Positions 1 through 43,405 of a stretch of 43,405 bases of DNA are shown here, piece by piece. The first letter of the stretch is position 1; every line of letters begins with the position of its first letter. Below the pieces are notes generated by a model. The model saw only the letters and a program-made list of their open reading frames with translations. It was not told the origin of the DNA and searched no databases. The position numbers and the translations under genes are program-made. This DNA is from Myxococcales bacterium (GTDB lineage: Bacteria; Myxococcota_A; Polyangia; Nannocystales; Nannocystaceae): contig JAAZXR010000034.1 of NCBI GenBank assembly GCA_014240065.1, positions 1-43,405 on the forward strand, in the 5' to 3' direction.

Positions 1-2
1 TG

Positions 3-59
3 ATCCGCGTCACCCGAGAGCTTCAAGACATCGCGACCTCTGTTCGAATGATCCCGGTG
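3..59 (+). other. CheA dimerisation-domain fragment, inverted relative to its gene
   Basis: Read on the plus strand from base 3, this stretch encodes 19 residues, IRVTRELQDIATSVRMIPV. This looks like the end of the CheA P3 dimerisation helix, whose family signature is ELQ-x(n)-RM(V/I)P. The match ends at about base 59. After that the plus frame is simply the antisense of the Hpt linker on the minus strand. A CheA P3 piece should lie downstream of the Hpt domain on the minus strand, so this piece is turned around. It is either a real inversion inside cheA or a foldback/chimeric join at a contig end. The motif is seen directly; the cause is inferred. Confidence 0.7.
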
Positions 60-565
60 GCGGCGCCGCTGGTCGCTTCCGGGGGGGTCTGCGTCGTCGA
101 GCCCCCTTCTTTCGCCTCTCGAGTGAGCCGCTGAAGCTCCTCGTTCATCTGCTGAAAGCCGTCCTCGATGCCTGCGTCGGTCATGGATGACTCGATGGAG
201 TCCAGGGCTTCGGAGGCCATATCCAGGGCCCTGCACAGGGTGCTCACGTGCTCTGCGGTCGGGACATCACCAGAAGACCGGAAGTGATCGAGGAGAAATT
301 CGCTCTCGTGGGTGACCTTCACGAGTCGCGCGAAGCCCAACACACCGGCGCTCCCCTTGAGTGAATGGAACGCGCGGAACGCCTTGTTGATGAGCTCCGT
401 GTCGAGCACGCCGTCGCTCTGGCTCGCGGCTTCGATCTCGAGGAGCGTCGGCTCGGCGTCGGCGATGAGGTCGCGACCCTCTGCGATGAACTCTCCAATG
501 AGCTCTTCGGCCTCTTCGGGTGAGAGGCCAAGCGCAGCGAGTGGATTGTCGTCTTCTATCGACAT
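23..565 (-). CDS. cheA: CheA-type Hpt domain protein, broken 3' end
   Basis: This is a 180-residue cytoplasmic protein with an N-terminal histidine phosphotransfer (P1) domain. The phospho-accepting His lies in AFHSLKGSAGVLGF at about residues 66-79, the classic CheA/Hpt motif. An acidic helical stretch comes first, and a Ser/Thr/Gly/Pro-rich linker follows from about residue 152. A full CheA histidine kinase has about 650-750 residues with P2-P5 domains, and none of these follow. The frame stops just after the linker. The last dozen residues are antisense to the CheA P3 fragment at 3-59, so the C-terminus is probably an artefact of the rearranged join and the stop is not native. The gene starts 10 bases after the chemoreceptor gene ends, which fits one mcp-cheA operon. 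A genuine stand-alone Hpt protein is the alternative, but it is less likely. Confidence 0.85.
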   Translation of the reverse strand: MSIEDDNPLAALGLSPEEAEELIGEFIAEGRDLIADAEPTLLEIEAASQSDGVLDTELINKAFRAFHSLKGSAGVLGFARLVKVTHESEFLLDHFRSSGDVPTAEHVSTLCRALDMASEALDSIESSMTDAGIEDGFQQMNEELQRLTREAKEGGSTTQTPPEATSGAATGIIRTEVAMS

Positions 566-574
566 GATGCTGGC

Positions 575-2893
575 TTAGTAGCGGTCAAAGTTGTCGTCGA
601 AGGTCAGCATCTCTCCAGGAGAGGCGGCGGTGGGCGCGGATGGGCTGGTGCCGGTGGCAGCAGATCCGGCGTGGTCAGTGTTCGCTGCCGGGACGCTCAG
701 GCTGTCGATGTACGGGCGGAGCGCCTCGAGGAGATCCGGGGGGATCACGTCGACGGGGATAACCTCTCCCGACCCGGTGCTCACGCTTCGGTTTCGGAGG
801 CGGAAGCGGTCGAACATCGAGCGCATGCCCTCGGAGTTCGAGAGCAGCGTGCCCGCAGCGGAGGCGCTCTCTTCGGCGGTCGCCGCGTTTTGCTGCGTGA
901 CCATATTGACCGCGGCGAGGCCCTGGTTGACCTCGGAGATGCCCCGCGCTTGCTCCTCGCTCGCGAGCGCGATGTCGGTGACGAGGTTGGTGACCCGGTC
1001 CACATTCCCCACGATGGTGGTGAGCGCCTCCGCGGTGTGGTTGGCGAGGTCGGTGCCGAGCTTCACCTTCGCGAGCGTGCCTTCGATCATGGAGGTGGTC
1101 TCCTTTGCGGCCTTCGCGGACCGCGCGGCGAGGTTCCTGACCTCCTCTGCCACGACGGCGAACCCCTTCCCGTGTTCGCCGGCGCGGGCCGCCTCCACCG
1201 CGGCGTTCAAGGCGAGCAAGTTGGTCTGGAAGGCGATTTCGTCGATCACCTTGATGATGCGGGAGACGTTTTGACTCGCCTCGTTGATCCCGCCCATGGC
1301 GTCGACCATGTCCTTCATCTGCTCGTCGCCGCTGCGGGCGCCGTCGCGGGCGGTTTGGGCCAGAGAGCGGGCGCTCTCGGCGTTCGCGGAGTTCTTCCGG
1401 GTCTGCTCGGTCATCGAAGACATCTGCCCGCTGATCTCGTCGAGAGTGGCGGCTTGCTCATTCGAGCCGCGCGCGAGGTTGTTGGCAGACTCCGAGATCT
1501 GAATGGCCGAGTCCGCGACCTGATCGGCGGCGACCCTTACATTCCAGAGCGTGTCGTTGAGGATCGTGAGGGTCCCGTTGAAGGTGTCTTGGAGTTCAGC
1601 GAAGTCTCCCTTGAACGCTCCGTCGAGCTCGTAGCTGAGATCACCGTCCGCCATACGTTTGAGGGTCTCGATGAACGCGGAGTTCCCTGCCACGAAGGTG
1701 TCGACCATGCCGTTGATCCCGTCGCACAGCCCACGATAGTCGCCTGGGAAGAGCTCAGCGTTGGCGCGCTCGCTGAATTCGCTCTCCTTCGCGAGGCCCA
1801 TCAGCCGGTCAACCTCAGAGGTCAACTGCTTGATGACGCTCATCGTGGTGTTGATGCTGTCGGCCATGGTTCGAACGTCGCCGGCGTATTGATTCTCGAT
1901 CAATCGAGAGAAGTCACCAACGGCGACGCGCTGCATGGCGTCGGTCGCTTCGCGGACCGGTGAGATGAGGTTGTCGATGAGCTCATTGACGCCCTCGATG
2001 AGCTCCGCGTAGGCGCCCTCGAAGGCCTCCTTGCTGGCGCGGACCTCAAAGTCGCCGGCCTTCGCACCTTCGACGAGATGGGCGATCGCCCCGACGAGGG
2101 AGGACAGGACGCTCTTGACCTGCTCGATGCTGGCGATGATTTGTCCGAGCTCTCCTCCTGGGCGAATCTTCAACACGCGAGAGAGATCTCCGCGGGAAGC
2201 GTGGGCGAGCCAGTCGCCTACTTCGCGGAACGTCAACACCACGACATCGATCATCGCGTTGACGTGCGTGGCGCTGGTCTCCTGCGCAGGTTCCAGCCCC
2301 TCGGTCGACATCCGCTCCGAGAGGTGCCCCTCGCGCAGGGCCGCGGCGACTCGTTGGAGCTCCGCATCGAACGCCTCGAGCTTTGAAGCTCTGCTCAGCG
2401 CGAGTTCGTGAACAGCGAAGACCCGTCGGTTGATGGCGTCGACGAGTTCGACCATGGCGGCGGCACCTGGCGGGGTCACGAGCGCCTGGGGTTCGCCGAT
2501 GCTCGTCTCCACGTCGCTGCTGACCTCGTGCACGAGCTCTTTGATCTCGTCCTTGGTGATTCCGCGGGTGGGCAACAGCGAGAGGACTCCTCCGCCGTCG
2601 GGGCTGGCCCGCACGTGCACCGCGAATCGCTCGTCCGTCGCGTCTCCGACGGGAACGAGTTCTTGAACTCGGACCTTATCTCCAGCGATGAGCTGGCGGA
2701 CGATGTCAGGTTTGCGTCGGCCCGCGATGGCAGCCCAGGCTTTCTTGCCAACCACGGCGTCGCCGGTGAGCCCGAGCACATCCGCTGCCTCCGAATTGAT
2801 CGCGGTGACCTCGCCCTTCGGAGAGAACGCCACGGCGGGGCAGGGGAAAGTGTCCACAAGTTGTTGGCCTGGCTCGGGCGAAGATACGGTCAT
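575..2893 (-). CDS. Soluble PAS/poly-HAMP methyl-accepting chemotaxis protein
   Basis: This is a 772-residue chemoreceptor that would control a CheA kinase. Residues about 8-110 form a PAS-like sensor domain ([20 protein letters not shown]). A helical region follows, then at least three tandem HAMP-like modules between about 210 and 440, each with a DLS/DFS/DLSY-type turn. The MCP signalling hairpin spans about 450-690, and its conserved tip ([20 protein letters not shown]) lies near residue 555. No membrane segment or signal peptide is visible, so it should be a cytoplasmic receptor, probably in a cytoplasmic array. The C-terminal 80 residues are a Pro/Ala/Ser-rich linker ending in an acidic-aromatic tail (TFDDNFDRY) without the NWETF methylation pentapeptide. 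It lies directly upstream of the Hpt/CheA gene. The ATG at 2893 begins just before the PAS domain. Confidence 0.95.
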
Positions 2894-3469
2894 GGTTGGG
2901 CTTTCATCGTCTCAAGTGAGCGCGCGCGGCGGAGACGTCGCGGGGCGGTCTCAAGGGTTTCCAAGAGGTCATCGGTCTGTAGAGACGGGACTTTACGCAG
3001 ATCTCTTGCCCCGAATCGGGCTTCGTGGAGGCCGCGCGGTGCGATGCAGGACACGCGTACAGTGGGCCTATCGCTGGCGCATCCGGCCCGAGTCGGGAGG
3101 CGGAGTGGAAAGCGGATGGCTGTCCTCGGGCGCTGGCGCCGATTCGTCTGGAGGGGAGGGTTCACGTCACTGTGGTTTGTGCCGCGGATTTAGCGGACCG
3201 CAGCGGTCGGGCTCGAACGGCCAGGAAGTCGTAATCGGGACACGCGCGCAAAATGGCGCCACGACCTGTCCCATCCCGGAGGCGTCGGTGTCCTAGCTCC
3301 CCATGGCGCGTTGAATTCAGAGGAAGAGGCGTCGAGCGGAGTGGTGCGGAGTGGATCCGATCTCTGGGCGCCGTCGCCCCAGATCGCGAAACTCGCGCAT
3401 GCTCAGGGGCCGAGGTGTCCGCGTCGCATGCCCCCGACCTTAAACGACATGTGGTGTTTCAAAATGAGT
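2894..3469. other. Non-coding stretch upstream of the chemoreceptor gene
   Basis: About 575 bases lie between the chemoreceptor start and the tRNA terminator. Open frames exist on both strands, but their translations are Arg/Ser/Pro-rich, low in complexity and typical of shadow frames in high-GC DNA. The chemoreceptor promoter should lie here. No convincing -35/-10 pair, RNA gene or repeat could be picked out by eye. Confidence 0.5.
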
Positions 3470-3497
3470 AAAGGCCCAGCGAAAACGCTGAGCCTTT
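3470..3497 (-). terminator. Intrinsic terminator after tRNA-Val
   Basis: On the minus strand the RNA forms a 12-bp stem (AAAGGCUCAGCG pairing with CGCUGGGCCUUU, one G-U pair) around a UUUU loop. It is followed by UACUCAUUUU. It begins six bases beyond the tRNA 3' end, in the right place and orientation to end the tRNA transcript. The T-run is weak but present. Confidence 0.75.
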
Positions 3498-3502
3498 GTG
3501 GG

Positions 3503-3575
3503 TGCGACCATCAGGACTTGAACCTGAGACCTCCTCGGTGTGAACGAGGCGCTCTACCAGCTGAGCTATGGTCGC
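3503..3575 (-). tRNA. tRNA-Val (anticodon CAC)
   Basis: On the minus strand a complete 73-base cloverleaf is visible. The acceptor stem is GCGACCA/TGGTCGC with discriminator A. The D-arm contains AGCTCAGCTGGTAGAGC. The anticodon stem CCTCG/CGAGG holds loop TTCACAC, giving anticodon CAC, which reads GUG (Val). The variable loop is five bases. The T-arm is TCAGG-TTCAAGT-CCTGA. CCA is not encoded: the next bases after the discriminator are CCC. It therefore needs CCA added by the nucleotidyltransferase. It sits alone between its own promoter and terminator. Confidence 0.97.
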
Positions 3576-3587
3576 GAGTGGGGGCGG

Positions 3588-3616
3588 GTTGTACCGATGT
3601 TTTGCCGCTGGCGCAA
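3588..3616 (-). promoter_or_regulatory. Putative sigma70-type promoter of tRNA-Val
   Basis: On the minus strand a -35-like TTGCGC (3611-3616) and a -10-like TACAAC (3588-3593) are separated by 17 bases. The -10 ends about 12 bases before the tRNA 5' end, an ideal arrangement for a tRNA leader. Found by eye only. Confidence 0.55.
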
Positions 3617-3779
3617 GGTCGGCGACTCAATGGGCTCTTAGGCCGCGGATCGCCGGGGAAATTGGGGGGAGCGTGCGGCTGGTGTGGCGCCGCAGCGGTC
3701 TCGGGAAGTGGGGGGAGCGCCGGTCGGTGGCCCGCGCCCCGTGGCACCGGGAGCCGTCGCTGGGAGGTTTCAGGCGTGG

Positions 3780-3810
3780 CTGACGAACCCTCTCGAGTTC
3801 GGGCTATACT
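3780..3810 (+). promoter_or_regulatory. Possible promoter of the ridA-prkA gene run
   Basis: TATACT at 3805-3810 is a good -10 element, about 36 bases before the ridA start. The best -35 candidate is CTGACG at 3780-3785, with a long 19-base spacer, so the -35 assignment is weak. The rest of the 3617-3846 gap shows no other feature. Confidence 0.35.
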
Positions 3811-3846
3811 CGGCCGATCTGCGCAGCGCCGCAGGAGCAATGATCG

Positions 3847-4242
3847 ATGCCACGTACGACGATTTCCACGGACGACGCGCCCGCCGCGATTGGACCCTAC
3901 AGCCAAGCCGTGTGTGTCACGGGCGGGCGGACGCTGTTTACCTCCGGCCAGATTCCGCTCGACTCCAAGACAGGAGCGATGGTGGGTGGCGACGACGTGA
4001 GCGCTCAAGCGCTCAAGGTGATGGACAATCTCCTCGCGGTCCTGACGGCCGCCGACATGGGGTTTGAGCATGTGGTGAAGGCGACGATCTATCTGCTCGA
4101 TCTCGAAGATTTTTCCGCGGTGAACAAAGTCTATGCCGCGCGATTTCACGGGACGCCGCCGGCGCGCGCGTGCGTTCAAGTCGCGCGCCTCCCCAAAGAC
4201 GCGAGGGTGGAGATTGACTGCATCGCGGTCGCTGAGAATTGA
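3847..4242 (+). CDS. ridA: RidA family enamine/imine deaminase
   Basis: This 131-residue protein has the standard length of the YjgF/YER057c/UK114 family. RidA is a cytosolic homotrimer that hydrolyses reactive enamines and imines, such as 2-aminoacrylate made by PLP enzymes, and so protects other enzymes. Family hallmarks visible are AAIGPYSQAV near the N-terminus, LFTSGQIPLD at about 30-39, and the C-terminal signature PPARACVQVARLPKDARVEIDCIAV. The Arg in PPARACVQV is at the place of the catalytic Arg105 of E. coli RidA. The ATG at 3847 gives the canonical N-terminus. Its stop nearly touches the next gene, suggesting cotranscription, although a metabolic link to that gene is not obvious. 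Confidence 0.97.
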   Translation: MPRTTISTDDAPAAIGPYSQAVCVTGGRTLFTSGQIPLDSKTGAMVGGDDVSAQALKVMDNLLAVLTAADMGFEHVVKATIYLLDLEDFSAVNKVYAARFHGTPPARACVQVARLPKDARVEIDCIAVAEN

Positions 4243-4265
4243 CGCATGGAGAGAGGACAGACGCG

Positions 4266-7076
4266 TTGAGCGCGACGGACCCCGATCCGCGCACGAGGAC
4301 CGCGCTGTATCTCGCCGTCCTTATGACGTTCGGCCTGGCGATCACGTCGATTTTTTTTGGACGATACGAGTCGCATGCCGACGCGAGGCCTGAGGGGCTG
4401 ACGCCGGAGCTGCGGCGAGGCGAGCGACGAGCGGCAGAGCCCGCGGCGAAGGTGCTCGTTGGACGCGTCTTCCTCGAACGCGAGCGCGACCACGACGCGC
4501 CCGCGGTCGAAGACGCGCCCGCGGTCGAAGACGCGCCCGCGGTCGAAGACACGGGCGGAGGATCGCCGGGTGCGGAGCCCGAGGGGGCGGACTCGATGGA
4601 GGCCGCGACGCGGCCTGGGGCGGAGGAGGCTGATCGTGGTGTCCCCATGGATTCTGCGACGGCGTGCGCAGTCTCTGTTTGGAGGACCGGGCGCATGCTC
4701 ATCGAGGGAAGCTGTGATCGCGAGGGGAGATTCTCGCTCGCGCTGCCTCCGGGGGCGCTGTCGGGGGCGGAGGTGACGAGCGTCGAGCTCCTCGTCCCGC
4801 GCTACCTTCGGGCCTCGCTGCCGCTGACAGGCTCGGAGGCCGCACCGCAGACGGTCACGGGAGCCACGGTCGATCTCGGAGCGATCGGGCTTGGTCCTGC
4901 GGTGCCACTCCGCGGGCTGGTGATCGACGCGTCGGGGAGCGGCGTCGCCAACGTGGTCGTGGAGGCGATGCCCGTCGACAACCTCGGAGAGCCCGAGCCG
5001 TGGCGGGCGACGACAGACGCGGAGGGGCAGTTTGAATATCGCACCCTCCCACGGGGGCCCTTGCGCGTGGCGCTCGCCGATCCGAGGTATGCGCCGTCGG
5101 TGGTTGAAGCGGTCGCGCCGGATCACGAGGTGGTGCTGCCTGTGTCTCGGTACAAGACCGTGGCTGGCACTGTCCACTACGACACGGCGATCGAGGCGGC
5201 CGGGCTCCCGGTCCTCGCTCGGATCCAGGGATCAGGCGTGTGGCCGCCGCGCACGGCGAAGGTGGACAGCGACGGAACCTTCGTGTTCGACGCGGTGCCC
5301 GACGGGGTGTACGCGGTCGAGGCCCTCGCGCTCTCCGCGGATGGCTCTGATAGTTTTGCCAGCGACATCGTCGAAGATGTGTCTCCCGACGACCCCGTCT
5401 CGTTGACGCTCAAGCCGTCCGGGTGGGTGCGCGTGCAGGTGCTCGGTCCCGGCGGCCAGCCAGTGGCGGCGGCGCGGGTGACGGCCGGGTTTGGTGCGCT
5501 CTCGATGCTCCAAAAAGTCGGGACCACCGATGGGGGGGGATTCGCCACCGTAGGGCCGTTGGGTGTGGGCTCGCAGGTCGTGTCGGTCGCCGCGGATGGA
5601 TTCCTCCCGGCGCCCGGGCTGATGGTCGAGGTCGCGACCGATTCAGATCGTACGCCGGTGCAGGTGCGTCTGACTCGTCCGCAGACGCTCCGAGGCCGCG
5701 TGGTGGATCCGCGGGGAGGGCCCTCACCCTCGGCGGTCGTAGAGCTCGTCGCCACGAGCGCCTTTACACCCGGGGAGAATCAGGTCGCCGCGCGGGTGTT
5801 CTCCACGCTCGTGCGGACCGCCACGGGCAGCCTTGGGGTCACGACCGGGCCGGTGCCTGGCATCCCTCTGTTCGCGGGGGCCGCGGACGTGGCGGGTGGT
5901 CGGGTGCCGGTGAGCGAGACGGGGGAGTTCGAGTTTAACGGCTTGGTACCCGGGGAGTACACGCTCGTCGCCTATGACGCTGGATACGCTCGATCCGCCC
6001 CGGTGGTGGTCCGCCTCCCACGCGCGTCGTCCGAAGCTGTGGTGCTCACGCTGCGCGAAGGAGTGCTCGTGGACGGGCGAGTCTCTGACCACCGCGGTGT
6101 GCCGCTCGAAGACGCCATCGTCCAGGTCGTCGACGATGGTGTGGAGGTCCAGACCGACACGCGCGGGCGATTTGACGTCGGCACACGAACCGGGACGGTC
6201 ATATTGATCGTCCGCGCGGAAGGCTACGCCCCTCGCAGGGTGTCGCGGAGTCTCGAAGAGAGCTCGTTGTTTTTGGACGTGCAGCTCACGCCCGCCACGG
6301 GGCGTTTCTCAGGCCGCGCCCGCGGTGGCAACGACCGCGTGGTGGAGGGGGCGATCGTTCGGCTGACGTACGCGGATCCCCTGTTCCGTGACCACGTCAT
6401 GGTCTCTGATGGGCGCGGACTGCTCGAGGCGGACGGCTTGGTCACAGGCCCCGCGAAGCTCGAGATCATGCACCCCGATCATGTCTCGCAGACGCGGTCG
6501 ATCGTCGTGGGCGAGGACGAAGAACTCTCAGAGATCGTGTTGGTCTCAGGATGGGAGCTGGTGGTGGAGGTCCGCGATCGCAAGACAGGCGATCGCGTCG
6601 CCAACGCTCGGGTGATGGCGGACGCGCGAGGTGTCCGAAGTAATCGACGCGGCGAGGCTCGGTTCTCGCATTTGCCCGCCGGTACGATCCTCCTCGAGGT
6701 GTTGGCCGACGGCTACGTGCCGTGGCGGGAGACGCTGACGGGGGAACGTGAGGGGCAGGTCGATCAGGTGGTCGAGCTGGAGGAGGGGGGGAGCATCGAG
6801 GGGGAGGTCCGTGACGACGTCGGCGAGGCGGCTCCGAATATCCGCGTGGAAGTGGTGCGCCGGCGGGGCGGTGAAGTCCTCGGAGAGGCGACGACAGACG
6901 CGGGCGGGCGGTTTCGCGTGGACGCTCTCCCCGAGGGAGAGGTGGAGGTGTTCGCGAGGGTGCCTGCCCCTCGTCGCGAGCTCCTGGGCGATGCGCGGCT
7001 CGCGAGCGACGTGCTCCCCGGCCAGGTCACGAGGGATGTATTCTTGCGATTTGACAGGCGCGCTCCTCAAAACTAG
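4266..7076 (+). CDS. Membrane-anchored protein with carboxypeptidase-regulatory-like repeats
   Basis: This is a 936-residue protein. A single N-terminal membrane segment (YLAVLMTFGLAITSIFF) places the rest outside the cytoplasm, as a type II anchor or an uncleaved signal. A low-complexity acidic linker follows, with a three-fold perfect repeat of EDAPAV. The remainder is about nine Ig-like beta-sandwich repeats of the carboxypeptidase-regulatory/Cna-B type. Each carries the recurrent pattern V-DxxGxP(L/V)xxAxVxVxxxxxxxxTDxxGxFxxxxLPxG. Such repeats are structural or adhesive and have no known catalysis. The frame is open from TTG 4239, but TTG 4266 is preferred because GGAGAGAGG lies 9-18 bases upstream. 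It follows ridA closely and precedes a lipoprotein gene by 9 bases. No catalytic domain was found. Confidence 0.9.
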   Translation: MSATDPDPRTRTALYLAVLMTFGLAITSIFFGRYESHADARPEGLTPELRRGERRAAEPAAKVLVGRVFLERERDHDAPAVEDAPAVEDAPAVEDTGGGSPGAEPEGADSMEAATRPGAEEADRGVPMDSATACAVSVWRTGRMLIEGSCDREGRFSLALPPGALSGAEVTSVELLVPRYLRASLPLTGSEAAPQTVTGATVDLGAIGLGPAVPLRGLVIDASGSGVANVVVEAMPVDNLGEPEPWRATTDAEGQFEYRTLPRGPLRVALADPRYAPSVVEAVAPDHEVVLPVSRYKTVAGTVHYDTAIEAAGLPVLARIQGSGVWPPRTAKVDSDGTFVFDAVPDGVYAVEALALSADGSDSFASDIVEDVSPDDPVSLTLKPSGWVRVQVLGPGGQPVAAARVTAGFGALSMLQKVGTTDGGGFATVGPLGVGSQVVSVAADGFLPAPGLMVEVATDSDRTPVQVRLTRPQTLRGRVVDPRGGPSPSAVVELVATSAFTPGENQVAARVFSTLVRTATGSLGVTTGPVPGIPLFAGAADVAGGRVPVSETGEFEFNGLVPGEYTLVAYDAGYARSAPVVVRLPRASSEAVVLTLREGVLVDGRVSDHRGVPLEDAIVQVVDDGVEVQTDTRGRFDVGTRTGTVILIVRAEGYAPRRVSRSLEESSLFLDVQLTPATGRFSGRARGGNDRVVEGAIVRLTYADPLFRDHVMVSDGRGLLEADGLVTGPAKLEIMHPDHVSQTRSIVVGEDEELSEIVLVSGWELVVEVRDRKTGDRVANARVMADARGVRSNRRGEARFSHLPAGTILLEVLADGYVPWRETLTGEREGQVDQVVELEEGGSIEGEVRDDVGEAAPNIRVEVVRRRGGEVLGEATTDAGGRFRVDALPEGEVEVFARVPAPRRELLGDARLASDVLPGQVTRDVFLRFDRRAPQN
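4494..4547 (+). repeat. 18-bp tandem repeat, three perfect copies
   Basis: The unit GACGCGCCCGCGGTCGAA occurs three times head to tail (4494-4511, 4512-4529, 4530-4547). It is in frame with the membrane-anchored repeat protein and encodes DAPAVE units in its linker. Copy number could change without a frameshift. Confidence 0.95.
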
Positions 7077-7085
7077 GTTTCGCAG

Positions 7086-7625
7086 GTGAGACTGGCTCCA
7101 AGGCAGCTGTGGTTCGCCGCGTGCGGGGTGTGGGGGCTCGGGTGCGGGCTTCAGGCCTGCGGGGGCACATCCACGTCGAATCACCACCGCGGTGCGGAGG
7201 CTTCGGCGCCCGCCGCCCAGCCTCCGAGCGCGGAGCAGCCGCCTCGAATCGTCGCTCGGATTCCAAGCCCTGCGCCGACAGAATCCCGCTTCGCCATCGA
7301 CATCCAGCGCCCAGAGACGCTCGAGACGGGCCGCGATGCCCTCGTGAGCGTCTCGCTCAAGGCGATCGCGCCGTGGCACGTCAACCTCGACTATCCCACA
7401 TCCCTCGAGCTCGCCGCGCCGCCGCAAGTCCGGCTCGCTCGCGAGGTGTTCGAGAAGCGACACGCGTCGCATTTGGACGAGGACGGGTTCAAGTACGAGG
7501 TGGGGCTGAGCGCGAGCGCGGCCGGGGAGAAGGATTTTCGCGGCGTGTTGGCCTTCGCGGTGTGCGAAGAGGAGGCCTGCGTTCCGGTGAAACAGGACAT
7601 TCGCTTCGTCATCGCGGTACAATGA
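7086..7625 (+). CDS. Lipoprotein with DsbD-alpha/DsbC-like domain
   Basis: This 179-residue protein starts at GTG 7086. The signal sequence ends in a lipobox (GLQAC, Cys at about 25), so it should be a lipidated periplasmic or outer-membrane protein. A Ser/Pro/Ala linker follows, then an Ig-like domain from about residue 65. The C-terminal CEEEACVPV has a C-x4-C spacing followed by a Pro. This resembles the CxxxxCxPP site of the N-terminal domain of DsbD, the thiol-disulfide interchange domain. The adjacent hydrophobic strand pattern (FRGVLAFAVCEEEACVPVKQ) also fits. A redox role is inferred only; no membrane DsbD core lies nearby. It sits between the repeat protein and prkA and stops 4 bases before the prkA start. 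Confidence 0.85.
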   Translation: MRLAPRQLWFAACGVWGLGCGLQACGGTSTSNHHRGAEASAPAAQPPSAEQPPRIVARIPSPAPTESRFAIDIQRPETLETGRDALVSVSLKAIAPWHVNLDYPTSLELAAPPQVRLAREVFEKRHASHLDEDGFKYEVGLSASAAGEKDFRGVLAFAVCEEEACVPVKQDIRFVIAVQ

Positions 7626-7629
7626 CCGC

Positions 7630-10020
7630 ATGAGCCACGCGAGCGCGTCTGATCGAATCCGAGAGTTGGCGCAGGGCATCGAGGGGGACTTCGACAAGTC
7701 ACGCCGGGTGCTGTCGTTCAGCGAGTGGTTTGAGATTTTTTGTGAGGCGCCGACGCTCCACGCGCGGAGCGCCTCGCAATACGTCCGCGACGCGATGCTG
7801 CACTTTGGTACCGAGGAGGTGCGTACACCCGGAGGCTTGGTGCGGCGGTTCCGAATTTTTGACGCCTACGTTCAAGAGGGGCGCGCGCTGTCCCCCGAGT
7901 TTCAAGATTCAGAGCTGCCTGGGCACGCGGTCTCGGGGCGCCGGCTCGTGGGCCAAGAGCGCGCTCAGAATATGATCTTTGAGTCCCTCGACGGGTTCTG
8001 CCGACTCGGACGGGTCGACAAGCTCTTGCTGCTCCACGGTCCAAATGGGTCCGCCAAGAGCACCCTCTTGGAGTGCCTGCAGCGTGGGCTTGAGGTCTAC
8101 TCCACCACGGATGAGGGCGCGCTGTATCGCTTCGCATGGATCTTCCCCAACGAGAACCCGACGGGATCGGGGATCGGCTTCGGGGCGGGGCTCGTCAAGG
8201 ACCGCCTCGGGACCGAGAGCTTCGCCGCGCTGCAAGGCAAAGACGTAGACGCTCGCGTCGTCGATGAATTCAAAGACCATCCGCTGTACCTCCTGCCCCA
8301 GCTTGATCGCGAGCGCCTGTTGTACGACGTCCTCGGCGACGAGAAAGATTTTGTGGTGAGCGAGGCCGTCGCGCGTGGCCAGCTCTCCGCGCGGAATTAT
8401 CGGATCTTTGAGGCGTTGTTGGCGGTGCACAAGGGCGACCTCAAAAAGGTCTTGGCGCACGTCCAAGTGGAGCGTTTCTTCATGAGCAGGAATTACCGCT
8501 TGGGGCTCGTGGACGTAGAACCGAAGCAGGCAGTGGATGCGCGCTCATTTCCGGTGACCGGAGATCGGGCCTTCGCCGCGCTGCCGGCCTCCGTGGCCGG
8601 TCAAGTGTTGTATGGCGCACAGGGTGATCTGGTGGAGGCGAATCGCGGGCTCATCGCGTTCAGCGACCTGCTCAAGCGAAACTACGAGCACTACAAATAC
8701 CTCCTCACGGCGGTCGAGGGCCGCCGGGTCGCGCTCGACCACATCACGCTGAACCTCGACGTGGTGTTCACGGGCTCCGCGAACGACATCGATCTGCTCG
8801 CGTTCCGTGAGCAAAACCCGATCGAGTATCAGAGCTTCCAGGCGCGACTGGATCGCATCAAGGTGCCGTACCTGCTCGACTATCGGGTCGAACGCAAGAT
8901 TTACAGCGAGCAGGTTGGCGACCTGCTGCGCGGGGTTCACATCGCCCCTCACGTGTGCCGCACCCTCGCCCTGTGGGGCGTGATGACCCGCATGCGGCGG
9001 CCCAACTCCAACGAGTATCCGGACTGTATCGCGGAGGTGCTCCGCAGGCTGACGCCGCTGGACAAGGCGGATCTGTTCGCCTACGGCCGCGTCCCCGAGG
9101 GGCTGACAGGCGAGGAGGCGCGCGAGCTGCTGGCCGCGGTCCCGCACATGTACGAGGAGCAGTTCGAGCACGCGTTTGTTCGCATCGACGGTCGTCGGGT
9201 CGACGACTACGAGGGCTCCTTCGGCGCGAGCGTGCGCGACCTAAAGAACATCCTGTTGGACGCGGCGTCATCTCCAGAGGTCACGTCGGTCACCGTGCCC
9301 ACGATCTTCGAATACCTGCGGGCGTATCTGCGCGACAAATCCAATCATCGGTGGATGGATCTCACCGCCGATTCGACCTTCCACCTCCTCGATGGAGACG
9401 AGCGCAGCGTGACCGAGGCCGCCTGGGAGCGCTGGCTGGATCTCTCGGAGCGAGAGGTTCGCAAGGCGCTCGGGCTCGTGGATGAAGAGCGCTATCTCGA
9501 GTTGTTCCGCAAATACGTGACCCACGCGCGCCATTTCACGCGCAAGGAGAAGCTGTTTGATGAAGTGACAGGATCCGTCACCGAGGCGGACGAATCTTTC
9601 ATGGGAGAGATCGAGCGCTCGATCGATCCCACGGGCTACGACGTCACCAAGGAGACCGAGGAGACGCGCCGAAAATTCCGCGAGGAGGTGATCGCGAGGA
9701 TCGGCGCCTGGGCGCTCTCCAATCCAAATCAGGAGCCGGCGCTCGAGGAGATCTTCACGGATTACTTCTCAAGGATGCGGGAGGACTATTATCGTCAGCA
9801 AAAGTCAACCGTGTCTGACGGCGTGCGGATGATGCTGGAGCTGTTGACGGACCACGAGCCGGTCGATCGCGACGAGGCGCTCGACGGGGACACCCGCGAC
9901 CGCGCGCGGGAGGCCATTGAGCTCCTCACCAAGGACGAGTGCGCCTCGGCGTTGTCCGAGTTCCACACCGAGGAGACGCTCAAAGAGATGCTCGTCGCCC
10001 TGACCAAGTATCGGTTCTAG
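7630..10020 (+). CDS. prkA: PrkA family AAA+ serine protein kinase
   Basis: This 796-residue cytoplasmic protein resembles PrkA/YeaG. The family couples an AAA+ domain to a C-terminal kinase-like region and acts in stress, nitrogen-starvation or sporulation responses. Visible motifs are LVGQERAQ at about 107, Walker A HGPNGSAKST at about 136-145, the PrkA signature EANRGLIAFSDLLKRN at about 337-352, and LDVVFTGSANDIDLL at about 375. The C-terminal half holds the PrkA domain, with RRPNSNEYPD and LKNILLDAAS. It is about 150 residues longer than E. coli YeaG (644), with the extra length spread through the C-terminal half. The usual partners, a YeaH/DUF444 protein and SpoVR, are absent here. It starts 4 bases after the lipoprotein gene, so translation may be coupled. 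No strong Shine-Dalgarno is seen. Confidence 0.95.
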   Translation: MSHASASDRIRELAQGIEGDFDKSRRVLSFSEWFEIFCEAPTLHARSASQYVRDAMLHFGTEEVRTPGGLVRRFRIFDAYVQEGRALSPEFQDSELPGHAVSGRRLVGQERAQNMIFESLDGFCRLGRVDKLLLLHGPNGSAKSTLLECLQRGLEVYSTTDEGALYRFAWIFPNENPTGSGIGFGAGLVKDRLGTESFAALQGKDVDARVVDEFKDHPLYLLPQLDRERLLYDVLGDEKDFVVSEAVARGQLSARNYRIFEALLAVHKGDLKKVLAHVQVERFFMSRNYRLGLVDVEPKQAVDARSFPVTGDRAFAALPASVAGQVLYGAQGDLVEANRGLIAFSDLLKRNYEHYKYLLTAVEGRRVALDHITLNLDVVFTGSANDIDLLAFREQNPIEYQSFQARLDRIKVPYLLDYRVERKIYSEQVGDLLRGVHIAPHVCRTLALWGVMTRMRRPNSNEYPDCIAEVLRRLTPLDKADLFAYGRVPEGLTGEEARELLAAVPHMYEEQFEHAFVRIDGRRVDDYEGSFGASVRDLKNILLDAASSPEVTSVTVPTIFEYLRAYLRDKSNHRWMDLTADSTFHLLDGDERSVTEAAWERWLDLSEREVRKALGLVDEERYLELFRKYVTHARHFTRKEKLFDEVTGSVTEADESFMGEIERSIDPTGYDVTKETEETRRKFREEVIARIGAWALSNPNQEPALEEIFTDYFSRMREDYYRQQKSTVSDGVRMMLELLTDHEPVDRDEALDGDTRDRAREAIELLTKDECASALSEFHTEETLKEMLVALTKYRF

Positions 10021-10044
10021 GTCGCCGATGAAGGCCTGTCTTGC

Positions 10045-10093
10045 CTCGGACACGTGGCTTCATGTGTCCGAGCGCGACCCGTGTGCCGGGTCG
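10045..10093 (+). terminator. Putative terminator after prkA (two stacked hairpins)
   Basis: CTCGGACACGTG-GCTT-CATGTGTCCGAG (10045-10072) forms a 12-bp stem with one G-U pair. A 7-bp hairpin CGACCCG/CGGGTCG follows at 10075-10093. There is no T-tract, so this may be an RNA-stabilising or factor-assisted end. It lies 25 bases after the prkA stop. Confidence 0.5.
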
Positions 10094-10197
10094 AGATCCA
10101 GCGCGGCGGTTGGGGTGCTACGTGCGCGGGGGGCCGCGCGAAGGCAGGGACCGAGGGACCGCGACAATCTTGTCACTGCTGACGACTCGGTGACCCC

Positions 10198-10216
10198 GCG
10201 TTCTCGTCGAGAACGC
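10198..10216. promoter_or_regulatory. Perfect hairpin/palindrome GCGTTCTC-gtc-GAGAACGC
   Basis: An 8-bp perfect inverted repeat around a 3-base loop. No T-run follows on either side. It could be a protein-binding site or an RNA hairpin upstream of the three-gene lipoprotein operon. Its function is unknown. Confidence 0.4.
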
Positions 10217-10295
10217 TGATTCAAAGACGCGGGTGGAGAAGCGCGGAGAAAATTCGAAAATGGTCGAACCTCGCATGCACGACACCGTTGTCACG

Positions 10296-10323
10296 TTGAT
10301 CGAAATTTGTTCCATGGTATGAC
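10296..10323 (+). promoter_or_regulatory. Candidate promoter of the lipoprotein-barrel-lipoprotein operon
   Basis: TTGATC (10296-10301) and TATGAC (10318-10323) are separated by 16 bases in an AT-richer patch. The expected start of transcription is near 10330, about 75 bases before the first ATG. A 14-base palindrome (10342-10355) just downstream could be an operator. Found by eye only. Confidence 0.4.
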
Positions 10324-10341
10324 AAGGGAGGAGCGGACAGA

Positions 10342-10355
10342 CGCGACACGTCGCG
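10342..10355. promoter_or_regulatory. 14-base palindrome, possible operator
   Basis: CGCGAC-AC-GTCGCG is an inverted repeat with 6-bp arms, about 20 bases downstream of the candidate -10 element. This is the position of a repressor operator or a leader hairpin. CG-rich palindromes occur by chance in this genome, so the support is weak. Confidence 0.3.
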
Positions 10356-10404
10356 AGTTATTCATTCCGGCACAGGTTGCGACAGCTTGACTCTCGATAC
10401 GCGG

Positions 10405-12015
10405 ATGGAACACACAATAAATTATAGAAGACTTGGCTCGCGGACACCGAGGCTCGCGGTCTCCATATTGGTTGGTGGGGTGCTGAGCGGATGTGTCGGC
10501 GACGCCGGGCATCACGATTCATCCCTCAGTATCTCGGGGCCCGTCGCGACCGATCGCAGCCTCGTGTTCGACGACAACACGCACGATGAGCTCTTGGTCG
10601 TGAGGCCGGTCGCGGGAAATCTGGAGATCGCGAGAATCAAGATCGGGACGGAGAACGATGATGTCTCGTGGATCCAACCGACGGTGGATCGGGGCGCGGT
10701 CCTGCTGATGAACGTGGCCGCTGACGCGAAACAAGAAGACGTCGTCGAGCAGCTTATTCGCGTAGATTCAAACACGCTTGTCCAGACCACCTACGACGTA
10801 GGTGCGCCATTCAACGCGATCAAGCTGTCGGAGGACGGGCGCTATGGCGTCTTATATTTCGCGGAGGGGCTCCCATCTCAGCCGCTACAAAACGTGAACC
10901 AGGCGGCGATCGTAGATTTTGTAGACGATTCCGTTCGCTTGATCACGGTGGATGGCTTCGGCGGTCGCGTGCAGGACGTCCTCTTTCCTGAGGGCGGAAT
11001 GGGGGTCAACGTGGCGGGCGTCGCGCGCGACATCGCGGTCTTCATCGCGGTGGGTGAGGCCGTCATCGTCGACCTCGCCGATCCAGAGGTGAACGACACG
11101 CAGGTGGCATTTCGCTTCGACACATCCACAAACTTTCTCCCCTCTCGCGTCCTCGCGAGGCCCTCCGATGATCTGATCGACACGGCGTCCTTGTTCTTCG
11201 TGAGCTCCTACGATCCCGACGTGACGATGCTGAGCCTGGTGGAGAAGTTGGACGGCGCGGACGAGCTGGATCGGTTCACGGTCCAACCGGGGTTGATCCC
11301 CGTGGGGAACGGCACGACGGACATCGAGCTCTACCGAGGCGGTGACGTGGCGTACTTGATCTCGATTCGTGACTACGGGGTCTTGTTCACCGACATCGCG
11401 ACCCAGGGGAGTTTCTTCGTGGACTACGGGGCGCCGCTCCAGGCCGGTTATCTCCGGCCCTCGGAGCGCAACGGGACGCCCTCCACGGAGCTGGTAGCCT
11501 GGGACTACGGGGGGAGCTACCTCCACACGCTCGATTTGCAGAATATTGAGAGCGCGCTGGGGAGGACGCCCAAGGTCACCAATATCAGCAACCGGATTCG
11601 TGACCTCTCGGTGCTCGATGACAGCCGCGTATTGGTGGAGTCCCTCGATAACCCGTTTGAGTTCTATATCATCGACTTCTCCAGGGACTTCGTCGCGCCG
11701 CTCACCTGGGGAGTACCGTTCGATCTGGCAAGCGCGACGGTGATGAACAACCAACTCCTCGTCGGAGTACCGGGCCACAACAGGCTGGGTAGCATCGATC
11801 TGGACACCTTCGATCCCACCGAGATCGAGCTCGACAGCCCCTTTGAATCGATGCACGTGCTCAGCGCGACCGGCAGCCTCGTCGCGCTGCATGAGAGCAG
11901 TGCGTACGGCCATCTCACGGACGTCGATGGGCTTGACCTCGCGCGGGGCAACGCCTCCAGCCATTGGGGGTTCTTCCTCGAGGGTGACCTAGACCGGAAA
12001 GAGGAGGAGAACTGA
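10405..12015 (+). CDS. Secreted lipoprotein, probable beta-propeller
   Basis: This is a 536-residue protein. A signal sequence with lipobox LSGC (Cys at about 30) indicates a lipoprotein. The mature part is acidic and rich in beta-strand blades. Recurrent segments such as LSEDGRYGVLYFAE and DVLFPEGGMGVNVAG resemble the YVTN/TolB-type propeller blades of surface lipoproteins. No catalytic motif is visible. The same fold pattern and a similar opening occur in the third gene of this unit (13105-14808), so the two may be distant paralogues flanking a barrel. The ATG at 10405 is preferred over TTG 10387 because it places the signal peptide correctly. Its TGA ends one base before the next start. 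Function unknown. Confidence 0.9.
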   Translation: MEHTINYRRLGSRTPRLAVSILVGGVLSGCVGDAGHHDSSLSISGPVATDRSLVFDDNTHDELLVVRPVAGNLEIARIKIGTENDDVSWIQPTVDRGAVLLMNVAADAKQEDVVEQLIRVDSNTLVQTTYDVGAPFNAIKLSEDGRYGVLYFAEGLPSQPLQNVNQAAIVDFVDDSVRLITVDGFGGRVQDVLFPEGGMGVNVAGVARDIAVFIAVGEAVIVDLADPEVNDTQVAFRFDTSTNFLPSRVLARPSDDLIDTASLFFVSSYDPDVTMLSLVEKLDGADELDRFTVQPGLIPVGNGTTDIELYRGGDVAYLISIRDYGVLFTDIATQGSFFVDYGAPLQAGYLRPSERNGTPSTELVAWDYGGSYLHTLDLQNIESALGRTPKVTNISNRIRDLSVLDDSRVLVESLDNPFEFYIIDFSRDFVAPLTWGVPFDLASATVMNNQLLVGVPGHNRLGSIDLDTFDPTEIELDSPFESMHVLSATGSLVALHESSAYGHLTDVDGLDLARGNASSHWGFFLEGDLDRKEEEN

Positions 12016-12016
12016 G

Positions 12017-13093
12017 ATGATCACTTCAATCTGTGCAGCGACCAGCGCGCTCTGGGTTGTGGTTGGCTCGGCGCCTGGACAAGCGCCGCCGCCTCAGGAC
12101 GCCGCCGCGCCTGCCAGCGCCCCGACAGCGGCGGAGACGCCGACGCCGGAGGCCGTCGATCCGTTCGCAGACGCGGCCGGCGCGGCCGATCCATCTTCAA
12201 ACAGCGAGGCGATCGCGCCGGTGGAGTTGAACGCTCCGGTAGCGGCTCCGACATCGCCGGCGGCCGCCCCCGGTGGCGCTGGCGAGGGGGCCGTGCTCGG
12301 CGCCCAGCCCCCGGAGCGAGCAGGGGCGCCGACGACCGCGAGCTTGCTGAGCACGGTGCCAGCTCCGCAGTTGGAGATGGTGTCGACTCGCGTTGTGGAG
12401 GAGGAGATCGTCCCGCACGAGATCAAGTGGCGGCTCGACCTCGGCGTCGGTGGTGGGTCGTATTCGCCGCTCGATGAGTCCTATGGGGTGTTTTCGGGCG
12501 GGATGGCGAGCGTGGGGAGGTTGGATATCGACGCTGGGCTCTCGTTTCCAATCGGCGAGAGCGGGCTCTACCTCGGCGCTCGCGTAGGCTACCGCATGTT
12601 CGAGGGTGAGCTGTACGATGTCCACGGGATATGGCTCCCAACCTACACTCAACAAGAGATTAACTTTGGGGCGAGGCTTGGGTTCGCGGTGTTGGACGGG
12701 GTCGAGCCTTATGTGGAGATGGCGGGCGGCCCCACGCTGTGGAGATCGGCCAACGATGAAGATCTGGATCTGTACTCCGCCGGAGACGGGGAATTCCAAG
12801 ATGGCTCTGCGACGATGCCGATGGCGCTCGCGGACCGCACCCTCGGCTTCGTCAAGGGCACCGCGGGGGTGCAGCTTTATCTCCCCCGGAAATGGCTCCC
12901 GCGAAAAGAGGGGAGCAGGGTGACGGCCGGAATCGATCTGAACGTGGGGTACGTGTGGCGTCCAAGCTTTGACCTCACGCTGGTGAACCGAGAGCCCGTC
13001 GAAGGGGCGATCGAGACGACCCTCCCGACGTTTGGATCTGTCAACGCGAGCGCCGTCACGTGGAGCGCCGGGTTATTTTTGCGGGTGATGTAG
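12017..13093 (+). CDS. Probable outer-membrane beta-barrel protein with Ala/Pro-rich N-terminal linker
   Basis: This is a 358-residue protein. A short signal-like start (MITSICAATSALWVVVGSAPGQA) is followed by an Ala/Pro/Thr-rich disordered segment to about residue 115. After that come alternating amphipathic strands typical of OmpA-like or porin-like barrels. Examples are LDLGVGGGSYSPL, YLGARVGYRMFEG, INFGARLGFAVLDGVEPYVEMAGGP and AGIDLNVGYVWRPSFDLTL. The last strand (VTWSAGLFLRVM) has the alternation but lacks a terminal Phe. It is encoded between two propeller lipoproteins. The start sits one base after the preceding stop, and the stop is 11 bases before the next start, so all three genes should be cotranscribed. 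A role as anchor or exporter for the lipoproteins is inference. Confidence 0.85.
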   Translation: MITSICAATSALWVVVGSAPGQAPPPQDAAAPASAPTAAETPTPEAVDPFADAAGAADPSSNSEAIAPVELNAPVAAPTSPAAAPGGAGEGAVLGAQPPERAGAPTTASLLSTVPAPQLEMVSTRVVEEEIVPHEIKWRLDLGVGGGSYSPLDESYGVFSGGMASVGRLDIDAGLSFPIGESGLYLGARVGYRMFEGELYDVHGIWLPTYTQQEINFGARLGFAVLDGVEPYVEMAGGPTLWRSANDEDLDLYSAGDGEFQDGSATMPMALADRTLGFVKGTAGVQLYLPRKWLPRKEGSRVTAGIDLNVGYVWRPSFDLTLVNREPVEGAIETTLPTFGSVNASAVTWSAGLFLRVM

Positions 13094-13104
13094 GAGAACG
13101 AGAA

Positions 13105-14808
13105 ATGAAGAAGAATCGTATTGTCAATAGACTGCCGCTGGCGCTCACCATCACCCTGATCACCTCCGCTGGTTCCCTCGGAGGGTGCGGAAAATCCGAC
13201 GCGGAATTCGCAGAGGACCTCGGGTCGAACGGCTTCGGCTCGTACGGCGGTGAGGGCGATCCTGGAGGCGACTCGGGGCTCACTGGCTCTGGTGGTGACG
13301 ACGCTGGGGAGACGGGCGACAACGGCGGCGACCCTGTCCCGCCACCGCCAGAGGATGAGGAAGAGGGAGATTTCCGCGTGCCGGAGACCAGCGGCAAGTA
13401 CGTCTACTCCGCCAGCGAGACCACGGATCGCGTGGCCGCCATCAACACGGACTCCCTCGCGATCGACGTGGTGGACGTGGGAGGAGGACCAACAGAAGTT
13501 CGGGCGATACCGGGGCAGCCTGTGGGCGCCGGCGCCGTCGGTGTGCTCGACGTCGTGACCGAGGACGTCGCGCTCGTTCGAACGAGCGCCGAGAATGTGA
13601 CGACCGTGGAGCTGCGCGATGTCACGCCCTCTGCCAATGACCTGCGGGTCAGCGCCGATGGCTCATGGCTGATCGCCTACCACGACATCGACAAGGGAGT
13701 TTTGGTCGGCCCAGGCAGCGACCAGGAGGTCACGTTGGTGTCGCCGGACTCGGCGACGGAGAGCACATTCTTGACGGTGGGGCTGCATCCGCGCGACGTC
13801 GTTTTCTCCCCCGACAGCACGAAGATCTTCGTGACGACAGACGACGGCGTGAACGTCATCGATCTGACCGCTCCGACGATCTCCGGAAAACCGACGCTGT
13901 TTCCCGTGGTGTCCGATCCTGGCATTGACCCCCAGACACTCGAGGTGGTCGTGGCGCCGCAGTCGTCGCAAGCGATCGCGCGGGTCAACGGCGACAGCTG
14001 GCTCGTCCTCACGGATCTTGATACAGGCGCCCAGACCACCCTCGACTTGCCGGGCTTCCCCACTGATCTCGACCTCGGCCCTGACGGGAGCTACGCCTTG
14101 CTGACCGTCCCCGGCCAGGGCGGATCCTCCATCGTGCGCGTGCCGCTGCCGGCCACGAGCAGCACCGATTTCGAGGTGTTCCCCATCGGAGACGAGTACG
14201 TAGGGGTGGCGGAGCTCGCGGACTCGGGCGACTCCATGATCCTCTACACCACCCAAAATCCGTGGGAGGACAGCGGGACGGAGCCACCCTTGGGAGATCC
14301 GAGGACCCGTTTCACCATCGCGAGGATCGGGGCCGGCAGCTGGGAGGACCAGACCACGTTGTTCACGGAGGTTGGAATCCGCGCGGTCGGGATCGAGCCC
14401 AGCGGGCGCTCCGCCATTTTGCTTCACGACGAAGCGAGCGACATCTATCCGAACGCGCCGTGGCCGTACACCATCGTGGACTTGTCCGTGCCGTTCCCGG
14501 TGAAGAAGGTGCAGACGGCGGAGGCGAAGCCTGGCCCCGTGCTGTTCACGCCGACGGGAGATCGTGCCGCGGTGAGCGTGCGCGATGACGCCGCGAGTGT
14601 GCGGAGGGTGGACCTCGTGGACCTCGAGAGCTTTATCGTGGATGGCCTCAACCTCGGATCGCCGCCCCAGGGGCTCTCCTACGTCCAGTTGACCGACAAG
14701 ATCATGATCTCGCAGGAGCACCCCACCGGCCGTATCACCTTCGTGAGCGGCGACGGTGAGGTCCAAACTGTGACGGGCTTCGAACTCAGCGACGCCGTCA
14801 AGGACTAG
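13105..14808 (+). CDS. Secreted lipoprotein with YVTN-like beta-propeller
   Basis: This is a 567-residue protein. A signal peptide ends in lipobox LGGC (Cys at about 28). It is followed by a Gly/Asp/Glu/Pro-rich linker (about residues 40-95) with patterns such as SGGDDAGETGDNGGD, common on myxobacterial surface lipoproteins. The rest shows repeated blades of the type YVYSASETTDRVAAINTD, PRDVVFSPDSTKIFVTTDDGVNVIDL and LDLGPDGSYALLTVPGQGG, consistent with a YVTN/NHL-type propeller used for binding. ATG 13105 is chosen because AGGAGAA lies 7-13 bases upstream. The upstream in-frame ATG at 13060 lies inside the barrel gene. The 3' end overlaps the convergent dacB gene by 11 bases. Confidence 0.92.
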   Translation: MKKNRIVNRLPLALTITLITSAGSLGGCGKSDAEFAEDLGSNGFGSYGGEGDPGGDSGLTGSGGDDAGETGDNGGDPVPPPPEDEEEGDFRVPETSGKYVYSASETTDRVAAINTDSLAIDVVDVGGGPTEVRAIPGQPVGAGAVGVLDVVTEDVALVRTSAENVTTVELRDVTPSANDLRVSADGSWLIAYHDIDKGVLVGPGSDQEVTLVSPDSATESTFLTVGLHPRDVVFSPDSTKIFVTTDDGVNVIDLTAPTISGKPTLFPVVSDPGIDPQTLEVVVAPQSSQAIARVNGDSWLVLTDLDTGAQTTLDLPGFPTDLDLGPDGSYALLTVPGQGGSSIVRVPLPATSSTDFEVFPIGDEYVGVAELADSGDSMILYTTQNPWEDSGTEPPLGDPRTRFTIARIGAGSWEDQTTLFTEVGIRAVGIEPSGRSAILLHDEASDIYPNAPWPYTIVDLSVPFPVKKVQTAEAKPGPVLFTPTGDRAAVSVRDDAASVRRVDLVDLESFIVDGLNLGSPPQGLSYVQLTDKIMISQEHPTGRITFVSGDGEVQTVTGFELSDAVKD

Positions 14809-16366
14809 TCGCCGCGCCGTCGAGCGAACGCGCGGAGGCCATTAACCACCCGTGGACGGCCTCCACAATTCGGTCTTGGGTCTGGCGCGCGTAGGCCGTG
14901 CTGCCGAGGGGGAGATCGTTAAACAGGATGGAGAACGCGACGGGAGCGCGCCCTTCGACCGCCGCGTATCCGGTCAGCGCGCTGATGTGGTCCAGCGTCC
15001 CGGTCTTGGCGCGGATCCAGCCGGCGTGCGGGGTTTGTCGTAGGCGTCGCCTCGTGGTGCCGTCGGTGCCCATGATCGCCAGCGAGGCGAGGAGGTCTCC
15101 GTAGATCCGAAAATCGTCGTGGACGTGTTGCAGCAGGCGGGTGAGCTGTTCGGCGCTGATGCGGTTGTTGTCATACAAGCCGGAGCCGTTCCCGATCCAC
15201 GAATCGCCCTCGAGCAGCGGGAGCTCCGAGGCCCAGTCGCGGACGAGATCGAGCCCACCTTGTGGGGTGACCGGGACGCTGCGGTCGAGGCCGTGCATGA
15301 TCAGCTCGGCCATAAAATTGCTCGAGAGCTTGTTGACCGCGCGGATGAGCATGCCGAGAGGGTCGGAGTGATGGGCGGCCAGCGACTCGAGCCCCTCGGG
15401 CGCGGTGGCGAGGGTGATCGCGGACGATCCGAGCGTGATGCCCACCTGCGACAGCGTGAGCGCGAAGATCTCACCCGCGTAATGTGCGGGGGAGGGGACC
15501 GGGTAGCGGTAGAGCGCCATGCGGGCGCGGTGGCCCATGGAACCCTCGATCTTGAGGCCGATGGAGGTGTCGGCCGTCGTCGTGGGTTTGATGCGGATTC
15601 GTCGCTTGGACCCCTGCGTGGTTATCGCGTCGTTGTGCAGCGTGATCGAGGGCACCGGAGGCCGCGCCGACACACGGACCGGGGAGGAGCTGTCGCCGGG
15701 CAGCACGCGCAGCTCCATCGTATTGAAGTTCACAGACGTGGCGCCGATGGGGGCTCGATACGCCGCGAACTCCTGCTTCTGCTCGTATCCCGGCGGAGAG
15801 AGGTCGGCACCAAACAGGCTGCTGTCCACGACGACGCCGCCCGTCACCTCCCGGACGCCGAGGGCGCGAAGGCGTGACGCCAGCTCGTAGAGGTCTCCAG
15901 TGAGCAAGCTCGGATCCCCGCCGCCGACGAGAAATAGGTCGCCGCGGACCGTGCCATCCACCGGCTTCGTCGCCTTCACCGCGGTCTCGTAGCGGTGCGA
16001 TGGACCGAGGATGCTCAGCGCTGCGGCGGTCGTGACGAGCTTAATATTGCTCGCGGGGTTGAGCGCTGTGGATCCATCATGCTCAAAAACCGTCGCGCCA
16101 GTGGCGAGGTCACGGACATGAATCGAGATCTTGGCGTCCTTGAGGAAGCGTTGTTGGAGCAGCGCGTCAAGCTGTTCGACGAGGGCGCGATGCGTGGTGG
16201 CCGTGGTCGCTTCAGTGTCGGGGGGGGCCGGCGCAATCGTCGGAGTGGGTTCGGCTCGCGGATGGCCACCCATGAGCAGGATCGCCGCCGTGACACAAGT
16301 CGCCAAGAGCGCATGGCGTCGCCCTCGCGGGCGCTCTCGAGGCCATCGGTGTGGAGGGGCCGGCAC
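14798..16366 (-). CDS. dacB: D-Ala-D-Ala carboxypeptidase/endopeptidase, PBP4 type (peptidase S13)
   Basis: This 522-residue periplasmic penicillin-binding protein should trim or cleave peptidoglycan cross-links. The hydrophobic signal segment (LLATCVTAAILLMGG) lies at about residues 20-34. All three active-site motifs are present: SxxK as ASNIKLVTTAAAL (Ser at about 105), SxN as LSSNFMAEL (about 348), and KTG as RAKTGTLDHISALTGY (about 453). The large insert between SxxK and SxN is typical of S13 enzymes, with GDLFLVGGGDPSLLTGDLYELASRL beginning it in two adjacent segments. The length is close to E. coli DacB (477) plus a longer N-terminus. It is divergent from the HTTM partner gene with only 56 bases between starts, and it converges on the propeller lipoprotein. 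Confidence 0.96.
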   Translation of the reverse strand: MPAPPHRWPRERPRGRRHALLATCVTAAILLMGGHPRAEPTPTIAPAPPDTEATTATTHRALVEQLDALLQQRFLKDAKISIHVRDLATGATVFEHDGSTALNPASNIKLVTTAAALSILGPSHRYETAVKATKPVDGTVRGDLFLVGGGDPSLLTGDLYELASRLRALGVREVTGGVVVDSSLFGADLSPPGYEQKQEFAAYRAPIGATSVNFNTMELRVLPGDSSSPVRVSARPPVPSITLHNDAITTQGSKRRIRIKPTTTADTSIGLKIEGSMGHRARMALYRYPVPSPAHYAGEIFALTLSQVGITLGSSAITLATAPEGLESLAAHHSDPLGMLIRAVNKLSSNFMAELIMHGLDRSVPVTPQGGLDLVRDWASELPLLEGDSWIGNGSGLYDNNRISAEQLTRLLQHVHDDFRIYGDLLASLAIMGTDGTTRRRLRQTPHAGWIRAKTGTLDHISALTGYAAVEGRAPVAFSILFNDLPLGSTAYARQTQDRIVEAVHGWLMASARSLDGAATSP

Positions 16367-16422
16367 GGCTTCAAGCTACGCTCATCTCTCAAAATCTCCA
16401 CTTTTCGGCACAGAATTGCGTC

Positions 16423-17067
16423 ATGAACTTGCCCCCGCACGGCTCCACCGGCACAGTCCAGGAGGTGAGCGAGGGGGTTCGATGGATCGTAAACGTGACG
16501 ACGCCGCTCGCGCTCGCCCTCGCGTTCATCATCGTGCCTGCGATCCCCAGCGGGCATTGGGGAGCGCTCAAGCCGGTGGTGACCCCGTGGTTTGGCGTGT
16601 TGCGGACGGTCTCGTTCTCTCAAAGTTGGCGCATGTACACACCGGACGCCAACCTGAGCTACAGCCGCGCCGTGGTGACTGGCGTGACCAAGGACAAGCA
16701 GGAGTTTGTCCTCCGCGGACCCGACGACCCGACCGCGACGCCCGTCGGGGGCGTGTTTTTTTGGGGTAGCTCCCGAGATGATTTTTGGACCTACCAGGCG
16801 GCGCACGTCGGGCCCAGGCGGCGCAGCGCAAACCGCCTCTGGTATATGCGGGGCTGGTGCGTGCGCGCAGCGCGGATGGGCCACGAGCTGCGCGCGGTGT
16901 CGTTGTCGCGGATCAATTGGCGGCTCGAGAACCCGACCCGAGTTCACGAGGGGGCGCCGGTGCTGCGGACACCCTCTGTGAAGAACTTCCACGAGACGCG
17001 GTGCGATGTGGGCGTGGTTCGAGCGATGATCCTCAAGGACGAGAGGCGGATCCGCGATGGCGAGTGA
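16423..17067 (+). CDS. Single-pass membrane partner of the HTTM protein
   Basis: This is a 214-residue protein with one hydrophobic segment at about residues 25-45 (TTPLALALAFIIVPAI). It is followed by an outside or inside soluble domain containing SFSQSWRMYTPDANLSYSR. Small proteins with a (Q/S)xWxMY/FxP motif are commonly encoded beside HTTM proteins (DUF5819-like), which is why a partner role is proposed. The family assignment is tentative. ATG 16423 is preferred to the upstream ATG 16351, which would extend the protein back over the divergent dacB start. The stop overlaps the next gene by 11 bases, indicating translational coupling. Confidence 0.85.
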   Translation: MNLPPHGSTGTVQEVSEGVRWIVNVTTPLALALAFIIVPAIPSGHWGALKPVVTPWFGVLRTVSFSQSWRMYTPDANLSYSRAVVTGVTKDKQEFVLRGPDDPTATPVGGVFFWGSSRDDFWTYQAAHVGPRRRSANRLWYMRGWCVRAARMGHELRAVSLSRINWRLENPTRVHEGAPVLRTPSVKNFHETRCDVGVVRAMILKDERRIRDGE

Positions 17068-18061
17068 TCGGGGAGCGGCGACGCCCGCGCAGCGCAGCGG
17101 AGTGGTGGCGCGATTGCTGACCAATATGGAGTCGGGCGAGGCGCTCGCGCTGTGCCGGATCGGTGTCGTCGCCGCGCTCACCGCCTCGTTGCTCGCGCAT
17201 GTGGGCGCGGTCGCGGAGTACTTCTCCGACGCGGCGCCGGTCTTCGGTGAGTGGGCGCGCATGGCGTTTCCCACCCGCTGGTCGCTGTTTTTCCACCTCT
17301 CGAGCCCCGCGTGGGTGCGTGCGCTCTTCGCGATTGGGGCGCTCGCCCACGTGGCCTGGGTGCTCGGCGCGTGGACCCGCGCGGCGGCGGTCCTCAGCGT
17401 CGTGACGTGGGTGAGCATGATCGGGCGCAACCCGCTGCTGTATGGATTCCCGGATCAGCTTGGCCTCGTCCTCGCGGTGCTGCTCGCGTGTATGCCCAGC
17501 GGGCGCGCGTGGAGCGTGGACGCGTGGCGGAGGCGTCGTCGCGGCGGAGGCGGCGACGACGAGCGCTCGACGTTTGTCCCTGTGTGGTGCCGGCATATCC
17601 TCCAGCTCCAGCTCGCGGTGGTCTACACGGCGACGGGGCTCCTCAAGACCGGGAGCACCTGGCGGGAGAGCGGCACCGCCATCTATTACACGATGGTGAA
17701 TCCGCTCAATCGACACTTTGACATGTCGGGGGGCCTCGCGGCCCTTCAAGGGTGGGTGCTGCGCCCGTTGACTGTCAGCGTGGTGGTGTGGGAGGTCGCG
17801 TTCGCCGGATTTGTCGCGTCGCTGTGGGCGCGAGACGTCTATGGCCCACGTCGTTGGCTGCCCGACTTGCGGCTCATCTTCGTGGGATTTGGCGTGTGCA
17901 TGCACGTTGGCATCCAACTCGCGGTCTACGTGGTGTTTTTCTCTGCGCTCATGCTGTGCGCGTACGCGTGCTTCGTTACCCCGGCGGAGGCGAGGTCGCT
18001 GCTCCAAGGTGTGCGCAGGGTGGCGGGCGCGCCCGCGTCGACGCGCGATCAGAGGATGTGA
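17057..18061 (+). CDS. HTTM domain membrane protein (gamma-carboxylase-like)
   Basis: This is a 334-residue polytopic membrane protein with about six to seven hydrophobic helices. The order and residues fit the HTTM (horizontally transferred transmembrane) domain shared with vitamin K-dependent gamma-carboxylase. Visible pieces are the first helix region with ALCRIGVVAALTASLLAHV, the pair WSLFFHLSSPAWVRALFAIGA, the NPLLYGFPDQL loop, and the QLQLAVVYTATGLLKTGSTW helix ending in the TWRESGTAIYYT loop. Bacterial members lack the C-terminal beta domain, as here, and their substrate is unknown. The gene overlaps its upstream partner by 11 bases and converges with the oligopeptidase gene 12 bases away. 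Confidence 0.88.
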   Translation: MASDRGAATPAQRSGVVARLLTNMESGEALALCRIGVVAALTASLLAHVGAVAEYFSDAAPVFGEWARMAFPTRWSLFFHLSSPAWVRALFAIGALAHVAWVLGAWTRAAAVLSVVTWVSMIGRNPLLYGFPDQLGLVLAVLLACMPSGRAWSVDAWRRRRRGGGGDDERSTFVPVWCRHILQLQLAVVYTATGLLKTGSTWRESGTAIYYTMVNPLNRHFDMSGGLAALQGWVLRPLTVSVVVWEVAFAGFVASLWARDVYGPRRWLPDLRLIFVGFGVCMHVGIQLAVYVVFFSALMLCAYACFVTPAEARSLLQGVRRVAGAPASTRDQRM

Positions 18062-18073
18062 GCTGCCGACGAG

Positions 18074-20164
18074 CTACGCGGCGCCGGGGCCGCCGGCGGG
18101 CGGCGGATCTGCGGCGACATCCACCGCGAGCTCGTGCAGCAAAAATGTATAGTCGAACGCCGTCTCGCGGAGTCGATCGTAGCGCCCCGAGGCCCCGCCG
18201 TGGCCGGCGGCCATATTTGTGTGGAGCAGCAGCGGCGCGTCGCTCGTTCGGAGCCTCCGCATCCGCGCCACGTACTTCGCGGGCTCCCAATACATGACCT
18301 GGCTGTCGTGGAGCGAGGTCCTCACGAGCATGGCAGGGTAGGCGGCCTCCTGGAGGTTGGTGTAGGGGCAGTACTGCCGCATGTAGGCGTAGTCTTCGGC
18401 CTGGGAGGGATCACCCCACTCCTCATATTCGCCGACCGTGAGCGGGAGCGTCGCGTCGCTCATGGTGGTGAGCACATCGACGAACGGGACGTGAGAGATG
18501 GCGGCCCCGCATAGATCAGGGCGCAGATTAAGCACCGCGCCGACGAGCAATCCGCCCGCGCTCCCGCCCTCGATCGCGAGCAGGGAGCGGGTGGTGACGC
18601 GCTGTTCCACGAGGTGATCGGCGCAGTCGACGAAGTCCAAGAACGTGTTCATCTTGTGCTTCATGCGGCCCGCCTCGTGCCATAACTTCCCGAGCTCTCC
18701 GCCGCCACGGACGTGGGCGATGGCGATGGCGACGCCCCGGTCGAGCAGGGAGATCTGCGCGCTCGAGAAACCGGTGTGATAGGGATAGCCGTACGCGCCG
18801 TACCCCTGAAGCAGCAGCGGGGCGGGGCCAGCGCCTCGGGCGCGCGCCCTGGCGACGAGCGAGATCGGGATCTGGGTGCCGTCGCGCGCGGTGGCGTGAA
18901 GCCGGCGCGTGACATAGTCGTCGGGACAGAACCCGCCGAGCACCTCGCGTTGCTTGAGCAGCGCGCGCTCGCCGGTCTCAAAGTTGTACGCAAAATTCGA
19001 CATCGGGCGCCGCGGCGACTCGTAGAGGAATCGCAGCTCCTTCGCCGCGGGATCGGGATTCCAGCCCCCGTAGACCTCGTAGACCTCGTCGGGGAAATCG
19101 ATGACGCGTCGGTCACCGTCGCCGCACAGCACGGCGAGCATGCCGAGCCCGCCGCGGCGTTCATGCAGGACGATGGCGCGCTGGAACACGTCAATTCCGC
19201 TGAGCATGGTGTGCTCGCGGTGTGGGACGAGCTCCTCCCACGCCTCGCGGGGGGTGACCGCCATGGTCACTCGGACGAGGCGAAAGTTCGGGCCCGTGTC
19301 ATTGATTCGAAGGATCAGGGCGCCGGCCTGGTGCTCGACGGCGTACTCGATCCCTTGGGTACGCGGGAGGACCATCCGAGGCGCGGCGGAGGGGTCGTCT
19401 GTCGGGATGAGGTGGACCTCGCTCGTGGTGTGACTCTCCGTTTGGAGGATGAAGAACTGGCCGTCCTTGGTTCGCCCGACGGCGAGGGCAAAGCGTCCGT
19501 CTTGTTCGTCGATCCGGACGCGAGCGCGACCGCCATCGCGCTCCACTTCAAGCAGCTGATGAGAGCGCTTCGTCTCTCGATCTTCGCAGGTCGCGAGGAG
19601 GGTGCAGCTGTCTGCGGACCACGCGACGGAGGTGACGCGGTCGATCTCCCAATCGGCGGTTTGGCCGCTGGCGAGACACTTCAGCTTCAGCGTGTACTGG
19701 CGAAATCCTGTCTCGTCGAGGGTGTAGGCGAGCCATCGGCCGTCTGGGCTCACCTCGAATTCACCGATGTCTACGTACGTGAGGGTGTCCGCCCACTCGT
19801 TGGGGTCGAGGATGATCTCCTCCTCCGCGCGGGGGTCGTGTGCGCGCCGCCGGCATTCGATGCCATACTGCAGGCCCTTGACGGTGCGTGAGTAGTACAC
19901 GTAGTCGCCGTCGCGGGTCTCCACCGTCTTGTCTGTCTCTTGGATGCGGGCCACCATCTCGTCGTAGAGGGTGCGGGTGTCGCCCTCACGCGGACGCATG
20001 TGGAGGTTCGCGCGCTCGTTCTCTTTCGTGAGGTAGTCGCGGACCTCCGGCGCCTCGCGGTCGCGCATCCAAAAGTACTCGTCAATTCGCTGCTCCGTCG
20101 GGGCGCGGAGGCTGTGCGGCCTCATGGAGGGAGGAGGGGGGAGCGAGGGGTCGTGGGCGGTCAT
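18074..20164 (-). CDS. ptrB: Oligopeptidase B-type prolyl oligopeptidase family serine peptidase (S9A)
   Basis: This is a 696-residue cytosolic peptidase; E. coli PtrB has 686. It cuts short peptides after basic residues. The N-terminal seven-bladed propeller begins after FWMRDREAPEVRDYL at about 30-45. The C-terminal alpha/beta hydrolase contains the nucleophile in EGGSAGG (about 533), Asp in SLHDSQVMYWEP (about 617) and His in AAGHGGASGR (about 655). FVDVLTTMSDATLPLTVGEY is a strong oligopeptidase B signature. An in-frame extension to 20260 exists, but the ATG at 20164 fits the family N-terminus better; ATG 20212 is possible. No signal peptide is seen. It follows the PGAM-like gene on the same strand with a 117-base gap. 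Confidence 0.94.
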   Translation of the reverse strand: MTAHDPSLPPPPSMRPHSLRAPTEQRIDEYFWMRDREAPEVRDYLTKENERANLHMRPREGDTRTLYDEMVARIQETDKTVETRDGDYVYYSRTVKGLQYGIECRRRAHDPRAEEEIILDPNEWADTLTYVDIGEFEVSPDGRWLAYTLDETGFRQYTLKLKCLASGQTADWEIDRVTSVAWSADSCTLLATCEDRETKRSHQLLEVERDGGRARVRIDEQDGRFALAVGRTKDGQFFILQTESHTTSEVHLIPTDDPSAAPRMVLPRTQGIEYAVEHQAGALILRINDTGPNFRLVRVTMAVTPREAWEELVPHREHTMLSGIDVFQRAIVLHERRGGLGMLAVLCGDGDRRVIDFPDEVYEVYGGWNPDPAAKELRFLYESPRRPMSNFAYNFETGERALLKQREVLGGFCPDDYVTRRLHATARDGTQIPISLVARARARGAGPAPLLLQGYGAYGYPYHTGFSSAQISLLDRGVAIAIAHVRGGGELGKLWHEAGRMKHKMNTFLDFVDCADHLVEQRVTTRSLLAIEGGSAGGLLVGAVLNLRPDLCGAAISHVPFVDVLTTMSDATLPLTVGEYEEWGDPSQAEDYAYMRQYCPYTNLQEAAYPAMLVRTSLHDSQVMYWEPAKYVARMRRLRTSDAPLLLHTNMAAGHGGASGRYDRLRETAFDYTFLLHELAVDVAADPPPAGGPGAA

Positions 20165-20281
20165 GGTGTGGATGTCAGGGTGTCGCGCGAGGGGCCTTCG
20201 TTTGTATCTCATGCTTGGACAGCGTGGGAGTACAATCTCCGTGTCTCGGTCATTTTTCACGCCAACCGGCGCGCCATCGCC

Positions 20282-20908
20282 TCAAGAAGTCGTGATTTCC
20301 GGGGGCAGGTGTCCCGTGTCGTTGTAGCGATTGAGGGTGAAGACGGGGCCGGGGAAGACGCGGAGCTCGGTCAAGGAGGCGTGACAAATCTCCATGCGCG
20401 CCCAGTGTTCGAGCGGCAAGCCGCAGGCCAACGCGACCAAGTAGCGGATCAAGTTCCCGTGCGCGAAAATCATCGACGTGCTCTCGCGCCGGGCCGGGCG
20501 AAAGAACCGCCCCGTGATGCGTTCAAGCCGCGCCGTGGTCACGTCGCGATCGGCCTCCGTGCTCGGGGGCAGCCCCATCATGGAGGTCTGCTCGTCGGCA
20601 GCCGAGATGAGCGGGATGCACTCGTGCAGATGTGGCTTCACCTTCACGCGCGCGAGTCCAAGTTCGTGGGCTGAGATCTCGGCGGTCTGCAACGCCCGCG
20701 GCCAGGGGCTACTGAAGATCCCTTCGAGCGCCCCTTCGTACGGCTCCATCGTGCGCGCGAGTCTGCGGCCGAGGCGAGCGGCCTGTCGACGGCCGAGCAG
20801 ACTGAGACCGTATTCCTCGTCGGTCATCCCCTCGACGCGGTCGTAGTGGCCGTGCCGAACGAGGAACAGCCGGTGCGCGGGGGCAGCTTTGGGGGGAGCT
20901 TGAGCCAT
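20282..20908 (-). CDS. Histidine phosphatase family protein, PGAM5-like
   Basis: This is a 208-residue cytosolic phosphatase of the phosphoglycerate-mutase superfamily. The catalytic LVRHGHYD motif lies at about residues 15-22, which resembles the RHGxY form of PGAM5/SixA-type phosphatases. LSLLGRRQAARLGRRLA follows, then IFSSPWPRALQTAEI (the second Arg) and the second catalytic His in MIFAHGNLIRYLVA at about residue 150. This branch dephosphorylates proteins or small molecules rather than acting as a mutase; the exact substrate cannot be read. ATG 20908 is chosen because the longer frame to 21010 adds a Cys/Arg-rich non-family extension. Confidence 0.92.
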   Translation of the reverse strand: MAQAPPKAAPAHRLFLVRHGHYDRVEGMTDEEYGLSLLGRRQAARLGRRLARTMEPYEGALEGIFSSPWPRALQTAEISAHELGLARVKVKPHLHECIPLISAADEQTSMMGLPPSTEADRDVTTARLERITGRFFRPARRESTSMIFAHGNLIRYLVALACGLPLEHWARMEICHASLTELRVFPGPVFTLNRYNDTGHLPPEITTS

Positions 20909-21187
20909 GGTGGAGAGGAGGGGCTTCGGGTGACCTTCGCTTTCTCGTTCATCGCACACGGCTTGGCAAGGGCGAAATGTTCGGCAGGTATGGCAGGCGC
21001 GGCGCCCCAAAAACGCCGACGCGGTCGGCCCGTGAGATCAGCGAGGCCACCGCCATAACCTCGCGGAATGCGCGCGTGGGGGCACATTGCGGCCGTCAGC
21101 GTCGCCGCATCCGTGATGGCAGCGGGCGCGCGCGCTTTGAGGCCGTTTCGACTATGCTCTCCGCGGTCGCAGCCCGCGACTGCCGTT

Positions 21188-22069
21188 ATGCGCGCCGTCC
21201 TCCAAGAACTCACCGATCTCCTCGCCCTCGAGCGCCTCTCGGAGGACATGTTTCGAGGACAGAGCCAAGATCTCGGGTGGGGGACGGTCTTCGGCGGGCA
21301 AGTGCTCGGGCAAGCCCTGTCCGCGGCGCAGCAGACCGTGCCGCGAGATCGGGTCGCCCACTCGTTGCATGGCTACTTTCTACGCCCCGGCCGGGTCGAC
21401 GCGCCCATCGAGTACGAGGTCGATCGGATCCGCGACGGGAGGAGCTTCACCACCCGCAGGGTCGTGGCTCGGCAGGGGGCGCGCGCGATCTTCAATCTCG
21501 CGGCGTCGTTTCAGATCGAAGAGGGGGGCTACTCTCACCAGGCGTCGGCGCCCGAGGTGCCAGGCCCCGAGGGGTTATTCTCCGAACGCGAGCTCGCGCT
21601 TCGCTTCGCCGAGGTGATCCCCAAGCGGCTGCGGGAGCGGGCGACGGGAGAGCGTCCGATCGAGATTCGCCCGGTGCGCCCCGTGAATCCGATGCAGCCC
21701 GACGTGCGAGAGCCCGTCAAGCACGTGTGGCTGCGAGCGGTTGATAAGCTCGGTGACGAGATGGCGCTGCACCGCTATCTGTTGGCCTACGCGAGCGACT
21801 TCCACTTTTTGACGACGTCGCTTCAGCCACACGGGCTGTCGTGGATGAGCCGGGGGCTCCAGCTCGCGAGTCTCGACCACGCGATGTATTTTCATCGGCC
21901 GTTTCGATTTGACGAGTGGCTGCTCTATGCCATCGACAGCCCCTCGTCGAGCGGCGCTCGCGGGCTCGTGCGAGGGCAGCTGTTCGATCGCGAGGGCGTG
22001 CTGGTGGCGTCGTGTGTCCAAGAGGGCCTGATGAGGCAGCGTGAGGAGCCCTCGGACTCCTCGGTGTAG
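21188..22069 (+). CDS. tesB: Acyl-CoA thioesterase II
   Basis: This is a 293-residue double-hotdog thioesterase, near the length of E. coli TesB (286). It hydrolyses medium- to long-chain acyl-CoA to free acid and CoA in the cytosol. Signatures are VFGGQVLGQALSAAQQTVP at about 30-48, HSLHGYFLRPG at about 58-68, RDGRSFTTRRVVARQG and, in the second hotdog, LDHAMYFHRPFRFDEWLLY with LVRGQLFDREG. The Asp of SLDHAMYFH fits the place of the catalytic Asp of TesB. ATG 21188 gives the family N-terminus (MRAVLQELTDLLALERL); the frame is open further upstream, but that part has no family character. It is divergent from the PGAM-like gene and converges on dnaE2. Confidence 0.96.
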   Translation: MRAVLQELTDLLALERLSEDMFRGQSQDLGWGTVFGGQVLGQALSAAQQTVPRDRVAHSLHGYFLRPGRVDAPIEYEVDRIRDGRSFTTRRVVARQGARAIFNLAASFQIEEGGYSHQASAPEVPGPEGLFSERELALRFAEVIPKRLRERATGERPIEIRPVRPVNPMQPDVREPVKHVWLRAVDKLGDEMALHRYLLAYASDFHFLTTSLQPHGLSWMSRGLQLASLDHAMYFHRPFRFDEWLLYAIDSPSSSGARGLVRGQLFDREGVLVASCVQEGLMRQREEPSDSSV

Positions 22070-22077
22070 GACCGGCC

Positions 22078-25236
<3,159 letters not shown>

Positions 25237-25309
25237 GATAGATCTTATAGCTGATCATGTGTTCAGTTTCAAGATCTCACATATATATCGAGCCGTCGAG
25301 GACTTCGAT

Positions 25310-25960
25310 ATGGTTGATCGCGAGGGAAGGGCCATGGTCGAGTCTGCGCAGTCGAGACCGAGTGTACTTGGGCGACGCCCGAGCGTGCGCGCGCGAGCGC
25401 TCAAAGAGACCTTGGCGTTCCTGGACGAATATCGACCTGAACTCGCGCGGATGGTGGAAGTGGACGCGCCGTCCGATACCCTCTGCGCGATCCGTGAGGC
25501 GCTGCCCGTGGACTGGATCTCGGCGCACCTCACCCGCGGGCTGATCGAGGTGATCGTCGATGAGCTCGGTGAAACCGACGGAATTAATGTATGGCGTGAT
25601 CTCGTGACCTACCGACTGCGGCACTCGCCGGTGATCGGTCCCTTGATCTCACTCGCCACGACCGTTGGCTTCGCCGCGCCGTGGAGCTTCGCGAAGCAAG
25701 TCCCGAGGGGATGGGACAACACCTACAAGGACTACGGATCTCCGACCGTGAGTCGAGACGGGACACAGGCCGCGCTGTTCCGGTGGTGTGATGTCCCGGA
25801 GTATCTCTTCGAACATCCGATTCACTACATCGCCATCCGCGGCGCCTTGATCGGAGTGATCGAGCTGTCGGGGCAACGAGCGGACTCCAACCTCGAGTTC
25901 TCGCCCGACAAGCGTGAGGTGACGGCGAGCATCCGATGGCAGGAGCCCCCGGCGTCGTAG
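25310..25960 (+). CDS. DUF2378/TIGR02265-like protein
   Basis: This is a 216-residue soluble protein of unknown function. The order of features resembles the TIGR02265 (DUF2378) family that is expanded in Myxococcota. It has an N-terminal helical segment, DWISAHLTRGLIEVIVDELGETDGINVW, a helix with PLISLATTVGFAAPW, then a beta-rich half with QVPRGWDNTYKDYGSP, and FRWCDVPEYLFEHPIHYIAIRGALIGVIEL. The family call rests on this pattern and is moderate. The frame is open from GTG 25259. ATG 25310 is preferred because CGAGGAC lies about 9 bases upstream; ATG 25334 is also possible. It is divergent from dnaE2 over a short gap, so the two may share regulation. Confidence 0.8.
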   Translation: MVDREGRAMVESAQSRPSVLGRRPSVRARALKETLAFLDEYRPELARMVEVDAPSDTLCAIREALPVDWISAHLTRGLIEVIVDELGETDGINVWRDLVTYRLRHSPVIGPLISLATTVGFAAPWSFAKQVPRGWDNTYKDYGSPTVSRDGTQAALFRWCDVPEYLFEHPIHYIAIRGALIGVIELSGQRADSNLEFSPDKREVTASIRWQEPPAS

Positions 25961-26030
25961 CGGCACATGGGAATTCTAGGGGGCTCGCGCGGGGCTTGAC
26001 CAACGGCTGCGGTGTCGGGATCATCGGCGC

Positions 26031-29000
26031 ATGACTACGAGGAATCCTCGTCATCCACGTGGGCGCCGCGACCGAAGATGGAAGCTGGGGGGATGGACGG
26101 ATCGCGGGATCCGACGTCTGCTCCTCGTCGCCGCGGCCGCGGTCGTGGTGGGACCGCGAGCGCCGACCGCGGCTGCGGCTCCGGAGGCCCGAGCCGAATC
26201 CGAGCGCCGACGCGGCAAAGACCGGCTCGACCTGCAAGAAGGCGCGGAGATCCAGCGCGCGGTGACGGATCCGGCGTTCAGCAACGCGTGGGTCGATCAC
26301 GTCCCCGATTCGCGGCGGATACCCTCGCCGCGAGACTTCCTCGGCTACGCGGTGGGGACGCCCGATCAGCTGACGCCGCCGGAGAAAATACTGGCGTACA
26401 TGCGGCTGCTCGCGAAGAAGTCTCCCAAGGTGGAGGTGATCGAGATGGGCACGAGTCACGGTGGGCGGGAGATGATCGCGGTCGCCGTTGGCAAGTCGAA
26501 ACACCTTCGCCGTCTCGATAAAATTGCGACCGCGAACGCCGAACTCGCGGATCCGCGGGAGACCTCGCGGGCGCAGGCGGAGAAGATCGCGGACGACATC
26601 CCGCTGCTGTACTGGATGACGGCCGGCCTGCATTCGCCGGAGACCGGCCCCCCGGAGATGGTGATGGAGCTCGCGTACCGCCTCGCCGTCTCCGAGCAGG
26701 AGCACATCCGCGAGATCCTCGACGATGTGGTGGTGATGATCTCCCCCGTGTTGGAGATGGATGGCCGCGCGCGGATGGTGGATTGGTGGCGCCGGCATCT
26801 TCAAGACGTGGAGGATCTTGAGGACTCGCCCCCTCGCATGGCGCCCTATTGGGGAGACTACACCGCCCACGACAACAACCGCGACGGGTTGCAACTCAGC
26901 CAAGCGCTCACCCAAAACTACGTCAACTTCTATCATCGCTTCCACCCGATCGTCTCGCTGGACCTGCACGAGTCGGTGCCGCTCCTCTACGTCTCGACGG
27001 GCACGGGTCCGTACAACGAGTCCATCGATCCAATCACCGTCACGGAGTGGCAAGCGTTCTCGAGCCACGAGGTCAGCGAGGCGACGCGGCTCGGCTTGCG
27101 GGGCGTGTGGACCTGGGGGTTTTATACCGGCTGGTACCCTGGCTACCTGCTGTGGGTCACCAACAACCACAACGCGGTGGGGCGGTTCTACGAGACCTTT
27201 GGAAACTCCAACCCCGGCACCTTCAACCGGGATCTGCGCGGCGCGAGCTTCGCGGACGTCCGCGTGAACTCGAGGGCTTGGTATCGGGCGTGGCCACCGC
27301 CGAAGGAGCTGCGGTGGAGCCTCCGGAACAACACCAACTATATGCAGACAGGGGTGTTGTCGTCGCTGCGCTATGCGGCGCGCAATCGTCGTGAGCTGCT
27401 GCTGAACTTTTGGACCAAGGGGAACAACGCCATCGAGGCGGGGAGGTCCCGTGGCGTCCGCGCCTTCGTGATCCCGGCGAAGCAGCGCGATCCTGGCGCG
27501 CTCGCGGAGCTGTTGGCGTTGCTGGAGGGTCATCGCGTCGAGGTTCACCGTGCGACGGAGGCCGGCACCTACGGCCCAGTCACGGTGGAGACCGATGACT
27601 TCGTCGTCCGGATGGATCAGCCCTACCGGAACTTCGCGCGGACGCTGCTCAAGGCGCAGGCGTTCCCCAAGGACGCGGCGCACACACCCTACGATGACGT
27701 CGCGTGGAGCCTCGACCTGATGCTCGGCGTCGAGGTGCGGCCGGTGACCGATCCCGAGGTGCTGAGCTCAGCCATGAGCGACTCGCTCGGCGAGACCGTG
27801 GCGCGCGGGAGCGTCGAAGGGGAGGGGCCCTGGGTCGTGAAGCACGTCGGACAAGCCGGCCTCATGAGCTTGGTCTACCGGTTGGGAGACGCGAAGCTGC
27901 GCAGCGTCGCGGCGGATGTCGAAGGAGCCCCCGCGGGCTCGCTCGTGATCGATGGGGTCTCGCCCGAGACCCTGCGCGAGGTGATCGGTGACACCTATCT
28001 CCACGCGCGCTCGGCCACCGCGGCGATGCGCGACGCCGCGACCATCGACGTGACGCCCGCGCGTATCGGTCTCTTTCACACCTGGCGTTATACGCAAGAC
28101 TCCGGGTGGGCTCGCTTTACCCTCGAGTCACTGGACATCCCCTACACGTTGATCGACAAGGACGACCTCCGCGGCGGTGGCCTCCAAGAGCGTTTTGACG
28201 TGATATTGATCCCCAGCCAAGGTGGGATGTCGTTCGCCAACATGGTCCATGGCATCGACACCAAGTGGAGTCCGCTCGCCTATACGACCACCCCCGAGTT
28301 CCCGTCCCACGGCGTCATCGACAGCTCGCCGGACATCACGGGGGGCATGGGGTTTCCGGGGCTCGCCGAGCTGGAGCGCTTCGTGCGATCGGGCGGCGTG
28401 CTGCTGGCGCTCGGGAGCGCGGGCAAGCTCGCCGCCGAGGGTGGGATGACGCGGGGCGTGTCGGTGAAGTCGGCGCCGAACCCCGGCTCTCACATCACCG
28501 TGCGCGCCGTCCGTCCAGCGCACCCGCTGGCGTTTGGCTACGACGAGACCTCCTACGTCTTCAGGGGGAATTTTCCCATCTATGACGTGGGCGAGTTTGA
28601 TCGTGGCATGACCGTCTTTCAATATGGGACGAAGACCTGGGTGGAGGCCGAGCGTGAGGCGGACAAGAAGGCGCACATCGAGGGCGACGGAGGCGTGCGA
28701 TCAGAGGGAGAGGCGAGCCTCACGGGGGGCGGGGAGGTCGCCGCAGGCGCAGACGCGGTCGACGCAGACAGCAAGAAGCCGCCGCTGGTGCGCTCGGGCT
28801 TGGTCAAAAAACCCGAGCGCTTGAGCCGGGCGCCAGCGGTCCTCGATGTGCCGGTGGGCGACGGTCGAGTGATCTTGATGTCGTTCAATCCGCTGCATCG
28901 CCACCAAAACCGGCATGACTTCGCGCTCGTGGGGAACGTCTTCGCTTTCTGGGACGATCTCCCGCCGCCACTCGACAAGACAGAGATGCGAAGACGCTAG
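26031..29000 (+). CDS. Secreted M14 family zinc carboxypeptidase with C-terminal accessory domain
   Basis: This is a 989-residue exported metallopeptidase. The signal region carries a twin Arg before its hydrophobic core (GIRRLLLVAAAAVVV at about 26-40), so Tat export is possible. The M14 catalytic part spans about 80-420. The zinc ligands HxxE are in AGLHSPETGPPEM (His at about 200), and the third ligand is in SLDLHES (about 312). NNRDGLQL and the conserved aromatic-rich stretch FYTGWYPGYLLWVTNNHN match the large bacterial M14 proteins of about 850-950 residues. The C-terminal half (about 680-980) has a glutamine amidotransferase-like pattern (VILIPSQGGMSF, LERFVRSGGVLLALGS) typical of that subfamily, probably non-catalytic. 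An Ala/Asp/Glu-rich insert sits at about 890-930. It converges on the TolB/amidohydrolase gene. Confidence 0.95.
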   Translation: MTTRNPRHPRGRRDRRWKLGGWTDRGIRRLLLVAAAAVVVGPRAPTAAAAPEARAESERRRGKDRLDLQEGAEIQRAVTDPAFSNAWVDHVPDSRRIPSPRDFLGYAVGTPDQLTPPEKILAYMRLLAKKSPKVEVIEMGTSHGGREMIAVAVGKSKHLRRLDKIATANAELADPRETSRAQAEKIADDIPLLYWMTAGLHSPETGPPEMVMELAYRLAVSEQEHIREILDDVVVMISPVLEMDGRARMVDWWRRHLQDVEDLEDSPPRMAPYWGDYTAHDNNRDGLQLSQALTQNYVNFYHRFHPIVSLDLHESVPLLYVSTGTGPYNESIDPITVTEWQAFSSHEVSEATRLGLRGVWTWGFYTGWYPGYLLWVTNNHNAVGRFYETFGNSNPGTFNRDLRGASFADVRVNSRAWYRAWPPPKELRWSLRNNTNYMQTGVLSSLRYAARNRRELLLNFWTKGNNAIEAGRSRGVRAFVIPAKQRDPGALAELLALLEGHRVEVHRATEAGTYGPVTVETDDFVVRMDQPYRNFARTLLKAQAFPKDAAHTPYDDVAWSLDLMLGVEVRPVTDPEVLSSAMSDSLGETVARGSVEGEGPWVVKHVGQAGLMSLVYRLGDAKLRSVAADVEGAPAGSLVIDGVSPETLREVIGDTYLHARSATAAMRDAATIDVTPARIGLFHTWRYTQDSGWARFTLESLDIPYTLIDKDDLRGGGLQERFDVILIPSQGGMSFANMVHGIDTKWSPLAYTTTPEFPSHGVIDSSPDITGGMGFPGLAELERFVRSGGVLLALGSAGKLAAEGGMTRGVSVKSAPNPGSHITVRAVRPAHPLAFGYDETSYVFRGNFPIYDVGEFDRGMTVFQYGTKTWVEAEREADKKAHIEGDGGVRSEGEASLTGGGEVAAGADAVDADSKKPPLVRSGLVKKPERLSRAPAVLDVPVGDGRVILMSFNPLHRHQNRHDFALVGNVFAFWDDLPPPLDKTEMRRR

Positions 29001-29060
29001 CAGCGCGCGGCCGCTCGCGTCCTCCCTCGGGGCTGGAGGAGGCCGCCGGGAGACGCCGCG

Positions 29061-32000
29061 CTAGTCGTCGTGGGCGCCGAGTGACTCTCCCCCGAGCCCG
29101 GTCCCGTCGACGCCGTCGAGCTCAAAGTACAGCGGCGCGCGCTCGAGGGGCTCCGGCAGCACCTGGTTCATGCTGTCGGCGTCGAACACCCGACCGTTGA
29201 TCACGGTCCAGTGAACGTCCTTGGTCTTTCGCAGATCGTCGAGGACGTCGCCGCGAATGATGGCGACATCCGCGAGCTTGCCAGCCTCGAGAGAGCCGAT
29301 GTCGCCGTCCATGCCCAGGTACTGCGCGCCGGACAAGGTCGCGGAGCGCAGCGCCTCGTGCGGGCTCATGCCGCCTTGCTCAAACATCCAAAGCTCCCAG
29401 TGCGCGGCGAGGCCTTCGCGTTGACCGTGGGCGCCGAGGTTGACTCCCACGCCCGCATCAAAGAGCTGCTTGCAGCCCTCGGCGATGGAGATGTGGTTCC
29501 AGTCGCCGTCGCTCGCCATGACCCGCCGCCGCGCGCGCGGTTCATAGCGCCCGCGCGGCACGAACCTGGTGAGCTTCTCGTCGGTGAAGACGTCGTCTTC
29601 TTGATACCAGTAGATTTCGCCGGAGAGCCCGCCGTACCCGACCACGAGGGTGGGGGTGTAGCCCACCTTTGTGGAGGACCACAGCTGCACGACGTCGTCG
29701 TAGATCTTCGCGACGGGGAGGGCATGCTCCACGCCCGTGTGCCCGTCGACCACCTGCGTCATGTTGTGCATGAACAGCGAGCCGCCCTCGGGGACGACCA
29801 TGATGCCCTCTTCACGCGCGGCGACGAGGAGCTGCTGGCGCTGATCCCGTCGGGGCTGGTTGTAGCTCTTCACGCTGATGGCGCCCTCCGCCTTCATCCT
29901 CTTGATGTGCGTGCGCGCGTCGTCGAGGGAGTTCACCACGGCGGTGAAGGCTGTCTTTGCGCCGTACAGGATGGTCCCGGTGGAGAAGATCCTCGGCGCG
30001 ACGATGTGACCGGTGCGCGCGAGCTCAGCGGCCGCGAAGATCGTCTCCGTGTCGTTGGACGGGTCGTGGATCGTGGTGACGCCGTAGGCCAGCGTGGCCG
30101 GGTGCAGCCAATTTTGTTGGGGCATGATGCCGTCACCACCTTGGGAGCCGTGCGCGTGGACATCGACGAGCCCCGGGATCACGCTGTGCCCGGCGGCGTC
30201 GATGATCTCGGCCTCGGCTGGGATTTGTACCGCCGCTCGAGTCCCGACCTTCACGATCCGGTTGCCCTCGATGAGCACGACGCCATCCTCGATGACCTCG
30301 TCGCCCTTCATGCTGATGACCTTGCCCCCGACGATCGCGATCACCCCCTCGGGCGCATCCGCGTCCACCGAAAATCCGATATTGACTCCGCGCTCGTCGG
30401 GTGCCGGGAGCTCACGGGTCTCGCCGGGCTTCGCGTCTTCAAGGAAGGCGAAGCTGTCTTTGAGCGCGCGCGTGTACAGCTCAGGCCCGAGCATCCAGTG
30501 GAGCGCCGTGGAGTCTGCGCTCCAGGTGAGGTCTCGCCCCGCGTTGGCTGTGACCCGCGCGATGGGCAGGGCCTTCGTGTCCGCGGAGATCGTGGTGACG
30601 CGCCCGGTGGCGGGCATGGGCATGATGTAGACGTGGAAGCGCTCGCGGAACGCGACCCAGCGGCCGTCGGGGCTCACCCGAAAGTCGGAGGCCCACTTGC
30701 TCGACAGGTGCGTTCGCTCGTGGGTGGCGTCGAGCCCGATGCTCTTGAGCTTCGTGGAGGGCTCACCGTCCTTGTAGCTCTGTGTGACAAAAAAGAGGCG
30801 GTCCGCGTCGGCGCCGAAGTGAGGCTGGCCGCCGCCGCGAGTCAGTCGGCGGAGGCCCTCGCCGTCTGCGCCCACGACGTAGATGCCGAGCTCATCAGAC
30901 CAGAGGCGAGAGCGCGTGCCACCGCCGGAGATTTTTCGATACACCACCGCGTCGCCGTTCGGGCTGAACACCGGGTCCACGTAGTGGCCAGGTGAGGAGG
31001 TTAAGACGCGCTCCTTGCCGCGCTTGAGGTCGCGGACTCGAATCTCACCGAGGCGCTCGTCATCCCAGGTGCCGAACACGACCGCGCCGCCGTCGGGGCT
31101 AAAGGAGGGGTCGTGCTCGTTGCGGTCCTCGGCATCAGAGAGCCGCCGCGCCTGACCTTGGGGGATCGGTCGCACGAAGATCTTGCCGAGGGCTTGGTAC
31201 GCGGCGGTCCCTTCATCGCTCGCGATGGCCAGCTGTCGCAGCATCTTGACGTCGAACTTCTCGGGGTGAACATCGACAGGGAAACGAACCGCGCTGGCGA
31301 CTTGTCGCCGCTGTTGGACGTGGAAAGGGATCGGGCTGGAGGCGCCATCCTCCACGGAGATTTTGTGCAGGCCGCCCTTGGCCCACGCGACGATGGAGGC
31401 GCCGTCTGGGGTCCAGTCGATGGTGGGGTAGACCCCATGGATCGCCCACGTCTCTTGCATGTCACGATCGAGCGCGTCGTAGAGGGCGCGCTGTCTCCCT
31501 GACTCAATGTCCATGAGCATCAGCACGGACTTGAGCCCGACGCGGCGGATGTAGGCGAGCGTCTTCCCGTCGGGCGACGGGGTGGGCCGGATGGCGCCGC
31601 CGGCCCCGCGCACGAGCACCTTGGTCCGCTGGGTACGGAGATCGATCCGCTTGATCACGTAGATCTGCGCGTGCGGGTCCTTGTTGTATTCGAAGTACGC
31701 CCCAGGCGTCGTGTCCTGCGAGTAATACACGTACCGACCGTCCGGTGAGAACACCGGCTCTCCGAGATCTTTTTGCTCGTTTTGGCGCTTGGTGAGCTGG
31801 ACCCCCGCGCCGCCGGAGTGGTGGTAGAGCCACAGCTCGCCGGCGCCGAGACTCCGGGACTTCGTGAAGTGCTTCCTCGCGACGACGTACTGACCGTCGG
31901 GGGACCAGGCGGGAGAATTGAGGAGACGGAACTGCTCCTTCGTGATGGGGCGGGGCTCACCGCCGTCCTTTTTCATCACCCAGAGATTGTCGCCGCCGCC

Positions 32001-32456
32001 GCGATCACTCGTGAACACGATGCTCCGTCCATCGGGACTGAATCGCGGCTGCATGTCCCAGGCGAGCCCCTCCGAGATGGGGCGGGCCTCTCCGCCCTCC
32101 ATGGGCATCACGAAGATATCGCCGAGGAGGTCGAAGACGAGCTCTTGGCCGTTTGGATGGACGTCGACGCTGATCCACGTGCCCTCTTTGACGTCGAGAT
32201 CAAAGGACTCAAGCGGGAGGTCGGGGGCGGCCACGTCCCACGCGGCGCTCTCCTCGTCGTCTTTCGCGTCGTCCCCCGCGTCGGATTTCGGCGGCTCCAC
32301 CGGCGCGGGCGCGGGAAGGAGGGAGGTCTGCATGGCCAGCGGCGGCGACATCGTTTCACCGAGGGTCAGGCCAGGGGCGGCGCACGCTGTGGTGGCCGCG
32401 ACGAGACTGAGGCAGGGGATTAACAACGAAGCGCGAGACGTGATGCACTCAAACAT
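29061..32456 (-). CDS. TolB-like propeller/amidohydrolase fusion lipoprotein
   Basis: This is a 1131-residue protein exported as a lipoprotein (lipobox TTACA, Cys at about 25). Residues about 85-690 hold PD40/TolB-type propeller repeats with the hallmark SPDGR/SPDG-VVF pattern, such as FSPDGRSIVFTSDRGG and WSPDGQYVVARK. Residues about 735-1120 form an amidohydrolase of the imidazolonepropionase-like group. These include the metal-binding HxH in PGLVDVHAHGSQGG (about 765), VEHALPVAKIYDD, VGVNLGAHGQ and the C-terminal ALRSATLSGAQYLGMDGDIGSL with GKLADVAII. This fusion is known in Proteobacteria and Bacteroidetes and is thought to hydrolyse imides or dipeptide-like substrates; the exact substrate is unknown. 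The ATG at 32456 is chosen because it places the lipobox correctly. It converges with the M14 gene 60 bases away. Confidence 0.95.
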   Translation of the reverse strand: MFECITSRASLLIPCLSLVAATTACAAPGLTLGETMSPPLAMQTSLLPAPAPVEPPKSDAGDDAKDDEESAAWDVAAPDLPLESFDLDVKEGTWISVDVHPNGQELVFDLLGDIFVMPMEGGEARPISEGLAWDMQPRFSPDGRSIVFTSDRGGGDNLWVMKKDGGEPRPITKEQFRLLNSPAWSPDGQYVVARKHFTKSRSLGAGELWLYHHSGGAGVQLTKRQNEQKDLGEPVFSPDGRYVYYSQDTTPGAYFEYNKDPHAQIYVIKRIDLRTQRTKVLVRGAGGAIRPTPSPDGKTLAYIRRVGLKSVLMLMDIESGRQRALYDALDRDMQETWAIHGVYPTIDWTPDGASIVAWAKGGLHKISVEDGASSPIPFHVQQRRQVASAVRFPVDVHPEKFDVKMLRQLAIASDEGTAAYQALGKIFVRPIPQGQARRLSDAEDRNEHDPSFSPDGGAVVFGTWDDERLGEIRVRDLKRGKERVLTSSPGHYVDPVFSPNGDAVVYRKISGGGTRSRLWSDELGIYVVGADGEGLRRLTRGGGQPHFGADADRLFFVTQSYKDGEPSTKLKSIGLDATHERTHLSSKWASDFRVSPDGRWVAFRERFHVYIMPMPATGRVTTISADTKALPIARVTANAGRDLTWSADSTALHWMLGPELYTRALKDSFAFLEDAKPGETRELPAPDERGVNIGFSVDADAPEGVIAIVGGKVISMKGDEVIEDGVVLIEGNRIVKVGTRAAVQIPAEAEIIDAAGHSVIPGLVDVHAHGSQGGDGIMPQQNWLHPATLAYGVTTIHDPSNDTETIFAAAELARTGHIVAPRIFSTGTILYGAKTAFTAVVNSLDDARTHIKRMKAEGAISVKSYNQPRRDQRQQLLVAAREEGIMVVPEGGSLFMHNMTQVVDGHTGVEHALPVAKIYDDVVQLWSSTKVGYTPTLVVGYGGLSGEIYWYQEDDVFTDEKLTRFVPRGRYEPRARRRVMASDGDWNHISIAEGCKQLFDAGVGVNLGAHGQREGLAAHWELWMFEQGGMSPHEALRSATLSGAQYLGMDGDIGSLEAGKLADVAIIRGDVLDDLRKTKDVHWTVINGRVFDADSMNQVLPEPLERAPLYFELDGVDGTGLGGESLGAHDD

Positions 32457-32713
32457 GAGAACGGGAGAGTAGCGCCTACTCCTGGACGTGGGGAGAGGTG
32501 CGAGGGCTCGGACGGATGTGTGTCTGTGGATGCTGGAGGTGCGTGGATTGCGTTTGACGCGCGATGCAATTGGCTGCGGGCGCGCGGACATTGGTGTCGC
32601 GTCTGGTGACACCCCGATCGTCCAAACTGGCGGATCCGTCATGATTGACCCCTGAAATCCCATAAATTACGAAAATTTTGGGATTCGGCCCATCCCTTGC
32701 AACTGTTCGGTAC

Positions 32714-33061
32714 GTGGCGAAACGACGACATCGCACGACGCGCCAGCAGCGCGAATGCCAAGAGCCGATGCCCCGAGGGGATATCCTCCGTCGCCGAGCG
32801 ACGAGGTTGCTGCGCAGCGGTCGGCCGCGGAAGGCGAGCGTCGCGCTTCGCGAGCTCGCGGCGATGACACAGGCGCCGGCGCACTATGTGGCCTTGGGTC
32901 ATTCCCTCATCGGAGCGCACCGCACTGAGGATGGACTCCGAGCGCTTCGCCAGGGCATGTGGTTGCACTCGCGGCACGGAAATCCGAGCCGCGCGCGATC
33001 TGTGGCCCGAATGATCTTGAAACAAGCGCCCCACGATCAGGTCGCCCGGAAGTACGCGTAG
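32714..33061 (+). CDS. Small basic TPR-like protein
   Basis: This is a protein of about 115 residues, Arg-rich, with helical repeats of tetratricopeptide type: ATRLLRSGRPRKASVALREL, then HYVALGHSLIGAHRTEDGLRAL and RARSVARMILKQAPHDQVA. The Ala/Leu spacing fits two to three TPR helix pairs. The start is uncertain. GTG 32714 (MAKRRHRTTRQQ) is used here; TTG 32678 and ATG 32768 are in frame. No catalytic motif or signal peptide is seen. The opposite strand is also open, but its translation is unlike any family and is rejected. It stands alone, divergent from the TolB/amidohydrolase gene. Confidence 0.6.
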   Translation: MAKRRHRTTRQQRECQEPMPRGDILRRRATRLLRSGRPRKASVALRELAAMTQAPAHYVALGHSLIGAHRTEDGLRALRQGMWLHSRHGNPSRARSVARMILKQAPHDQVARKYA

Positions 33062-33133
33062 GGGCGAAGCGGCGCGCGCCAAGAGCCCGCGCTCCCTTGG
33101 TCCGTCGCGTGCCCACGGAAGCGGCGCGGCGCG

Positions 33134-33835
<702 letters not shown>

Positions 33836-33988
33836 GTGTAGATGCTAGTCCAGATCACGGATCGGGGCGACAAGTTGGCGAAAATCGCCCGTTAATCGAG
33901 GTTGGTGGGATCCGCCCAGCAGCCGTCGCAACACGCGGAGCCGATCTTTGTTGGGGCTCCGGCCTCCGAGAGGCTAGAGTCGGCAGAG

Positions 33989-35452
33989 ATGTCTCGTCCT
34001 GGGAATCACACGCCTTCCGCGGATCTGCAGCGTTCGGTCCGTTTTGGAACGACGCTGATGTACCCGTTGATGCTCGCGCTGATCGGCTGGGTTTGGGGCG
34101 CGTGCGCGGTGGGGTTGCTCTCCTCCAACGACGGCTCTCACCTGGCGCTGACTCGCTCCTTGGCGCTGCGACACGAGGCGGCGTTGGAAAACGACGCGCC
34201 GCTGACGCTGCGGGTAGACCTCGCGCGTCGCGACGGGGTGCTGTACTCAGACCGGCCCCCCGGGACCGCGATGCTCGCGATTCCTGCGGTGTGGGTTGGC
34301 GCGCAATTCGACGACGACCTGGCGGCGTGGGCCCACGGATCGCGGCGGGTGTTGCAGGTGCCGGCGGGCCCTGACTTCGCCCACACCTATCGCGTCCGAG
34401 CGCCGCGTGCGCGGCCGCTGGTCAATCTGCAAGGAAGCGCCATCTTCGCGACGTTGCACGTGGGGGTGCTCGGGTTGCTGACGTTGATCTTGGTGGGCTC
34501 GCGTCTGAGGGCGGCAGGATCGCAAGAGCGTACGATCGTGTTTTGCGTGGCAGCGCTGGCGTTCGCGTCACTGTTCGGGCCCTATGCGATCACCTTGTTT
34601 AGCCACGTGCCTGCGGCATTCGCCGTGAGCTTGCTGTACTGGAGCGCGCAGCGGGTGGAGTCGTCCACGGCGATCGAGCCGCGCGTGGTGAGGAGCGCAG
34701 GCGTGCTCTTGGGTCTGGCCGCGGGTCTGGCGGTCGCCACCGACTACCTGCTGCTCGTGCCGGTCGCCGGCGTGACGATCGCGCGGATGCGGCGGGATCT
34801 CGTCGCCCCGTTCCTCGCGGGTGCGCTCGTCTTTGGTGGGGGGGCGGCGCTGTATCACACCATCGCGTTCGGTGCGCCGTGGGCGATCGGCTACGACTTT
34901 CATACGAATTTTGAATTTGCGAAATCGCGGGCGACCACGTTTAGCGGAGACACCCTCGATGGCTTCATGAGCCTGTTCGGTTTTTCAGAGGGGGGAATGG
35001 GCCGCTTGAGCCCGCTGTGGTTCTTGGGGGTCGTCGCGTTTTTTTGGTCGAAGGGATCCTCCTTGTCTCGCTGGGCCCATTGGCTGGAGCGGGGTGGGTG
35101 GTGTCTGTGGGTGATCGCGTTGGCGAGCCACCGCACGCCGATGGGCGGGGCGTTTCATGATCATCGCTATCTGCTGCCGCTCCTGCCGGTCCTCGCGTAC
35201 GACCTCGGGCGCTTGATGGATCGCGTGGATGGACCACGCGTGCGCCGAATGTGGACGCTCCTTCCTCTGGTGGCGCTGGCGTCGGTGATCGGCACATGGA
35301 CCTACGTGTTCGAGATGCGGCGGATCTCGCTGTTGACGGGCAGCGTCAGCATGTGGGCGCTGGCCCTCGTCGGGGCCGCGCTGGGGCTCGTCTTGAACGT
35401 CCGCGGGGAACGCGTCACCCGCGACGACGCGACCACCGAACTCGAGGGATGA
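33989..35452 (+). CDS. Polytopic membrane protein, GT39/ArnT-like glycosyltransferase family
   Basis: This is a 487-residue protein with about ten hydrophobic segments (for example TLMYPLMLALIGWVWGACAVGLL, AIFATLHVGVLGLLTLILVG and VVRSAGVLLGLAAGLAVATDYLLLVPVAG). The first extracytoplasmic loop contains SSNDGSHLALTRSLALRHE, then DGVLYSDRPPGTAML. This DG...YSDRPPG arrangement is typical of GT39/PMT_2-type glycosyltransferases, which use polyprenyl-phosphate sugars at the outer face of the membrane. The acceptor cannot be inferred. ATG 33989 follows a GGCAGAG upstream stretch; the frame is open from 33902. It ends one base before the convergent D-aminoacylase-type gene. Confidence 0.88.
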   Translation: MSRPGNHTPSADLQRSVRFGTTLMYPLMLALIGWVWGACAVGLLSSNDGSHLALTRSLALRHEAALENDAPLTLRVDLARRDGVLYSDRPPGTAMLAIPAVWVGAQFDDDLAAWAHGSRRVLQVPAGPDFAHTYRVRAPRARPLVNLQGSAIFATLHVGVLGLLTLILVGSRLRAAGSQERTIVFCVAALAFASLFGPYAITLFSHVPAAFAVSLLYWSAQRVESSTAIEPRVVRSAGVLLGLAAGLAVATDYLLLVPVAGVTIARMRRDLVAPFLAGALVFGGGAALYHTIAFGAPWAIGYDFHTNFEFAKSRATTFSGDTLDGFMSLFGFSEGGMGRLSPLWFLGVVAFFWSKGSSLSRWAHWLERGGWCLWVIALASHRTPMGGAFHDHRYLLPLLPVLAYDLGRLMDRVDGPRVRRMWTLLPLVALASVIGTWTYVFEMRRISLLTGSVSMWALALVGAALGLVLNVRGERVTRDDATTELEG

Positions 35453-35453
35453 A

Positions 35454-37217
35454 CTAGCCCGCGCGCACGAGCGCGCCGGGGCGCGCGGCGGTGAGCTGGC
35501 CGCGCTCGGTGATGACTTGACCGCCGCAGATCGTCGCGAGGTAGCCGGTGGCATCCTGCAAGAGGCGTTTGCCACCGGCGGGCAGGTCGGCTTCGATCCT
35601 CGGGCGATGGAGGGTGAGCCGCTCCATGTCGATGATGTTGAGGTCCGCCCGCAGGCCCTCCCGGATCACACCCCGGTCGCGGAGTCCCATAAAACACGCG
35701 TTCTTTTGGGTGAGCATATGGACCACCTCGGGCACCGAGAATCCCGCCCGCTGCCGCTTGGCCGCGCGGTCTCGGGCCCAATGGGAGAGCATGAACGTTG
35801 GGAAGCTCGCGTCGCAGATGGTGCCGACATGCGCGCCCCCATCCGACAACCCGCTCAGCGCCATGGGGTGGCGGAGCATCTCGTGGACCGCGTCGAGGTT
35901 GCCGAGGGCGTAGTTGTAGACCGGGAAGTAGAGCAGGGCGTCGCCGTCGTCCGCGAGGAGCTCGTCGTAGATCACGTCGAGCAGGCCGCGTTGTTCGCGG
36001 TGCGCCCGCGCGAGCAGGGAGGTTTTTGGATCTGGCTCGTAGTCGAAGCGCTCATCCATGGCGAACAGCCCGCGCCCGACCTCCTCAGGGTTCGCGAGGA
36101 AGTAGTCCACCAGCGGGGGGATCGAGCTGCCGTCCCCAGAGACGCGCACCGGCGCCTCCGCCAAGAGCTTGGCTTTAAACTCCGGGGCGCGCATGTGAGC
36201 GACCTGCTCCGGGAGGGGGAGGTGGGCGATTTCACGGAAGCTGGGGTGACCGATAAAGGGGTGGAAGGTCGCGTTGAGTCCGATCATCACGCCGATTCCA
36301 CGCGCCGCAACCTGCACGTGGAGGGCGACGTCGTCGCCGGCCAGCGTGGTCACCTCGTCGAGAATCCGCCTCCACTGCTCCGTGTCGCGCACTCGCTGCA
36401 GCAAGGAGACGCTCATGGGGTGGTTTGGGATGGCCGCGCGCATCCGTCGGATCAGGTCAAACTCGGCGTCGAAGCTGCTGGGGCCATCGATGATGTCGAA
36501 GTCGCTTACGGCCTGAATGGCGCCGTGCGTGAACTCGTTGAGCACGGAGGCGATCCCGCAAAGCTCCTTCGCAGTGGCCTCCGAAGAGGGGGTGGCGAGC
36601 CCCGCCGCGTCGCGGTGGTTGTCGGTCCTCCCCGTTGAAAACCCAAACGCGCCGGCGGCCAGGGCCTGTCGGAGGGACGCGCGCATCGCCTCGATGTCCT
36701 CGTCTGTCGCGGCCTCCTCTGCGACCGCGCGGGCACCCATGGTGTAGACCCGCAGCGCGTCGTGGGGCACTTGGAGGGCGACGTCCATGGTGCGAGGGAC
36801 GCCTGCGACCGCGTCCATATACTCTGTAAAGCTCTCCCACTCCCAGGTGAGCCCCTCGGCGAGGGCGGTGCCGGGAATATCCTCCACGCCCTCCATCAGG
36901 TCGATCAGCACTTGGTGATCTGTGGACCGCACGGGGGCGAAGCCCACCCCGCAGTTGCCCATGAGGGCGGTCGTCACGCCGTGGTAGACGGAGGGTGCGA
37001 GCACGTCATCCCAGGTGACCTGGCCGTCGTAGTGTGTGTGGAGGTCGACAAAGCCTGGGGTCACGATGGCGCCCGTGGCGTCGATGGTCCGCGTCGCGGA
37101 GTCGGTGACCACGCCGACGGAGACGATGGCTCCGTCCACGACTCCCACATCCCCGGAGTATCCAGAGGCGCCGGTCCCGTCATGAATAGTTCCACCCTTA
37201 ATGATCAGATCGAGCAT
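35454..37217 (-). CDS. N-acyl-D-amino-acid deacylase family amidohydrolase
   Basis: This is a 587-residue metal-dependent amidohydrolase. The N-terminal composite beta domain reads MLDLIIKGGTIHDGTGASGY, then VDLHTHYDGQVTWDD with the metal-binding HxH at about residue 57. Other family segments are GVTTALMGNCGVGFAPVR, and near the C-terminus ALSGLSDGGAHVGTICDAS and MLTQKNACFMGLRDRGVIREGLRADLNIID. These match D-aminoacylases, which release D-amino acids from N-acyl-D-amino acids; related members act on other cyclic or acylated amines, so the substrate is not certain. No signal peptide is seen, so it is cytosolic. The ATG at 37217 starts the family N-terminus. It is divergent from the orphan RluA-associated domain gene. 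Confidence 0.95.
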   Translation of the reverse strand: MLDLIIKGGTIHDGTGASGYSGDVGVVDGAIVSVGVVTDSATRTIDATGAIVTPGFVDLHTHYDGQVTWDDVLAPSVYHGVTTALMGNCGVGFAPVRSTDHQVLIDLMEGVEDIPGTALAEGLTWEWESFTEYMDAVAGVPRTMDVALQVPHDALRVYTMGARAVAEEAATDEDIEAMRASLRQALAAGAFGFSTGRTDNHRDAAGLATPSSEATAKELCGIASVLNEFTHGAIQAVSDFDIIDGPSSFDAEFDLIRRMRAAIPNHPMSVSLLQRVRDTEQWRRILDEVTTLAGDDVALHVQVAARGIGVMIGLNATFHPFIGHPSFREIAHLPLPEQVAHMRAPEFKAKLLAEAPVRVSGDGSSIPPLVDYFLANPEEVGRGLFAMDERFDYEPDPKTSLLARAHREQRGLLDVIYDELLADDGDALLYFPVYNYALGNLDAVHEMLRHPMALSGLSDGGAHVGTICDASFPTFMLSHWARDRAAKRQRAGFSVPEVVHMLTQKNACFMGLRDRGVIREGLRADLNIIDMERLTLHRPRIEADLPAGGKRLLQDATGYLATICGGQVITERGQLTAARPGALVRAG

Positions 37218-37285
37218 GATGTGTCCCTCGTTGAGGAGGCCGATGGTACCAGGGGATGGTCGGAGGGGGCGGCTGTTTGTTACTA

Positions 37286-38059
37286 ATGGGGCTGGAGATG
37301 ATGGGGTTCGAACACAGCGAGGGGGAGACGCGGGGTCTGTGCCGGCGGTGCGATCGCGTCCACGTCGTGCCGCGTGATGGGGCGCTGCGCGCGATGCAGG
37401 CGCTGCAGCAGGAGCTGGCGACCGGACGCCTCGCCGAACCCGGAGCGACCGACGAGCGCGGTCGCCCCATCGTCGACGCGAACGTGCTGCACCAACCCCG
37501 CGGGGGCAAGATGTTCGGAGTCTTGGTCGGTCGTGACGCCGGAGGCTCCGTGGTCGTCCTCCGCGCGTTCTCAGGGCAGGTGGGCGGCGCGTGGAGCATC
37601 CCGGGGTGGTGTCCGCCGCTGTTTGACGTGGGCGCCTGGCTCTCCTTGGAGGCGACCTACGATCCAGAGATCCGGGGAGTGACCGCAAAGCTGGAGGCGT
37701 GCGAGCAGGACGCGGCGCGCTCTGTCTTGGTGCAGAGGCGAGCGGCGCTGTCGCGCAAGCTCATGGAGCGGTATCACGGGCTGTATACGTTTCATAACTT
37801 CGCGGGGCGTCTTGGAGGGTGGCCGCAGGTGCTCGATGGCGAGACGAGGGTCTCTTCGGGGATGGGAGACTGCTGCGCGCCCAAGCTGCTCAACGAGGCC
37901 GCGCGGCGAGGCCTCGCGCCCGCAGCCCTCGTGGAGTTTTATTGGGGGGCGACCAATCGCGCCAAGACGCGGACGCACAAAGAGACCTACTCGCCCTGCG
38001 CGGAGAAGTGTGCGCCGCTGTTGGGCTTCATGCTCTGCGGCATCCGTGACACGCCGTGA
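37286..38059 (+). CDS. Stand-alone domain of the kind found N-terminal in long RluA-like proteins
   Basis: This is a protein of about 257 residues. It contains YTFHNFAGRLGGWPQ, GMGDCCAPKLLNEAARRGLAPAALVEFYWG (written here as GMGDCCAPKLL and LVEFYWG) and YSPCAEKCAPLLGFMLCG. In my memory of the family this Gly-x-Gly-(D/E)-C-(A/C)-A-P-K-L-L ... W(W/Y)G ... PC-x2-C block occurs as the N-terminal half of 500-600-residue RluA-type pseudouridine synthases. Here no pseudouridine synthase domain follows: the protein ends 12 residues after the block. The clustered Cys and the PCxxC motif suggest metal binding. Function unknown. The start is uncertain (ATG 37256, 37286, 37298 or 37301). A GST-like gene follows after 29 bases, probably in one operon. 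Confidence 0.82.
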   Translation: MGLEMMGFEHSEGETRGLCRRCDRVHVVPRDGALRAMQALQQELATGRLAEPGATDERGRPIVDANVLHQPRGGKMFGVLVGRDAGGSVVVLRAFSGQVGGAWSIPGWCPPLFDVGAWLSLEATYDPEIRGVTAKLEACEQDAARSVLVQRRAALSRKLMERYHGLYTFHNFAGRLGGWPQVLDGETRVSSGMGDCCAPKLLNEAARRGLAPAALVEFYWGATNRAKTRTHKETYSPCAEKCAPLLGFMLCGIRDTP

Positions 38060-38088
38060 CTGAGTTGGGGACGTGATAGGGTTGGGAT

Positions 38089-39246
38089 GTGGTGGCGCGT
38101 CCCCATCGTCCGACAATCTACGGTTGGCCCTCCTCGCCCTACACCGAGAAGGTGGTCCGGTACGCTCGGTTTCACCGGCTCCCGCACCAACTGATCGCGC
38201 CCACGGCGTGGCAGCTTCGCCGGAAGATCACGGAGGCCGTGGGGCGACCGATCATGCCGACCTTGGAGATCTCTCGTGGGCGATGGATCCAAGATTCAAG
38301 TGAGATTATCGACTACTTCGCGGCGCAGCTCCCTCACGATGTGGCCTTCCCATCGTCGCCTCCGCAGCGGCTGGTGAGCGCGCTGTTCGAATATTATGGG
38401 GATGAGTGGATGCCCATCTTGATCATGCACACTCGATGGAACACGCCCGAAAATCGCGCCTTCGCCGAGGCGGAGTTCGCCGCGACGGGGATGCCGTGGA
38501 TGCCGTCGGCGCTCGCGAGGCGCGTGCTGCGACCGATCTCAGACAAGATGGCCTCGTATCGCGAGGTGCTGGGGATCACCCAGGAGAGCGTCCCCGGGGT
38601 GGAGCGTCGCATCGACGCGCTCTTGCGCATGTTGAACGCGCATTTTGAAGCGACGCCGTTCTTGCTTGGAGACACCCCGTGCACGGGGGACTTCGCGCTC
38701 TGCGGTCCGCTGTATGCCCACATCTATCGTGACCCTGGCTCCCGGCATCGCTTCGATGGACACGAGCATGTCAAGCGCTGGATGGAGCGGCTCGCCGTCC
38801 CCCCGTCTTCTCCGGGTAGGTTTTTGGAGGACGGGGCGGTGCCGCCGACCCTCGAGCCACTCCTCGCGAGTATCTTCGCGGAGCAGTGGCCCTTCGCGAA
38901 CGAGGTGGTGGACGCCGTGGCGAGGTTCACGTCGCGGTCACCGGGGACGCCGCTGCCCCGCGGTCTCGGATGGGCGCCGTGCACCCTCGGCGGCGTGGAG
39001 ACGCGTCGTAAGATCGCCACGGAATCTCAGTGGAAGATTCAACGCGTGTTGGAGGTGTATCAACAGCCGTGGGTGTGCGAGTCCACGCAGGTCGAGTCCT
39101 TGCTTGAGCGGGTGAACGGAGCGGCGCTCACGAATCTCCGCGTGGATCACCCGGTGGTGCGCCGGCGAGGGAAGGCTCACTTCCTCCATCAAACGAAGCG
39201 CGCGGAGCCAGCTCCCCCGTCCCCGTCGTCTTCCGCGGAGGACTGA
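38089..39246 (+). CDS. Glutathione S-transferase-like protein
   Basis: This is a 385-residue cytosolic protein. The N-terminal thioredoxin-like part (about 8-85) reads IYGWPSSPYTEKVVRYARFH, a GST-type SPY/TxKV site, then cis-Pro and binding-site context GRPIMPTLEI, WIQDSSEIIDYFA. The C-terminal helical part includes LLRMLNAHFEATPFLLGDTPCTGDFALCGPLYAHIY (split across helices) typical of the GST C-domain. The protein is about 150 residues longer than a standard GST, with a tail (about 275-385) of unknown fold. The start is GTG 38089. It lies 29 bases downstream of the orphan RluA-associated domain gene. Its 3' end overlaps the convergent acyltransferase gene by 58 bases, so the Pro/Ser-rich last residues may be poorly conserved. 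Confidence 0.9.
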   Translation: MVARPHRPTIYGWPSSPYTEKVVRYARFHRLPHQLIAPTAWQLRRKITEAVGRPIMPTLEISRGRWIQDSSEIIDYFAAQLPHDVAFPSSPPQRLVSALFEYYGDEWMPILIMHTRWNTPENRAFAEAEFAATGMPWMPSALARRVLRPISDKMASYREVLGITQESVPGVERRIDALLRMLNAHFEATPFLLGDTPCTGDFALCGPLYAHIYRDPGSRHRFDGHEHVKRWMERLAVPPSSPGRFLEDGAVPPTLEPLLASIFAEQWPFANEVVDAVARFTSRSPGTPLPRGLGWAPCTLGGVETRRKIATESQWKIQRVLEVYQQPWVCESTQVESLLERVNGAALTNLRVDHPVVRRRGKAHFLHQTKRAEPAPPSPSSSAED

Positions 39247-40163
39247 TACTGGGGATCGAGGAGGGTCTCGATGCCGCGCATCACGATCTTCGTCATCGCC
39301 TCGAGCTTGTCTCCGTGGTCTTGTTTGATCCTGCGGGAGAACGGCACCGCGTCGTCCACGATCCGGTGGGGGGAGAGCTCGGGTCCATCCACGGCCAGAG
39401 GTGGGCCTACCCGGTAGACCACGTCGCCGCCCTTGGAGAGGGGGCTGTTTCCGGGGTAGAGGTGGTTGCTCCCGTTGCAGCCCACGGGGATGATAGGTAG
39501 CTGGAGGAACTGACTGACCTCGACGAGGCCCGTGTGGCCGGGTTTGAGGGTGAGGGAGCGGGTCCCCTCGGGGAAGACCAAGAGGTTCAACCCGAGCTCA
39601 TGGACGGCGCGCGAGTTGAGCGCCATGACCCTTCGCATCAGCGTCTCGAAGCGACCTTCAAAATCGGTGGCGAAGTCTCCGGGAGAGTCCCCGAGCAAGG
39701 ACGAGATCGCGTCCGAGCAGGTCCGCTCCGCGACGTCGACGCCGTTGGTGAGGTCGCGCAGGTAGCGATACTCCTCTCCGGTGGGCACGCGCCCCGCGTG
39801 TTCGCGAAACGAGGTGGTGAGCAGGTAGCCTCGCGAGGGGAGCGGGATATTGTTGGTCTGGTTCAAAAACCAGGTCATGAACGCGTTCTCGTAGTACTTG
39901 CCTTTCACCCACGTCGCCGTGAACGGGAGTCCATGGCGATACATTTGATACTGGAATGGCCAGTAGTTGAAGCGATCGGTGTGGTTCATCGCCAAGATCG
40001 CTCCGCCGGTCGCTGGGAGGTTTTCGATCCCCTCGATCTTGATCGAGGTGCGGCGCGGAAACCGATAGTCGGCCTTCAGCACGAGGTTCGCGAAGATGAT
40101 CTGCCCGCGAGGGCGGCGATAGAGCTTCAGCTGCTCAAGATGTTCGCCGTCGATTACCGGCAT
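39189..40163 (-). CDS. PlsC-like lysophospholipid acyltransferase
   Basis: This is a 324-residue membrane-associated acyltransferase. Motif I is MNHTDRFNYWPFQYQ at about residues 58-72. The canonical NHxxxxD is replaced by NHxxxxN, so the catalytic-dyad Asp is missing at the usual spacing. Motif III LLVFPEGTRSL (about 215) and IIPVGCNGSNHLYPG (motif IV region) are intact. The family transfers acyl chains to lysophosphatidate or related lipids at the inner membrane. The ATG at 40163 opens MPVIDGEHLEQLKLYRRP; upstream open frame (to 40688) is antisense to the PEBP gene and is rejected. The last 58 bases overlap the convergent GST-like gene. The PEBP lipoprotein gene lies upstream on the same strand, 133 bases away. 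Confidence 0.92.
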   Translation of the reverse strand: MPVIDGEHLEQLKLYRRPRGQIIFANLVLKADYRFPRRTSIKIEGIENLPATGGAILAMNHTDRFNYWPFQYQMYRHGLPFTATWVKGKYYENAFMTWFLNQTNNIPLPSRGYLLTTSFREHAGRVPTGEEYRYLRDLTNGVDVAERTCSDAISSLLGDSPGDFATDFEGRFETLMRRVMALNSRAVHELGLNLLVFPEGTRSLTLKPGHTGLVEVSQFLQLPIIPVGCNGSNHLYPGNSPLSKGGDVVYRVGPPLAVDGPELSPHRIVDDAVPFSRRIKQDHGDKLEAMTKIVMRGIETLLDPQYQSSAEDDGDGGAGSARFV

Positions 40164-40296
40164 GTGGAGAGTCTCCGAAGCCTGGGCTCGCGTGTCAACA
40201 TCGGTCGGAGGCGGTCCCCCGACCGTACCGCCCGCGCCGCGACTTGACCTGCGGATCGTTCGATGAGGGTCGAGCCCCGAGGTGGAAGCGTGAGCG

Positions 40297-41085
40297 TTAT
40301 TGGCCGGCGGGGAGCGTGACGCTCGGGTTGAGGGAGTAGAGCCCGGTGATGGAGGCTTGTGCGAGCACGTGGCCCTCCATCGCGGCCTGGGCGGCGTCGA
40401 GGGTGAATTTCTCCCCCACTTCAAGCTTCTCCACGTCCAGCGCGTAGACCGTCGTGACGTAGTGATGCACGCGCTCATCGTTCCACGGCGGACACGGTCC
40501 GTCATATCCGCCGTAGTCTCCGGCCATATTCTCGTCAGCGGCGAACCACTTTGTGTAGTCGTTGATGCCTCGGTTACCGACCTCTGTGGGCCCCGGCGGC
40601 TTGCCCTTCGGTGTGATGGCGTCGGAGTCGGCGCCAGCCTCAACATTCGTCGCGTTCGCCGGGACATCGACCAACAGCCAGTGGACAAAGGTGATGCGCT
40701 CGAGATCCTCGGCGACGATCTTTCCTTCTTGATTGACGTCGTCGAGCGCCGATGGCACGTCGGGATCGTGCATGATGATCGCGAAGGACTTGGTGTCCTC
40801 GGGCGCGCCGGACCAGCCGATCTCGGGGTTGATATTCGTGCCCATCCCCACGTGGCCCTCCGCGGCGGGGATGCAAAAGGCGTTCGTATGCGGAATCGGC
40901 CCGCCGTCGTCCCATGAGGAGGAGCTCACCGCGAACACCGGCGTCGCCGCGGTGGGCGCGGTGGGCGCCTCCCTGACCTGGGTGGTCTCGGGCTCGGGCG
41001 CAGCACTCTCGGGTTTAGGTCCGCAAGCGAAGACCGTGAGTGAAAGGCCAAAGACGACGAGGCTCCTCAAGACTGAGATTCGCAT
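40297..41085 (-). CDS. YbhB/YbcL-type (PEBP/Raf kinase inhibitor-like) lipoprotein
   Basis: This is a 262-residue protein. The signal peptide ends in lipobox VFAC (Cys at about 21), followed by a Pro/Ala/Thr linker. The PEBP core starts near residue 50. It contains NINPEIGWSGAPEDTKSFAIIMHDPDVP (in part), the DPD motif of the anion pocket, FVHWLLVDVPANATNVEAG, and GGYDGPCPPWNDERVHHYVTTVYALD, where PCPP and the HHY are the conserved pocket residues. Bacterial YbhB-like proteins are periplasmic or cytosolic with unknown ligand; export as a lipoprotein is common in Myxococcota. ATG 41085 is chosen because it starts the signal peptide; the frame is open to 41160. Confidence 0.95.
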   Translation of the reverse strand: MRISVLRSLVVFGLSLTVFACGPKPESAAPEPETTQVREAPTAPTAATPVFAVSSSSWDDGGPIPHTNAFCIPAAEGHVGMGTNINPEIGWSGAPEDTKSFAIIMHDPDVPSALDDVNQEGKIVAEDLERITFVHWLLVDVPANATNVEAGADSDAITPKGKPPGPTEVGNRGINDYTKWFAADENMAGDYGGYDGPCPPWNDERVHHYVTTVYALDVEKLEVGEKFTLDAAQAAMEGHVLAQASITGLYSLNPSVTLPAGQ

Positions 41086-41313
41086 GGCCAAGACAATATC
41101 AGGTTCTCGCTGGCCCTCGCACAAGAAGTGGCGGTTTTTACCGCGTTCATTATTGAACATCGTAGGGCGCTTGTCGGGGTCGTCGCCGTGGCTGTCAAGA
41201 AGGTCTAAAACACCGATGCATTAGGTCCATCGAGCGCTTATCCTCTCTCGTGGATTTTCGCCGGGAGCTACCCGGCGTGTTCGTGTTCACACTTCGACGA
41301 GAGGCTCATTCGC

Positions 41314-42204
41314 ATGATCGCCATCCGACGTTTATCATCGCTCGCTTCGCCTGGCGCGGCCCGCAGGCTCATCGAATTCGGGCAGACCATCGTTTTGCTC
41401 ACGCTGACCGCGTGCGCCGGTCGTGCGGCCCCGCCCGCCGGGCCGGCAGAGCTCAACGCCACCCTCTTCCATCAGCTCTCTGCCGAGTATCGGGCGGTTG
41501 TTCGACAGACATTTCTCGCGGCGGAAGTGAAGCTCCAAGAGCGGCTCGGGGATCCCGACGCTTCGGCGCTCGACGAGGCGATGGATGTGACAGACAAGCC
41601 ACCGGCCATCATCGTTGATGTGGACGAGACGATGCTCGACAATTCGCCGTGGCAGGTACGCGCGATGCGGGATGGGACGGCGTATCCCGAGGGATGGGCG
41701 GAGTGGTGCGAGGAGGCCAGCGCAGAGGCGCTCCCAGGGGCTATCGAATTCGCCCAGCTCGCGGCGTCGCGAGGCGTCACCGTTTTCTATGTGACGAACC
41801 GAGATGTGAGCGTCGACGACGCGACGGCGCGGAACCTCGCCGCGCAGGGATTTCCGATGGCGGCGGGGATCGACGTGGTGCTCACGAAGAATGAGCGACC
41901 GGAGTGGGGATCGGACAAGACCAGCCGCCGACTTCACGTGGCCGACCATTATCGCGTAGTGATGCTGCTCGGCGACAACCTCGGAGACTTCATCGGCGAC
42001 GAGTACACGCGTCTCGATAACCGAGGGCGACAAGGAGCGGTCGATCGGTTCATTGATCATTGGGGGACCGACTGGTTCATGATCCCCAACGCCATCTACG
42101 GTGGGTGGTCACAGGCGGCGGTGGGATATCGGCGCGGGCTCGGGAAGGCCGGCGAGCTTCGTCGGAAACTCCGCGCGTTGGACGACGGTCGCCCCCGGCA
42201 GTAG
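41314..42204 (+). CDS. Acid phosphatase/5'-nucleotidase lipoprotein, e(P4) family
   Basis: This is a 296-residue outer-membrane or periplasmic lipoprotein (lipobox LTAC, Cys at about 34) of the HAD superfamily, class C acid phosphatase type. The nucleophile motif is IIVDVDETMLDNSPWQ at about 98-113; the first Asp is the nucleophile and DET the general acid region. YPEGWAEWCEEASAEALPGA follows, then VFYVTNRD (motif II) and VVMLLGDNLGDF at about 213-224 (motif IV). These enzymes remove phosphate from nucleotides such as NMN or AMP for nutrient uptake. ATG 41314 precedes a twin-Arg-containing but otherwise standard signal. It is divergent from the PEBP gene, with a 228-base shared upstream region. 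Confidence 0.96.
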   Translation: MIAIRRLSSLASPGAARRLIEFGQTIVLLTLTACAGRAAPPAGPAELNATLFHQLSAEYRAVVRQTFLAAEVKLQERLGDPDASALDEAMDVTDKPPAIIVDVDETMLDNSPWQVRAMRDGTAYPEGWAEWCEEASAEALPGAIEFAQLAASRGVTVFYVTNRDVSVDDATARNLAAQGFPMAAGIDVVLTKNERPEWGSDKTSRRLHVADHYRVVMLLGDNLGDFIGDEYTRLDNRGRQGAVDRFIDHWGTDWFMIPNAIYGGWSQAAVGYRRGLGKAGELRRKLRALDDGRPRQ

Positions 42205-42292
42205 CGCGCGGCCGTCGGTTGTCGAGGCCGTCGCGTCGTCGCCAAGATCGGAGAGCGTCGTTCCCGTGACCGTGAGGTGGGCCCGCGCGGGC

Positions 42293-42814
42293 TCAGACAC
42301 CTGGGTCGAGGATTTGGGCGATGTTCCGAAGGCAGCATCGACCTTCTGGATTTTTTGTTTGGCACTCGCCCAACCCCTGCCGGCAGCGAGAGCGGATCTC
42401 GCGGACGACCGGGTTGACCGAGTCAGCGCTGCGCTTCGAACGCTCAAGATCTGATCTCCGATACCCAAAGCAGAAGCAAACGAGTGGATCGGAGGACAGC
42501 GATTTGTGATGTACCGTGGCGGACACCTCGGCCACCGAGATCGTGGTGTTCGCTCCGTAGTAGGCGACAGGGCACGCTGAGGAGAGGCACGCCCTCCACG
42601 GTATGTCCGCCTCAAGAACCCGATCGGCGCGGATGGGGCTCATCGAACTTCGCATCGATTTGATCGTGATTTGAGCCGTTGGGCGACCGCGCTCTTCACA
42701 TTCAGGACATCGTGGAGCGGCGGCTGCTCCACGATCCCGTGGGTCGGTTTGGAGGCCGCTGTCGCAGCACGGCGAAGCTGGCGTCTCTGGTGCCGGCTTC
42801 TCGGCGCCGCTCAT
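42293..42814 (-). CDS. CopZ-type [2Fe-2S]/Zn metallochaperone-like protein
   Basis: This is a 173-residue cytosolic protein. The N-terminal part (about 1-40) has a CC pair (SPCCDSG). A zinc-binding part contains CPECEERGRPT at about 35-45, then ACLSSACPVAYYG at about 77-89. The C-terminal part has VCFCFGYRRSDLERS at about 111-125, and GLGECQTKNPEGRCCLRNI near the end. The pattern VCxCFGYT..., CxCExxNPxGxCCLG is the [2Fe-2S]/Zn N-terminal domain of Archaeoglobus CopZ and related putative iron-sulfur metallochaperones. The HMA copper domain that follows in CopZ is absent. Its ATG overlaps the upstream gene stop as ATGA, so translation is coupled. No copper ATPase or mer gene is visible in this window. 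Confidence 0.88.
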   Translation of the reverse strand: MSGAEKPAPETPASPCCDSGLQTDPRDRGAAAAPRCPECEERGRPTAQITIKSMRSSMSPIRADRVLEADIPWRACLSSACPVAYYGANTTISVAEVSATVHHKSLSSDPLVCFCFGYRRSDLERSKRSADSVNPVVREIRSRCRQGLGECQTKNPEGRCCLRNIAQILDPGV

Positions 42815-43405
42815 TGAGGGATGAGACTCGCCGGCAACCGGAAGATGAGGAACTGATGATCGGGGTTCGTGCCGCCGGGCCACAGAAATGGGCTCGCCGG
42901 GTCGCTGAGGTCCCAGTCGAACCACATCCACGTCGCGTCGGGATCCATCACCGTCTGGCAGACGAGGGGGAACTCGTTTCCAGGTTGAGGTCCGCCGCTG
43001 TAGGGCGTTGTGTTGTCTTCACCGACGGCGAGCGCACCCAACATGGTCCCAGTCTCATCGACCCAGCCGCCACTTGTGGTCGCGGGGTCCAGTGTTCCAG
43101 CGTTGCATTCACCGATCATCTGATCGATGAGCGCCTCCGAAGGACCGCCGGAGCCAGGGTTGAAGTTCATCCCGGTCGCGCACACCTGCCATCCGGGATC
43201 TCCCGTGTAGACGACGGGGCCGAACGTTCCGCCGCCGTCGGAGCGCCGAAACTGACCGAGGACCCCCTGCGTCACGGAGCTGTCCGCCCAGGCGATAATG
43301 TAGAGGGCCTGGGCTTGGTCGGCCTCCATCGGATCGATGACGTAGGTCTCCGGACCACCGGTGCAATTGAAGATGTGCCCGGCGAGGGTGGCCTCAAGTC
43401 CCCCG
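42811..43405 (-). CDS. Unrecognised protein, 5' end beyond the window
   Basis: The frame is open to the right edge, and 197 residues are visible. The segment is rich in Gly, Pro, Asp and aromatic residues, with few charges, such as GWQVCATGMNFNPGSGGPSEAL, then GNEFPLVCQTVMDPDATWMWFDWDL. This looks like an extracytoplasmic beta-rich protein; a signal peptide would lie outside the window. Conserved Cys residues (HIFNCTGG, QVCATG, IGECNAG, LVCQTV) may form disulfides. An internal ATG at 43329 exists, but the frame continues upstream without a stop and with similar composition, so the gene is called partial. It overlaps the metallochaperone gene by 4 bases (ATGA). No family is recognised. Confidence 0.75.
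   Translation of the reverse strand, partial: GGLEATLAGHIFNCTGGPETYVIDPMEADQAQALYIIAWADSSVTQGVLGQFRRSDGGGTFGPVVYTGDPGWQVCATGMNFNPGSGGPSEALIDQMIGECNAGTLDPATTSGGWVDETGTMLGALAVGEDNTTPYSGGPQPGNEFPLVCQTVMDPDATWMWFDWDLSDPASPFLWPGGTNPDHQFLIFRLPASLIPQ

Follow-up and report, generated by a model that had tools for sequence, protein, structure and literature searches.

The left end of the contig analysed here raises the question of why a piece of cheA encoding the P3 helix on the plus strand should lie directly beside the beginning of a cheA gene on the minus strand. The window is the entire contig C163 (43,405 bases), which belongs to an assembly of 235 contigs totalling 4.72 Mb with an estimated contamination of 1.47%. 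A preliminary description of this end had left two readings side by side, namely a foldback chimera at a contig end or an invertible segment inside cheA. The left end can be divided into the following parts, in which C6 denotes a second contig of the same genome:

1-55, plus strand: overlap of k-mer length carrying the sense strand of the CheA P3 helix, artefactual here; identical to C6 9698-9752 (minus strand)
56-65, no strand assigned: junction zone, GGTGGCGGCG here vs CGTGGCGGCG in C6, a 9/10 match in an ungapped comparison, microhomology
66-106, minus strand: start of the CheA linker after Hpt, apparently the authentic flank of the join; unique in the genome
107-565, minus strand: CheA N-terminus with the Hpt (P1) domain, start codon at 565; Pfam Hpt E 5e-13
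23-106, minus strand: artefactual and linker tail of the minus-strand ORF; antisense P3 supplies its stop codon (23-25)
575-2893, minus strand: methyl-accepting chemotaxis protein (HAMP_2 and MCPsignal by Pfam), the upstream neighbor of cheA; same order in the congener

Plus-strand bases 3-59 translate to IRVTRELQDIATSVRMIPV, and on C6 this same peptide falls within an H-kinase_dim (PF02895) domain, which establishes it as a real CheA P3 rather than a chance resemblance, as the preliminary description had supposed. Its recognition of an adjacent minus-strand Hpt domain and linker is likewise borne out: Pfam places an Hpt domain at residues 21-117 of the ORF running from 565 to 23, the product of 107-565 shows 95% identity to the congener CheA over 153 aa, and the frame is lost at the join. 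The linker portion at 66-106 has low similarity to the congener linker, which is usual for linkers. The final residues of the ORF (about GIIRTEVAMS) together with the stop codon are antisense P3 and not CheA, and hence this stop was created by the join and does not belong to CheA. The strand switch itself falls at base 55/56, with bases 57-65 fitting both sides as microhomology, in agreement with the earlier placement of the junction near base 60. On visual inspection, an N-terminal membrane anchor is not evident in the methyl-accepting chemotaxis protein immediately upstream; it has a weak PAS match below the Pfam cut-off, and HAMP_2 stretches precede its signalling domain. These features suggest, on sequence grounds, that it is a cytoplasmic receptor.

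The remainder of the gene is found on C6 (9,968 bases), where the P3 sequence lies near the right end on the minus strand. An ORF entering from the contig edge runs for 427 aa with no stop and encodes in succession the linker (EPKPAAKPKPAAKAPAGKKPARTSA), P3, the ATPase and the CheW-like domain (H-kinase_dim, HATPase_c and CheW in Pfam), and is followed by cheW, cheR and cheB; the end of C6 falls within an 18-bp tandem repeat of the linker (9928-9965). All four CheA domains, Hpt, dimerisation, ATPase and CheW-like, are present in the genome, divided between C163 and C6 and continuous in the congener. A genome search recovered a single further CheA copy, on C167. That the assembled ORF stops at base 23 is what one would expect if a fixed rearrangement had truncated cheA in this lineage, leaving a pseudogene or an Hpt-only protein. 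We consider this very improbable, given that the remaining cheA sequence on C6 is conserved and keeps an open frame, its linker being read in phase right from the contig edge, that cheW, cheR and cheB are intact after it, and that the join falls precisely where the contig terminates in a k-mer overlap.

As a reference for the intact gene we used CALKDV010000092.1, an uncultured Nannocystaceae MAG contig, evidently from the one same-genus genome compared. It encodes a single uninterrupted CheA of 635 aa, in which Hpt is followed by ~80 residues of linker and then by the P3, ATPase and CheW-like domains. Positions 1-1423 of this contig align to C163 (minus strand) and 1665-4122 to C6 (minus strand), all in one orientation, and it carries an intact mcp-cheA-cheW array across both contig ends; the unaligned stretch is the fast-changing linker only. 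Because one contig spans both in a single orientation, C163 and C6 are neighbors, and as judged from this alignment they adjoin within the repetitive Ala/Pro/Lys-rich CheA linker. If the linkers are equally long, the DNA missing between them amounts to about 120 bases (~0.1 kb). The Hpt-P3 linkers of the two genomes (congener 1424-1664, C6 9890-9968) differ almost wholly, against an identity of ~95% between the Hpt domains, which points to a fast turnover of this Ala/Pro/Lys-rich linker with tandem repeats between congeners. Set side by side, C163 and C6 yield Hpt, linker, H-kinase_dim, HATPase_c and CheW in the manner of CheA proteins of other mcp-cheA-cheW-cheR-cheB clusters, the sole peculiarity being the fast-changing Ala/Pro/Lys-rich linker with its 18-bp tandem repeat.

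The nature of the inverted piece emerges from its exact length. Bases 1-55 of C163 match C6 9698-9752 (minus strand) at 100%, and the identity breaks at base 56; a wider match between the two contigs extends over 68 bases at 97% (E 3.4e-26). To place this overlap in the context of the assembly, we drew a sample of about 80 contigs, region by region, giving 157 ends. An all-against-all comparison of contig ends was dominated by hexamer (Gly-Asp) repeats, and it was repeated with a complexity filter, followed by a count of exact terminal overlaps. The longest exact match between an end and any other place in the sample was exactly 55 bases at 13 of the 157 sampled ends, the window included, and at no end was it 54 or 56-80 bases; at interior control points 55-base exact matches were absent (0/1,500). 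At other contig ends with a 55-base overlap, the identity likewise stops cleanly at base 56. C57-C60 are wholly masked as N and account for 8 of the 157 sampled ends and up to 8 of the 202 interior pieces, so that the 400-base terminal matches and low-complexity calls at their ends are N runs and meaningless.

The spike at 55 bases at contig ends, absent from contig interiors, identifies 55 as the k-mer length of the assembler. De Bruijn assemblers such as metaSPAdes and MEGAHIT are known to produce contigs whose ends share maxK bases at break points (PMC10914622), and terminal matches of one recurring fixed length are what we observe. The inverted CheA scrap is therefore one k-mer graph vertex common to C6, without further DNA. 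It resembles the maxK end overlaps described for COBRA (PMC10914622) in that exactly k bases (55), a recurring length, are shared at a branching vertex. It departs from them in two respects: the shared k-mer is internal to C6 instead of terminal, and the orientation of the branch is opposite to the true gene order. As a consequence, joining C163 and C6 through the shared k-mer would be wrong. The left end of C163 is almost certainly an artefact, a false branch of a de Bruijn-graph assembly with k = 55. The exact identity also bears on whether the P3 55-mer might come from a rearranged copy in another strain through binning or strain mixture. While an assembly this fragmented, with some estimated contamination, leaves room for such an admixture, the 55 bases are identical to the genome's own C6 and the only other CheA is on C167; we regard this as the least probable of the explanations considered.

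A further alternative is a genuine inversion present in a fraction of the population. Here, a cheA segment of ~0.4 kb, from the linker to P3, would invert and reversibly switch CheA off. The native gene would have a 9-bp inverted match at both boundaries (CGCCGCCAC in the linker and GTGGCGGCG in P3), and both C163 and C6 end near the locus, as is also expected from population heterogeneity. However, the inverted stretch measures exactly one k-mer and does not continue further, and the congener cheA occurs in one orientation only. Inverted 9-mers between the congener linker and P3 arise in 45% of codon-shuffled controls; inverted repeats beyond chance at both boundaries were not found, the match being only 9 bp in a GC-rich linker. 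A search of the genome recovered no serine recombinase (Resolvase family match), and the three tyrosine recombinases (Phage_integrase) that it encodes are on C167, C110 and C207, with no recombinase encoded near cheA on C163 or C6. Further, no native inverted copy of the segment was seen. Hence, such an inversion appears highly unlikely, and the same low probability attaches to its corollary that C163 and C6 represent two orientations of which the assembler caught one junction, the only one seen in the assembly. Of the two readings in the preliminary description, the chimeric contig end is supported and the invertible segment is not: the inverted cheA scrap is non-biological, and the gene is an ordinary cheA, in an equally ordinary che cluster, split across two contigs at its linker.

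How the false branch arose can be reconstructed in outline. The true locus comprises, on one strand, mcp, cheA(Hpt), the Ala/Pro/Lys-rich linker, cheA(P3-P4-P5), cheW, cheR and cheB, in the order C163 (minus strand), a gap of ~0.1 kb in the low-complexity linker, and C6 (minus strand). With a de Bruijn assembler at work, the branch from sense P3 into antisense linker must derive from reads bearing the join, and we infer that these were chimeric. One or more fold-back reads probably fused the linker to the other strand of the P3 region, roughly 0.4 kb downstream, with a short GC-rich microhomology mediating the fusion; the assembler would then have retained the false branch, stopped C163 at the branching 55-mer and failed to traverse the linker. 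At the join, the two sides share 9 bases (CGCCGCCAC / GTGGCGGCG) next to a single mismatch, and CGCCGCCAC is probably the microhomology used by the fold-back read, the exact microhomology being uncertain because the native linker following the Hpt side is missing from the assembly. Among MDA chimeras, the most frequent class consists of inverted sequences with an intervening deletion, and more than 70% of the junctions show 2-21 nt of complementarity (PMC1855051); ordinary library preparation also yields inverted chimeric reads (PMC10908179). The present join is comparable to these in linking opposite strands of nearby loci (P3 sense and antisense linker), in lacking the DNA between them and in having a short microhomology (9 bp shared) at a GC-rich site, and either laboratory step, MDA or library preparation, may lie behind it. 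The junction sequence is absent from the 38 related genomes searched. The graph branch requires some reads, or smaller-k contigs, bearing the junction, and a rare real population variant could also have been their source. A simple snap-back hairpin, in which a molecule folds back on the same sequence, was rejected because its arms would have to come from one region of cheA, whereas those observed come from two.

The apparent inversion of cheA thus reflects assembly and no biology, and once C163 and C6 are recognised as adjacent, the che cluster of this genome is complete except for the gap of ~0.1 kb. More generally, the case offers a quick check for other assemblies: where a contig terminates in an unexpected inverted fragment whose length equals k, that fragment is a graph overlap.

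Low-complexity repeats were found at 63 of the 157 sampled contig ends vs 8 of 202 interior pieces, counts which include the all-N contigs C57-C60. Hexamer tandem repeats (TCGCCG, GAGACG, GACGGC) occur in the window at 33585-33663 and on C6 at 1-71 and 5063-5105, where they encode Gly-Asp runs within predicted proteins, and similar repeats are present at many contig ends; they are probably a main cause of the fragmentation of this assembly. Elsewhere in the window, the sole tRNA found is a tRNA-Val (anticodon CAC; 3501-3575, minus strand), and a perfect 18-bp tandem repeat of 3.2 copies at 4494-4550 encodes a repeated APAVED peptide within a 945-aa ORF (4239-7076).
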